Below the pieces are notes generated by a model. It saw nothing but the letters and a program-made list of their open reading frames with translations. It was not told the origin of the DNA and made no database searches. A DNA stretch of 64,000 nt, from positions 36,424,331 through 36,488,330 of the forward strand of contig OY726563.1 of NCBI GenBank assembly GCA_963383645.1, read 5' to 3'. Made by a program: the position numbers and the translations under genes. Source of the DNA: Muscardinus avellanarius. Lineage: Eukaryota; Chordata; Mammalia; Rodentia; Gliridae. Shown one piece after another: positions 1-64,000 of this stretch (positions within the stretch are counted from its first letter, which is position 1; the number at the start of each line of letters is the position of its first letter).

Positions 1-243
1 ATGTTCATAGCAGCACAATATGTAATAGCCAAAATATGGAACCAACCCAGATCACCATCAACAGATGAATGGATAGCAAAACTGTGGGAAATACACACAA
101 TGGAATTCTATTCAGCCATAAAGAAGAACAAAATTATGTCATTTGCAAGGAGATGGAAAATCCTGGAGAACATTATGTTAAGTGAGATCAGCCAAGCACA
201 AAAGAAGAAGATACATATGTTTCCTCTAATATGCCCAAACTAG
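1..243 (+). pseudogene. LINE-1 ORF2 C-terminus (window-truncated relic)
   Basis: The first reading frame runs open from base 1 to a TAG at 241-243. It encodes the last ~80 residues of a LINE-1 ORF2 protein, recognised by the blocks IAKIWNQP, STDEWIAKLWEIHTMEFYSA and IKKNKIMSFA typical of the extreme ORF2 C-terminus. This part lies beyond the reverse transcriptase, so no catalytic residue is present. The rest of the ORF lies outside the window. The frame is uninterrupted here, so this copy is younger than the L1M pieces further on, but an intact upstream ORF cannot be judged. It continues directly into the L1 3'-UTR and A-rich tail. Confidence 0.88.
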
Positions 244-527
244 GAAACACAAAGAATACCAGTGGGACTCCAGTTATTGAAGGGGAAATACTAGCTAAGT
301 TTGGATGGTAAGATAGGAGAGGAGGAAGGTCGGTCTTGATTAACGAGGGTCTACACCTGAACATGTGTAAAATTATGAATAGGTCATGGTTAACCTGGAC
401 AGCCATTGGTGGGAGGGGGGAAAGGAAAACGGGAGCGGGAGGGAGGGCATGAAATATAGTGTAAATGTATACTATTTACGTTCAATAAAAAATTGTTTAA
501 ATAAAAATAAATAAATAAATAAATAAA
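1..527 (+). mobile_element. LINE-1 3' end with A-rich tail
   Basis: The ORF2 end is followed by a short 3'-UTR containing a purine-rich GGGAGGGGGG/GGAGCGGGAGGGAGG tract and an AATAAA-like signal near 483. An (AAAT)n tail closes the element at about 500-527. The UTR differs from the other L1 tails in this window, which end in GCACCAATAAAA, so it is a different L1 subfamily. The 5' part is cut by the window edge. Confidence 0.85.
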
Positions 528-984
528 TGTAGACCTACAAAAAATAATGGGACTGAAACAAAATATTTTTAAACAAATAGATTTCTAGTGTCAGAGATGA
601 AAATCTAGCGAATATCATGATGTTTATTTCTTAAAGAGACCCTGTGAATTAATATTTCTTCCTGTTAATCCTGATGTCATGTTCCAAAGGGAATGGTGAG
701 TGGTGGTAATTGGAGGAAGGAGAAGTGTCCTAGATCTTACCATAGAAACAACATTATCAAGCTCCATTACTATTAATATCCCAACTTAAGTTATGAAAAA
801 AAATTTAGATTGCTTTAAAATTTAACAAACTAGATTCAGATGTTTTTTCCCCAATAGCTATTTCACTACAGACAAAGGGTTATTTTTGTTTCTATATTTG
901 GTTGCCAGCCTCTTCCCCCAGGAAACTGGTATAGCATGATTTGAATTAGCTTTAGTTCATTTTGTTAAATAAATGTTTTATCTT
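528..984. other. AT-rich stretch without recognised features
   Basis: No reading frame, repeat or structural RNA recognised. Stop codons are dense in all frames. Confidence 0.5.
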
Positions 985-1943
985 ATAATATACTTACATT
1001 TATGAAAAACTGCAAACTTAGTACTGAGAATTCCCATATAATCCCACACTCTGTTATTAACATCTTGTATTACTATGGTATATTTGTCACAATTAATGAA
1101 CCAATATTAATACATTATTTTCTAACATTCATTCTTTCTTGAGATTTGCTTGGTTTTTATCTAATGTTCCTTTTTGTACCAGGATCCCATTTAGGCTTCC
1201 AGATGACAGTCATCATGTCTCTTTTGTCTCCTCTTGGTTGTAAGTTTTTATATTTTCCTTGTTTTGATGGTAGTGAGTGTTTTGAGGAGTGCTGATAATG
1301 CATTTTGAAGAATTGCCCTCATGTGGATTTGTCTAATGGTTTTCTTCATAACTGGTCTGTTTATGTGTTTAGGGGAGGAAAACCACAGAAGTGAAATGTC
1401 ATTCTCACCATATCACATCAAAGGTATGTACTATCAATATGATTGATCACAATTGATGCTGACCTTGATCTCATGGCTGGGGTAGTGTTTGTTAGATTTC
1501 TCCACGATCAGTTATTTTTTCCCTTGCCTTTCCATACTATACTCTTTGGAAGCAATCTGCTAGGTACAGCCCATACATGAGTAAGAAATTTTATTATATA
1601 CCTCCTTCTTGTGTGTAAAGTATATGTGTAAATTATTTGGAATTCTTATGAAAGGGACATTTGTTTATTCTTTCTAATTTGTTTATGTATTGATTCAGTA
1701 TTTTATAACAACATGAACACATGAATATTTAATTTATACCTTGGGATATAAATACTTAACTTTGTTGCTCAAATTGGTCCAGCTTTTCCAAGACTGGTGG
1801 CACATGCCCTTACGTAATCTCAGTAGTTGAGAGGCTGAGACAGGAGACTGGCAGGTCTGAGCACAGCATCAAAAATGTACTGAAACTCCCAACCACCTAA
1901 CAAGACACTGTTTCTAAACCAAAAATAAAAAGCACTAGGGGTC

Positions 1944-2150
1944 GCTGGGCGTGGTGGCCCATGATTTTAATCCCAGTGCTTGGGAGACTGAGACAGGAGG
2001 ATCACACAGGTTTGAAGCCACCCTCAGCTACTTAGTGAGGCTCTCAGAAACTTAGTGAGACCCTGTTTCCAAAATAAAATATGAAATAGGTATAGGAGTA
2101 TAGCCCGGAGGAAGAAAGCCTCTGGGTTCCACCCCCAGTACCACAAAAAA
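1944..2150 (+). mobile_element. MEN-type B1-dID SINE nested in an older SINE
   Basis: Full dimer: 'GCTGGGCGTGGTGGCCC' start, 'GGAGACTGAGACAGGAGG', A-rich linker, then the ID-like half ending 'CCCCAGTACCACAAAAAA'. It interrupts the linker/right half of the outer SINE. Confidence 0.85.
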
Positions 2151-2205
2151 GGGGGATATAGGAGTGTAACTTAGAACTTGAATGTCTCTAGGCTCAATTG
2201 CCAGT

Positions 2206-2206
<1 letters not shown>

Positions 2207-2254
<48 letters not shown>
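2207..2254. repeat. (CA)n microsatellite
   Basis: About 23 uninterrupted CA units at the 3' end of the outer SINE. Such runs commonly grow from SINE tails. It accounts for a spurious Val/Cys-rich reading frame on the minus strand. Confidence 0.95.
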
Positions 2255-2256
<2 letters not shown>

Positions 2257-2471
2257 TCCAGCTTTGGCTATCGGAGATCTTTCAGTTGATTCCTACGCCT
2301 CTCTGAAATATGCCATTGTTGTGACTTTTGAGTACTTTCTTCATTTCTAACTTTATAAAATACTCTAGGCTTATCTCTTATGATTCCTGCCCCAGTATTA
2401 GAGTCAGCCATTTCCCTAAAGAATAAACCTTGGTTCCTATTATTGAAAATATTATTAGAAATAAAAATCTG

Positions 2472-2650
2472 AGCTGGGCATGTTGGTGCACACTTGTAAT
2501 CCTAGTATTTGGGAGGCTGAGACAGAAATCACAGCTTCCAAGCCAGCCTCAGCTACTTAGTGAGGCCCTCCACAACTTAGTGAGACCCTGTTTCAAAATA
2601 AAGAATAAAATATAGGGCAAGGGGTGTAGCTAGGAGCTAGAATGCCAAAG
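2472..2650 (+). mobile_element. MEN-type SINE
   Basis: 'GAGCTGGGCATGTTGGTGC' start, B1-like body, 'AGTGAGACCCTGTTTCAAAA' linker, then a shortened ID half whose tail has become a (GGAA)n array. It is inserted into the end of the ancient L1 3'-UTR. Confidence 0.85.
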
Positions 2651-2729
2651 GAAGGAAGAAAAGAAGGAAGGAAGGAAGGAAGGAAGGAAGGAAGGAAGGA
2701 AGGAAGGAAGGAAGGAAGGAGAAAGAAAG
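2650..2729. repeat. (GGAA)n microsatellite
   Basis: Roughly 18 GGAA/GAAG units with minor interruptions, grown from the tail of the preceding SINE. Pure purine strand. Confidence 0.93.
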
Positions 2730-2748
2730 GTCAAAAATTCTAAATTGG

Positions 2749-3186
2749 AATTTATCCAAAATTAAAAATGATAATCTCATATAACAGTTTCATTTGTCTG
2801 ATACCAAGCTTTTGATGACTTAAAGATAACATTTCAATATTTCTTTCTTACCAGAGAATATTTTTTTCTATTTTTTTAGGTGAAACTATCATATATTTAT
2901 ATATTTATTTTTCAGAAAAAAATCTATCCTAATATGGAATATGGACTCTAGATACCCAAAACGATCTTGAAAAAGAACAAAGCTAGAAGATTTATATTTT
3001 CTGATGGATAAATTGCTATAATACTAGATGTCAACCACGAAGCCAAGCATGGGAGGGAGGGATGGGGAGAGAATGGGGTGGGTATCGGGTGGGGGCTGAC
3101 TGGGCGATGTGTGCATGTATGTCTACAAAAGTTTGTATCCCACTATGATGTATGAATACAGTGCACCAATAAAAAAAATTAAAAAG
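2749..3186 (+). mobile_element. Twin-primed composite L1 insertion (inverted 5' part + L1 tail)
   Basis: The insertion is bounded by a perfect 14-bp duplication, AAATTCTAAATTGG, at 2735-2748 and 3187-3200. Bases 2749-3005 are the reverse complement of 38614-38881. Bases 3006-3186 match 38873-39050 in the same orientation. The word GGATAAATT is present in both parts (as AATTTATCC at 2749 and directly at 3006), marking the inversion overlap. The tail carries 'TGATGTGTGCATGTATGTC' and ends GCACCAATAAAA. This is a 5'-inverted copy of the composite element found in full at 36623-39050, and differs from it by only a handful of substitutions plus a short indel. Confidence 0.88.
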
Positions 3187-3200
3187 AAATTCTAAATTGG

Positions 3201-3329
3201 TTTTGGAGGAAATTTTAAAGGAATCTTTTTCAGATTGGCATATTATGAGTAGCATTTACAATGTCAATTGTTTTTACTTTTTCATTTTAATTCTAACTTT
3301 TTGTGGTATAAGGGATTGACTCTAGCTCT
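3201..3329. other. Unrecognised spacer
   Basis: AT-rich sequence directly 3' of the L1 insertion. Nothing recognised. Confidence 0.4.
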
Positions 3330-3415
3330 GAAATCATGAGTCAAAATAGATCTTTCCTGCCTTAAGTTGCTTTTTTCAGGTATTTTTGTTACAGAAAGGG
3401 AAAGCTAACATACTA
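3330..3415 (+). mobile_element. MaLR-type LTR 3' end fragment
   Basis: 'GTCAAAATAGATCTTTCC', 'CTTAAGTTGCTTTTTTCAGG' and a closing 'CTAACATACTA' match the 3' end layout of mammalian apparent LTR-retrotransposon (ERVL-MaLR) LTRs. Only the last ~85 bp can be recognised. Confidence 0.6.
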
Positions 3416-4796
3416 GACTCATTTACTTATTTATAGAACTGAATGAATAATATTATTTACTTCTGTGAGGATTAAAAAATAAAATAGTATACCTGAAGAA
3501 CTTAACAAAATATAGCATAAAATAAATAAAAGCAGATGCATATAACCTTTCAGTGAATGAAGGGAAGCCTTCATTCCAGTGACCTTCAGATATAGCAGAG
3601 TATTCTTAGCAAGTACTGTTGATCTTAGGCAAGCATGGTAGAAGACTTCAGCATAAGTGAGATGAACCCCATCTCCCTGCACTTTGCCCAGTAATGAAAT
3701 TTCTTTTAGGGAAATAAATAGGGAAGCTAAAGGGTATATATCTCAGAAAAGAGATATTACACAGTATTTTCAACACATCCCTGAGAGAATTCAGAATATG
3801 ACTTCAAAGTGTGGATATTGAAGCATATCTCTTTTTTTCTTCACCTTCAGAAGTAGAACAGATTCCCAAGAAAAGTTTATTTCTTTCACTTGCCTAATAC
3901 AATATCCCCAGAGACACATTTCCACAGGCTGGAAGCAGATCTATTACTGCAATGTTGTGGAGTGGGAGAGGGTGGAAGGAAGGAGGAAGGTTCTTTGTCA
4001 CTGCCTGATTGATTCCAAATGACCAGAGTGTACTGCTGTTAGGGTTGTTCATTAAGAAGATGATTGTGTATTTTATGACAAAAGTAATTTTCATTTGCAT
4101 TTTACAATGAAGCATCCATGCAATTCTATCCCCTCTTTAAACCACCTTAGCTGGGAAGTCTTACTGTATTAAGGACGACAAGACTGCTAAAGAAAAAGAT
4201 CTTTAATATTTAATGATAGACAGGCTATAGCTTTTAAGCACATTCTGTCATCCTCTCTGAGTGCAGGCCCTGTAACCCAGAAGATCAAATAGCACATATC
4301 TGCTAGATACACCTTTCTTTCTTGTAAAATATTTCTGTAAAACCATCTTCATCGTAAGACTCTAGGATACTGCCAGAAATTCAGGTAGAGTGGAAAGAGC
4401 ATGGACTAGGAGTAATAAGGTTAATCTTTTGCCTAGCAATATCCCAGCCTTGCAATTTAGGTAAATTACTTGCTTAATATGCTTAATTCTAATTTTGAAA
4501 GGCTATAATCAGGACTAAAACTCCAAACTACTAACTGATAAGCCCCAATCCTCCTCTTTTCAATACGCTATCACCACACTATTTTATAAATATTTGAATT
4601 TCTTATACTTTCATGCAAAATACTTCATTTCTCCTCTGCTATAGCCTTTGTCAGTCACAAGTAGTTATTTATATATGATAAGGTTATTCTGTATTTGCTC
4701 TGGTATTTCTTCTATGGTAGTCAATATATTATAGATATTAAATTATTACTCAATGAATTGATGGTCCTTATGCTTTTGATTTTTTTTGCTGATATG
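3416..4796. other. Unrecognised AT-rich region
   Basis: No SINE, LINE or coding signal recognised. The short open frames on both strands lack homology or splice context that I can support. Confidence 0.45.
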
Positions 4797-4851
4797 GTTT
4801 AGGATGGGACTGTATCTCAGTGGTAGAACCCTAGGTTCAGTTGTCAAAAAA
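4797..4851 (+). mobile_element. ID-like SINE half
   Basis: 'GGGACTGTATCTCAGTGGTA' and 'CCCTAGGTTCAGTTGTC' followed by an A-run match the right (dID) half of the MEN SINE. The B1 half is missing. Confidence 0.65.
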
Positions 4852-4927
4852 AATTTTACTGCAAAAAATTGTGTTTACCAAGAACATAGAACTTTATGGC
4901 TCTCCACACACACCTACAATCTTACAA

Positions 4928-4958
<31 letters not shown>

Positions 4959-4972
4959 TTCTCTCTCTCATC
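4928..4972. repeat. (TGTC)n then (TC)n microsatellite
   Basis: Seven TGTC units followed by a CT-rich tract. It explains the Cys/Leu/Ser-rich open frames on both strands here. Confidence 0.92.
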
Positions 4973-5330
4973 CTCAGCCACTTTGGCAATGTACTGCTTG
5001 AAAAACCCTTGCTTTTCCATGTCACAGCATGCAAATATGAAGAGGTCATGTACATTAAAATAGCAAACACTTACTGGATCAGAGAACCTCCCAGAAGATT
5101 TGCTTGAACTTCTAGTCATCCATTCCCAAGTTTCCCCTTTTCCTCCTTACTAAACCTGTATAGGCTTCATGACCTCTTTCCCATTATAATTTACCTTTTG
5201 CATATGATGATGACATATCCTCCTGGCTTCATGGGGCTTTAATTATCAAGCATTGCAGTAAGGTTATTATCTTTACTGCCATTATGGATCTAGTAACACT
5301 GAGCCCTTTGCTATTCTGCACTCTCACCCC

Positions 5331-5331
<1 letters not shown>
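4973..5331. other. Unrecognised sequence
   Basis: No supported gene or repeat. Confidence 0.4.

Positions 5332-5378
<47 letters not shown>
5332..5378. repeat. (CA)n microsatellite
   Basis: About 23 CA units. The Val/Cys-rich minus-strand frame across it is an artefact. Confidence 0.95.
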
Positions 5379-5379
<1 letters not shown>

Positions 5380-6251
5380 TTTTCCCAGTTGGGGGTATTC
5401 TCTACCCCCAGTATTACAGCTATTTTAATCAAGAGTTTACTTTCACAATTTAATGTATAGCACATTCCTTGTACCTTTGTTATAGACATAGAGATCATAG
5501 AGAGGAATGTTAGAAGGCTTAGGCTGCCATCTGATAATTCAACCATAACTGGTATATCTTATCATAACTCAAGTATGTAATCTGGGTAAAAGAATTATCC
5601 TCTTCCTCAAGGAGTTCAGTTGACGTCCTCAAGTCATTCAGTTATTAAGAGGGCAAAGCAACTTTAGCTGACATTGTTATCTGCATCTTAAATCTAAGGT
5701 CAAGGATCAAGCCATCAGTCCAAAGTCTTGCAATTTCTTTTCCTGTAGCTAATTAGAATATTTCTGAAAAGGACAACTGTTTCTCTACCCTGGCATGAAC
5801 AAATTCTAGGTTTTGGGCATGCATATCTACTCCCCAAATCCACAATCTCCAAAACCTCTACAAGGCTTTTCATCTTCCCTAAGTCACCTTACAAAAGAAC
5901 TACACAATACACATTTTCAAAATGCAAGTTCAGATTTGAATAATTATATTTTCTCAAAGAATACTTTTAAGAGTAAGAGTTTTAAGCCACTTAGATGCAA
6001 CTTGACATTTCAAAAAAATCCTCCCATGTTATTAAAATATTTACAATGTTTATTTCAGTCCTAAAAGTAAAAAAAAAAAATTCTGTTAAATGTTAGACAT
6101 ACAGGTAATTTCTTTTTTCTCTGAGTCATCTTCTTCTCCTCTTTCCACCCACCAATCATGGGTCTTTAGCCTCATTTTCTTCATTTTTGAGTTGTAGATT
6201 TTAATATGAATCTTGTTTTGGTTGATCCACTCCAAAATTCAACTTTTAAAT
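5379..6251. other. Unrecognised; 3' end possibly LTR
   Basis: No genes recognised. The last ~40 bp continue into the MaLR-like sequence that resumes after the SINE at 6263-6480. Confidence 0.4.
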
Positions 6252-6262
6252 TGATGCCACAG

Positions 6263-6480
6263 AGCCCAGTGTGGTGGTACACACTTGTAATTCCAGTGCT
6301 TGGGAGGCTGAAACAGGAGGATCACACTTGTTCAAAGCTAGGCTCAGCTACTTAGTGAGGCTCTCAGCAACTTAGTGAGACCCTGTTTCCAAATAAAGTA
6401 TAAAATTGGTATGGGGGTACAACTCAGAGGTAGAAAAGCTTTTGGGTTACAACCCCAGTACCAACAAAAAAAAAAAAAAC
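6263..6480 (+). mobile_element. MEN-type SINE with 11-bp TSD
   Basis: Full-length dimer with terminal A-run. It is flanked by TGATGCCACAG at 6252-6262 and 6481-6491, a perfect target-site duplication showing L1-mediated insertion into an older LTR sequence. Confidence 0.92.
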
Positions 6481-6491
6481 TGATGCCACAG

Positions 6492-6955
6492 TAGTGGCAT
6501 TAGGAGGTAGGACATTCAAGAAGAGATTAGAGATTAATGCTCTCTTCTTGGAGTTGTGTTATTGTTAGATATAGAATTTCTCCTGAAGAGTTCATGTTTT
6601 AATGTTCATAGCTGATGTAGTTAAGTGATCAACTAATATAATCTCATCATTGTGTAACTTTATTGTAGGTGGTAATCTAGGTAGCTGGGGTATAGCTGGA
6701 GAAGGTGAGGCCTTGAGGACTGTGCTTGTGTCTCTGAATCCCCTTGTTTCCTCTCTCTGGCCTCCGGCTTCTGTGATGTGAAAACAGAGACTTACTCTCT
6801 CCCAATTTATTTTTCCTGATGCCATGCCCTGAGCTCTGCAGACCCAGCCTGACATAAACCAAACTCTGAAATCTCCCAAGCTATTAGCAAATAAGTCTTC
6901 TTTTTTCTAAGTTGTGTGGTCAGTTGTTTTGAATTACAATAGTTAAAATGTTGAC
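6492..6955 (+). mobile_element. MaLR-type LTR, probably sense
   Basis: Contains 'GGCATTAGGAGGTAGGAC' near its start, 'CTGATGCCATGCCCTGAGC', 'CTATTAGCAAATAAGTCTTC' and an end resembling 'TTGACAGAGA'. This is the arrangement of MaLR LTRs, with an AATAAA-like polyadenylation region near the 3' end. The 5' limit is uncertain and probably lies before the nested SINE. The 95-aa minus-strand frame at 6592-6879 is a shadow of this LTR. Confidence 0.6.
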
Positions 6956-6964
6956 AGAGATAGA

Positions 6965-7212
6965 CTGGGTTAATTTTCATGGGACTGGATTAGTTATTAT
7001 GAAAGCAGGTTGTTATGAAGCTGCCCCTCATATTTAACTCTTCTAAATGCACCCACTTTTCCCTTCTAATTTTCTGCCATGTTATGATACAACAAAAGGC
7101 CCTAGCTAGGTGTGATCACATAATCTTGGACTTTCAGGCTCCAGAATATTCTTTGTAAATCACCAAATTTCAGGTATTCTATGAAAGCAACAGAAAATGA
7201 ACTAAGATAACC
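6965..7212 (+). mobile_element. MaLR (MST-like) LTR
   Basis: 'GGATTAGTTATTATGAAAGC', 'CTTGGACTTTCAGGCTCCAG' and 'TTTCAGGTATTCTATGAAAG' followed by 'ACTAAGATA' are characteristic of sense-oriented MaLR LTRs. It lies immediately 3' of another LTR remnant. Confidence 0.65.
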
Positions 7213-7828
7213 TTCTTCCTAGAGTCAGGGAACACACTGACAAAAAAAATCTGAATGGAGAGCATATAATATGTTACTATGATTCCATATCTTTTTAAAT
7301 TCTATGGTCTATTTTATTTTATTAATGTACTAAAATAATATACCTTAGTGAGGTTCCTTCGTGATAATGCTAGAAGAAAACCTTGGCATGTGCTATATGG
7401 AAAAATTTAGTCAACTAAGTAGAAGTCCCATTACTGGGCTCACTGCTGTCTTATAAGTGTTCCCTATTTTCTCTTCTGTTTTCTGTGACATAAATGCATC
7501 GGGCCTGACCTTTATCAACAGCACTATATACCAAATGTAGTGGTTTCTACTTCTGCCTCAGTAGGCAAAAAGACAGCTGGTAGCACAAATGCCTTTTCAA
7601 TTCATGCTGAATTACCTTTCTAGTGTAGAAGAATAAAAAATAAATATGGGGACCAGAGCTTTACCTATCTCTAAGTATTTGTTGATATACAACACATACC
7701 TGGGCCACCCCAAGACTTATATAGAGCAAACCCACTCCTCCCTAAGATGCTGATTGCATACTTTTTCAATTTTGGGTGCTTGCAAGATTCTCTGGTATTT
7801 TAGTCTTAACTTTGAGTCAACTACATAA

Positions 7829-7832
<4 letters not shown>
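7213..7832. other. Unrecognised AT-rich region
   Basis: Nothing recognised. Confidence 0.4.

Positions 7833-7869
<37 letters not shown>
7833..7869. repeat. (AT)n microsatellite
   Basis: About 18 TA units. Confidence 0.95.
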
Positions 7870-7871
<2 letters not shown>

Positions 7872-8825
7872 GAGTTTATTCAGAGTAATGTTATTCTATA
7901 AAGTTGGCATGTACTCTGAATTAATGAATAGTGAACTACTGCTTCAAAAGGAAATACAGGATTATATCCCTTCAGGTCTCTGGTCATACTTTTAAGAATT
8001 AGTCATTACATAGCCTTGTTTATGTGCATTTAGTTTAACTACAACTTATTAATGTGTATTGTAGATTTTGTAACATTGAGCTCACAGTCCACAGCACACC
8101 TGAATGAAGATAACCCAACACATACATATTTTCTGTAAGGTACACCACAGCCTTCTTGTACTTAGTGACAGGTCAGTGCTACACTTCAAATGGCTCTTCA
8201 ATGGGCAACACTTCAATGTTACACTGGGAAACACTAACTCTAAATAGCAAAATCACCTAAAGAAATCATAAAAACTTGTAGATTATTGCACTAAATATAA
8301 CCATTAAAAGGTGACTTGCTTACAAAGAGAGATGAGACAAAAAGGCAAAGAGTCACCTTGTTTGACCTGAACTGGGAACCTGAATTTAGGCAGCTCAAAT
8401 CATTCACAATTTCATATGTGTCTGTAACCCTAAAAGTACCATGAGAATTGATATTGGGGTTACAAAAATTGTAGTGAAAGGGTGAATTCCAAACTATAAT
8501 TTCTATTAATAGTGAGGATCAACTCTCTACCAGTTATATGAATACAAGCTTATAATTCTCAAGCAATTATATCCAAGCATATGATATCCTTTGCAGAACT
8601 ATTTGAAGCAGAGAGAATATGAGTGAACAAAAGCAAGGTAGCTTATGATAGCACATTTATAGTTTTTTGATAGTAATAACTACAGAAGAAAAAGCTATAC
8701 CTATAGTGGTTAATAATTAAGCTTTGTACTTAAATTCAAACTATACACACCTAAAAATTAGTATATTAATTTATTTTTTCTCTGCAAAATAAACTAATGC
8801 AACCATTTAAAGATAAATGGTCTCT
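7870..8825. other. Unrecognised AT-rich region
   Basis: No recognised repeat and no frame with coding character. Confidence 0.4.
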
Positions 8826-9068
8826 AATATGTCATAACAATGATAATTTTTATCATTTACTGGTTGCTTATTACATGCCCAGAAATGATATGATAATCAT
8901 TTTAATAATTTAATTTGTAAACTAACACTGTGGGGTAAGAATTAACATCATGAAAGTTAATATTTTACATAAGTATAATCTGTTGCTTAGAGACATACAA
9001 TTTTATGAGGTCACACAACTGGTAAACAAAATGTCCAGGATCGAAGCCTAGGCGTTTCTTGTTTCAAA
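8826..9068 (+). mobile_element. MIR SINE
   Basis: 'TTACTGGTTGCTTATTACATGCCC', 'GAGGTCACACAACTGGTAAAC' and 'GATCGAAGCCTAGGC' follow the order of the MIR core and 3' region. It is diverged, as expected of this ancient family. The L1/SINE stack at 9081-9783 adjoins its 3' end. Confidence 0.7.
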
Positions 9069-9080
9069 AACCTATACTTA

Positions 9081-9519
9081 TTTTATTTATTTATGTTTAT
9101 ACTCTTATTAGTACATTGTAATTATATAATCATAGTGAGATTGAAAGTGATATATTCATACATACACACAGCACTTGGTATATTTCCCTCTGCATCCTAC
9201 TCTGTATCACCCCTCCCTTTCCACACATATTAGTGAGATTTGTAGTGTTATCTTCATATGGACATAGCATAATTTGAACTGTTCTCTTCCTAAAGCCTCA
9301 TTTATCTCATCCCTACCTCCCTTCCCCAATCCTCTTCCACTATTCTTGTATCTCTCCTCAATTATCTGAAGTTCCTTTTGTTTCTTATTTTTTTCTATCT
9401 CCACATATGAGAAAAAACATAGAACCCTTTACTGTCTGAGACAAGCTGATTTCACATAGCATAATATTCTCCGGTTCCATTCATTTTTTCACAAATGACA
9501 TAATTTTCTTCTTTATGGC
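9081..9519 (-). mobile_element. LINE-1 3' end, 5'-truncated
   Basis: Reads antisense: T-rich tail at the left, then 'AGTACATTGTAATTATATAA', then a diverged UTR. It ends in the ORF2 C-terminal region ('GACATAATTTTCTTCTTTAT'). Truncation falls inside ORF2 about 120 codons from its end. Related short words (CAAAAACCTATACTTA at 9065 and CCAAAGCATAATATATA at 9520) flank it. Confidence 0.75.
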
Positions 9520-9539
9520 CCAAAGCATAATATATATAT

Positions 9540-9540
<1 letters not shown>

Positions 9541-9582
<42 letters not shown>
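9541..9582. repeat. (GT)n microsatellite
   Basis: About 19 GT units at the 3' end of an antisense SINE. Confidence 0.95.
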
Positions 9583-9587
<5 letters not shown>

Positions 9588-9783
9588 GTACTGGGGATGG
9601 AACCTAACGGCTTTCTACTTCCAGGCTATACTCCCAGGCTTATTTTATATTTTATTTGGAAACAGGGTCTCACTAAGTTGCTGAGAGCCTCACTAAGTAG
9701 CTGAGGCTGGCTTCGAACCTGTGCAATCCTCTGTCTCAGCCTCCAAATACTGGGATTACAAGCATGTGCCACCACGCCCAGCT
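9583..9783 (-). mobile_element. MEN-type SINE
   Basis: Antisense dimer from 'GGTACTGGGGATGGAACC' (ID end) to 'CACCACGCCCAGC' (B1 5' end). It abuts the L1 at 9081-9519 through the GT run. Confidence 0.9.
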
Positions 9784-9803
9784 CAAAAGCCTATATTTTA
9801 AAG

Positions 9804-10146
9804 CAATGATTTTCAAAGTCACCGGGGAACATTTTATAAATATAAATGATCAAATCCATCTCCAGACCTGCTGATTTAAAAACTCTGGAGATGGGGCTCA
9901 GAAATCTGAGTTTTAAAAAGCCCTCAAGGAGCTGGGCATGGTGGCAGATGCTTGTAATTCCAGTTCTTGGGAGGTTGAAACAAGAGGATCATAGGTCAAA
10001 AGTCAGCCTTGTGAGGCCCTCTGCAAATTAGTGAGATCCTGTTTCCAAATAAGAAATTAAAAATTGGCTGGGGGTTTAGTTAGAATGCTTCTGGGTTTAA
10101 TCCCCAGTGTCACAAAACAAAAGCCTTCAAAGTTTGAAAACCATGT
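9804..10146 (+). mobile_element. MER5A-like hAT (Charlie) DNA transposon split by a SINE
   Basis: The left part at 9804-9928 has the terminal-inverted-repeat-like start 'CAATGATTTTCAAAG' and the internal 'AGACCTGCTGATTTAAAAAC'. The right end at 10130-10146 has 'GTTTGAAAACCATG', the inverted counterpart. The middle is occupied by a MEN SINE. Non-autonomous, no coding sequence. Confidence 0.72.
9929..10118 (+). mobile_element. MEN-type SINE inside MER5A-like element
   Basis: Starts 'GAGCTGGGCATGGTGGCAG' and ends in 'CCCCAGTGTCACAAAAC'. Flanking words AAAAGCCCTCAAG (9916) and AAAAGCCTTCAAAG (10119) are a slightly decayed target-site duplication. Confidence 0.88.
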
Positions 10147-10439
10147 TTTAATAACTATTTAACTATACTTAATTATATATATTATGATAATTACCTAAAA
10201 TTAGTATCTATCATTAAATTAAGTTTAAAATATGAAATAAGAATAGACACATGCATTTTAATAGAACTACTGTGCTGTAATTGGGATATAATAAGCTGAA
10301 CATAGCCAAGGTATATAATTTGAAAAGCTCTAACACTATAGTTTGCATTTTCTAGAATGCACACTTTTTGTATTCTTTTTCTCTAACTATTTTCTCTCAA
10401 AATAATTACTTTGACTCAATCATCTTGTCTGTATCAATA

Positions 10440-10895
10440 TTTTATTCACTTTATTAGAGGGCATTATTTCATTAAATGAACATTCCATAATTTGTTTATT
10501 CACATATTGATGGACATTTTGGCTATCTCCAATTATTGGTCATTCCAAATGAAGCTGCTATGAACATTTGTATAATAATCAGTGTATAAATATGTGCTTT
10601 ATATTGAATGAATCATATGTTAGGTATTGATCTAACTTTTAATAGAAATTGCTAAAGTGTTTTACAGTAATTCTATATTCTTACCAGTACTTAATATAGC
10701 CAGGTTTTTGTTTTTGTTTTTTGTTTTAATTTTAGCCATTCTACTACATTTGTTCTGGTAGCCCACTGTGGTATCAATTTGCATTTCCTTAATAAATAAT
10801 GATAATGGATCATCTTTTCATTTGCTTATTTGTTTCCCATTTAGTTTTTTTTAGTATAGACTTAAAACCTTGCCCATTATAAAGCTTTTTTATTT
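10440..10895 (-). mobile_element. Old L1M ORF2 3' region, antisense
   Basis: 'CACATATTGATGGACATTTT', 'GCTGCTATGAACATTTG', 'GGTATCAATTTGCATTTCC' and 'GGATCATCTTTTCATTTGC' are the antisense of the L1 ORF2 C-terminal/3' region. Frames are destroyed. Confidence 0.8.
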
Positions 10896-10904
10896 ATTCA
10901 TATT

Positions 10905-11098
10905 TTTGTGGTAACAAGAATTTAATGTAGAGCCATTTTTACTTGAAGCTACACGTCCACCTCTTTTTATACTTTGTATTATAAAACAGGGTCACACTAG
11001 GTTGCTAAGAATCTAAGTTGCTGAGACTGGTCTGGAACCTGCCATTTTCCTGTCTCAGCTTTCCAAGTACTGGTAATACAGGTTTGTGCCACCAGATT
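10905..11098 (-). mobile_element. MEN-type SINE, diverged
   Basis: Antisense. 'ACAGGGTCACACTAGGTTGC' and 'CCTGTCTCAGCTTTCCAAGT' identify the linker and B1 half. The ID half is much altered. Confidence 0.75.
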
Positions 11099-11230
11099 AA
11101 AAAAAATTATTTAGAGTAATTTTGAATTGGCAGGAAAGTTGCAAATATGACACAGAGTTCCATATGCCATTAACTCAGTTTTCCCTAATGTTAACATCTT
11201 ATGTAACCATTTGTCAAAACTATGAAATTT

Positions 11231-11411
11231 ACCTGGGCATAGTGGCACACATTTGTAATACAAATATCTGGAAGGATCAGACAGGAGGATTATAGGTTTT
11301 AGATCAGCCTCAGCCATTTAATGAGACTCTCAGAAACCTACAGAAACTCTGTTTCAAAATAAAAAGGGCTCAGGGATAGAGCACTCCTGGGTTTATTTGT
11401 CAGTACCAAAA
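11231..11411 (+). mobile_element. MEN-type SINE, diverged
   Basis: 'CTGGGCATAGTGGCACAC', 'TCAGCCTCAGCCATTTAATG' and 'CTGTTTCAAAATAAAAAGGG' mark the B1 half and linker. The ID half is short. Confidence 0.8.
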
Positions 11412-11995
11412 TGAGCAAGCAAACAAAGAAGTAAGACATCCTACAGTACTATAAATCAAACTCCATAATGACTTTCCATATCTCACTAGTTCTCCTGCTA
11501 GTTTCCTTTTGTTTTTTCCAAAAAAACCAAACCACAATACTATATAACATTTACTTTTTACTCCTCCTTAGTCCCATCTGCTTATTAGTTATTTTTCAGT
11601 CTCTTCTGAATTTTCATGACAATGAAAATTTTGAAGTGGACATATCATGTATTTTGAAGAGTAATCCTTGACTTGGGTTTGTCTCAATTTTTCTTATTAT
11701 TAGATTAGGATTATGGGATTTGGGAAAGAATAATAGAGATATTAAATGCCCTTTTTCTCACATCATAATAAAGGCATATTGCAATATGAGTACCCACTGG
11801 TGATATTTAACTAGACTATTTGATTAAAGTAATATATGCAGGGTTTTTTTTTGCAAAGTTACTATTTTTCCCTTTTCATACCCTCTGAAGCAAATCATAC
11901 AGTCCAGTTTACATTAAAACAAAAGAGAATTGAAGTCCTTTTCATGGAAGAATGCATACCTAAGAACACGTGGCCATATGTTAAAACCACTACAG

Positions 11996-12190
11996 TCGCC
12001 TGGCCTAGTGGTGCACGCTTGTGATCCCAGCATTTGCAAGGCTGAGACAGGAGGTTTGAAGCCAGCCTCAGCTACTTAGTGAGGCCCTTCGCAATTCAGT
12101 GAGACTCTTTTTCAAAATAAAGAATAAAAAATAGGACTGGGGGTGTCATGCAGAGGTAGACTGCCTCTGAGTTTCATCCCAGTACCAGAC
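11996..12190 (+). mobile_element. MEN-type SINE
   Basis: 'CCTAGTGGTGCACGCTTGTG' to 'CATCCCAGTACCAGACC'. The tail grades into CA and A runs up to 12232. Confidence 0.88.
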
Positions 12191-12283
12191 CACACACACA
12201 CACACACACAAAAAAAAAAAAAACACAAAAAACACCCACCACAGTAATTAATAAATACAATTAACTTCATATAATTTCTCTAT

Positions 12284-12286
<3 letters not shown>

Positions 12287-12328
<42 letters not shown>
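12287..12328. repeat. (CA)n microsatellite
   Basis: About 20 CA units at the tail of the adjacent antisense SINE. A shorter CA/A run lies at 12190-12232. Confidence 0.95.
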
Positions 12329-12330
<2 letters not shown>

Positions 12331-12512
12331 TGGTGGTACTGGGGTTCCTGGAAACCCTTCTACCTCCGGGTTAAACTCCCAGATCTATTTTTATACTTTT
12401 TTATTTGGAAACAGGTTCTCTTAAGCCAGCGCCGCTGACTTGGAACCTATGTGATTCTCCTGTCTCCGCCTCCCAAGCACGGGATTACAAGTGTGTCCCA
12501 CCACTCCCAGCT
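12331..12512 (-). mobile_element. MEN-type SINE, internally deleted variant
   Basis: Antisense. The ID/linker boundary reads 'GGTTCTCTTAAGCCAGCG' where other copies carry a repeated 'CTCACTAAGT' segment. The copy at 34747-34928 shares exactly this structure, so it looks like a subfamily rather than private damage. Confidence 0.85.
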
Positions 12513-12984
12513 TTCTCTATGATATATTAAGTTAGTAATAAATTTGGAGGATATATGTTAGGCTACTTGAATCTTATTTTTCTTCAAAGATTTATCACAA
12601 GCTTCTCTGCAACTATTTTTATTGTGTTATACTACAGGTAATTTTCTATTTGCCTTATTCAAGACATCATGGAGGGTGTCAGAGAGAAAAGGTAAGAGCT
12701 TGCCTTCTATTTCCCTATACTTAGATTGTTTCAATAAGTAAGATTTGTCTCTTCTCCATTTATCTATCCTATCATTAGTTTTTACCATTAAAATGCCGTA
12801 TGTATTTGTTTTATTCTTTACGTTATAATCCATTACTATGTTACTTATTTTTGGCTCAGAATGTTACAGATTTGGCCATTCTTTCAGGTTGGCTATGTTG
12901 CACCTTTGACATTCCTCCATCCTTTTTGTTTGATGAGTTCTTCCTTATTTTCTGACACAAGAGAAGCTTCAGGGTTCATATAAT

Positions 12985-12990
12985 ATAGAT

Positions 12991-13035
<45 letters not shown>
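12985..13035. repeat. (GATA)n microsatellite
   Basis: About 12 GATA units. Confidence 0.95.
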
Positions 13036-13036
<1 letters not shown>

Positions 13037-13116
13037 GTCATAAGCTCTAGAATAAAGAATTTCACTATGGAGCTCTGGTTTCTTTTATTAGAGAATGTTA
13101 TTTAGAAACTAATACC

Positions 13117-13290
13117 TGAGCCAGATGTGGATACACCTGTAATCCCAGTACTTGGGAGGCTGAGACGGGAGGATAGCAGGTTTGAGGAGAGCCTCAGCCA
13201 CTTAGGGAGACCATGTTTCAAATTAAAAAATGAAATATGGCTGAGAATGTTGCTCAGAGTGAGAATTACCCTGAGTTCCATTCCCAAGTA
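13117..13290 (+). mobile_element. MEN-type SINE
   Basis: 'CCTGTAATCCCAGTACTTGG' and 'GAGCCTCAGCCACTTAGG' identify the B1 half. The ID half ends in 'CCATTCCCAAGTAACAC' and a CA run. Confidence 0.87.
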
Positions 13291-13291
13291 A

Positions 13292-13340
<49 letters not shown>

Positions 13341-13347
13341 ATACACT
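13291..13347. repeat. (CA)n microsatellite
   Basis: Interrupted CA run grown from the tail of the SINE. Confidence 0.94.
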
Positions 13348-13419
13348 TGGACTTTGGATATGCTCATTACTACTAGGGTGCTATTGCTACTAGGCCTTAT
13401 CAGTAGATTGAGCTAGGCA

Positions 13420-13457
13420 ATGTATGTATGTATGTATGTATGCATGTATGTATGTAT
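13420..13457. repeat. (TGTA)n microsatellite
   Basis: Nine TGTA/TGCA units. The Met-Tyr-Val-Cys frame here is an artefact. Confidence 0.93.
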
Positions 13458-13529
13458 ACCATAAATGGTTCAGCCTTAAAAGATCCCTCAGATTTCATGT
13501 GTTACACAAGATAGCCATTCTCAGAGGCA

Positions 13530-13831
13530 GGACTTGTTTGATGGGGAAGAATCCCTGGGGGAATGGTGGGAGACAGTGTTTTCTCAGGCCTGCTGGCTGC
13601 CATAGCTTCCCACTTCTCTCTTTCCTGCTACTAGAAGCTGCCACAAACTCTTACCCTTGCTCTCTGTTACCTTCCATGATACCTTGAGGTCCTGCAGTCT
13701 TTGCCTTTTGCTTAGAAGCCAAGCAACATAAAATGAAATCTCCAAAACTATAAGCAAATAAAATTCTTCTTACTTAAAGTTTTACATGACAGGTATTTGG
13801 GTAATAGCAGTGAGAATGCTGACTAAAACAT
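13530..13831 (+). mobile_element. MaLR-type LTR, sense
   Basis: 'CCTGCTGGCTGCCATAGC', 'AACTATAAGCAAATAAAATT', 'GACAGGTATTTGGGTAATAG' and the closing 'GCTGACTAAAACA' reproduce the 3' half of a MaLR LTR, including an AATAAA polyadenylation signal near 13760. Confidence 0.7.
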
Positions 13832-14409
13832 ATACCAACCCACATATACACACATATACAACCATTTTCATATATGTGATATATATGAGTACAGTATAAA
13901 ACTGTGTTCATAGTGACATCTCAACTCTAATCCAGAATCCCACAGTTAATTTTAATCTTCCCTCTTTGCTTATTTGTAACTTCTTCTCTGACACTGAAAT
14001 ACTAACTCCTATTATCTACAGTTTATTTACTTGCCTAACTCTAATAAACATAACTTCAAAATAGAGCACTCCAATATAAAACAGGATAATAAACCAAAGC
14101 TCAATGTTTATTGTTATTTGGTTTTAGCCTTAAAATACCTAGTAAAAACATCTTGGTTGATCTTCTATTCACATAAAATAATGTTAATTATTTGTGTTAT
14201 GCATTTCTATTCATGTATTAGATGCTTCTGCACCATGATTACCCTAAAATTATATTACCCTAAAAATTCCCTTGTGTTTACTTATCTTCAATTATTTTTT
14301 GTTCTTATTTTAAATTCTGAGCATATATATATATATATTCTGGATTGCAGTCCTTTAATAGATATGCCTTGAATATCCTTTTAGTCTTATCTGCCTTTTT
14401 ATTCACTTG
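13832..14409. other. AT-rich, unrecognised
   Basis: Includes a short (AT)n run at 14323-14338. The 113-aa plus frame at 14031-14372 has no recognisable domain and lies in AT-rich sequence. Not supported as a gene. Confidence 0.4.
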
Positions 14410-14695
14410 ATAGTTCCTATTTCTGTAATCCTAATACCTTGTAGGCTGAGACAGGATGATCACAGGTTTCAGGGCAACCTCAGTAATAGAGTGAGTCAGA
14501 AACCTAGCAAGATCCTGTTTCAAAATAATTGGGTAAGGGTTAATTAAGTTATGTCTGCATTTATGCTACCATCTTGTACTCTATTAAGATGTATGAATAC
14601 AATGCACTTACAAAAATAAAATAAATAAGTAAAAGGGCTAGAGGTATATCTCAGAGGTAGAAAGTCTCTGGGTTCAATCCCCAGGAAAACATACA
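14410..14695 (+). mobile_element. MEN-type SINE split by a short L1 tail
   Basis: B1 half at 14410-14532 ('AATACCTTGTAGGCTGAGAC'), ID half at 14637-14695 ('CTGGGTTCAATCCCCAGG'). Between them lies a ~100-bp L1 3' end. Confidence 0.82.
14533..14636 (+). mobile_element. Very short LINE-1 3'-end insertion
   Basis: 'CTACCATCTTGTACTCTATT', 'AAGATGTATGAATACAATGC' and an A-rich tail match the last ~100 bp of the L1 family found at 32375-32760 and 39700-40590. It is inserted in the linker of a SINE. Confidence 0.85.
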
Positions 14696-14967
14696 TACAC
14701 ATACACACAACAACAACATAAAACAAATATTTAAATTATGATGAAGTTTAATTTATCACTTATTCTTTTATAGATCAAACTTTTGGCATCAGGTGTAAGA
14801 AATATTTGCCTAATCCAAGATCACAATGACATTCTCCAATGCTTTCTTCTGGAAGTTTGGTTTTAGGTTTTACATTTATGTCTATCATCCATTGGCAACT
14901 CATTTTTGAATACGTCATTAAATATGGATAGAAGTTCTTGTCTAGAATATACAACTAGAATTTCTCA
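14696..14967. other. Unrecognised AT-rich sequence
   Basis: Nothing recognised. Confidence 0.4.
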
Positions 14968-15019
14968 TTTGTGTGTGTGTGTGTGTGTGTATGTATGTGT
15001 GAGTGTGTGTTGTGTGTTA
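14968..15019. repeat. (GT)n microsatellite
   Basis: Imperfect GT run at the ID end of an antisense SINE. Confidence 0.94.
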
Positions 15020-15213
15020 CTGAGGATTAAACCCAGGGGCATTCTACCCCTGAGCTATATCCCCAGCCCTATTTTTTATTCTTTATTTTGGAACAGGGTC
15101 TCACTTGGCTGCAAAGGGCCTCACTAAGTAGCTGAGGGTGGCCAAAAACCTGTGATCTTTCTGTCTTAGCCTCCTAAGTACTGAGATTACAAGTGTGTGC
15201 CACCACGCCTGGC
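15018..15213 (-). mobile_element. MEN-type SINE
   Basis: Antisense dimer, from 'ACTGAGGATTAAACCCAGGG' to 'GCCACCACGCCTGGC'. Confidence 0.9.
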
Positions 15214-15295
15214 TCATTTTCTGTTCTTCAAGCACCATTTTTTTAAGAGTACCTTTTCTCTACTAAATTAAAAATTTTGTACCTTTATCATTCTT

Positions 15296-15369
15296 TTCAG
15301 TACTGGGAATTAAACCCAGGGCCTTATGCATGCTAGGGAAGAACTCTACCATTAAGCTATATCCTCCCA
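15296..15369 (-). mobile_element. ID-type SINE (monomer)
   Basis: Antisense. 'AACCCAGGGCCTTATGCATG' and 'CTCTACCATTAAGCTATATC' are the box B and box A regions of a tRNA-derived ID element. They include the central stretch that is missing from the dID half of MEN. Confidence 0.8.
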
Positions 15370-15835
15370 AGCATGTGGATATGTTTTTGAATTGAATGTT
15401 TTATTCCACTGATTTATCTTTACACCAAAACTATGCTATTTTATCACTGTTACTTAATAATAAATTTTGTAATGAGGTAATGTTAGATTTCTAATTTTTT
15501 AAAATCAATTTTGTCTAAGTTATTTGAATTTCCATATGAATTTTAGAATTTGCTTGTCAATTCCTAACAAAACAGCTCATTGTGATTTTGAGGATTTCTA
15601 TTAATATAAATAAATGTCGAGAGAGCTGAAATATCAATAATATTGAGTCTTCCAATATATGTATAAGGTATATCTCTCCATTCATTTAGGTATTCTTTAT
15701 TTTCTTTAAGCAATATTTTAGAGTTTTCATGTCTTACACATATTTTGGCAGATTTATTCCTAAGTATTTAATATGTAAAGCTATTATAAATATTATTTTA
15801 TAAAATAAAAATTCCGATTATTCATACTAGTATTT

Positions 15836-15985
15836 ATTTTTTTAAACTTTTTATTGGTGCATTATATTCATACATCATAATGTGATAGAAAAACCTTGTG
15901 TAGACATACATGCACACATCATGCAGTTAGCTCCTACCGGATCCCCACCCCATTCCCTCCCGATTCACATATATTGGTATCATAT
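15836..15985 (-). mobile_element. Short LINE-1 3' end
   Basis: 'TTTTTATTGGTGCATTATAT', 'AACCTTGTGTAGACATACAT' and 'CCCACCCCATTCCCTCCC' are the antisense of the young L1 tail shared with 35042 and 61568. It is nested in the older L1 ORF2. Confidence 0.88.
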
Positions 15986-16682
15986 AAATGTACTAAATTC
16001 ACTAATTAGCTCTGGTAGCTTTTAGTAGATTCTTGTGGATTTTTCCACACAGATGATAATGTTTTGTATAAATAAAATTATTTCACTTTTTCTTTTTCAA
16101 TATGTCTTTTATTTTACTTGTGTGATTGTACAGCCTACAATAGATCCAAAAATGTATTGGCTTACCACCTCCTTTGCAAAAAATAAATTACTCAGCACCC
16201 CTTGGTGGTTTTCACAGTCATCTAATTTTTTTATTTAAGGCCCCTTATTTTTACCCAGGTTTATTATTTGGCCCTGGATCAACCTAGCACCCATTCTGGG
16301 ATGGTGTCACTGCCATTGAGAATCTATGGGTCCTAAAACGTACCATATAATTTAAAATAAAAGTTCTAAGAGAAGACTTCTATATCTTGTTTATGATGGC
16401 TTGGGGAAATAATCTGGTATTTTGTTACTAAGTATGTCAGCTGTAGATTTTTCACTGATGTCCTTTATCAGTTTTAAGGTCCTCCTTTCTATTCCTAATT
16501 TGCTGAATTTTAGTAGGAATGTACATTTTATTTTGTCTATTTGTTCTTACTATGTCTATCATATGCCTTTTTTAGAATATAGAGAATTCCATAGATTAAT
16601 TTTCAAATGTTAAACCAACCTTGCATTCTTAAGATATACCTTATCAGTCATAAGATTATATCAATTCTTTTTATTGTTGTTG

Positions 16683-16883
16683 TTATTGTTACTGAAGCTT
16701 GAACCCAGGGGAATTCTGCCTCTGGACTACACCCCTAGTCCATTTTATTTTTTGTGTTTAAACAGGGTCCCACTAAGTTTTTGAGGGTCTCACTAAGTTG
16801 ATGAGGCTGGTCTCAAACCTGTCATCTTCCTGTCTCCATTTTCTGAGTACTGGGATTGCAGGCATGCACCACCATGCCCAGCA
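16683..16883 (-). mobile_element. MEN-type SINE
   Basis: Antisense dimer nested in old L1 ORF2: 'GCTTGAACCCAGGGGAATTC' through 'CACCACCATGCCCAGC'. Confidence 0.9.
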
Positions 16884-17529
16884 GTACTATCATTCTCACA
16901 TATTGTTGGATTCTGTCTGCATAAAATTTTTTCAATTGTTATATTTATGTTCATGAAGAGTACTGGTCTATTATCTTTGTTGAATCATTTGATTTCATTT
17001 TTATTAAAATGTTTTTGCCTGGTTTAGTGTTATGATACTATTGGGTTCATAAAATGAGTTGAGAAGTATTCCCTCCTCTTAAAGATTATGACAGAGTTTA
17101 TGTATTATTTGCTTTATTCCTTCATTAAATATTTGATAGAACTCACCAGTCAAGCCATCTGGGCCTTAAGTTTTCTTTATGATTAGGCTTTAAACCAAAA
17201 ATTATATATCTATATTAGATATAAGGCCATTCAAGTTGCATTTTCTCCCTGAATAAGCTTTCTTATTTGTGTTTTCAATAAATTTGTTGATTCCATGTAA
17301 GTTGTTGAAATAATAGGCATAAATTTGCTCATATATTCTTTTATCAACCTTCTAAAATCTGTTGATTCTATAATGATTACAAAGTGAAACTTTATTATTT
17401 CTGATATTGTAAATTCGTGTCTTTAATATTTTTTCCTTAACTTGCTGGCTAGAGATTTATTGGTGTTATCAATTTCAATAAAAGTTATTTTGGTTCAATT
17501 ATTTTTCTCTATTCATTCTGTTAATTAGT

Positions 17530-17848
17530 TATATTAGGCAGGTTTTTTGTTTTTTTTGTGACCAAAATACCTCACAAGAAAAATTTAGAGTGGTAAGGGT
17601 TTATTTAGCACCCAGTTTCAGAGGCTCAGTTCATGCTTGGCTGGATATAAGACAGAAACATCATAGCATCAGGTCATAGTGAAGGAAAGCTGCTCAGGGT
17701 AACTAGAAGCACATAAAGAGAGAAGAGGGGCCTAGAGACAGATATAGTCCTTAAAGCTATGCCTCCAGTGACCCATCTCCCTCATCTATGACCACCTCTG
17801 AACCTGTTGCATTGGGGACATGCTTTCAACACAAGCGCTGTTTTGGGT
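17530..17848 (-). mobile_element. MaLR-type LTR, antisense
   Basis: 'CCAAAATACCTCACAAG', 'CAGTTTCAGAGGCTCAGTTC', 'GAAGGAAAGCTGCTCAGGG' and 'GACATGCTTTCAACACAAG' are in the order of an antisense MaLR LTR. No internal proviral sequence is attached. Confidence 0.75.
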
Positions 17849-18002
17849 CTATTTCTTTTTCTTAAGTTTTACAATATTTTCCATATGCATTATGATATAT
17901 CTTTGGGGTAGGATTGAAACCAAAACATGACATATTTATGATTTATATACATATTACACATATAATCTGAAGATAATTTTAAGTAATTTTTGTTTTTGTT
18001 GT

Positions 18003-18062
18003 TTTGTGGTATTGAGGATTTAACTCAGGGGCATTCTATCTTCAAGTTATACTCCCAGTCCT
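18003..18062 (-). mobile_element. dID half of a MEN SINE
   Basis: 'GTGGTATTGAGGATTTAACTC' and 'GGCATTCTATCTTCAAGTTA'. The B1 half is absent. Confidence 0.7.
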
Positions 18063-18720
18063 AGGACTATTAAACATACAAATCATTACACTGGTTCATT
18101 TATTTATTCTGATATTTATATTTCTTCACCATAGAAGCTGAGACTATTTAATATTTTGCAGTGGAATTTAAAAGTCACTGATTTTAAAAGTTTCCACATT
18201 TCCAATACAAGCACTCTGTACTCTAAATTTCCTTCCTATGCTGGTTTAGTAACACCTGAGAAATGCATATATGTTGTGTTTTCATTTTCATTAAACTCAA
18301 TATATTTCTATATTTCTCTTTTGATGTCTTCTTTAGACCATGGTTTATTAGAAGTGTGTTGTTTTCAAATATTTGGGGCTATTCTAAAACTTTTATATTT
18401 GTTTCACATTTAATTTCCATGTGGTCAGATAATATTCTTTACTTGACATTATTGTTATTAATTATTGAGACTTGCTTTACAGTCTGGGAAATGGTTTATT
18501 TTGGTAAATGTTCTATGTGCACTTGAAAAGAATATTACTTGAAAATTATTTAATCTGTTAGTTCTCATTTTTAAGATTTATAATGTAACTCAAAAGCAGT
18601 GATCAATCTAAGGCTAATTATTTCTCATTAGTGAGTCTAAACCTTCCTAAGTACTTTAACTAATGTTCCATGAATTAAAAGTTTTCCAGTCTGACTGATA
18701 GAACTATGAAATTAACAGGT

Positions 18721-19687
18721 ACTATTCTTGGGCCTGTATGAACTTCCCTCTAATTCTTTTAGAAAATCTTTCCCCAGTCTTGAATGGTTTCTTCACACAC
18801 ATGCACTCATTAGTCTTATGCTGAATAATCAAGATTGGCCCTCTGTAGTTCGAGTTCTCCCCCTTCCCATTTATGACTTCTAATATTTTTATTGTAAATT
18901 TCATCTGTTTCCATGTCTCTAGACACTTGGCTTCATCTCTAAAACTCAGAGTCTTCCAGTTTCTCCCTCAGTTTCGCCTTTCTTCACCATGACATGGTGA
19001 ATATTAAATTTCATTTCATTTATTCCCCACCTTTCAAGAATGACAATCATTTTCATTGCCTGTTAATAGTATACTGAAAAGTGTGTTTCAATTTTATTTT
19101 TTTCTGTCTTTTGAGTTGTTTCAGGTACTGTAATCAATATAGTTCCTATGGCTCCCATCTTGAATATAAGTCTTACTTCTCAGGTATAAAACTTTGATTG
19201 TAAATATACAGTTGATTTGTGTACATGTCCTACACTGAGAAGAAAATATAAACACAATTATGTTAACATGCTGCTAATCATTTCTTCTATAATATTGAGT
19301 TCTTTAAAAGAGCTTTATAAGATTTACTCACTTTCTATAGATTCAGATTAATAGAATTGACTTATTCAGATAGAATATTTTCCTGAGTTGTTTGAGATCA
19401 TATTTCTATAATTATTAATGATTTAATATATATTTGCAAGTGAGTATTAACCTCCTGAGTAGAGATACTGGCATCTGTCTGCTTTGTTCAGCTTTAGAAA
19501 GGTAACAACTCTGTGTCATGGTATAATTTGCATTCTACTTTCACACAAAGAAAAGGTAGCTCCTTACCTAATCCAATTGTTCTAGAAAAATCATAATCAC
19601 AGTTCTAGGCACTCTCTTTACCCCCCCCCAAAATACAAGAGTTTTTTTCTGCTAAAACCCTACATCTATATTAGATACTTTTATTAA
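18721..19687. other. Unrecognised, not obviously L1
   Basis: Contains stretches of higher complexity (for example 'CTCAGAGTCTTCCAGTTTC' at ~18945 and 'CACCATGACATGGTGAAT') that look like an old interspersed element I cannot name. No coding frame supported. Confidence 0.35.
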
Positions 19688-20118
19688 CTGAATGTTTGGG
19701 TCCCCCTCCCAATTCATTTGTTGAGACCTTAACCTTCAATGTGATGATATTTAGAGATAGAGCTTTTGTGAAACAATTAATTTAGGATTAAATCATAATA
19801 GTAGTTTCCTTATGATAAAATTAGTGCCGCAGTAAGCAATGAATGAGGGAGAAAAAGGAGGAGGAGAAGGAAAAGGAGGAAGAGGAGACAGAGACATACA
19901 GAGAGATTTTTGTCTTCATTAGTATAGTAAGAAAAGCCTAAGGGAGGACACAAGGAAAACACAACTGCCTGGAACCCATAAAGTGTGCCCAAGCCAGACA
20001 GTGAATATGCTAGCACCTCTATCTTGGACTTCCCAGCCTCCAAAACTGTGAAAAATAGATATTTGTTAACATCTAATCTGTGGTAATTTGTTTTAGCAGT
20101 CTAAGCATACAAAGACAG
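19688..20118 (+). mobile_element. MaLR/MLT1-like LTR, sense
   Basis: 'CAATTCATTTGTTGAGACC', 'CAATGTGATGATATTTAGAG', 'TCTTGGACTTCCCAGCCTCC' and 'TGGTAATTTGTTTTAGCAGT' follow the layout of MLT1/MST-type LTRs. An embedded purine-rich (GGAGAA)n-like tract lies at 19844-19890. The minus-strand 77-aa frame is a shadow. Confidence 0.72.
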
Positions 20119-21489
20119 TTATGTAACATAAATGCAATAAATTTTAATTTGAGAAGAAGTAATTCTAATTCTAGAGCCTTCCAGAATTCTAATAGGTTAA
20201 ATAAATAGTGACTCATGGTATGGTCAGCAGTATTAGGATAGCAATATTCAACTAACTTATATAGATGTTATGTAAAATAATGAATGAAACACTTTCATTA
20301 AACAAGAATATTTTAAAACTGGATTACTAATATTTTCCAAAAGGTATTCTATAGAACATCAACTCAACACATAGGAATTATTACAAATTATTAGTAATAT
20401 TGCATTTATTTTTATCTCTCTACAAGAGAGATCAGAATGTTTGGTTTATAGAGTGGCCCTGTCACCATGTTGTCTAAATGCCAAGTAGACAATTATATTC
20501 ACTTTACTGTCTAAGTTGAACAACAATACCAAAATTCTTCCCTTCATTTTCAAGAATTCTGATCAAATGATTGAGGTGAAAGTCTTTATAAAGATCAAAA
20601 GTACTTTGTTTCTACCACATAAGGATGAAGAGAAAGTATCTATCAGGTAATCTACCTGGTTGATTATGAGAGAATTCAGAAACCTATTGCTAGAAATGAT
20701 AGCTCCTAGATTTTGAAACAGCTATCTCCTTCATAGTCTTTTTTAATTTTATATTAGGGGATGGAAATGTCCACTGGTAAATGTAAGAGGAGATTTGAGG
20801 CAATTGTCAAAAATGATTCAGGGAAAATGCATGGAACCAAAACACATCACAGAAATGCAGCCAAGTATTTCAGGTGAAAACAGTAGGCTATGGATTTGCT
20901 TTGGCCTGAATTAGTTAGATAATTCATTAGTCTTCCCTTTGATATGTCAATAAAGATCTGGAAAGAGAATATTAATTTCAACAGACTCATGTGTCACACA
21001 GAAATATAAATGGTGTGAAAATAATAATCTCCAATGAAGAAATAAGATAATACATTTAGGAGGAAGACATTTTTTTCTAAAGAGCATTGGTCAATTATTT
21101 TTATATCATCCTGAAATAGTATTCTTGGTCTATTAATCTCAAGCTTAGTTAAAGGTAACCTGGCTTCACTTATTTCCATGATAAAACAGTTGTTTTACCT
21201 ATCATTGTAGTTAGAAATGATTATAAGTAATGATAACCAAGACCTCTATAATAGGTATACTCAAATATGTGCAATAACCTTTGCCTGGAACATATTAAAG
21301 TTGTCTATCTATAGTCTCAAAGTCATTGGTTAGAGAAGTATGAAATTTAGAAAGACATAAGTCTTTCAACTTATAAAAATAGAAAAATAGAATAAATGTG
21401 ATGAGCAAATGAAATGAAATATAACAGCCCTCATAGTAGAAATTAATGACATGAAAAAAACTAAGCAGAGTTATCATAGCAAAAATCTG
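20119..21489. other. Unrecognised AT-rich region
   Basis: No supported gene. May contain decayed LINE sequence. Confidence 0.4.
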
Positions 21490-22025
21490 TTTCTGGAAAA
21501 GATTAATGAAATATATATACTCTGGCTAGATTTATCTGTGCAAAAGGGAAAAATAAATGATTTTATTATATAATTGGGTTGCTATGAAATAAAAATAGAG
21601 AAAAAAATGAAAGTACAAATTGCCTGAATTCCAAAGAATATAATAAAAAGCACAAAAAACAAAAACAAAATAAAAAAAGGTAAAATAATTAAATAGTAGC
21701 AAAGATTATAGTATAAATTACTATGAAGAAATGAAAAACGCCAATTATATTGATAAATGTAAAACATTTAAACTTATCTATTAAAAGAAAAATATTTCCA
21801 AATTGGTATAAAAAGCAAACCCAACTCTATTATAAATACAAAAGGCAGAAACTCCAAAAGTTTAAATATTATGATATGAACAAAAATTTACAATTGAAAT
21901 GGAAAAAATAAGAAAACAGAAAGTCAAAATCCTATTATCACATTAGAATTCAGGTCCAAAAGCAATAAATAAAACAGAAAAACATATATCATAGTGCTAA
22001 AAGTCATGATCTAAGTTGAAGATAC

Positions 22026-22061
<36 letters not shown>
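22026..22061. repeat. (AT)n microsatellite
   Basis: AT run with a few C interruptions. Confidence 0.93.
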
Positions 22062-22439
22062 AAACAATAACAGTCACTGTTATAGAGAAGGAACTAGAAA
22101 AAAGTACAAGTAGAAATACATAGAAATGTACAAATAATAGGAGCCTTTAACACACAATCCTCAGTACAAGACAGGTGAAGAGGGCCATAAATAGATAAAT
22201 AAGCAAATAAATGAATGAATGATCTAAATGCAAAAGGAATAAAGCTTATTGAACATGATACACTGATAATAAACATAATTTCTTGTTAAGCATACATGGA
22301 ACTTTATCAAGAGAACGCTGGCAAAAGATTGGTTTCATAAAGTACAAATATTACAAACAACACTATATGATCACAGAGCAATGAAACTAGAAACTAAAAT
22401 TCAAACCACAAATAAAACAAAATCAAAAGATCATTCTAA

Positions 22440-22640
22440 GTCTGGTGTAGTGGTGCATGCCTGTAATCCCAGTGCTTATAAAACTGAGACAGAAGGATCA
22501 CAGGTTCAAAGCCAGTGTCAGAAACTTGATGAGGTTTTCAGTAACTTAGGAAGACCCTGTTTCCAAATAAAAAATAAAAAGGGTGGGGAGGTCTAGTTAA
22601 GAGGTAGAATGCCCCTGGTTTCAATCCACAGTACCGAAAA
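22440..22640 (+). mobile_element. MEN-type SINE
   Basis: 'GTAGTGGTGCATGCCTGTAAT' start region, 'GAAGACCCTGTTTCCAAATA' linker, and an ID end 'TTTCAATCCACAGTACC'. Confidence 0.9.
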
Positions 22641-23050
22641 AATTTCAACCTATAAATTTTATAACTTTTAGTAAACAAATCTTGATGAAAATGTAGACAC
22701 ACCAAAATTAAAATTATGTTTGAGAAAGAATGGCAATGAAAACACTTACATATCAGAATCTACAAGTTATACTTAGAGCAATTATCAGAGGAAATTTTAT
22801 AGTACCAAACATCCACATCAATAAAAATGAAAATAAATTAATTAAATTTTCATCTCATAAAGCTATAAAATGCAAAACAAAGTAAAGCAAAATAAAGCAA
22901 AGTAAGGAAATATCATTGGGCACATATCCAAAGGAAATGAAATCAATATATCAAATACATACTACACTTCCATGTTTATTTCAGCATTATCTACAATAGC
23001 ATTAATATGGAATCAACCAAGGTGTCCATCCACAGATGAATAAAGAAAAC

Positions 23051-23052
<2 letters not shown>

Positions 23053-23092
<40 letters not shown>
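23053..23092. repeat. (AT)n microsatellite
   Basis: About 20 AT units within the L1M 3' region, at the point where old L1s commonly have a TATATACACA tract. Confidence 0.95.
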
Positions 23093-23096
<4 letters not shown>

Positions 23097-23651
23097 AATA
23101 ATAAAATAGATGAAATCCTATCATGTGTGAAACATGGATGGAACTGGATGTTATAATGTTAAGTTAAATGAACTAGGCACAGAGACATATACCACATGTT
23201 CTCATTTTTATGTTAAAGCTAAAAAAGTTGATTTCATAGAACTAGCATACATTGGTCACTACAGACTAGACAAGGTAGTGGGAAAGAAAGACAAAAGTAG
23301 GTTGGAAAATACAGTTAGAGGAGTAAGTTTTAGTATTCTATAGTGTAGTAGAATGATAGTTTATAACAATTTACAAAGAACTAGAAGAGAAGTTTGAAGG
23401 TTTGCAACACAGATGAAAAAAATATGCATTTCAGGTGATGGAAGTGCTCATTATACTGATTTGACCATCACACATTAAAAACATAATTCAATGATCACCG
23501 TGATATATGTAAAATTATGTAAAGTAAAAACTTTAAAAGGGTTAAATTATAAATTAGACAGGTAGATACCAGAAAGAATACATTAACAAATCAAAATTCT
23601 GTATCTTTAAAAAACCCAAAGATTACATAAGTCACTAGTTACTTAATCAAG

Positions 23652-24003
23652 ATGGGAAATGGGTGTGGTGACACAGCATTTGGGAGGTTGAAACAGGAGG
23701 ATTGTATGTTTGAGGTCAACACAAGGTAACTTACTGAAGCCTTGCTTCAAAAAATAAAATAGGAGCCAGGTATGCTGGCAAACGCTTATAATCCCAGTGT
23801 TTGGGAGGCTAGGACAGGACGATTGTACTTCCAGGTCAGCCTCAGTACTTAGTGAGGCTCTTTGCAACTCAGTGAGACCCTGTTTCAAAATAAAGATTAA
23901 AAAATAGGACTGGGGGTGTAGCTCAGGGGTAGAATGCCCTTGGGTTCCATCCTCAGTACCACAAAAAATAAAATAAAATAAGGCTAGTGGTGTACCTGAG
24001 AGA
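23652..24003 (+). mobile_element. MEN-type SINE (outer) split by a second SINE
   Basis: B1 half at 23652-23762 and a remnant ID half at 23979-24003 ('GGCTAGTGGTGTACCTGAG'). The insert sits in the AATAAAATA linker. Confidence 0.75.
23763..23978 (+). mobile_element. MEN-type SINE nested in SINE
   Basis: Complete dimer: 'GAGCCAGGTATGCTGGCAAA' to 'CCTCAGTACCACAAAAAATA'. The ID half 'GGGGGTGTAGCTCAGGGGTA' is close to consensus, so the copy is relatively young. Confidence 0.9.
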
Positions 24004-24070
24004 AAGAAAGAGAGAGAAACAGACAGACAGACAAACAGGCAGGCAGGCAGGCAGGCAGACAGGCAGACAA
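24004..24070. repeat. (RGCA/GACA)n microsatellite
   Basis: GAAA/GAGA then GACA then GGCA units at the outer SINE tail. Confidence 0.9.
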
Positions 24071-24109
24071 ATAGGAAATAACAAGGAGGGAATAACTTTT
24101 GGTGCCCAG

Positions 24110-24560
24110 GGAAAATTATAAGAATCTAATTTGTATATGCCTTTGAGAACCCATTTGAAAACCTAGATTAAATGGATAATTTCTTAGAAAAATACCATTT
24201 AAAATTTTACCTGGTAAAAATAGAAAGTTTAAAGAGACCAATTTCTATAATCAAAATAGAAAGTTTGTAAAAATGACTCCTCATCTAGGAGGAACATCTA
24301 GCTCAAATGATTTCAAAGAGTAATTTTATCAAACTTTTAGAGATAAGATAGTCCTAATGAAACATGCATTTAAAATGAAAAATTTCCAAATTATTTTATG
24401 AAGCAAGTACAACACTGATCCCTTAAAAATTACTGGACCAATATCACTTATGAATATTAACACCAAAAATTCTAAATAGAATATTAGCAAACAGAGTCCA
24501 AGTCACAGTATATAAAAATGTTGTCTGTGGCCAACTGGAGTTTATGCCAGGAAAACTTTT
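24110..24560 (+). mobile_element. Old L1M ORF2 fragment, sense
   Basis: 'CTGGACCAATATCACTTATG', 'AAAATTCTAAATAGAATATT' and 'CAACTGGAGTTTATGCCAG' correspond to the reverse-transcriptase-coding region of L1 ORF2. Frame destroyed. Confidence 0.72.
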
Positions 24561-27179
24561 CTATTATGTATTTTTCATTCTGGAGTGTTTAACTAAGTGT
24601 CATATTAGGTAAAAGAGCTAGGGCGCTCAACTTTTTTGTGGTAGTTTACTTGTAGTTGTTCTTTTCTTGAATTTCAGTCACTAGTGTCTATTCAAGCATC
24701 CATATTTTCTTCCATATCTCAGTATGACTCAATTTTAAATTATTTCACGATTTCCCAAGTCTCCAAACTTCAGCAACAGTGATATTTCTCAAAAGGCATC
24801 ACTTTTAGTAACTATTAGAAAATTGAGCCTATTAATTCCAAAGCAAATTTCTAACGGCATTTATGCCAGCATAAGACTAGGAATGATTCAGATGATATGT
24901 GTTTATAAAATTTGTGTTATAAATACTGGACTAAAATGAAAAGTGTTAGAATACAAAATATATTTTATTCAGTATAGTTTTTGGACTTCTTTAAGGATAA
25001 TTTCTAAACTTAGGATCTAAAACAGTCAATAGATTGACAATATCCTAAATAACTATCAGTTTAGTTAGATATCTAGTCAATGGATGGTAATTTTGAACCT
25101 TTATTGCCCTTCTTTTAGGAAGGTCAAATACAACCTTGTCTATTGGTTTTCATCAGTTATACCTGTAATATGGTGACATACAAATGTGGCCAAATTCCAC
25201 AGTTAGGAGCCATACCTACTGCTGTCTATTGAACAGTATAAGTGGGAGAGAAAGTGATTTCACCTGGTGAGATTTAATAAGATACAAAATTTGTTCACCA
25301 GCTAGTTACCTTACTGCCACCAAGCTTAATGCAAATCAAAGCATGATTCATAACTGCATTTTCCCCTTTCTACATGAACCTATTAGGATTCTTCTTAGGC
25401 ACCTTATTTCCCTTCAAGGCTGTTTTTGATAATATAAGTCTATATCTACAAAGTACCATTAAAAACAAAGGGAAATAGAATATCTCTGTAACTAGCCCAA
25501 ATTCCATTACACCTGAAAATAGACTCTGGAACCCACCACTCACATAAATCAAGCTCTAGGTGTAACTTTTGCTGCAACTTTATATGGCAAACTTGGCACT
25601 AAGAAAAAAAATAAAGTACTTTTCACTATCCTTATTTCTGGCTTAATCCAAGTTGAGTATAAAAATAGGCAGAATGACAGAAAGAAAATCAGATAATATT
25701 ATTTTGTATCTGTGGGTAAATAATTGATTAATAACTTTGAAGTAAAAGCAGCAAGCATTTTTTGAGCAAACACTGACAGATACATTGCCAGCCAATATTG
25801 TGGGCAGACTTTTTCCCTTGGGTTTAAAAATGATTCATTTATGTTAGCTGTCTCCTATAGTGGACCATGTTCTTCCTCCTCAGTACCCTTGGATCTCTTT
25901 CATCATTCAAGGCAAAATTACTTCAGCTTCAGGATCCTTTTTCTTCCAGTATTTGACACCTAAGATTTCTTGGGGTCTGAAATTTCTTTGTTGTGAATTA
26001 TTTTGTTGCATGGGAGTTTAACTCCTTAAGTGTACCCTTGGACAGTGACTGTTTTGTGAAAGTATGAAAGCCCAGATCCCTTGTTCTCATTAGGACAACC
26101 TCTGAGGAATAAAATATTTAACATAGTTCCCCCTTGCAATCAACTTCTCTCAACAGGAATTTACCTGAAAGCTGAAACTGTGTTCTGATCTCCTGTCATA
26201 GACCCTACCCAGCTTCTTCCAATTCTTAATTAGTTTCTTCCAACAGTACTTCCTTGACCAATCTTTGGCAATTCCATCATCTCATAATCTGCTTGTAGGG
26301 AACTCAATTTAAGATGCTACTTCCCTCTCAAATTTAAGAACTTAATAATGTGCAACAACCCCACTAGTTTCCTAGAAACAGGCAGAAATTCTTTAAAGAC
26401 TCATTCAAAGAGCGAGCTATTATAATTGCCTTGAATAGGTAATTCTGGGAGATGAAATGAGTCATTGGGTCATGATGTCCATCAAGAAAGGATTAATCTC
26501 AACATTCTTTCTGTACATAAATAGATGTGGGTGTGTGACAATAAAAATATACCAAGTTTTGTCAAGGGCATAGGAAAGTACATGAAGAAGGTGAATGTGT
26601 ACAGAAAGAGCTTGTTAATAAGCTCTTTTAAAAACTCCAACAAGAGAAAAATATGAGTAGGAAGGAGAGAATAATACAATCATTTTCATTCCCTTCAGAC
26701 TTGCCATTATCTTTTTTTCTCTATTTCAGGAGAGGCATCTTTTTATAGTGTTGATTTGGTATAAATCTAGAGAGTAAAAGGGAAAAATAGACACTTTATA
26801 AAAACTTTAAAATACTGAAGAACAGCCAAAAGAAGTAGATTCCATGATATAGCTTAAATAATCTAATAAGTGAGACTTTAGCTCTAACTTCTGGAGACAG
26901 AGTAGAAAAGCAATAAGGTCTAAATATACAGAGAAGAAATAGCCACTTGAACATGGAGGTCAAACATGTACAACTGCTATTAAGAAACACAGAATATCAG
27001 CAAGATAGATAGGACATTCTGTTCTGTTTTGTTGAAAGCATTATTACGGAAATAATTAGGGCCCTACCTTCCTCACTACTGGGACATTGAAAGCTACCTA
27101 TACAAAGTTGTTAAATACATAATTGTTAATCATATTTAAAAATAACACTGATTTATTTATTTACAAGTGATATGTTCTC
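24561..27179. other. Largest stretch with no clear repeat
   Basis: About 2.6 kb without recognisable SINE, LINE, LTR or coding homology. It may include old MIR/L2 pieces. Short frames on the minus strand (25370-25552, 26482-26990) are Leu/Phe-rich AT artefacts. Confidence 0.45.
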
Positions 27180-27232
27180 TATGAGTTAGCATATAGCAGA
27201 TCCTCAAAAATAAACATTTAATAAATAAAGGC
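27180..27232 (+). mobile_element. L2 3'-end fragment
   Basis: 'TAGCATATAGCAGATCCTC' followed by 'AATAAACATTTAATAAATA' matches the closing segment of L2. Confidence 0.5.
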
Positions 27233-27299
27233 TAAATATCAAAACTGGGACATATGCTCTGTCAAGTATGGTCTCACTCATAGGAATAATGGGAACACA

Positions 27300-27598
27300 T
27301 ATTTTATTTATTTAAATGTTTTATTGGTACATTTTAGTTATACATATTAATGAAGTACAAGATGGTAGAGGCATACATACACACATCACTCATTAAACTC
27401 TTCCCCAATCCCCCAATTCCCTCACTCCTCCATCCTCATGTTTGGCTCAGTGATTGACTATGATATATTTGTGAATGTACTTCATGTACATTAGAGAACT
27501 TCCTTTTGACCCCCTCTGATCTCCCTCAGTTAATTCGCCTTATTTGCTCATCTATGGTTTTTTCTTCTTGATCTAGAGTTCCTCCTACAACCCTTTTT
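27300..27598 (-). mobile_element. LINE-1 3' end
   Basis: Antisense tail with 'GTTTTATTGGTACATTTTAG', 'GGCTCAGTGATTGACTATG' and 'TAGAGTTCCTCCTACAACC'. 5'-truncated within the 3'-UTR. A MEN SINE follows at once. Confidence 0.85.
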
Positions 27599-27608
27599 AA
27601 ATCATGAC

Positions 27609-27822
27609 TAGCCAGACAAAGTGGCACACACTTGTAATCCTAATACTTGGGAAGTTGAGACAGGAGGATTGGGGTTCTCAGTCAGCCTAAGCTACTCAGT
27701 GAGTTTCTCTGTAACTTAGTGGACCCTGTTTCCAAAGAAAGAATAAAAAAAATTGGGCTAGGGTGTAACTTGGAGATAGAATGTCCTGGTTTTAATCCCC
27801 AGCACCACTAAATAAATAAATA
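27609..27822 (+). mobile_element. MEN-type SINE
   Basis: 'GCCAGACAAAGTGGCACAC' to 'AATCCCCAGCACCACTAAAT'. Confidence 0.88.
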
Positions 27823-27863
27823 AAATACATACATACATACATACATACATACATACATACATA
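27823..27863. repeat. (TACA)n microsatellite
   Basis: Ten TACA units grown from the SINE tail. Confidence 0.95.
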
Positions 27864-28659
27864 CTATTCGGGAAATTTTGAGGTGCATGAATCTGAATTG
27901 CTCAATCTGGTAACAAACAGGAAACCTCATTTCCCATCATATCTACAAAAATACACTGTGTTCAGACTTAGGCTTGGAAAATATCCCTTATTGATAATCT
28001 TCCCACTTAGCTTGAATAGTTAATAGTGGCAGAATAGGTTATTGTAACATACGTTAAATAAATGCTAGAACAGTTTAAAGAATTTTTAAAATACAATAGA
28101 GATATCATAGATATCTTTGAGACTAAGTGGAATGGGCTTACTATAATATAAAAAAGAAATAGAGCAATACAAGAGAAATATTTTATATATAATATCTGAT
28201 CTCACCTATACACAATATATAATAGATGGAGGTGAGATGTTAAATATTAGGCATTATATAACACTATTAAGGGAGAAGTTGCGTTCTTAAAACCTTCAAT
28301 GGGACCTTATGTTCTAAATTTACCTAGGATATTTAAATAATATTTTCTTTCATTTTAATCTCTGAGACCCCATATTATGCTACCTCCTCTCTAATTTTTC
28401 TGGCAGGTTCCATATTCAATCTCTTTTCCATTACTTTGATGCTTTTTACTGGATACATACACTCTGCAATAATAGTAAAATTGTCTAAATCAAAGAAGAG
28501 TTTGAGAGTCAAATACTAACTCACTGATACAATAACAACATTTTTATATACATAATGAGTTATGTTTCTAGTGAATAAAATTCAATCTCAGTGGATACCA
28601 ACTTATGATCAGTGAGAACTATTATGACAGAATTATTTATCATCTCCATTTTTTAAAAT
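27864..28659. other. Unrecognised AT-rich sequence
   Basis: Nothing supported. Confidence 0.4.
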
Positions 28660-28832
28660 AAAAAACCAAATTGTAATCATATTAACTAATTTTTTCTCAT
28701 GGAGTATTTCACACAAACCCATGAGGTATCTCCTATCATTATTGTATGAATGAGAAAACTGGCTCTCATAAAGAATATGACATTTTTGTACTTTCTCAGG
28801 ATATATTATTTCTGCTAGAACCCAAATAATCT
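28660..28832 (+). mobile_element. MIR-like SINE
   Basis: 'CCCATGAGGTATCTCCTATC' and 'TGAATGAGAAAACTGGCTC' match the MIR core. The remainder is very diverged. The minus-strand 72-aa frame over it is a shadow. Confidence 0.55.
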
Positions 28833-28856
28833 TGGCCATGTTGGATGGCATTTTTG

Positions 28857-28885
28857 TTTTATTAATTAATTAATTAATTAATTAA
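28857..28885. repeat. (TTAA)n microsatellite
   Basis: Seven ATTA units at the tail of the antisense SINE. Confidence 0.9.
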
Positions 28886-28886
28886 T

Positions 28887-29087
28887 TTGTGGGTCTGGGA
28901 ATGGTACCCAGGGGCATTTGACCTCCAAGCTATACCCCCTGACCTATTTTTTTATTCCTTATTTTGACACAGGGTCTCACTAAGTTGCAGAGGTCCTCAC
29001 TAACTAGCTGAGGATGTCCATGAACTGAGATCCTTTTCTCAGCCTCCCGAATGCTGGGATTACAAGCCTGTGCCACCATGCCCAGCT
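28887..29087 (-). mobile_element. MEN-type SINE
   Basis: Antisense. 'TCTGGGAATGGTACCCAGGG' through 'TGCCACCATGCCCAGC'. Confidence 0.9.
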
Positions 29088-29532
29088 TGTATGGCATTTT
29101 TAAAGAGGCTATTGTGTAAGAGCTTTATTAAAAACTTCTATTATTAAATTTTTCTTCTCTTTAAATAGGCAACATCTTCTCTTCTTGTTTAATGAAAGTT
29201 GTTACTAGAACTAATTAATTCCTTTTTTAAGAGTTCAGTTAATATGCTTGACTTCTCTTAGAGAATTTAAATTCTCAATGTTGGTTTTATGCCAGCAAGA
29301 AAAAAACAGAAATGAAAAGGGATAAGAAAGAGGGGAAGAAACAAATGATATATTCAGGGATGTCCTGAAGGTAAGACAGATCATTAAATCAAACTACCTG
29401 GGGTATTAGATTAAGATATTTCTTTATAGAAGCTGAAGTAATCAGTCCTCTCCAGGCCTAGCAAGTGGTATTTGCAAGAATAAAATAAATGGGCAATAGA
29501 GGATTCAACGCACTTCAGCATTTAGGTACATT
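29088..29532. other. Unrecognised sequence
   Basis: Nothing supported. Confidence 0.4.
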
Positions 29533-29843
29533 TAGTCCCTCATGACCACATCTTCAACCAACTGTGGATCACAAAATTTTTTAAAATTGTGTCTGTACTT
29601 AACATATACATACTTTTTTTCTTGTCATTATTCCCTAAATAATAATAATTTAGTATTTATATAGCATTTATATTGTAGTATGTATTATAACTAATCTAGA
29701 GGTAATTTAAAACACATGGGAGTATGTATACCATTTATATACAAATACTACTCTATTTCACATAAAGTTCTTGAACATCTTCAGATTTAAGAATGTAGGT
29801 AGTCATGGAACCAACCCACTGAAGATACTATAGATGACTGTAA
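29533..29843 (+). mobile_element. MER2-like Tigger (TcMar) DNA transposon relic
   Basis: 'CAACCAACTGTGGATCACAA', 'TTGTCATTATTCCCTAAATA', 'AGCATTTATATTGTAGTATG' and 'TAATCTAGAGGTAATTTAAA' are in MER2 order. The 3' end 'GGAACCAACCCACTGAAG...GACTG' is a decayed terminal repeat. Non-autonomous, no transposase. Confidence 0.75.
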
Positions 29844-30284
29844 TTTATTTCTCCTCTCACTGGAAAAACAATACTTGTTCCTAAGAAATACCTTTTTATA
29901 CATTACAAATAGTTGAGCATTAGGTCATGGACTGAAAACAACAGAATAACATTATCATCCTAGATTTAACTTCCAAATATTGCTTCCAAGTAAGTATATG
30001 TGCATAACTCCTAACAAAGTTGAAAATCAATCATACCAACACTAAAGAAAAAACATTAAGAAAAGTAATCATTCCAGTTTGTGAGGTCAGACTTTTCAGC
30101 TCAATTTAAATAACTTCTACTAACTCTCAGATAGTTATCTCATGCTGGTGATGTGAAAATGTACAGTGATGTTGCTTTGTTACTGTTGCCAAAGTAAACA
30201 CTTCTCTAAAAGATGAGGAAGTTAAATGAGAACTTTCTATCCTTCCCTAAACAATCAACCAAAGATACAAAAAACACTCCATGA
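29844..30284. other. Unrecognised sequence
   Basis: Nothing supported. Confidence 0.4.
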
Positions 30285-30489
30285 AGCCAAGCATGGTGGG
30301 ACACATCTGTAATTCCTGTACTTGGTAGGCTGAGATAGGAGTTTTTCAAGTTCAAGGACAGTCTCAGCAATTTATCAAGATTTTCAGCAACCTAGTGAGA
30401 TGCTGTTTCAAAACAGAGATTGAAATAGGGCTTGGGATGTAACTCAGAGGTAAAATGTTTGTGGGTTCAATCCCCAGGACCATAAAAAA
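30285..30489 (+). mobile_element. MEN-type SINE
   Basis: 'AGCCAAGCATGGTGGGACAC' to 'AATCCCCAGGACCATAAAAA'. Confidence 0.88.
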
Positions 30490-30758
30490 AATTACAACCT
30501 ATGAGAGTGACTATAAAATACTCAAGTGGTATAAAAATTTAATCCTTTAACAAGTGTACGTTCTAAGTCCTGATATGAGGGCCTATCATTGAATCCTTTT
30601 AGATTTTACAACAAACAAAAGTGGGATTTAACATTATTAGAAGGGGTTTATATATATTGTATAGATATGTTCAGAGTATCAGAGACAATTTTGGAACTAT
30701 CAGGTAAAAGAAGTTCTAAACATTATGTTGCATGGCCATTATAGATAAGAATGTTTCT

Positions 30759-30975
30759 TCTTTTTGGTTTTTTTGTGGGTCTGGAGTTGGGACCCAGAGG
30801 CATTTGACCTTCGAGCTATACCCCCTGCCCTATTTTTTATTCTTTATTTTTTTAAACAGGGTCTCACTAAATTGTGGAGGCCCTCACTAAGTAGCTGAGG
30901 CTGTCCGCGAACCATGATCCTCTGGTCTCAGCCTCCCAAATCCTGGGATTACAAGCGCGCCATCAATGCCTGGCT
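30759..30975 (-). mobile_element. MEN-type SINE with 17-bp TSD
   Basis: Antisense, complete with T-rich tail. Flanked by TAGATAAGAATGTTTCT at 30742-30758 and 30976-30992, a perfect target-site duplication. Confidence 0.94.
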
Positions 30976-30992
30976 TAGATAAGAATGTTTCT

Positions 30993-31433
30993 ACTACCAA
31001 ACCTGCTCATGCCATGGGACTGAGACTTGCCTAGGTCTTAGAATTTGATTCAAAGCACTTGAATACCTACTTATCACATTGCTTAATAAATTAAATGTGA
31101 GTGAATGTAAAATAACCACCCAAACCACAAAGCTATTGGAAAACAGTTTATTCTTTGGAACTTTAAATGCACCAACCAAGGAACACATGGGCAATTCAGT
31201 TTTAACAAAATGGGAAAAAATGGCTATGAATTCTTTATGCTTCATGTGATTCGCTAACTAAAAGACACGAGTATATTAGTTTGGGGTTCAATAATATGAA
31301 GTCCAGAATACATCTTTTACTTAACAAACCACTGATTTTATACAGTTTTTATTTACTTTGTCCCTTTGAACTGAATGGCATTTGAGAAAAAGTTGAATTT
31401 AATTATTTGAGTATGTTCATCAAAAGTAAAACT
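30993..31433. other. Unrecognised sequence
   Basis: The minus-strand 83-aa frame at 30994-31245 has no recognised domain. Not supported as a gene. Confidence 0.4.
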
Positions 31434-31641
31434 AAGCCAGTCATAGTGATGCATGCCTATAACCCCAATACTTGAAAGGCTGAGACAGTAGGATCACAGG
31501 TTTGATGCCAGCCTCAGAAACAAAGCAAGACCTTCAGCAACTTCATGATAATCTATCTCAAAACAAATAAAACAAGGCTGGAGTGTGGCTCAGAGGTAGA
31601 ATGCTCCTGGATTCAATCACCAGTACCAAAGGAAAAAAAGC
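31434..31641 (+). mobile_element. MEN-type SINE
   Basis: 'AGTCATAGTGATGCATGCC' to 'TCAATCACCAGTACCAAAGG'. Confidence 0.88.
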
Positions 31642-31659
31642 AAAATTAAGTTTTTTATA

Positions 31660-31724
31660 GTTTTTTTTTTTGCATGACTGGGTATCAAACTCAGGGACTC
31701 TCACATGTTAAACAACCTCTCTGC
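31660..31724 (-). mobile_element. ID-like SINE remnant
   Basis: 'GGTATCAAACTCAGGGACTC' and 'CACATGTTAAACAACCTC' resemble an antisense ID element. Interrupted by the next SINE. Confidence 0.6.
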
Positions 31725-31735
31725 CAGATTTATTT

Positions 31736-31954
31736 ATTTATTTATTTACTTACTTCTTACTTATTTTTAAAACTAAGGGGCATTCTACCTCTGAGCTACA
31801 CTCCCTGCCCTATTTTTTATTTTTTATTTTGAAACAGGGTCTCACTAAGTTGCAGAGGGCCTCACTAAGTAGCTGAGGCTGTTTGTGAACAGTGATTCTC
31901 TGGTCTCAGCCTCCTGAATGCTGGGATTACAAAAGCGTGCCAACATGCCTGACT
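31736..31954 (-). mobile_element. MEN-type SINE with 11-bp TSD
   Basis: Antisense. The (TTTA)n stretch to 31768 is its A-rich tail. CAGATTTATTT occurs at 31725-31735 and 31955-31965 as a target-site duplication. Confidence 0.9.
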
Positions 31955-31986
31955 CAGATTTATTTTTAAGAAAGAAAAGTAATTTT

Positions 31987-32186
31987 TTTTGGTGTTGGGG
32001 ATTGAACCTAGGGACATTCTACCTCTAAGATACAACCCCAGATATTTTATTTCTTATTTTTAAACAGGGTCTCACTAAGTTACTGAGGTCCTCACTAAGT
32101 AGTTAAGGTAGATCATGAACCCAGATCCTCCTGTTTCATCCTCCCAAGTACTGGAATTACAAGCATGCACCACCAGTCCTGGCTTC
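31987..32186 (-). mobile_element. MEN-type SINE
   Basis: Antisense dimer 'TTGGGGATTGAACCTAGGG' to 'CACCACCAGTCCTGGC'. Flanked by AAAAGTAATTTT (31975) and AAAAGTTATTTT (32190), a one-mismatch duplication. Confidence 0.9.
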
Positions 32187-32195
32187 ATAAAAAGT

Positions 32196-32765
32196 TATTT
32201 TAAATAGGTTCTTTACATCCATTTCCCTGCAAATGACATGATTTTGTTCATCTTTATGGCTGAGTAAAATTTCATTGTATATATATTCCATAGTTTAGTA
32301 ATCCATTCATATATTGATGGACATCTTTGCTGGTTTTATAGTTTGGCAATGGTAAATTGCGTAGCAATGAACATAGATACAAAGAAAATTATGCTAAGTG
32401 AGATTAGTCAGTCACAAAAACTAAAAAATTGGATGTTCTCCCTAATATACAGAAGCTAGAAGAAAAAAAAAGGTCATAGGAGGAACACTAGATGAAAAAT
32501 GAGAAACCATAGATGAGCAATTAAGGAGAACTAACTGAGGGGGATGGAAGAGGGGAAGAGGGAAATTCCCTAATGTGCATAATGTACATTCACAAACATA
32601 TCAAACTCAATTACTAAACCAAACATGAAAATGAGGGATAAGGATGGAATGGGGTGGGAACCGGGGAAAGGCTAAATGAGTGATGTGTGCATGTATGCCT
32701 CTACCATCTTGTACTCCATTAAGATGTGTGACTACAATGCACCAATTAAAAATAAGATGTCTTGT
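32196..32765 (+). mobile_element. Twin-primed (5'-inverted) LINE-1 3' end
   Basis: 32196-32370 is antisense ORF2 C-terminal region ('CTTTATGGCTGAGTAAAATT', 'AGTTTGGCAATGG'). From ~32375 the same L1 continues in sense ('ATTATGCTAAGTGAGATTAG') through the 3'-UTR to GCACCAATTAAAA. The two parts are adjacent segments of one L1, the signature of twin priming. Confidence 0.88.
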
Positions 32766-33464
32766 TAAAAATAAATAAGCTCTTTTGCAATATACTTTGT
32801 ATTTGCAACATAGGTAACATGGAAACTATCTGCTACATTATAATGCTAACGCTCTCCCCCCAAATGCTAAATGATAAATTGCCCAATTTTTAAATCTATT
32901 AAATCCCTCACACCATGCTTCTATTTTTCCTTCTACTCGTACATTTTTCCCATGAAATAACAAAAACCTTATTAGATAGGTCCAGAGACAAACTGTCACT
33001 TTAAGTGCTTGTATACAGGTGGCCTCTGTTAGTTGTCTTAAGAGACTAGTCTTATGTGGCCAGACAAACTTTCTCTTCCTCATCACATCATCTATGTCTC
33101 TCGGGCTCCTGTTTTCTTCAGATGTACAGAGCACAACATCAGTTTCTGCAACACTTCATTCTGCATTCCAGCATAATCTGCCTTTGGATGACAGATAACA
33201 GTGGCGAGAAGCATGACAAAGCACTACCATATGGAAAGATTTCTATTTATGTGGGCACCTTCTTTGAGTTGAGCTCATTACTGTGCAGCCTGAAGGACAA
33301 TAACTTAACAAGACAGTGACACAACTACTGCAGAAATTCTATCATCTGTGACAGGCCAGTCTCCCCACCCACTCAAACATCTGGCAAAAGTCCACCCCTT
33401 ACTGAGTATTTGGGGGCTCTAAGCCTTCTTTTCCTCATTTTCAAATTGAGCCCTGTATCAACAC
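32766..33464. other. Single-copy-looking sequence, no gene supported
   Basis: Higher complexity than its surroundings. Overlapping frames of 98 aa (minus, 32838-33134) and 87 aa (plus, 33056-33319) show no domain I recognise, and there is no splice or Kozak evidence that decides. Confidence 0.35.
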
Positions 33465-33870
33465 ATGGAGTTTATTTTTAAAAACAATTGTTTTAAAATA
33501 AATTGAAAATTACAGAAAAGTACAAAAAATTCTATGTCTCCATTACACAGGATTCTAATTGTAAATATTTTATACCATTTGCACGCTCCCTATCCTGCTC
33601 TCCCCAATTCCCATACTACTCTCTGTCCCTCTGTCTGTCACCCAACATTAGTCTTTTCTGGACCCTTTGACAGACATCTCTGATGTAATGTCACATACCC
33701 TCATACACCTCAATATATAATCCTCTGAAACAATGACATTCTCATATTTAAACAGTATAAATCCTCCAAATCAAGAAATTGGTATGTCAACATCCAATCC
33801 ACTGACTCTAAATAAAATTAAATACTGGAAATAAATTGCTACTGGCATGATTCCCTTCCAATTTCACTGT
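33465..33870 (+). mobile_element. Possible ancient LINE 3'-UTR fragment
   Basis: 'AAATTGAAAATTACAGAAAA' followed by a C-rich 'CATTACACAGG...CACCCAACATTAG' segment resembles old L1 3'-UTRs. Family not determinable by eye. Confidence 0.35.
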
Positions 33871-34746
33871 TCCCCATCTCAAGTTCCCTACAGTTGGGGT
33901 TACTTTATTCAGCCCTCTAGAAGCTAAGTCCTTCTTCAGTCAGCAAGGTCAATTCAATTCTTAAACAGATCAATTATAAGCAATTGGAATTCAGAACTTG
34001 AGACCTTGTTTTGAGTTCAGCTGTCAACACATTCCATTTGAACTCTTCTGTGCTCCTTTACTTCTAGGACATAGAGCTTTACCTTATTTTCCTAAGTTTG
34101 AGGCTCTGTCCCTAAGGTTAGAGTCAGAAAGCATCACTATTTTTGGTTAGTAGTTAAAACCTTTTAAGTAAAATTGCATTGAATCACTACAGATGCGTAC
34201 ATAGAGATACCTGGCTTGACAATCTTATTCTTCCACTTCCTAGCCATAGGTTATTTAACCTATTTGGGTTTCAGTTCCTTCATCTATAAAAATAAAACAC
34301 CAGCTTAAGCAGAATATAGAAGTCATATAGTGTGAATATGTGAAAAATAAATTTTGGTCCATGCCCTGAAAATTGACACATTCCAAGGAAACTGATGTTT
34401 ATTAAGCAATGGCAAAAAAATCTGATGTATAAATAAGAATGTAAATTCATTGCATATGTTGCCATAGACAAGGGTATCCCACCCTTTTTGGTCAACACAT
34501 TATATTTCTCATAGAAAACATATGTAAGAAGCCAAATTTTAATAGTTGGTTATCTAATGTATGTGCAACAAATCTTATTAAATACTGTCCATTTTTATTT
34601 CTTTACCATAATCTAAACATTTATCTGCTCTATAAGATTAGAACTTTCAAGTTAACAGATACTCATTGTACTTACTCAAGGAAACACTTTTTCCTGCCTT
34701 AACAAATATTTGGATTCTCATTTTCAAGAATGTTTGAATCCATTTT
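33871..34746. other. Unrecognised AT-rich sequence
   Basis: Nothing supported. Confidence 0.4.
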
Positions 34747-34928
34747 TTTTTGTGGTACTGGGGTTCCTGGAAACTCTTCTACCTCGGGGCTACACTCCCA
34801 GACCTATTTTATATTTTTATTTGGAAACAGGGTCTCTTAAGCCAGCGGGCTGACTTCGAACCTGCGCAATCCTCCTATCTCTGCCTCCCAAGCACGAAGA
34901 TTACAAAAGTGTGCCACCATGCCCAGCT
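34747..34928 (-). mobile_element. MEN-type SINE, internally deleted variant
   Basis: Antisense. Carries the same 'GGTCTCTTAAGCCAGCG' junction as the copy at 12331-12512, lacking the duplicated CTCACTAAGT block. The 74-aa plus frame across it is a shadow. Confidence 0.88.
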
Positions 34929-35041
34929 GTATGAAGCCATTTACCTTGATAGGTTGTCACACAAAATTTTTTAAATGAATTACACTGTGTTATACCTCCC
35001 CAGTAATCATGATGTTGAGAATTACTAAATCCTTTTTCAAT

Positions 35042-35465
35042 ATATTTTTAATTTTTTTATTGGTGCATTTTATTCATACATCATAATGGGATAAAAAAAA
35101 AACTTGTGTAGACATACATGCACACATACCCCAGTTAGCCCCTACCCAATACCCACCCCATTCCATCCCCATCCCTCCTTCCCATGCTTGGCTTAGTGGT
35201 TGACATCGATATGGTTATTAGAGCACAGCATGTGCTTTAGAAAGTTTCCTTCTTCCTCCTCCCATCCCCTCAGTTAGGTTGCCTTATTTGTTCCTCTATA
35301 GGACCTCCTTTTTCATCTAGAGTTCCTCCTATGACCCATTTCTTCTTAGCTTTCACATATTGGGAAAATATCCAATTTCTTAATTTTGTAACTGACTAAC
35401 TTCACTTAGTATAATGTCCTCCAGTTCCATCCATTTCCCTAAAATTGTGGGGTTTTTTCAATATT
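35042..35465 (-). mobile_element. LINE-1 3' end
   Basis: Antisense. 'TTTATTGGTGCATTTTATTC', 'GCTTGGCTTAGTGGTTGAC' and 'CTCCAGTTCCATCCATTTCC' cover the tail, 3'-UTR and last part of ORF2. Same young lineage as 61568-61895. Confidence 0.88.
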
Positions 35466-35659
35466 ATAACAGAGAATTTAAGATTTCTTGAATGACCATC
35501 AGGTAAACCATATTTCAGTTTGTGGAGTGGTGTCAGGGAGTGTTAGAGTAAATGTGTATATTAAAAGAATGGGAAATAACTCAGTGGCATATTTCTCCCA
35601 TCACTATCTGAGCCCTACCATTAGTTCAAAGACAATATATAGTGTTGCCATCTTTGCTT

Positions 35660-35985
35660 CTTCCTTCTGTTAGCCATCAAATTTAAAATTTTCTATGTAT
35701 CAAAGGATATAACCAAGGGTCTATAGAAATATCTTCCAGATTGAGAGAAATAAAAGACTAATAACTAGACTATATAAAGAACACAATAAATTTAACACTG
35801 AAAAACTAATAACCTACCTAAAAATGGTTTATTGAACTAAATACATATTTCTTTAAAAAAGAAATAGAAGTAGCCAATAAATATATGGAAAAAAATTTAA
35901 CATCATTGGCAATCAGGGAAATGAAAATAAAAACTATCCTGAGATTTCATGTAACTACAATTAGAATGGTGATCAAAAAGAAAAC
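35660..35985 (+). mobile_element. Old L1M ORF2 C-terminal fragment, sense
   Basis: 'ATAGAAGTAGCCAATAAATA', 'AACATCATTGGCAATCAGGG' and 'GATTTCATGTAACTACAATT' match the L1 ORF2 C-terminal coding region. Frame broken. Confidence 0.75.
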
Positions 35986-36430
35986 ATCTCTCCTTTGAAT
36001 AGGAACTTTCTTTAACTGATCTTTGCATTATCTGCCCATTCAGTTTAGCAAGTTTAGTAATCTAAGAACATTTGAAGGTATAGGAGTTGGACACTATAAG
36101 GCTTTGGTGGCTTTCTAGAAGAAATGAGGTTAAGAAATGTTGGATGTTTAACCCTTAATTAAACAACTGAGTTAATTGGTGCTGAGGACTCTACTAATTC
36201 AGTGTTCTCTAGGTGTGAACGTTACATTATTCTCCATTTTTGACTCAAGAGAAGAAGGCCAGTTCATACCAACACTCTCCAATGGTGGCAGTAATCATTG
36301 AGTTCATTAGGGTATGTCAGGGATATAGTGAAGAACTGATAGGAAGTGTTAACTCCACAAATTTAGACAATCCCTAGAATTTGCTCCCTATTTTAAGATA
36401 CATTAGAAAGGATGATCTCTTCTTTCCTGT
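35986..36430. other. Unrecognised sequence
   Basis: Nothing supported. Confidence 0.4.
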
Positions 36431-36516
36431 TGATTGATCATGATCAATGTTACAGATGATCACTGATCATGTTAGAGTAATCATGATCAATGAGTACAGA
36501 TGATCATTGATCATAA
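36431..36516. repeat. Dense TGATCA palindrome cluster / 43-bp tandem duplication
   Basis: Two ~43-bp units (36437 and 36480 start with ATCATGATCAATG). Within 86 bp the palindrome TGATCA occurs seven times, with ATGATCAT-like extensions able to pair. Not a known repeat to me. Confidence 0.75.
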
Positions 36517-36622
36517 TACAGATAAAGCACCTTTCTTCTCTTAGCCTTATTTCTACAAAGTGATCTGGAAAACTGAAGATCCAGGAATTATTGGGTCACC
36601 CCCCAGTTCCTACAATAAATTA

Positions 36623-39050
36623 AGGTCATGGTAATCTCTACACAATCTTGCCAACCCTTTCCATTCATAAAGAAATATACACAAAGACACCACACCCTGC
36701 TCTCTAAAGAAGAAATTCAAACCGGCAGCAGCAGCAAAGAATTCACGGAATCCAGTACAGCTACATCTGCGTACTCAAGAACAGTGAGTCAAATTGCGGG
36801 CCACAGAGGAGAAATCCCAGTACTGTACTCCCTGGGACTTGACCCAGTGGGGGAGGGGCGGTGGCAGAGATATCACACCATAGGAGAACATGCAACCTGG
36901 CACCCCCCACAGTCTAAAGCAGCCTCTATCGACTCTCTGGGTCGGAGACTCTGTGATACAACCCAGTAAAGGAGTAGTGGGGTCTGAGATACTACTGACT
37001 CGAGATCCAGAACACCTTAAGTGAAGTCATAGTGACCCAAGGGAAGAACCCAGAGAAGGCACAAACATCTGAAATCATGGGAAAGAGGAATAATACTGGA
37101 GCAATGAATGCCCACAACCCCACAACATCAGAACCCGATAAAACAGAAAATCAGAGATTTCTAGAAGATCAAATCAGGAAAATAACTGTAGAAATAATAG
37201 AGGTGCTTCGAAAAGAACTCAGAGAGAGCCAAAAAGAGATAAAGGATGCAATTAATGAAGTAAAGGCCTCAATTCAAAGCACAAACAACCGATTAGACCA
37301 CATGGAGAACAGAATCTCGCTCTTAGAAGATGATCATTCCAAAAATGAACGCATAGTTTCTAATCTAGGAAAAAATATCCGACAGCAGGAATCTGACATT
37401 GAAGAAATATGGGCCCATTTTAAGAGCGCTAACCTAAGAATAATTGGAATAGAGGAGGGAAAAGAAAGTGAAACCAAAGGGATCAACAATCTCTTCAAGG
37501 AAGTAATAGCAGAAAATTTTCCAAACATAGAGCAAGAGGTTGATACACAGGTCTAGGAAACTTATAGAACTCCCTTTAGACAGGATCGGAGAAGAGGATC
37601 CCCACGCCACATAATTGTCAAAATGACCAATGTGGAAGCCAAGCAGAGAATCTTAAAGGCAACAAAAACAAAGGGCCAAGTGACATTCAGAGGCAAACCA
37701 ATTAGAATCACTCCAGACTTCCCAAACCAAGTCATGAGAGCCAGAAGGGCTTGGAGTAACATATTCCAAACTCTGAAAGAAAACAACTTCCAGCCAAAAA
37801 TTTCCTACCCAGCAAAACTTTCTATCAAATTAGATAGAGAAATAAGAAGCTTCCATGACAAACAGAAACTGTAGGAATTTATGTCTTCAAAAGCAGCACT
37901 AGAGAAAATACTCAAAGAGATTAACTACAAAGAAGAAATAGGAAACACACACCAGAACCAGAAAAACAAGAGTTTCCATCCAACAGACAACTAAGATTGG
38001 TTATCTGTGGAGATTCATTACTTATGTTAGTGTTTTACCTATCTCTAAATGGTATTGTTTGCCTTTATTGTTGTTAATTTTTAGGATTTCTAGTTGGAAT
38101 ATTAATATACCTTCAGATATAGGATTTGGAAATATTTTATCCCATTCTATTAGTAACTGTTAACTCTGTTTACATTATCTTTGGATATACAATTTTTTTT
38201 TTATTTTTTAGGGAGTTTGTATACTCTTCTGTTGCCTGTGCCATTAAAATCATATCCAAGAAATCACTGCCAATTTCAATGTTGTGAGGTTTTATGACCC
38301 AGATTTTCTCCTAAAAGTTTATAGTCTTAAGATTTATATTTAGGTCTTTTATCTATTTTGAGTTAATATTTGTATATGGGATTAGGTAAGGGTCCAACTT
38401 TATTCTTTTCCATGTAATTATTATGTTTCAACAATATTTAGTTAAAAGATTATTATTTCCACCACCAAATGTTCGTGGAAACCTTGTCAAAAATAACTTG
38501 ACAATATAGGGAAGAATTTAGCTCTAGGCTTTTATTTAACTCCAATGGTTTATATATCTGCCTTTAGAATAGTACTACACTGTTTCAATTATTGTACCTT
38601 TATATGGTTTGAAATCAGAAAATATATATCTTCTAGCTTTTTTCTTTTTCAAGATCATTTGGGTATCTAGAGTCCATATTCCATATTAGGATAGATTTTT
38701 TTTCTGAAAAATAAATATATAAATATATGATAGTTTCACCTAAAAAATAGAAAAAAAATATTCTCTGGTAAGAAATAAAGCAAAAAGAAATATTAAAATG
38801 TTATGTTTAAGTCATCAAAAGCTTGGTATCAGACAAATGAAACTGTTATGTGAGATTATCATTTTTAATTTAGGATAAATTGCTATAATACTAGATGTCA
38901 ACCACTAAGCCAAGCATGGGAAGGAGGGATGGGGAGAGAATGGGTTGGGGATCGGGTGGGGGCTGACTGGGTGATGTGTGCATGTATGTCTACAAAAGTT
39001 TGTATCCCACTATGATGTATAAATACAGCGCACCAATTTAAAAAAATTTA
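36623..39050 (+). mobile_element. Composite ORF1-only L1-type element with foreign segment
   Basis: Order: GC-richer L1 5' region (~36623-37076), ORF1 (37077-37994), a ~110-bp stretch, a segment that is antisense old-L1 sequence (~38106-38700, e.g. 'TTTTGAGTTAATATTTGTAT' and 'TGGTTTGAAATCAG'), ~170 bp unassigned, then the young L1 tail (38880-39050). There is no ORF2, as in HAL1 ('half-L1') elements. An imperfect candidate target-site duplication ACAATAAATTA (36612) / ACAATAATTA (39051) brackets exactly this unit. A second copy of its 3' ~440 bp at 2749-3186 carries the same foreign-segment/tail junction, so the chimera or its parent was retrotransposed. Confidence 0.7.
37077..37994 (+). pseudogene. 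LINE-1 ORF1 (RNA-binding/chaperone protein), two stop codons
   Basis: From the ATG at 37077 one frame of 305 codons runs to a TAA at 37992, broken only by TAG at codons 160 (37554) and 266 (37872). ORF1p is the nucleic-acid chaperone of the L1 particle. Residues ~40-110 form a heptad-like coiled coil (EVLRKELRESQKEIKDAI, NRLDHMENRISLLE). Residues from ~122 (NLRIIGIEEG) are the RRM-like domain. Residues ~190-260 are the C-terminal domain (TKGQVTFRGKPIRITPDF, RRAWSNIFQTLKE). Length is a little below rodent ORF1p. Both stops are TAG and could have arisen by C-to-T change from CAG. No frameshift in 300 codons suggests a fairly recent insertion. No ORF2 follows. Confidence 0.88.
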
Positions 39051-39699
39051 ACAATAATTATGTGAAGGATGAAAGGAAAGAGGGAGAAGTGTTTCTTCAC
39101 TTCATATCATTTCAATTTGCAAAATGCTTATATTTTAAATTTGTAATTGAAAATAAATTAGTTAGATATATAGAACAATGGATGTTGAAGAAAAATTTAT
39201 TTGTAGCATGAATTAGTATAATGTTCACTACTATAATAATAACAATGATAACAATGTCAGTTTTCCTATGGATACTTGTGCTAAATGTTTATGTAATATC
39301 TCCTAATTCTTTGACTAGGAAGTCAAAGAATTTCACATTTAAGTAAGTACCTGCAGTTTTCACCATTTGCTTTAGATGATTATAATTTACCTCTTCATTA
39401 ATTTAGAGGAAAACATCAAGGCATTTCATTCTAATTAAACAGTTAAATATTCTTAAATACATTTTTATTCTGAGAAATTTTATGTGATAACTTTTTTTTC
39501 CAATGTGATTTATGAAGTACTATCTTAAGCTCTTCCTGAGTTGTTGAATAATTTAACTTTTTGGTGTTTTTAGTTTTACAACAAAAAGTTTTATTTGTTG
39601 AAAATTATTTGAATATTTTTTGACTTTGTGATTTGCAAAATAGAAAGAAAAATGCCACCTGCCTTGCTGAATAAGATTTTTGTGTTATAAAAAAAGAAG
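39051..39699. other. Mostly unrecognised; possible MIR at 39225-39345
   Basis: 'ACTTGTGCTAAATGTTTATG' followed by 'TAATATCTCCTAATTC' is weakly MIR-like. The remainder is AT-rich and unassigned. Confidence 0.35.
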
Positions 39700-40592
39700 A
39701 AATTCAAATGGCCAATACATGCATGAAAAATGCTCGACATCATTAGCAATCAAAGAGATGAAAATCAAAACTACCCTGAGATTTCACCTAACACCAACTA
39801 GAATGGCAATCATTCAAAACACAAACAATAACAAATGCTGGTGAGGACGTGGAGAAGTGGGAACTCTAATACATTGTTGGTGAGACTGGAAATTAGCACA
39901 ACCACTTTCGAAAACAGTATGGAGGATCCTTAGAAGAATGGGAATGAACTTACCATATGATCCAGCAATACCACTTCTGGGTATCTACCCAAAAGAATGT
40001 AAACCAAACTATCAAACTAATGCATGCATATCTATGTTCATAGCTGTATAATTCACAATTGCCAAATTATGAAATCAGCCAAGAAGTCCATCAACAGATG
40101 AATGGATTACAAAACTATGGAATATGTACACAATGGAATTCTACTCAGGCATTAAGAAAAGCACAATTACATCATTTAGAGGGAAATGGATGGAACTAGA
40201 GAACATTATGCTAAGTGAGATTAGTAAGTCATAAAAAATAAGATATCAGATTCTCTCCCTAATAATATGCAGTATCTAGGAAGAAAATGGGTCATAAGAG
40301 GAATTCTATATGAAGAAGGAGATACTACTGATGAGCAATAAAGTGACCTCAGGGGATGGGAGGGGGCAAAAGGAAAATTCTCTAATGCACATGATGTACA
40401 TCAATGTCAAACACTAAGCCAAACATGAGAAGGAGGTATGGGGAGGAAATGGGGTGGGAATTGGATAAGGGCTAATTGGATGATGTGTGCATGTATGCCT
40501 CTACCATCTTGTACCCCATTAAGATGTATGACTTCAATGCACCAATAAAATTTTCTTAAACTTTTTAAAAATTAAAAAATAAGCATAAAAAA
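39700..40592 (+). mobile_element. LINE-1 3' end (ORF2 C-terminus and 3'-UTR)
   Basis: 'GCTCGACATCATTAGCAATC', 'GGTGAGGACGTGGAGAAGTG', 'CCAGCAATACCACTTCTGGG', 'CACAATGGAATTCTACTCAG' and the 3'-UTR through 'GCACCAATAAAATTTTC'. 5'-truncated in ORF2, with the frame interrupted. Same lineage as 46744-47630 and 32375-32765. Confidence 0.92.
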
Positions 40593-40593
40593 G

Positions 40594-40594
<1 letters not shown>

Positions 40595-40636
<42 letters not shown>

Positions 40637-40640
40637 ATTT
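40595..40640. repeat. (CA)n microsatellite
   Basis: About 20 CA units following the L1 tail. Confidence 0.95.
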
Positions 40641-40821
40641 AACTTACTAGTAACTCACTCCAGCAGGAAGCTGGAGTAGACAAAGAATAAATAAACAGGT
40701 GTAGTGGCTGTCATCGTCTCAGCATCCTTGCTTTGAGTGGTTGAGTTTATTGCTTCATTTCATCTACACTAAAATCTCTCTGGAGATAAGAATATTAAGT
40801 AATTTTTGCTGTTGTTTTGTT

Positions 40822-41007
40822 TATCTTTTTTGTGGTAGTAGAGATTAAACTCAACAACACCCCCAGCTTTTTATCTTTTGTTTTGGGACAGAGTCTGGCT
40901 AGGTTGCTGAGGGTCTTGTTAAGTTCCCTAGTTTCTCTTTGAACCTGAGGCCTTCCTTTCTCAGCCTTCCCAGTACTGGGTTTAGAGGTATACAAACCAT
41001 GCCCAGA
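40822..41007 (-). mobile_element. MEN-type SINE, diverged
   Basis: Antisense. 'GTAGAGATTAAACTCAACA' to 'CAAACCATGCCCAG'. The linker carries an atypical 'TTTTGGGACAGAGTCTGGCT'. Confidence 0.82.
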
Positions 41008-42446
41008 AGGTAGTTTTTAAAATCAAATTATATAACAAGGATAGTGTGATGTGAAACAGTACATTATATATTCCTTAAAAACAGTGATATATTCTAAACA
41101 TGCTTCATAATTGGTAAGTGCATGAGTAAAGCAAAAAACACATACCTTGTAACTTAACGACTAAGATATATGGCCACATTAAGCACTAGAAATTGATTTT
41201 TCTCTCAAGCTATTTGCCAATTTTGCATGGATTAGTTGTTGTCCTTGAAATTCAAGATACTATTGATCTGTATCAAGTAGTTAAAGAGCCCTCAAGAAAT
41301 AGTTGTGGATTCTGATAACTTACAAAAGAGAATAAGACCATAATAGTCTGGTGTATACAGTTTTCATTATTTACATTTTCATTTATTAAAATAACTGCCA
41401 TATTACTTTACTTATCACTTAGAAAATGAAACTTCTCTGGTTCTCAAATGATTTCTAAGTTTTTGTGAAGCAATTTTGGATAGTTTCATGATAAAATCTT
41501 AGAAAATGCTTGATCTACCTTAAGTCTTGTATGTCCTAGTTCTTTAGTTGATCAATAGAAATACTCTTGATGATGTATCGTTGAAAGAATAAAGTACTTA
41601 TGCCCATAATTTCCTTCTACTCTGAATGTAATTGCCTCCCATTATGAGCAAAAGCACTTTGAGAACATAAAAAAAATTGAAAACTGCTACTCCTTAGATA
41701 CAGAAATAAGAAGTAAGGACACTCTAAATGAAGTCAGAGAGGAGTGGTAAAAACAATGCTGAAATGAGAACAAAAGTAATGTTGGCAGATTAACTGGCTC
41801 ACTACTACTGTTGCTAAAAGCATAGAGAGTACCACTAAATGGTAAGTAAGTAAAATTAACAAACTGTCTAAAGAAGAATTCTGTAGATGAGCCAAAGATC
41901 TCTAAAATTGAACAGAAAGAATCTACTTTTCCCTTCATCTAGTACAAATGGATGTTTTTCTTTTTCCTTTCTACATTTGAATGAGACTAAAGAGGCTCAG
42001 GTGGCCCAAAGAGCCTTGGAATTGAGATTATTATGTAGAGATGGCAGCTAAAGAAATCTCGACCTAGGATTCAACTTAATTGGATTCTGTCTACAGGACC
42101 ACATTATTTATCCCAATATGGTTCCAAAATTCTCTGCTTCCCTGCAAATAGATGTTCCTTAAGATTACCACCTGCCTATCAGATCGAGTCTTTACTAGTT
42201 GAAATGTTTTGTAATAGTTACTGCTTCCATTTTAGCTCAGCTGGATTCAGAAAAGGAAGGGGGTAGATAGCCAAAGTAGAAAAATAGGCACTATTTCCTT
42301 GACTGGTGCTTTAGGAAAATACTTTGTATAGTTCCTACTTGCCTTTATTATAAATTTGTGTCACTAAAATGGACACTAGTACTCTATTTAGAACCTGACA
42401 AAAGGAATTCCTGATTCAGATTCTACTTTAAAATAGTTCTATTCTG
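41008..42446. other. Unrecognised region
   Basis: No recognised repeat for ~1.4 kb. Frames such as 41687-41938 minus lack support. Confidence 0.42.
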
Positions 42447-42636
42447 GTCCAGACACAGTGGCACATATCTGTAATCCCAATACTTGGGATGTTGATACTG
42501 AAGAATCACAGGTTTAAGGGCAGTGCACAATAAGTAAGTAAGACTGTTTCAAAATAAAAAAATATAACTGGACTAGAGGTATAATTCATAAGTATAATAT
42601 CCATGGTTTCTGTCCCCAATACTGCACACATACAAA
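42447..42636 (+). mobile_element. MEN-type SINE, diverged
   Basis: 'GACACAGTGGCACATATCTG' to 'CTGTCCCCAATACTGCACAC'. Confidence 0.82.
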
Positions 42637-43223
42637 AGAAGTCCCATTCTGGCCCTCCCCAATTTTACCCTTCTATACAAGTGGAAAGACTATGAGGTCA
42701 AGGCATCTGAGAATTTCAATTTGAACCAGAATTTCCATATTTTTATGAAAATGTATTTATCAAGATAGGTAAAACATTTTAGTAAACAGGCTAGCTTGAT
42801 TTGTAGCATGTATACATGTAGTCAAATAATGTGTAGGCCTTCAATAGTACTCTTGACTCAAACCCTACATGTTTTTTGAGCAGGCCTGCTTGTCACTCAT
42901 CCTTTGGGGTGGAAGAAGACCTCACCTAACCAATTCCAGGACCAGTTTCACTGCTGATTCTCTCATCTCAGAACTAAGTTTTCACCTGAGGTATGGTCCT
43001 GATTCTCTCACTAATTATTTGGGGTACCTTAACACATCACTTCTTCTGACTCAGTTTTGCCATCTGTGAATCAAGAAATTTGGACAAAATGAGCTAAATT
43101 TTTCTTTCAATTCTTCCAGCAATAAGAGTTACAGAGTAGATAACTATTTCTTTCTGTGGATTAGTAGGGGGGCCTTAAATTCTTTTGATTCAAGGCTTTT
43201 GTAGATAAAGCAGTGTGAAATCT
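42637..43223. other. Unrecognised sequence
   Basis: Nothing supported. Confidence 0.4.
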
Positions 43224-43235
43224 CAATATACATTT

Positions 43236-43311
43236 TAAAATTTTTTATTGGTGCATTGTAGTCATACACCTTAATGGGATAAAAGATGGAGACATACATG
43301 CACATATCACC
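43236..43311 (-). mobile_element. Ultra-short LINE-1 insertion with 12-bp TSD
   Basis: Only ~76 bp of L1 tail in antisense ('TTTTTTATTGGTGCATTGTA', 'GGAGACATACATGCACATAT'). CAATATACATTT at 43224-43235 and 43312-43323 is a perfect target-site duplication. Confidence 0.92.
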
Positions 43312-43323
43312 CAATATACATTT

Positions 43324-43435
43324 GTGCCATGCATGAGTATGCAGTGAGGCTATACTATGTCTCACCAACTCATACATATGATTAGAAACTTGATAACATA
43401 ATTCCAATTGTATTTGTTTCCATGTATATGCTTAT
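43324..43435. other. Unrecognised spacer
   Basis: Nothing supported. Confidence 0.35.
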
Positions 43436-43530
43436 GGTTCTTGCATCTCTGGTGATTTAGAATGCTGATCATTAATATTCATTATGTACTTGTAATGGGA
43501 CAGAAATCATGCTTATACTCTTCTCAAAAT
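43436..43530 (+). repeat. Possible MIR fragment, related to 44222-44320
   Basis: 'GGTTCTTGCATCTCTGGTGA' and 'GATCATTAATATTCATTATG' resemble 'GGTTCTTGCATTTCTGGCAA' and 'GATTGTTAATATTCGCTGAG' at 44222. Confidence 0.45.
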
Positions 43531-44221
43531 TTCACTCAACTATTTATGGGAATCCCCACAATTGGTTCAAATACATTTCTTAGTAGTTCTTAAAGCCTTC
43601 CATGCTGGAATGACACTGTAGTGTCTGCTTGAAGAATACTCTTCCTTTTGACACTCCACACTGCACCTGTAACCTCTGGGAGTGACAGGTAGCATGGGTC
43701 GTGTTGCTGTAGGACTATCTTCAAATTCCTCATCCTGCACAATGAGCTGTATACATGGCATGCACTATACAGACAAGAAGGAATGCACCTCTTTCTTTAT
43801 CTTCATTTTCTACCTTCTCCCTGGGATATCAAAGCAGAAATGAGTGTGTTCTCCTCTCCAATAATATCTTATAAAAGTAGATTGCTTTTAGTAGGATATA
43901 GACACAGTTCCAAGGACAGTCCTTGGCACTGACCTCTAATATTCCAGTCTCTCCTGAAATGCTGAATGTCTACAGACCCTTTTCCCACTTGAATACCAAT
44001 CAGGCAGATGTTCACAAATTACTGGCCCACTAACCTATCAGATCTACTATATATGAGAATACAACCAGGACACAGCACATTAGTGACTATATGCATGAAT
44101 GAATGAATAAGATACACCATGAAAAAATAACAGTGATGCAAGGCTATCTTTCCAAGCATCTCAGAAATTCATTTTGAGACATTGTTTATGGATATTAAAT
44201 TGTGTTTAGGCCTTAGTGAAT
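43531..44221. other. Unrecognised, moderately complex
   Basis: A 64-aa minus frame at 43567-43761 has a protein-like composition (VQDEEFEDSPTATRPMLP) but no recognisable domain. Kept only as unsupported. Confidence 0.35.
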
Positions 44222-44330
44222 GGTTCTTGCATTTCTGGCAATTGAGAAAGCTGATTGTTAATATTCGCTGAGTATTTGTGATGTGCCAGAAACCAGACTA
44301 AAATATTTATATGCATTATATTATTAGTTT
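44222..44330 (+). mobile_element. MIR 5'/core fragment
   Basis: 'TTCGCTGAGTATTTGTGATG' and 'TGCCAGAAACCAGACTAAAA' match the MIR core (TGAGYAYTTRCTATGTGCCAGG-like). Confidence 0.6.
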
Positions 44331-44344
44331 TTTTAAATCATGAG

Positions 44345-44540
44345 TTAGTGAAATTTTTCTGTAAAGTACTAGACAGTATGTTATTCTAAGCTGTGAGAGT
44401 CATAATATGCCTTTCTCACTATTCAAGTCAGAAATATAAAAAGTAAATGAATGGGTATAGCGGAGTTCCAATACAACTTTATTTACAAAAATAGGTGACA
44501 ATATGCATTTAGCTTACAAGACATAATTTGCTGACATCTT
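44345..44540 (+). mobile_element. hAT/Charlie-type non-autonomous DNA transposon
   Basis: 'TTTTCTGTAAAGTACTAGAC', 'AAAGTAAATGAATGGGTATA', 'TCCAATACAACTTTATTTAC' and 'ACATAATTTGCTGACATC' follow the order of the common mammalian element whose consensus reads 'CCAATAAAACTTTATTTAC'. Family number not certain. Confidence 0.65.
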
Positions 44541-44544
44541 CAGA

Positions 44545-44735
44545 AACATATTTTTCTAAGCCCTTGAATATATAAATTCACTAAACATTCACAGAAACCA
44601 TTGTATAGCTGAAGAAACTGAGACACAGAGGTGTTAAACAGTTTGGTCATGGACAAAATGCCTGTCAGTGGTCCAGCTGGGATTTGAATCCAGACAGTCT
44701 AGTTCCAGAGCCCATGTTTTTAATTACTATGTCCA
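44545..44735 (+). mobile_element. MIR SINE
   Basis: 'AGAAACTGAGACACAGAGG', 'CAGCTGGGATTTGAATCCAG' and 'TCTAGTTCCAGAGCCCATG' are typical MIR 3' half. Confidence 0.85.
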
Positions 44736-44744
44736 AAAGCCCTG

Positions 44745-44905
44745 GTGCTGTTTTTATCTTCTTTTAACAGACAAGCAGATTGAAGCATAGAGAGAGAGGC
44801 TAAGCAATTCACCAAAGGCCTCAGATATTAAGGACCTCGTATTTGAACTTAAGCAGTCTGACTCCAGAGCTCACACTCTTTATTACTGGGTCATTTCTGC
44901 CACTT
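44745..44905 (+). mobile_element. MIR SINE 3' half
   Basis: 'GAAGCATAGAGAGAGAGGC', 'TCGTATTTGAACTTAAGC' and 'CTGACTCCAGAGCTCACAC'. Directly follows the previous MIR. Confidence 0.8.
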
Positions 44906-45244
44906 GGTAGTAAGTTACAGATCATCTTAGGTGGAAAACTTACAAGGCAGGACATGTCTGTAAACCTGCATTATGCACGTATTTAATGTTTCCTTTTTCT
45001 TCCTCATCACCAACACAGAGCTAGCCAATAAGCTAAAGAAAAACATCACTAATAAATGGAAGGTCATTCTCTTGATTTTTAAACATCAACTCATGCTTTG
45101 AAATATAAAGAAAGGATAGTGTATGCTCCATGTTAACAACCTTTAATTAAAGAATTTCAGTACTTATGACTTTTTAATCACACTAATAATGTGATTTCAC
45201 TTACTACTCATTAGTTTCATTTCCAACATGGCCCCTCAAGCCAG
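44906..45244. other. Unrecognised sequence
   Basis: Nothing supported. Confidence 0.4.
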
Positions 45245-45525
45245 CACCACATTTCATCAGGAGGCTGTGAGTCAGTAATAATAATGATGATGACAATGAT
45301 AGTAATTCTATTAAAAACATATTTGTATACTGAGATCTAAGTCATACATTATTCTGAGTGCTTGAATATATTAATTTATATCGCCTTCAAAGCAACCATT
45401 GTACAGCTGAAGAAACTGAAACACAATGGTGTTAAGCAGTTTGGGCAAGAGCAAACACTAGTCAGTGGCTTAGTTTAGATTTAAATCCACAAAGTCTGGC
45501 TCCATAGCCCATGTTCTTAATAACT
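45245..45525 (+). mobile_element. MIR SINE
   Basis: 'CATTATTCTGAGTGCTTGAA', 'AGCTGAAGAAACTGAAACAC' and 'TCTGGCTCCATAGCCCATGT'. It shares non-consensus spellings with the MIR at 44545 (e.g. GTGTTAARCAGTTTGG). Confidence 0.82.
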
Positions 45526-45732
45526 ACATTTAACAGATTTTTTGAGAGGGATTTAAAAATATAGTAATCTCCAAAACTTATTATTTTGGTTGGTCCCTTC
45601 TATGTAGAGAGAATGGCACTTGGTAATTAATTACTGAACTGTTACAATATTCCTTATTAGGGAGATTATGCAATTATTTGATTATGAAGGATTGTGAAGC
45701 CCTATCACCAATCTCTCTTGCCCACTTTCTTA

Positions 45733-45898
45733 TTTATTTGTGTGTTATGGAGGACTCAATCCAGGGTCTCACACATGCTGGTCAAGAGCTCTAACTTTGA
45801 GCTACATTCATAGTCCTTTGTATTTTATGATAAAGTCTTGCTAAGTTGACCAGGCTAGCCATGAACTTGCAACCCTCCTGCCTCAGCCTCCCATACTT
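45733..45898 (-). mobile_element. B1-ID dimer SINE with longer ID half
   Basis: Antisense. ID part 'CAATCCAGGGTCTCACACAT' and 'GCTCTAACTTTGAGCTACA' keeps the central region missing in MEN. B1 part 'CCTCCTGCCTCAGCCTCCC'. Probably an older dimer. Confidence 0.7.
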
Positions 45899-45987
45899 CT
45901 TAGCAGGAAAAGTAACTGTTTGTCCTATAAGAGTACTGGTATCACCTCATTTATAATATTTTCATGTACCACTCAATACTCTTTGTA

Positions 45988-46372
45988 TTAGTCAGCTTTT
46001 GTCACTATAACAAAATACTTGAGGTGAAAAAAACATAGAGAAGGAAATATTTATTTTGGCTCTCTGTTTCAGAGGTTTTAGTCCATGGTATTGTTGCTCC
46101 CAAATTCTGTACCTGTAGTGAGTCAGAATGTCATATCAGAGAGAGGGTTATGAAGCAAAACTGCTTACTTTGTGGCAGCCAGGAAGCAGACAGGATAAGG
46201 GACCAAGGACAAAATACATCCTTCAAAGGGACATCCGCAGTAACTCAGCTCTTCCAACTAGGCCAGGCTCCAGCTCCTAAAGGTTCTACAACCTCCCAGT
46301 ACTGTCACCAACTAGGGACCAATCCTTTAACATATGAGACTTTAGGGAACAATATAGACCAATCTGTGATAC
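45988..46372 (-). mobile_element. MaLR-type LTR, antisense
   Basis: 'GTATTAGTCAGCTTTTGTCA', 'TTTCAGAGGTTTTAGTCCAT', 'GTGGCAGCCAGGAAGCAGAC' and 'ACCAATCCTTTAACATATGA' reproduce an antisense MaLR LTR almost end to end. The 94-aa plus frame at 46150-46434 lies in it and is not a gene. Confidence 0.85.
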
Positions 46373-46429
46373 TCCTATTTGTATTAGATGCTTCTCCTCT
46401 CTGCTCCATCACCTCTGTCTCATACCTAT

Positions 46430-46548
46430 ATTAAACCACATCTAGTGCAATTGTCTCTTTCCCATTGGAGGAAAACCACTGTCACTTCTCATTGCCTACC
46501 TCCTACTTCAGTGCCTGATACGTGATGGTAAATAAATATTTAAAATTA
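46430..46548 (+). mobile_element. L2 3' end
   Basis: 'ACTTCAGTGCCTGATACGTG' then 'AATAAATATTTAAAATTAA' is the L2 terminal region. Confidence 0.6.
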
Positions 46549-46743
46549 AATGAGCAGACCCAATCAGCCCCTTGAATCAAAATGGTTATGTGTTTTCTTC
46601 AAACTGAATGGATCTAAAATACATTTGCATTTTAAGTATCAGAATTTTCATGGAATATCTGTCATCCCCAACATAGAACTTTGAGGTCAACTTTTTTCTG
46701 TGTATCTACAGTATTAGGGGCCTTTTTATAAGTTGGAGGAAGG

Positions 46744-47630
46744 AAAAAATGCTCAACATCATTAGCAATCAGAGAGATGCAAATTAAAACTGCCCTGAGA
46801 TTTCACTATCTCCAACTAGAATGAGAATTATTAAAAACACAGACAACAAATGCTGGTGAGGATGTGGAGAAGTGGGAACTCTAATACATTGTTGGTGGGA
46901 TTGAAAATTAGTGCTACCACTTTGGAAAACATTTTGGAGGATCCTCAGAAGAATGGGGACAAATCTACCATATGATGCAGCAATACCACTTCTGGGTATC
47001 TACCCAAAAGAATGGAAACCAAACTGCCAAACTAATACATGCACATCTATACTCATAGCTACATAATTCACAGTTACCAAACTTTGGAACTAGTCAAGAT
47101 GTCTATCAACAGATAAGTGGATTATAAAACTATGGAATATGTAAATAATGGAATTTTACTCAGCCATAAAGAAGAACAAAATCATGTCATTTATAGGGAA
47201 GTGGATGGAACTGGAAAACAGTATGCTAAAGGAGATTAGTCACAAAAAGTAAGAAATTGGATGTTCTCCCTAACATGTGGAAGCTAGGGAGAAAAAGGGT
47301 CACAGGAAGAATTCTAGATGAAGAAGGAGAAACTATAAATGAGCCAATAAGACAATCTAAGGGGGATAGGAAGGGTGAATAGGGAAATTCCCTAATGTAC
47401 ATGACATACGTTCACAAACACATCAAAGTCAATCACTACGCCAAATATGAGAAGGAGGAAAGGGGGAAAGAATTGGGAAAGGGCTAAATGACTCATGGAA
47501 GAGAGAAGGAGGGAATGGAGGCGGTAATTGGATAAAGGCTGATTGGGTGATGTGTGTGTATGTCTCTAACTTCTTGTGCTCTATTAATATATGCAACTAC
47601 AATGCACAAATAAAAAAAAATTAAAAAATA
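46744..47630 (+). mobile_element. LINE-1 3' end with a duplicated 3'-UTR block
   Basis: Same span as 39700-40592 ('GCTCAACATCATTAGCAATC' to 'CAATGCACAAATAAAAAAAA'). The purine-rich segment before 'TGATGTGTGTGTATGTC' occurs twice (~47450-47490 and ~47505-47550, each followed by a GGGCTAAATGA/GGCTGATTGGG-like word). Confidence 0.9.
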
Positions 47631-48214
47631 AATGGGAAGAAAGATTTTTTCACGTTTCCATTTTCATATCACTCTCTTGGCTCCACTCCCAAGAATACAA
47701 ATTTTATTTGTAGATTTGAAAACATGTTCTTATGATTAAGAGTGATATTTATCTATGAGAACTCAGAGCAGGGTTAGCCACAGACAATTTGCTAGGAAGG
47801 AAAAGACACTGAGTGGTTGCTAGGTCATCAGATTATCCCACATTATCCTGGAATTCATTTTAAAATAAAATTATTTATATAATGAATTTCTAATTGGTAT
47901 ACTTTTAGATTAAATTTTAAAAGTCCAGAAGCCAACTAAGAGTTCTTCCAAGACATTGTATATGTGTAAACCATCTGCCGTTTTCTCACTTCCATGAACC
48001 TCCTTTTTCCAGGAAGAGAGATTCACTTTTGCTTTATCAGCAGACATACCATATCTCAGGTATTAAGGCCTAACCTCACATGTGCTAACATGGGTTTTTA
48101 TAGAGAATAAAGAATGATCCTGCTTTCACAAAATCTAAAACTTTTCATTTCAATTGAAGAAAAGGAAAATCTGATCCATTGTTAGTTTGAGTAATATTTT
48201 CTTTTGTTTTGCTT
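47631..48214. other. Unrecognised sequence
   Basis: Nothing supported. Confidence 0.4.
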
Positions 48215-48300
48215 TTTGCAGGTACTGACAAATGAAACCAGGTGCTCATGCATGCTATATACAAGTATTTCTACCACTAAGCTATACCCTCTATTGTGAG
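48215..48300 (-). mobile_element. ID-like SINE
   Basis: 'GGTACTGACAAATGAAACCA' and 'TCTACCACTAAGCTATACCC' are an antisense ID monomer. Confidence 0.68.
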
Positions 48301-48354
48301 TGACATTTTACTATTCATTTTCTCCAGTGGAGCTAGTAAAAAAAATAATGGGTA

Positions 48355-48545
48355 CAACTTACATTCATTATGCATAATTTACCAGATACTGCACTGAAGT
48401 GTTTACATACATGAAAACATGTAACTGTCATGATCAGCCTATGTAGTGATTCTGTGAACGTTTTTTACAGTTGAGGAAACTGTGGTCCTATAAGAATAAA
48501 TCAGGTAAAGTTTAAATATTTGAGTTCAAGTCTTAGAAAGTTTAA
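48355..48545 (+). mobile_element. MIR SINE
   Basis: 'TTACCAGATACTGCACTGAA', 'ACAGTTGAGGAAACTGTGG' and 'TTGAGTTCAAGTCTTAG'. Confidence 0.7.
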
Positions 48546-48597
48546 GATTTACTGTGAATCTTGCTCTTTTTGCTTTCGTTCTGTACTTTATCTTGAT

Positions 48598-48799
48598 TGC
48601 CAGGTGTGTTGGCACATGCTTGTAATCCCAGCTTTGGGAGGCTGAGACAGGAGGATCACAGGTTTGTGGCCAGCTTCAGCTGCTTAGTGAGGCCCTCTGC
48701 AACTCAGTGAGACCCTGTTTCAAAATAAAGAATAGAAAATAGGGCTGGGGTATAGTTCAGAGTTAGAATATGCTGGGTTCAATCCGGAAAAAAAAATAT
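48598..48799 (+). mobile_element. MEN-type SINE
   Basis: 'GCCAGGTGTGTTGGCACATG' to 'TGGGTTCAATCCGGAAAAAA'. Close to consensus. Confidence 0.92.
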
Positions 48800-49379
48800 T
48801 GGTGATTATGATGACTCTAACTTTAATTTATTGGGACCCTAATATATACCATTTGTTTTTTAACCAATGGATGGGGCAGGATTGAAACTCAAAGCAATTA
48901 GCATAAGAGCCTGGGATCTTCCCACTGAGTGGCTTAGTCTGGCTTTTTCCAGTCATTCTAGTGATTATGGCCCTGCCAGGGAACTCTAAGCATAGAAGTA
49001 AACAATAGCTTCAGTCCTGAGCCCCACTACTTTTCCAATTCTGAATCTCAGTCCACTTTTTTGTACCATAACTTCTGATGCCTTTGGTTCCTTATCTGCT
49101 GGCCTTCTCACTGGTACTTCTCTGCTCCAAGCACCTGGCTCCACCGCCTCTTACTCCCTCACCGACCTCACTCTCTGATTGGCCCCCTTCTCCTCTAAAT
49201 CTGAACCTATTCAAAGTCACCTGACTCATCTTCTATGGGAAATATCTGATTTTTCAGGTTGAAGCCTCAACTTCTCTGGTGTATCTTACTTTTCAAGGTC
49301 TGAAAGCCCGTTCTGAAATATGACAGACAGCCTTGCTCTTTGGGATCTATACATTAATCAATGACAAATAAAATATGAA
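48800..49379. other. Unrecognised; weak ID-like piece at 48845-48950
   Basis: The stretch 'GCAGGATTGAAACTCAAAGC' is weakly ID-like. The following ~400 bp is more GC-rich than average without a supported frame. Confidence 0.35.
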
Positions 49380-49600
49380 TACTTCCTTCAAGGTCTGAAT
49401 CAAATATCATTCTGAAAGTTACTTAGTTCCCAAAGTGCTTTTTATTTATTTTTCTTGGGGCCCAAAACAATTGTGGCCCTATTTAAGCATAAATACATCT
49501 TACACATTGAATCTCTCCTTTCAGATTACACACCCCATAAGGGCAAGAAAAAGGGTTGATTCATATTGATGATGTGAATAGCAATATGGGGCAATGGAAA
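49380..49600 (+). mobile_element. L2 fragment
   Basis: 'CTTCCTTCAAGGTCTGAATC' and 'ACACCCCATAAGGGCAAGAA' match two separated parts of the L2 3' end. Confidence 0.6.
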
Positions 49601-50850
49601 TTTTGAGATGCATTCCCCTCAAAAACTCACATAATCTTCATTAAAATGACCAAATTCACAAATATTTAGTATTGGTTGAAGAAGAGCACCCTTTTCATAT
49701 ATATATTATTTATAATAAAAAATTAGGCAATGTTTTGAATATGCTAAAATTAACTGATTCACCATAGGCTTATTAAAAAAGAATATGGCTTATGGCAAAG
49801 ATTAATATGAAGATATAGATATGTTTTTCTAAGATTTGTAAAAATATCCAACATTGTAAAGTCAAATGAAGTCAAATGAGGAAGTATAGTCTATTAAAGG
49901 TATTTCTTCTTTATTAAAAATGCTCAAGAATCAATATGAGCTTTGAGTGAATATTGAAACTCAGGTAAAATGTGAGTCAAATTTTAATAGTAATCAAGTA
50001 CACATAGACAAGGAGAAATTCACTGATATGTGTACTATTGTACTGATGATCTGTTTTACTTAATTATTTTATTAGAGATAAAAAGGGATTCTGCCATTTT
50101 ATCCAAGAAGTTACAGTCACCTGCAACATACTGACAATAATGTCAGTTTCCAGTTGATTATGAATTGAAAAAATGGTCCCCCTGACACCATCCCCATTAA
50201 TGGGTTTATTTTTTCATCATTACTATCACCTGGGATTTTTGTAATTTAAAGACCTAGTATTTTGCCCTCAACTTTCATAGTAGGAACAACACATTCCAGA
50301 AGGTAAGTAATATATTTTACACTTGGTATATGCAAAGATTACTTCATTAACTTCAAAAAAAACCACAAAAGAGGCCATCTATTTTTCAAATCTGTAAAGC
50401 CACAGATGGCCATTTAAAATTATTTGGGTGTACATAAAATTATCTTAAGCCATTGTATTCATTTTACATTTATAAAACTTTAAAAGGGAAACATTCTAAA
50501 ATTAGCAGATCCTTTCCTATTCTTAACAATCTTATTACTGGTCTTAAGATGAAACAATTTCTAACTACAGTTTTGGCTCTTTCTATTTAGTCATGGGTTC
50601 CAAACTATATCCTCAAGTATCCCAGAGTGCCAAATTATTAGGTGGCATATATTCTGCCTCCCCACAACACCTTGAATTTAATATACATACTTCCAAGTTG
50701 CTACTTATCCTTTTTCTTTACTTTTAGAAAAGATTGATTTTCCATGTTGCATTATTTGCATTATTACAAATTTAACATAATTGATTGAACCATGCAGTTT
50801 TCACATTTGTGTTTCTTGTAAACTTATTTTTAATTTTTATTAAATTAATA

Positions 50851-50852
<2 letters not shown>
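49601..50852. other. Unrecognised AT-rich region
   Basis: Nothing supported over ~1.25 kb. Confidence 0.42.

Positions 50853-50899
<47 letters not shown>
50853..50899. repeat. (TC)n microsatellite
   Basis: About 23 CT units. Source of a Leu-Ser repeat frame. Confidence 0.95.
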
Positions 50900-50901
<2 letters not shown>

Positions 50902-51292
50902 TTGTTTCTCTATACCATCAATCTCACAGCTGAGTTAGAAAGGGAATTGAGTATTTTATGTGTATGTAGTGGTTGCTTTGTACTGAGAAAAAATTCAAAC
51001 TTTGAAGTTTGATTAATTAATAAATTTTTATTCTATTTTTGGGAAACAGGGAAAAGTGCACTTAATCTCTAGCAAAAACTAAGCATAGTATTTTATTTAC
51101 CTTTAAGTTTTAGATTATAACTTCGAAATATTTAGACATAAAAAAGAAAGGGAACTGAGGAGTCCTCATGGTTCAGAGGTTCGGATTTCTTTCACTTCTA
51201 CCCCATTTTGAGCTTATGACTATCCCTACACAGTGTCTACTGTCCCTGAGGGCAGAATCTAACTTCTTCAGATGGTATGTATTATTTTTGTT
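50900..51292. other. Unrecognised sequence
   Basis: Nothing supported. Confidence 0.4.
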
Positions 51293-51658
51293 CTTGTTTT
51301 CTGTTGCCAATAGCAAAATGCCAGAAAGTAAGTTTTAATAAAAAGGTTTATTTTGGTTCATTTTTCTAGAGGTGCAAGATCAAGGAGCTGCATCTGATAA
51401 TAGCCTTCTTACTGGCAGAGCCCAGAGAAGGTGCATGGTGTGACAGGGAACAAGCATGCATCACCTCTGGTTTCTCTCCCTATTCTCATAAAGCTACCAT
51501 TTAATCATGGTCCCCTAACAATATGAAACCCAATCACTTCCCAAAGCCCCACCTCAAACACCATAGCCAGATTAAGTTTCCATCCTCTAATACCTCACAA
51601 TGGGTATTAAATTTCAACATGTGAACCTTGGGGAAAACACTCAAACCATATACACAGA
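51293..51658 (-). mobile_element. MaLR-type LTR, antisense
   Basis: 'TTCTGTTGCCAATAGCAAAA', 'AAGCCCCACCTCAAACACC' and 'CATGTGAACCTTGGGG' followed by 'CTCAAACCATA' are MaLR landmarks in antisense order. Confidence 0.78.
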
Positions 51659-51695
51659 AAAGCAGGGTAAAATTTCTCCAAAGAGAGAGGACGAA

Positions 51696-51782
51696 GAAAG
51701 TGTAAATGAGTGATGTATGCATGTATGCCTCTACCATCTTGTATTCCAGTAAGATGTATGACTACAATGCACCAATAAAAAT
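51696..51782 (+). mobile_element. Short LINE-1 tail
   Basis: 'TGATGTATGCATGTATGCC', 'CTACCATCTTGTATTCCAGT' and 'CACCAATAAAAATG'. Only ~85 bp of L1 3' end is present. The minus-strand 60-67-aa frames are shadows. Confidence 0.87.
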
Positions 51783-52821
51783 GATGCATTTAAATGCTAC
51801 TTGTGCAATCTATCAGACAAGTTTTTACCTTTAAGACTTACTTTCAATTCCAGGTAACTTTTAAAACTTTATATAGATAGATCTGTCACCTAAGTTCTCT
51901 CTGAATTTTTATATGGGCATTTTATATTTAAGCCATAGGTTTGCATTTTGTATTCAACCACATAGTTTTATAGCCCTATTCCCAAATGGCAAGGGAGAGG
52001 AGGAAGGGGATTAAGGGAGTAAAAAGCAAATGAATTATCCTATTCTTTTATATATTATGTTGAGGTATTCCTAGGACACTGGTTTAATAATAGAACTAAG
52101 TGATAAAATAAATGATTTGTCCAGACGTTTTCTTCACACTAGCTTATTAGGCCCTATTGATGAGAGGCTTCTAGCCAAATTAATACATGTACTTTTACTA
52201 AAAAGAGTGACTTTTCCCATAAGATTAAAGGTAATCTTTGCTTTATTTGTTTGTTTGTTTGTTTCCAAATTTCTACTTAACTGCCACCACCCTGCTTGTG
52301 CTGCCCCCCAAAACCTCAAACTGACTTTCCACCTGTTACAGCAGTAGCCTGCTTGAGGGAGCTGAGAAACTTTTCACTTTGTGATACCTACTACTTTCCA
52401 TAACACTGTGATGTCATGTGGTTTCTTTTGCCTCCACTCACTACATATTTATTTTTAAATTTTATTTTAATCCAACTTCTCGTTTTTTAACCACTGCTGT
52501 CACTGCCCAAGTCATCAACCCTTTTCAATTCTCTTTGGTGGTCTTAAATCTCACCAGTAAGTGTGCACTTTGCTATGCTTCAGTTTCTTCTTTCTGAAAA
52601 TGTTTGGAAAAGCTATTTGAAGCCAATGTTAATTTTTCTTGACCTATTAAAATTCTTCAATAAAATTATACATTTATACCAGCTGTTTTAAGAAAGGTTG
52701 GTGGGGGAACTATGTTGGATACTAGGAGGTATAACCTAAATCCCCTAGTTTGCCCCTTTAAGGACTTAGGCATTCAACCCCCACCCTAGCCACTGGGAAT
52801 AGGCAGTAGAAGGCTCTCCAT
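51783..52821. other. Unrecognised sequence
   Basis: A short (GTTT)n at 52248-52265 is present. The 76-aa plus and 61-aa minus frames at ~52117-52347 are overlapping and unsupported. Confidence 0.4.
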
Positions 52822-53092
52822 TAAGACTCTGTTATAGAATGGATCTGTAATATCCTTTCAAAACTCATGTTTTAGGCTCTGAGGTGAAAAGACTGTATCA
52901 AAAGGGCTTTCTTTCTGGCTGCCTTGAGCTGAGTGGCTTTCCCCTGACTTTCCCTTCCTCCATGATTTTTCTACATTGTAACAAGCTGACCGTGGACTGA
53001 GTCCTCTTAAATTGTGAGCTGTAATAAGTTTTTCCTCCTCAAAGTTGCTCTTGTGAGGTATTTTGGCCACAGCAACATAATTTGACTAACAT
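52822..53092 (+). mobile_element. MaLR-type LTR, sense
   Basis: 'AAAGGGCTTTCTTTCTGGC', 'AATTGTGAGCTGTAATAAGT', 'GTGAGGTATTTTGGCCACAG' and the end 'TTTGACTAACATAGAC'. The minus-strand 70-aa frame is a shadow. Confidence 0.78.
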
Positions 53093-53564
53093 AGACTGAC
53101 GCCTATAGATTTCAAATTTCATAAAGCTACGCTGGCCCAAGTTCAGGCCTCATCTCCTGAGGCAACCGGGTTTGGATGATTTTCCTCATATACTAACCAC
53201 AATGTTGATGCCAGGACACTTATATATAAACTTCTTGCAGGCTAATGAACATATTTAAGTCTACTTCCAGGAACAGAACCAATCAGATGCAGGCTAATCT
53301 GGGGACAAAGAAAAATAGCACCATCACAAATTCTATTTTCTGAAGGTAGGGTATTTTAAAGGTTAGACATTAAGGAGGTTATTTTAATGAAATTGAAAAA
53401 GTTGTCTCTGAACTGTGCAGACTTGTAAACTTTTATTTCTATGGCTTTTCCCATTTTTTGTCCAGTGTAACTTTGCATCCTTCTCTTATATACACAGTAG
53501 CCACAATACTACCATGTATGCCAACATATGACTAGGGTTATTAAATTTTAGTCTATATAAAAAT
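53093..53564. other. Unrecognised sequence
   Basis: Nothing supported. Confidence 0.4.
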
Positions 53565-53706
53565 CATCTAGAGGTCTTTCTGAAATGAAAGTGGTCAGAC
53601 TTTAACACCTGAGGATCTGATTTAGTAGTTCTACAATGTAACCCAAGAATGTGCATTTCTAATAATCTCTCAAGTAATGTTGATGCTGCTAGACTGAAGA
53701 CCATAC
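53565..53706 (+). mobile_element. MER5A-like hAT DNA transposon
   Basis: 'GGATCTGATTTAGTAGTTCT', 'AAGAATGTGCATTTCTAAT' and 'AGTAATGTTGATGCTGCTAG' are MER5A hallmarks. Terminal repeats are decayed. Confidence 0.85.
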
Positions 53707-53875
53707 TTTTAAATTCATGGCCACCGAGTTTTATGGAGAGAAAATACGAGAACATCTGCAATGTCCTGAACTTAGGGCATGTTAGATGTTCAGAATCACA
53801 GTTATCTTTGCTGTTGATATTGTAAAAGTTGTACTTTTCCTTTCATAAACTTTAAATCCAATCTCTCTGTGCCTA

Positions 53876-53900
53876 AAGAGAGAGAGAGAAAGAGAGAGGA
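53876..53900. repeat. (GA)n tract
   Basis: Short imperfect GA run. Confidence 0.85.
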
Positions 53901-54265
53901 GCAACAACATCCAAGGAGCAGAAGGCTGTAAACAAATTTCCTGGATCACACTGAACCAGAACTGACCTATGATAAAAAACATCACAGCACTGTTAAAAAT
54001 AAACAAGCTGAAGAAGAACACCCTCTTTGAATGGGGCAAACAGTAACAACCGCATCTCTGAATAGGCACTGGGCCTCTACTGCCATCAATGCCTTTGCCC
54101 AAACTCACACTACTCTTTTATAATTTAAAGTTATCAGAGAAGGGACAGTAGAGGGGAGGTGAGGCATGGAACAATTATTTCTGTTTCAATTGCTTTATTT
54201 CATTGAGAAAGATAAGCTTAATAAATTTAAATATTCTGGTTAAGCCAGTTAATCATTAGAAATAT
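53901..54265. other. Unrecognised sequence
   Basis: The 108-aa minus frame at 53782-54108 crosses the GA tract and has no recognised domain. Confidence 0.4.
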
Positions 54266-54477
54266 TTTTTTTGCTGTACTGGAGGTAGAACCCAGGAGCT
54301 TTTCTACCTCCAGGATATACTCCCAGACCTATTTTATATATTTTATTTGGAAGCAGAATCTCACTAATTTGCTGAGAGCCTCACTAAGTCGCTGAGAATG
54401 GCTTCGAACCTATGTGAGCTTCCTGTCTTGTCCTCCCAAGCGCTGGGAATACAAGCGTGCGCCACCACGCCCAGCTA
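54266..54477 (-). mobile_element. MEN-type SINE
   Basis: Antisense dimer 'GGAGGTAGAACCCAGGAGC' to 'GCGCCACCACGCCCAGC', including the duplicated CTCACTAA blocks absent from the deleted variant. Confidence 0.92.
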
Positions 54478-54711
54478 GAAATACTACTTTTTATTAATGA
54501 CAAGTGGAATAATTCCTTTCATGTAATTATCTACATGCCATCTTAAAGCCTGTTCACCTCCAACTCAACCCAAAAGGTGATTCTGTGAAGTCTATATTCA
54601 AGTTCATGGACTCTAATTGTTCACTGAAGTCATGTCAGAAAAGAATAACTTGTAAAAGCAGAAATTCATGAGGACTTTAGGCTCTTTCCTACTCAAATTA
54701 GATATAAATTC

Positions 54712-54850
54712 AAATCTAGCTAACATTTTCTAGCACCTTCCATGTGTCAGGACTTGAGACAGGTGCTTCTTCAAATGTACTTGTTTAATTCTCAAAATAA
54801 GCCTTCCCTTCTGTCATATATTATGGTTTTATGGAAATAATATTATAATA
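54712..54850 (+). mobile_element. MIR SINE fragment
   Basis: 'CACCTTCCATGTGTCAGGAC' and 'TTGTTTAATTCTCAAAATAA'. Confidence 0.6.
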
Positions 54851-55361
54851 GAATAAAGTCTGTAGGAAGCAAGAAAACATCAGAAATCTCTACTAATCTC
54901 TTATTTGTGGTGAGTTATTTAATATTTATTTTGAAGAAAAAATATTTCAATGTCACATGTGTACATTGGTTTTCATGGTGTTTTCTTTACTATAGTTCAA
55001 TGGATTGCAAATTCTTGCATATAATTAATATAATGGATTGTACACTTAAAATCAGATATACCATGCCTTATGGTTGATTTAAGGACCTTTAAAGGATATT
55101 TTTTACTCTAGGGAATTTTTACCACTGGGGCTGACTTCCAATATTAATTTCTATATAAAATGAGACTTATGAACATTTAAGGCAAAAATCCTGGCTATCT
55201 GAATCCTTGGCATGTCAATGTGATTTTTGTTTCTCTTTTATATAGTACAGAAATGGACTTCAATCAGGAATAAAGCCAGGACTCTTGGAGTGTTGTCCTA
55301 AAGAAATTGCAACCACTTGACTCAGACTTTAAGAAAGCCTTCAGGATTATTATGAAGCTGC
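54851..55361. other. Unrecognised AT-rich sequence
   Basis: Nothing supported. Confidence 0.4.
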
Positions 55362-55485
55362 ATTCATCAATTTGTACAACAAATATTTATTTGGCATTGA
55401 ATACATGTCAAGGACTGATCTAAGTGCTAGGGACAATAGTAGACACACAAATTGCTACTGTCAGGAAGTTTAAATTTATATTTTA
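55362..55485 (-). mobile_element. L2 3' end, antisense
   Basis: 'CAACAAATATTTATTTGGCA', 'ACATGTCAAGGACTGATC' and 'AAGTGCTAGGGACAATAGT'. Confidence 0.72.
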
Positions 55486-57139
55486 AAATAAGAAAGCAAC
55501 AAATAGCAGATAGCAAATATAAATGTCACGTGTTGTGGTATATTTCATCATGTGAAATGGGTAGAATGTTACTTTTGGGATGCTATTTTGCCTATCACCA
55601 CCAGAATAGGAGAGTCTAGAAAGCAGTTTCCCAGAAATGAAGTAAAATGTTTTAGATAGGAGGGAGGGTCAGCTATCTTGTATACAGATAGAAGATACAA
55701 TAATATAAAACCTGTGAAATGGTCATTCGATTTTCCACAGGATGATCACTTGTGAAATTTATAAGCTTTGGAGATTGATAGAAATGGAAACTTGATTAGA
55801 GTGGGCTCAAAATAAAATAAATGAAGATAATAAATAAGAAAAAGCTATAGAGTTTTATTATAAATGACAACAGAAAAGTGGTAGAATACTCAGAGGAAAA
55901 TGAGCAATGAAGGGCAAGAACTGTGCTATATGTGCATGCTGAGAGGACTGGTCCAGTGGAGAGGGAAAATTTTATGTAAGCAAAAGGAGGATAAGTTCTG
56001 AAGCATTATACTTGAGTATACAGTCAGGAATGAGAATGTACAAGTAAAGGGTTGGACCTTATATAAATATCTCATTTGTATGACACATGGAAAGATGTAA
56101 AATAAAGGTACAGATAAAGAAAAAAAATGAAGACAAATTTAGTTAGAAGATAGAACTGTTGAATTTGAATGCTTCTATTTTCTCCATTCAGTGAGAATTA
56201 GAAAACATAGAAGATACTGGTGTCTTAAAAAATGAGGAAAGTAAAAAAATAATCATTTAAAATAATGGGAGATTTTTGCCAGAAGCTGTAAAGGTTCACT
56301 GGAAATGATTGCACATGTGAATTGTATCTGGTGAGCTAGCTGGTACAGAGCCAGTCTCCAGAATGGCAGGCAGGATGGAGGTCCTAGAATGTTGTACCTC
56401 TGTCTGAGAGCATTTTGTGTTATTTCCAGTTTTATTAACCATATTTATAAATTTCTATGACCTTTTCCATGAAGAAAAGTTGACATCTGATAGCAGTGAT
56501 TGTTTGCATCTTCACATCAATCAGAACACTGTCCATTGTGACAAGCAAGCAAGAAGAAAATAGCATAATTATATTCTTCAGGCACTTTGCCAATACAGTG
56601 AGGCCATAGATACTCTATTCATTTCTCAAGAATGAAACAAAGAGCTCTGCCTACTGGTCATTGGTGTCATTCATCTACAGTGTCTAAGTCAATGTGTCTA
56701 AAGCCACATTTGTTTTTCCCTTCTTCAAACAGATTTTCTTAGCCTTACTGTCCACTTACTTAATTTCACAAATATCATTATAATCCTATCCTTTCATAAA
56801 ATGATACTTTCCTTCTAAACCTTGGCTCCACATTTCCTAAATAACTTATATACTCAGGAATCTGACATAAAGAACTCTTCTAGTTTCCTCCTGACTCATC
56901 TCCCACCATCATCTTCCCACCTATCTTATATTATTGTTTTAAACAAGCATATCATGAGATATTTTAGGTTCCAGGCAGCAGGAATGTAACTCAGAATGCT
57001 CTTAGTAAGGAAAAGTTACTTCCATCAAGATACCTGCCCTGAATTAATTAAGGGAAGAATTTCCCTCCACACATTTTAGTGAATTCTATCAAACCCACTG
57101 CTTAACTTACATAGTTAAATGGTTCTCAATTACTATTTT
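55486..57139. other. Unrecognised region 5' of the composite element
   Basis: About 1.65 kb without supported genes. The first few hundred bases may continue the old L2-associated sequence. It provides the TTTT/AAAA target into which the composite element inserted. Confidence 0.42.
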
Positions 57140-57154
57140 AAAATATAGACTCAG
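57140..57154. repeat. Left target-site duplication of composite element
   Basis: AAAATATAGACTCAG, identical to the right copy at 59747. Its last three bases overlap the CAG that begins each 5' monomer (microhomology). Confidence 0.95.
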
Positions 57155-57535
57155 ACCCCTGGAGAAACCAGGGCCCGGACGTAAGACCCTGGGTCCCGGA
57201 CAGGGGTCTGGTGGGGCACGTCGGACCCCGGAAGAGCAGGGGCCCGGGTCGCAGGACCCTGGACCCTGGGCCAGACCATGCGGAGCATGCCAGACCCCTG
57301 GAGAAACCAGGGCCCGGTTGTAAAACCCTGGGTCCCAGGCGGGGGTTAGGCGGGGTACGCTGGACCCCGGAAGAGCAGGGGCCCCTGGGCTGGACCGCAT
57401 GGAGCACGCCAGACCCCTGGAGAAACCGGGGCCCGCCGCAAGGCCCTGGGCCCCGGGCAGGGGTCAGGTGGGGCACGCCGGACCCGTGGAAGAGCCAGGG
57501 CCCAGGTCACAGTGCTACTGAGTGCCTGATCCCAC
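57152..57535 (+). repeat. GC-rich 5' tandem monomers of the composite element
   Basis: Units start CAGACCCCTGGAGAAACC at 57152, 57291 and 57410 (spacing 139 and 119). The second unit lacks ~20 bp around GTCGCAGGACCCTGG, and the third trails off into unique sequence. CpG-containing and strongly GC-rich against an AT-rich background. By analogy with L1 5'-UTR monomers it may carry the promoter, but I see no TATA box or identified factor site. Overlapping frames of 97-169 aa on both strands here are artefacts of GC-rich repeats. Confidence 0.85.
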
Positions 57536-57616
57536 AACCTCCTCAAACCACACATACTGTCTTCTCTTATTTAAAAAAAAAAAGAAAGAAAAAGAAAAAA
57601 GAAAAATATTGGAGAG

Positions 57617-57672
57617 GGGTCAAGAAGGCCATGGCAGATGCCAGGGTCAAGAAGGCCATGGCAGATGCCAGG
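57617..57672 (+). repeat. 27-bp tandem duplication
   Basis: GTCAAGAAGGCCATGGCAGA begins at 57619 and again at 57646, period 27 (nine codons; encodes KKAMADARV twice in one frame). Confidence 0.93.
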
Positions 57673-57679
57673 ATATTGG

Positions 57680-58140
57680 AGATGCAGGCAAAACTTATCC
57701 AAATGAACTGGAACTTTTAGAAAAATTCCCCGAGAAGGAGGACTGCTTCTTCTCTACATTCTTAAGAATCTTGGACATCACCTGTAAGGAGAGTTTAGCG
57801 GAGACCTAGGAGAAAGGCAGTGTTGAAAGCAGTCTCCGCGATGGCAGCGGAGACTTGTATTCAGGAGAAGCAGAAATCGGATCCTACCAACATTATTTTT
57901 TGGAAAAATTACACCAAATATTGAATGCTACCGGCGTGCATGCTTAGGAACACTGGACAACATTCAGAGTGGAAAAAAAGCTTAGGAAAGATTTGAAATG
58001 ATGGAGGCAGTGGCAATGGCAGTGGCCAATACTCAGGGGAGGCAGAGATCTGATGCATTACACCTGGAGCCTTTGAAGTAATTACCACAGAGGCAGAATG
58101 CTGCCACCACGCACCCTGGAGAATGTGGGACAAATGGCTG
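57680..58140 (+). repeat. Three diverged ~180-bp tandem units
   Basis: Corresponding landmarks recur at ~57720, ~57901 and ~58076: GAAAAATTCC/GAAAAATTAC/AAGTAATTAC, then TTCTTAAGAATCTTGGACA / GCTTAGGAACACTGGACAA / CTGGAGAATGTGGGACAA. Units two and three also share GATGGCAGCGGAG / AATGGCAGTGGCC and AGGAGAAGCAGAAATC / AGGGGAGGCAGAGATC. Old internal duplication that precedes the VNTR. Confidence 0.7.
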
Positions 58141-58169
58141 GGCGAAGAGGATGCTCGGATTGGAACCTG

Positions 58170-59320
58170 CCGAGGGGTGAGGCCGGTGATGGACATAGCA
58201 AAGCTGGAATTGGAGCCTATCGTGAGGCAAGGCTGGTGCTGGAGCCTCCAAGGCTGGGATCAGAGCCCATTGAGGGGTTAGGCCAGTGTTGGGGCCAGTG
58301 AGGCCAGGATCGGAGCCTGCCCTGAGGCAAGGCCGGTGCTGGGGGTTCCGAGGCCAGGATCGGAGTCTGCCAAGGGGTTAGGCAGGTGCCAGGACCAACG
58401 GCTGGCATCGGAGCCTGCCATGAGGCAAGGCCGGTTCTGAGGCCCCCAAGGCCAGTATCAGAGCCTGCCGAGGGGTTAGGCAGATGCCGGGGCCAGTGGC
58501 CGGCATTGGAGCCTGCCGTGAGGCAAGTCTGCTACTGGGGCCTCAGAGGCCGGGATCGGAGCTTGCAGAGGGGTTAGGCCGTTGCCGGGGCCAGCGGCCG
58601 GCATTGGAGCCTTCCATGAGGCAAGGCCACTACTGAGGCCTCCGAGAGCAAGATCGGAGCCTGCCGAGGCATTAGGACAATGCCGGTGCCAGTGGCAAGC
58701 ATCGGAGCCTGCCGTGAGGCAAGGCAGGTGCTGGGGCCTCCGAGGCCACGATTGGAGCCTGCCAAGGGGTTAGGCCAGTGCCGGGGCCAGTGAGGCTGGG
58801 ATTGGAGCATGCCGTGAGGCAAGGCCGGTGCTGGGGCCTCTGAGGCTGAGATCGGAGCCTGCTAAGGGATCAGGCAGGTGACAGGGCCAATGGCCAGCAT
58901 CGGAGCCTGCCGTGAGGCAAGGCTGCTACTGGGGCCTCCGAGGCTGGGATCGGAGCCTCCCAAGGGGTTAGGCCAGTGCCAGGGCCAGCGAGGCCAGCAT
59001 CGGAGCCTGCAGTGATGCAAGGCCAGAGCTGGGGCCTCCAAGGTCGTGATAGGAGCCTGCTGAGGGGTTAAGCCTGTTCCAGTGCCAGCGGCCGACATTG
59101 GAGCCTGCGGTGAGGCAAGGCCACTACTGAGGCCTCCAAGGCCAGGATCGCAGCCTGCCTGGAGGCTAGGCTGGTGCTGGGGCCACCGAGGCTGGGATCG
59201 GAGCCAGCCGAGGGGTTAGGCTGGTGTCAGGGGCCAGTGAGACCAGAATTGGGGCCTCCCATGAGGCAAGGCTGCTGCTTAAGCCAGCGAGGTCTGGATC
59301 AGTCCACTGAGTAGCCAGGC
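58170..59320 (+). repeat. 98-bp-period GC-rich VNTR (49-bp half-units)
   Basis: GAGGCAAGG (or one-base variants) recurs at 58224, 58324, 58422, 58520, 58618, 58716, 58816, 58914, 59014, 59112 and, after an extra half-unit, 59263: spacings of 98 or 100, the last 151. Each period has two related halves, both ending ATCGGAGCCTGCC: one starting GGCAAGGCC, the other GGGTTAGGCC. So this is a dimeric higher-order array of a ~49-bp ancestor. Units differ by several substitutions each. The period is not a multiple of three, so the many 63-95-aa frames are shadows. Confidence 0.92.
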
Positions 59321-59383
59321 CACTACTGGGGCCATCACGAGTGGGATCGGTACTTGCAACATGACATGCACAGAAAAATATCA

Positions 59384-59746
59384 CAGAAAATAAAAACCAG
59401 ATGCTTTCCCTACTCAGCAATAACTAGGAGGAAAGGGGCAACAGGAAGAGGTCGAGCTATAGAAAGGGCCCTATAGTGAAGCAATTAATGTGACCAATCA
59501 GAGGGTATGGAATAGGGGAGGATGGAGCATCTTTAAAATGCAAGAGGTATATAAACAAATGTATCAAAGTTAATCACCAAATAAGTGTGGGATCGAGGGA
59601 GGGGGAGGGAATGGGATGGGGAGTAGATGAGGGCTAATTGGATGATGTGTGCTTGTATATCCTCTCAAGTCTTGTATTCCAATGTGATATATGATTACAA
59701 TGTACCAATAAAAATAAATTTAAAAAATAATAAAATAAAATAAAAT
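59384..59746 (+). mobile_element. LINE-1 3' end forming the 3' module of the composite
   Basis: 'CAGATGCTTTCCCTACTCAG', 'GTATCAAAGTTAATCACCAA', 'GGGCTAATTGGATGATGTG' and 'ATGTACCAATAAAAATAAAT' align along their length with the last ~390 bp of the L1 at 32375-32765. The tail ends in (TAAAA)n. This module gives the L1 machinery its recognition and priming sequence. Confidence 0.9.
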
Positions 59747-59761
59747 AAAATATAGACTCAG
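59747..59761. repeat. Right target-site duplication of composite element
   Basis: AAAATATAGACTCAG, a perfect match to 57140-57154. Confidence 0.95.
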
Positions 59762-60989
59762 TCTACTGCAACATACAAAATTGAATCCCCCTTGCCAACA
59801 TCTCAATTGTGGCTATGAGGTATTATCATTTGATTTATTTCAATTCAGAATATATTAAAAACAAAAAATTCAAAATCCATCAGTTCTAGCACTGCATCAG
59901 TTATGGTCTTCCAGAAAACAGGAAAAAAATAATTAGAAATATAATGAATTTATAGGGATGAGATGATTTCTGAGAAAAGAAGAGAGGAGAAAGAAAAGCA
60001 AAGGATGGAGGAGAGAGGGGTAGAGCCTTCAGATGTGAATGCTGGTCTTACCCATGTGAAAGGAGAAGAGAAACAGAGGAGTCGGTAGTGAGAGCCTTAG
60101 ACTGTAGCAGAGCTCTGATAAAGTCTCAGCCAGGTAAATGGGGAACTCAGAATAAAGATTGCCCATCCAAGAGGTCTCTTACCAGCCAGGAGTGGCCTAA
60201 CTCTAATCCCCCTGCTGGGCTCAGCCATCAGCTGGGAGCAGACTGGGAAGACTGTGAACTGAGCCGAAACACTAAGTAGATCCCAAAGGTGAACAAAAGT
60301 TCTCTTAGTGGTAGGTTCTCTGTTGTAGGGCAATCTGTATGTGCATATCCATGGCTTCCACAGTCATTACCATATCTATATTCCCAATGCAAAGTTTTCT
60401 TTACTTTACAATCATTACCAACAAACTTATCACCCTCAGAATTTCCACAAATTTATTGGCACTGTTCCCTGTCTATGCTTTTACTTTTCCCTTCAGTCTG
60501 GTTATCTTCTACTCAACAACTTAAAAAATTAGTTAAATAATTCTTATTTTATGATACCTTTCCTCCCTCTATTCTCTTTATATTTTCCATAAAGTTTGGC
60601 AATACTTCCAGCAAAGCATTTATAACATTGTAGTAAATTATTTATGTGCTTCTACAGTGCTGTATTTGAGGGTACCTTTAGAGGAAGAGAAATACCTTAT
60701 TTATTTTTGTGTTCCTAATGCTATGGTTCCAAACTGTAATTACAGGTACTCCAGAGTGCTACAGTGAAGCTGCAAGAGGTATCATGAAGTCATTTGAATT
60801 TTTAAATAAAACAAAATGACACAGCATGAACTACAACTATGAAGTTCTCTGAAGCTCGGTATTTAATATAACAAAATACTTGGCTATTTTTCTTGGCCTA
60901 GGGTTGCCAACTCACAATAAACACAGTACTTTGCACATAACACCTATTTGGTAAATTACTTCAAAAGTTGATTTTAGATAATTTATCTG
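59762..60989. other. Mostly unrecognised; possible antisense LTR at ~59890-60285
   Basis: 'GGTCTTCCAGAAAACAGGAA' and 'GGGCTCAGCCATCAGCTGGG' are reminiscent of antisense LTR sequence, but I cannot assign a family. The 63- and 78-aa frames at 60088-60333 overlap on opposite strands and are unsupported. Confidence 0.35.
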
Positions 60990-61175
60990 ATTTGTCAACA
61001 TTTATTCAGCACATGTACTTCCCAAGTTAGCTGTTGTTCTAAATACTATATATGCATTGTGCCACTTACCCTTTTTGAAAGTTAATTTTAATAATTTTCA
61101 TTATAAATATTTGGAAACCAAGATGCCAGAATGATGAAGTCACTTTTGCAAGTTCCTACAACTAAAGAGCTGCAT
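60990..61175 (+). mobile_element. MIR SINE
   Basis: 'CATTTATTCAGCACATGTAC', 'TTGGAAACCAAGATGCCAGA' and 'AAGTTCCTACAACTAAAGAG'. Diverged. Confidence 0.6.
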
Positions 61176-61351
61176 GTTAAAAAAAAATTCCAAAGTTGCC
61201 ACATTCTATACACAAACTCCCCAAAGATTTTCAGTATAACAAGTGGTAAAGTTGATGGAAAATAATAAAATTATGTTCAATTTATTTCAGTATACAATAT
61301 AAAGTCACCCATTGAGAGTTGAACAGATTAATTCATTATGGAATATTTCTA

Positions 61352-61430
61352 CAACAACTATTATTATCTGCTGGGTGCAAAACACTATATTGAATACCAA
61401 GATGAATGAAGAAGTAATTCTGAAACTGAC
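61352..61430 (-). mobile_element. L2 3' end, antisense
   Basis: 'TATTATCTGCTGGGTGCAAA' and 'TGAATACCAAGATGAATGAA'. Confidence 0.55.
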
Positions 61431-61567
61431 AATTTCAAAGCAGTCATTTTTATAACAGTTTTCTCCTATTTTCAAGATATTTAATAATTCTGATCTCCCA
61501 CTGCTAGTGAACCTTTCCTTTATTTCTACATTTTTAATTTATTTTTTCCAAGAACTATTTTTAATTG

Positions 61568-61895
61568 GGTAAATATATTTTATTGGTGCATTGTATTTAT
61601 ACATCATAATGGGGTAAAAAAAAACTTGTGTAGGCATAAATGTACACATCACCTAGCCAGTCCCCACCCAGTCCCCACCTCCCTCCCTCCCCAACCTTCC
61701 TTCCCATGCTTGGCTTAATGGTTGACTTCGATATGAATTAGTACATCATGTGCTTTAAAGCATTTCCCTCTCCCCACCTCCCATCCCCACAGTTAGGTTG
61801 TCTTATTTGCTCCTCTATAGGATCTCTTTTTTCACCTGGAGTTCCTCCTATGACCCCATTCACCCAAGCTTTCACATATTAGGGAAAGCATTTGA
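61568..61895 (-). mobile_element. LINE-1 3' end
   Basis: Antisense young tail: 'TTTTATTGGTGCATTGTATT', 'GCTTGGCTTAATGGTTGAC', 'GGAGTTCCTCCTATGACCCC'. Parallel to 35042-35465. Confidence 0.9.
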
Positions 61896-62735
61896 TTCCT
61901 TATTTTTTAGAGATGCTCTAGGAGACTTAATTTTGTCCAGTCAAATAACTTCTTCAGACTTAGGTTGAATGTGTTACAATTTATGGCAGTAATGAAACTA
62001 ATCTACCTAGGTTTGCACAGGTTGGACAATTGACAGTATTTTCCACTTTCCTCCCATTCTTAATTTAAGTGGGGGTCCTAGTTGATACATGTACAGTGGA
62101 GGCTATAGGGATACGTGCACATTAGAAGTTTAGTAAAGCAGGAGATAGGGGCAAATGTTTTCTATTCCCCAGTTAGTAGTGATGGAAATACCAGGAAAAA
62201 AAAGAGTCATGCTGACAAATTACTCAGGTAACCACACCAAAATTACCAGAGGTCTTTTTAAATAAAATCTGTGACTTAATTCCACATTTTAAAACTTAAA
62301 TCTTATGGAATCTGCCCTCCAAGTAAGTCGCATACTCCCTAAAGTCAAACTAGTACAAATTCAATGTATTAATATAAAAATTCAGATTGAGTTATTCAAT
62401 TATAATCTATAATCAATTAAGATAAAACTGTGGGCTATAAGTTTTCATTGTTCTGAAAGATGAGAGATCTGGTATGTAGGATTCTGATGTTCACTCTGAG
62501 TTTAACCTTGAGCAAGTCACTTAATGAGTCTGAGTTTGTGAATCCATTTGAGCCCAGTGGATCTCTCTTATTTTACAAAATGAAGTTCTATGATTGTATT
62601 CTGTGGTGCACAGTAACAAAATAATTTTAAAGGTCATTAGTGGACCTTTACAAACAGGGTAAAGTGCTATAGATGCTGTATATTAAAAAAGGATAAATAT
62701 AAAACCCTAAAAATATAGAAGAAAACATTTTTATT
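61896..62735. other. Unrecognised sequence
   Basis: Nothing supported. Confidence 0.4.
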
Positions 62736-62934
62736 GCAGTACTGGGGTTGGAACCCACGAGCATTCTACCTCCAAGTGACACACCAGCCCTATTTTTATT
62801 CTTTATTTTGAATCAGGGTCTCACTGAGTTGCAAAGGGCCTCACTAAGTAGTCGAGGCTGTCTTCAAATCGTGATCCTTCTGTACCACCCTCCCAAATGC
62901 TGGGTCTACAAGCATGTGCTACAACACACAGCAG
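62736..62934 (-). mobile_element. MEN-type SINE
   Basis: Antisense dimer 'GGGGTTGGAACCCACGAGC' to 'GTGCTACAACACACAGC'. The 117-aa plus frame at 62748-63101 starts in it and is a shadow. Confidence 0.9.
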
Positions 62935-63785
62935 AAGAGAACTTTTTGAAGGCACCATTTTCATCCCTGCACAAGCATATATCCAAAGCTTTCTGGAATT
63001 CTGTACAAATAAATGTGTATTTAAGGATTTGCTTTTATCTTAAGATAATAATACCAGCAGTCAAGGACCAGACTAAGTCAATAACTATCTGTAAAATATG
63101 ATGAATTTTTTGTTATCTTTTTTGATAGATGTGATAAAAATAATGTCAGTGAGAACATAGGATTGAGGAACATAGACAATAAATTTCATCATTGTGCAAT
63201 CATATTTCATTTTTGGGTTATATTTCAAATCCACTTAATTTTTACACATAGCAATGTAAGTTTAACATGTTAACATAAATACAATTATCAATGCAGTTCT
63301 GGTGATAAGAAAATACAATACTGGCATTTCAGATGTATAATTTCTTTCTTAGGACATTTGAAACCATTATAAATAGTAAGCAAATACAGAAAGTTTGGAA
63401 ATACTCCTGACTGAGATTCAGAAGTGAAAACTAAGGCTTCTAATATACTTCTTACCTTAGTAGCGGTTTGGGACATTGGGATGGAAGCCAAATTAACTAA
63501 TTGAACCAATTAAGCATTTTTAGAATCTACATTCTTAAAGCAGAAGGAAATCTGGGAGGATATTGCTATAGAAATACCTCTGAGGATTTTCTTATGCCTT
63601 AAAAGTAACTTTAAAAAAAACAGATAAAAATCTATCATAAATGTAGATAATACAAATCCCCCATACACTTAAAAGAAACAAAACACCAATATACTAACAA
63701 ATTTAACACAATGATATATAAAATAATGAACCATAAACAAGTAAATTTTATGTCAGGAATACAAAACTGGTTTAATTTTAAAAAT
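62935..63785. other. Unrecognised AT-rich sequence
   Basis: Nothing supported. Confidence 0.4.
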
Positions 63786-63945
63786 GTAGCTGGACATGGT
63801 GCCATAAGCCTCCAATCCCAGTACTTGAAAGGCTGAGACACAGCACACAGTAACTTAGACTGTTTCAAAATTCAAAAATATGAAAAGGGGCTTGAGGTAT
63901 AGCTTAGAGGTAGAACATCTACATATCACACAAAAAGAAAAATAT
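63786..63945 (+). mobile_element. MEN-type SINE with internal deletion
   Basis: 'GTAGCTGGACATGGTGCCAT', 'CTTGAAAGGCTGAGACAC' then directly 'TAACTTAGACTGTTTCAAAA'. About 45 bp of the B1 half is missing relative to full copies. Confidence 0.82.
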
Positions 63946-64000
63946 TTTGGTCTATCATATCAACAGGGTAAAAAGAAAAATCACATGATATTATCAATCA

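Follow-up and report, generated by a model that had tools for sequence, protein, structure and literature searches.

The 64-kb stretch of hazel dormouse DNA analysed here (the window) contains, at 57140-59761, a sequence in which several kinds of tandem repeat are joined to the 3' end of an L1 retrotransposon. The locus raises the question of whether this is a retrotransposon of its own kind, an L1 that has lost its coding body, a copied host transcript, or a set of separate insertions that came to lie next to each other. Direct reading, TRF and a repeat finder showed that the sequence is a single insertion carrying five modules in order (Table 1). The preliminary description of the locus had reported a perfect 15-bp target-site duplication at a TTTT/AAAA site, GC-rich 5' monomers, an A-rich linker, diverged tandem units and an A-rich tail, and all of these were found again. 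Its attribution of the DNA to a squirrel-type genome was mistaken, since the host is Muscardinus avellanarius, a member of the Gliridae.

Table 1 Features of the composite insertion in the window.
Feature	Position	Strand	Evidence
5' target-site duplication copy, AAAATATAGACTCAG	57140..57154	.	identical to 59747-59761, 15/15
5' module: ~2.5 GC-rich monomers, unit ~138 bp, GC 0.72	57155..57505	+	TRF, repeat finder
Linker: ~60 bp of unique sequence (GTGCTACTGAGTGCCTGATCCC...), then A-rich run	57506..57615	+	22-mer genome matches
Middle module: three tandem units of ~165 bp, diverged long ago	57616..58150	+	alignments versus shuffles; 24-mer matches
VNTR: GC 0.65, 50-bp base unit, 98- and 198-bp higher orders	58151..59343	+	
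3' module: L1 ORF2 end (~60-80 bp) and L1 3'UTR, AATAAA signals	59344..59720	+	aligned to older L1 3' ends
A-rich tail, (TAAAA)n-like	59721..59746	+	direct reading, TRF
3' target-site duplication copy	59747..59761	.	match to 57140-57154

The duplication extends to 16 bp if the T at 57139/59746 is counted, and the insertion site of the window copy reads ...CTATTTT/AAAATATAG. The diverged units of the middle module are real: unit 1 aligned to unit 2 with a score of 80 (mean 19 and maximum 32 in 300 shuffles), and unit 0 aligned to the other two with scores of 50 and 51 (shuffle maxima 31). Kinship of the middle units or the 5' monomers with the VNTR was rejected, the scores lying within the shuffle range. 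The middle module of the window copy starts with a 27-bp tandem duplication (57617-57670), which is nearly private to this copy, because 26 of the 28 copies with the module start in view match only from position 28-38 on; the middle module of L006 matches from position 1 too. The VNTR had been described as a 98-bp repeat; the array is present, and its base unit is 50 bp rather than 98 bp. TRF scores periods of 198 and 98 above 50 in the window copy, and the period peaks of other copies are at 50, 98, 100, 198 or 200. The VNTR length ranges from 275 to 2552 bp and its GC content from 0.61 to 0.68 in 21 copies. Alignments of the 3' module to the 3' ends of older L1 copies lie within 40150-40590, 32450-32755, 47250-47631, 35035-35420 and 61556-61990, and it is the one at 40150-40590 that reaches 59344, approximately the start of the L1-derived stretch. 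The L1 origin previously assigned to about 360 bp of 3' end was therefore correct, with the addition that the stretch also holds the last part of ORF2.

The element contains no open reading frame for a reverse transcriptase or endonuclease, the longest stop-to-stop frame overlapping it being 192 amino acids, compared with 1279 amino acids for L1 ORF2 in this genome. Five frames of the middle-module consensus gave no Pfam match above the cut-off; two weak matches reached 12.8 and 13.6 bits against cut-offs of 25 and 27. One of two middle-module pieces compared with PDB sequences had no match, and the other had a weak one (E 0.78). These Pfam and PDB comparisons led to the rejection of a protein origin of the middle module. 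No Rfam family matched in the 64-kb window.

Copies of the element were sought in the whole genome (2,497,143,478 bases in 104 contigs), where scoring of the best 40 of 16144 candidates yielded 74 matches. The copy set comprised 47 loci (L001-L045, L049 and L050) drawn from the matches or requested by position, many of them overlapping, which resolved into 40 distinct copies; a rule excluded linker matches standing alone and short partial matches to the 3' module, and L051-L056 stand outside the count. All five modules were present in order in 17 of the 40, with the qualification that the parsing joins modules in one order only, so that reversals would appear as split copies. Monomers were present in 27 of the 40 copies and continued into the middle module in 26 of these, and the VNTR followed the middle module in all 31 copies that have one. 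The exception among the monomer-bearing copies is L031, which consists of monomers and linker that continue into LTR-like sequence, with no middle module. Two copies (L022 and L029) had no matched 3' module although the fetched stretch extends past the VNTR match, and the remaining incomplete copies are 5'-truncated or cut at the edge of the fetched stretch. L045 represents two copies arranged head to tail, which, like L031, were split by the parsing. Nine of the ten loci obtained from a search with the 3' module have a VNTR upstream, and at the tenth (L015) the 3' module stands alone and is flanked by a duplication of its own. One of the 40 copies, C2:131418301, is a partial 3' match and may be an old L1.

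Exact k-mer matches give the abundance of the family genome-wide. A linker 22-mer occurred 1200 times, a middle-module 24-mer 2119 times and a 3'-module 24-mer 7560 times, the last not necessarily always within a composite; the reversed control of each had 0 matches. These k-mers were intact in 16 of 27, 20 of 27 and 20 of 26 fetched copies, respectively, which corresponds to roughly 2,000 copies for the linker, 2,900 for the middle module and 9,800 for the 3' module. The fetched copies are mostly the best matches to the window copy, which biases the intact fractions as well as the divergence values given below, and the true copy numbers may therefore be higher. The climb of the counts from 5' to 3' matches the gradient that 5' truncation during reverse transcription yields.

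The modules are linked well beyond the fetched copies. In the first 26.48 Mb of contig C1, 17 of 26 middle-module matches had a same-strand 3'-module match 1.2-2.7 kb downstream, and there were 0 pairs in the wrong order, with a chance expectation of 0.0076 for each order. Within the first 126.7 Mb there were 69 linker matches, of which 33 had an exact middle-module match downstream and none in the wrong order; the distance was 462-537 bp in 32 of the 33 linked pairs and 767 bp in one. The intact fraction in the fetched copies would predict about 51 links rather than 33. Four of the 36 unlinked linkers were fetched, and all four carry a middle module that is 87-91% identical to that of the window; three continue into the VNTR, and the fourth (L054) is interrupted by other sequence. 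An older, more diverged subfamily therefore explains at least these unlinked linkers, and a different partner for linkers without a middle-module match was rejected for the four of 36 that were fetched.

The ends of the copies carry the marks of L1-type insertion. After the exclusion of duplicates, stretches cut by the locus end and short partial matches, 23 copies had both ends in view, and 18 of them have their own duplication scoring at least 10 with at most one mismatch; the five without are L003, L004, L010, L039 and the second L045 copy. In a control of 306 mismatched pairs made from the ends of the 18 copies, the 95th percentile of the score was 8.75, the 99th was 12 and the worst pair reached 29, and the copies' own duplications reach the 99th percentile in only 9 of the 18. 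Of the 18 sites, 14 have a T at -1 relative to the cut, 14 at -2 and 12 at -3; the A at positions +1 to +4 follows in part from the placement of the cut. TT/AAAA is the pattern of the L1 endonuclease (PMC13174262; also textbook knowledge). Copies L010, L011, L013, L015 and L017 are 5'-truncated. The element inserts as one unit at sites of the L1-endonuclease type, and the A-rich tail, the copies' own duplications and the frequent 5' truncation complete the features that mark a non-autonomous retrotransposon mobilised by L1. These insertion signatures point to a dependence of the family on L1.

The 5' starts of 23 copies fall into clusters according to monomer phase (p 0.063 with one centre assumed, 0.007 with two and 0.001 with three). 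Of these 23, 16 were obtained with the monomer query, and in 10 the start was taken from the edge of the monomer match instead of that of a duplication; L003, L039, L045 and L050 were left out. Outside CpG sites, the 26 3' modules compared differ from the majority sequence by a median of 2.7%; for the 27 middle modules the median is 3.4%, with a range of 1.1 to 19.9%. The family is abundant and was active fairly recently. Four copies (L003, L005, L006 and L008) have the same bases at five diagnostic sites of the middle module and at two of the 3' module, on either side of the VNTR; the sites were picked from the same alignments in which the linkage was scored. L040 carries the 3' pair but lacks the middle set, and in one copy at L034 a single base of the pair is present. 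The linkage of diagnostic bases across the VNTR indicates that the modules were mostly inherited as one unit.

The genome also contains a young L1, represented by two copies, each with both frames open, that share 99.6% identity across 6.76 kb; more than 100 ORF1 domains among the best 150 of 38950 candidates had the same score, 104.3 bits. The best named rodent relatives of the L1 ORF1 are from Sciurus vulgaris (51% identity) and Marmota (46%), and a metagenome protein is 68% identical. The 5' end of the young L1 was located by comparing the two copies, including 1.9 kb of upstream DNA. Its 5'UTR spans 2.1 kb before ORF1, has a GC content of 47% and contains no internal repeats. The 3'UTR of the young L1 differs from the 3' module of the element, from which it follows that the 3' end of the composite was taken from another, older L1 lineage.

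The presence of an L1 3' end that includes the end of ORF2 is an argument for regarding the element as an internally deleted L1, in which a monomeric 5'UTR was joined to the 3' end by deletion or splicing of the ORF1-ORF2 region. Monomer-type 5'UTRs occur in mouse L1, which also speaks for such an origin. The preliminary description had proposed a comparison with full-length L1 5'UTRs to test the deletion, and the young full-length L1, whose 5'UTR was read in whole, has no match to the body of the element. The young L1 (L046) did not match 57140-59761 at E 1e-5, none of the 138-bp monomers occur in its complete 2.1-kb 5'UTR, and this 5'UTR had in common with the other modules only words of up to 24 bp at E 1. 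A relative of the young L1 that is about 94% identical to it (L048) also had no module match at E 1e-5 in the part in view, which ends short of its 5' end. A query combining the L1 ORF2 end with the 3' module matched the 3' module alone in all of the best 40 of 7001 candidates, and no close donor L1 with the 3'UTR of the element was among these 40. The continuation of 26 of the 27 monomer-bearing copies into the middle module is likewise at odds with a deleted L1. We consider this origin highly improbable. A rare or old L1 with such monomers may exist; the 5'UTR compared represents one young L1 lineage.

Another explanation is that a host transcript, a lncRNA or a repeat-rich gene, was retrocopied many times from one locus, and it draws on the observation that no protein or known element was detected in the middle module. 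The linked subfamily variants and the graded divergence fit successive sources, although a single evolving source gene would produce subfamilies too, and the monomers, which may carry the promoter, were copied along with the rest. Repeated retrocopying of a host transcript is very unlikely. The idea that separate insertions and local tandem repeats accumulated here by chance has nothing in its favour beyond the composite look of the locus. It is refuted by the module order common to many places and by the copies' own duplications, and we regard its probability as negligible. The preliminary description had expected that a genuine family would show many copies with the same order and individual duplications, which agrees with the 17 complete, dispersed copies among the 40 and the duplications of 18 among 23. 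The element very probably belongs to a family of non-autonomous VNTR-composite retrotransposons in the hazel dormouse that was assembled independently and is analogous to SVA and LAVA of hominoids. The earlier suggestion of an SVA-like, independently evolved analogue is supported by the many copies of the same order and by the absence of a match between the body of the element and the young L1.

Based on the modules and the insertion signatures, a mechanism of mobilisation can be proposed. Transcription by Pol II would start within the GC-rich 5' monomers, which are the likely promoter. The RNA would be polyadenylated at its L1-derived end, which is predicted to supply the AATAAA-type signals and the A tail, and target-primed reverse transcription by L1 ORF2p, acting in trans, would copy it. 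The L1 lineage that donated the 3' module is older than the present young L1, and the young L1, with both frames open, would be a suitable driver. In a broader scheme, VNTR composites might be a convergent class that arises wherever a mammalian L1 is active, with the dormouse family as a first case outside hominoids and, as in SVA, LAVA, PVA and FVA, a 5' monomer module that may be exchanged between 3' partners. Such an exchange may be seen at L031, where monomers and linker run into an LTR-like 3' end that recalls the SINE-R of SVA. We put this scheme forward tentatively and consider it somewhat less likely to be right than wrong.

The VNTR composites SVA, LAVA, PVA and FVA are termed specific to hominoid primates (PMC7353768, PMC4432496), and ideas on why such elements have a VNTR and a GC-rich 5' repeat have therefore been drawn so far from a single origin. 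A rodent family that arose separately allows these ideas to be tested by comparison. A further consequence is that thousands of GC-rich, CpG-bearing insertions sit in the dormouse genome. No dormouse or squirrel VNTR composite was named among the listed matches from the open literature, which comprised titles and the beginnings of abstracts, with subscription papers and preprints outside their scope. A paper on chimeric L1 insertions does not mention squirrel, Sciur- or marmot in its main text (PMC13174262), and the ground squirrel is counted among mammals with quiescent LINEs or SINEs (PMC5857283). The novelty of the family is judged from the literature, and an automatic Dfam model of it may exist.

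HAL1 and other non-autonomous L1 derivatives have an L1 3' end and are presumed to depend on L1. The dormouse element resembles them in both respects, but it has no frame of ORF1 length and most of its body is non-L1. With the monomeric L1 of the mouse type, it has in common tandem GC-rich 5' monomers in variable number and starts that possibly lie inside monomers; it differs in having neither ORF1 nor ORF2, and its middle module and VNTR were not found in the L1s compared here. The LAVA element of gibbons is likewise a VNTR composite with L1-derived sequence in its 3' part (PMC4432496). However, the 3' part of LAVA consists of AluSz and L1ME fragments together with unique sequence, and at the 5' side LAVA has the CT-repeat/Alu-like region also found in SVA.

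A likeness of architecture links the element to SVA. Both are non-coding composites present in thousands of copies, with a 5' tandem repeat, a central GC-rich VNTR of approximately 50-bp units and variable length, a retroelement-derived 3' module, an A tail, and target-site duplications at L1-type sites. A central GC-rich VNTR of 30-50-bp units is a feature of the hominoid composites, and the 50-bp base unit of the dormouse VNTR falls within this range. The TRF output for 57155-59746 contains no CT-hexamer array, and the dormouse element begins directly with 138-bp monomers in its place. It also has an added block of three 165-bp units, and its 3' module comes from L1, whereas that of SVA is the SINE-R derived from HERV-K. 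The dormouse family is not a member of SVA, LAVA, PVA or FVA; it is set apart from them by the hexamer array and the 3' module, and not by alignment to SVA or Alu. The earlier claim that it does not have its sequence in common with SVA is supported by the same two features, namely the lack of a hexamer array and a 3' end derived from L1, rather than by an SVA alignment. The features that recur in both lineages, namely the 5' tandem repeat, the VNTR, the retroelement 3' end and the L1-type insertion, are likely to matter for elements of this type, and those that differ, the CT-hexamer repeat and the SINE-R, are likely to be dispensable.

The hazel dormouse L1 looks to have been active very recently. 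Two full-length elements with both reading frames open (L046 and L047) are 99.6% identical across 6.76 kb; L057 and L058 are the genome stretches upstream of them. More than 100 of the 150 ORF1 domains scored had an identical score. The first 519 nucleotides of the window are an L1 3' end with 92% identity to this young L1.

The composite reference copy carries a short tandem duplication, which is absent, as judged from match coordinates, in 26 of the 28 copies that show the start of the middle module. The VNTR of L043 is fused to the interior of the 3' module (position 240), and this junction is an internal deletion; the deleted copy has a target-site duplication. The second copy in L045 begins directly behind position 332 of the 3' module of the first, and a target-site duplication was not found for the pair. 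The linker of L054 contains a long AAG/GAA run, and the middle module of this copy is broken at about position 273 by a sequence labelled by eye as LTR-like.

Variant composite structures in the dormouse assembly (G000)
Feature	Location	Basis
27-bp tandem duplication, start of middle module	window 57617-57670	
Internally deleted composite copy	L043:822-2260	
Two composite copies, head to tail	L045:3-5120	
Monomers and linker joined to LTR-like sequence	L031:890-2600 (also L020, L025; G000:C9:98413389 on)	read by eye

The monomers and linker of L031 are followed directly by a sequence that, by eye, resembles a retroviral 3' end, with a purine-rich tract first and an LTR-like stretch behind it. 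A target-site duplication was sought for this chimera and none was found. The chimera is possibly a second kind of composite, and its LTR-like 3' part calls to mind the HERV-K-derived SINE-R of the hominoid SVA.
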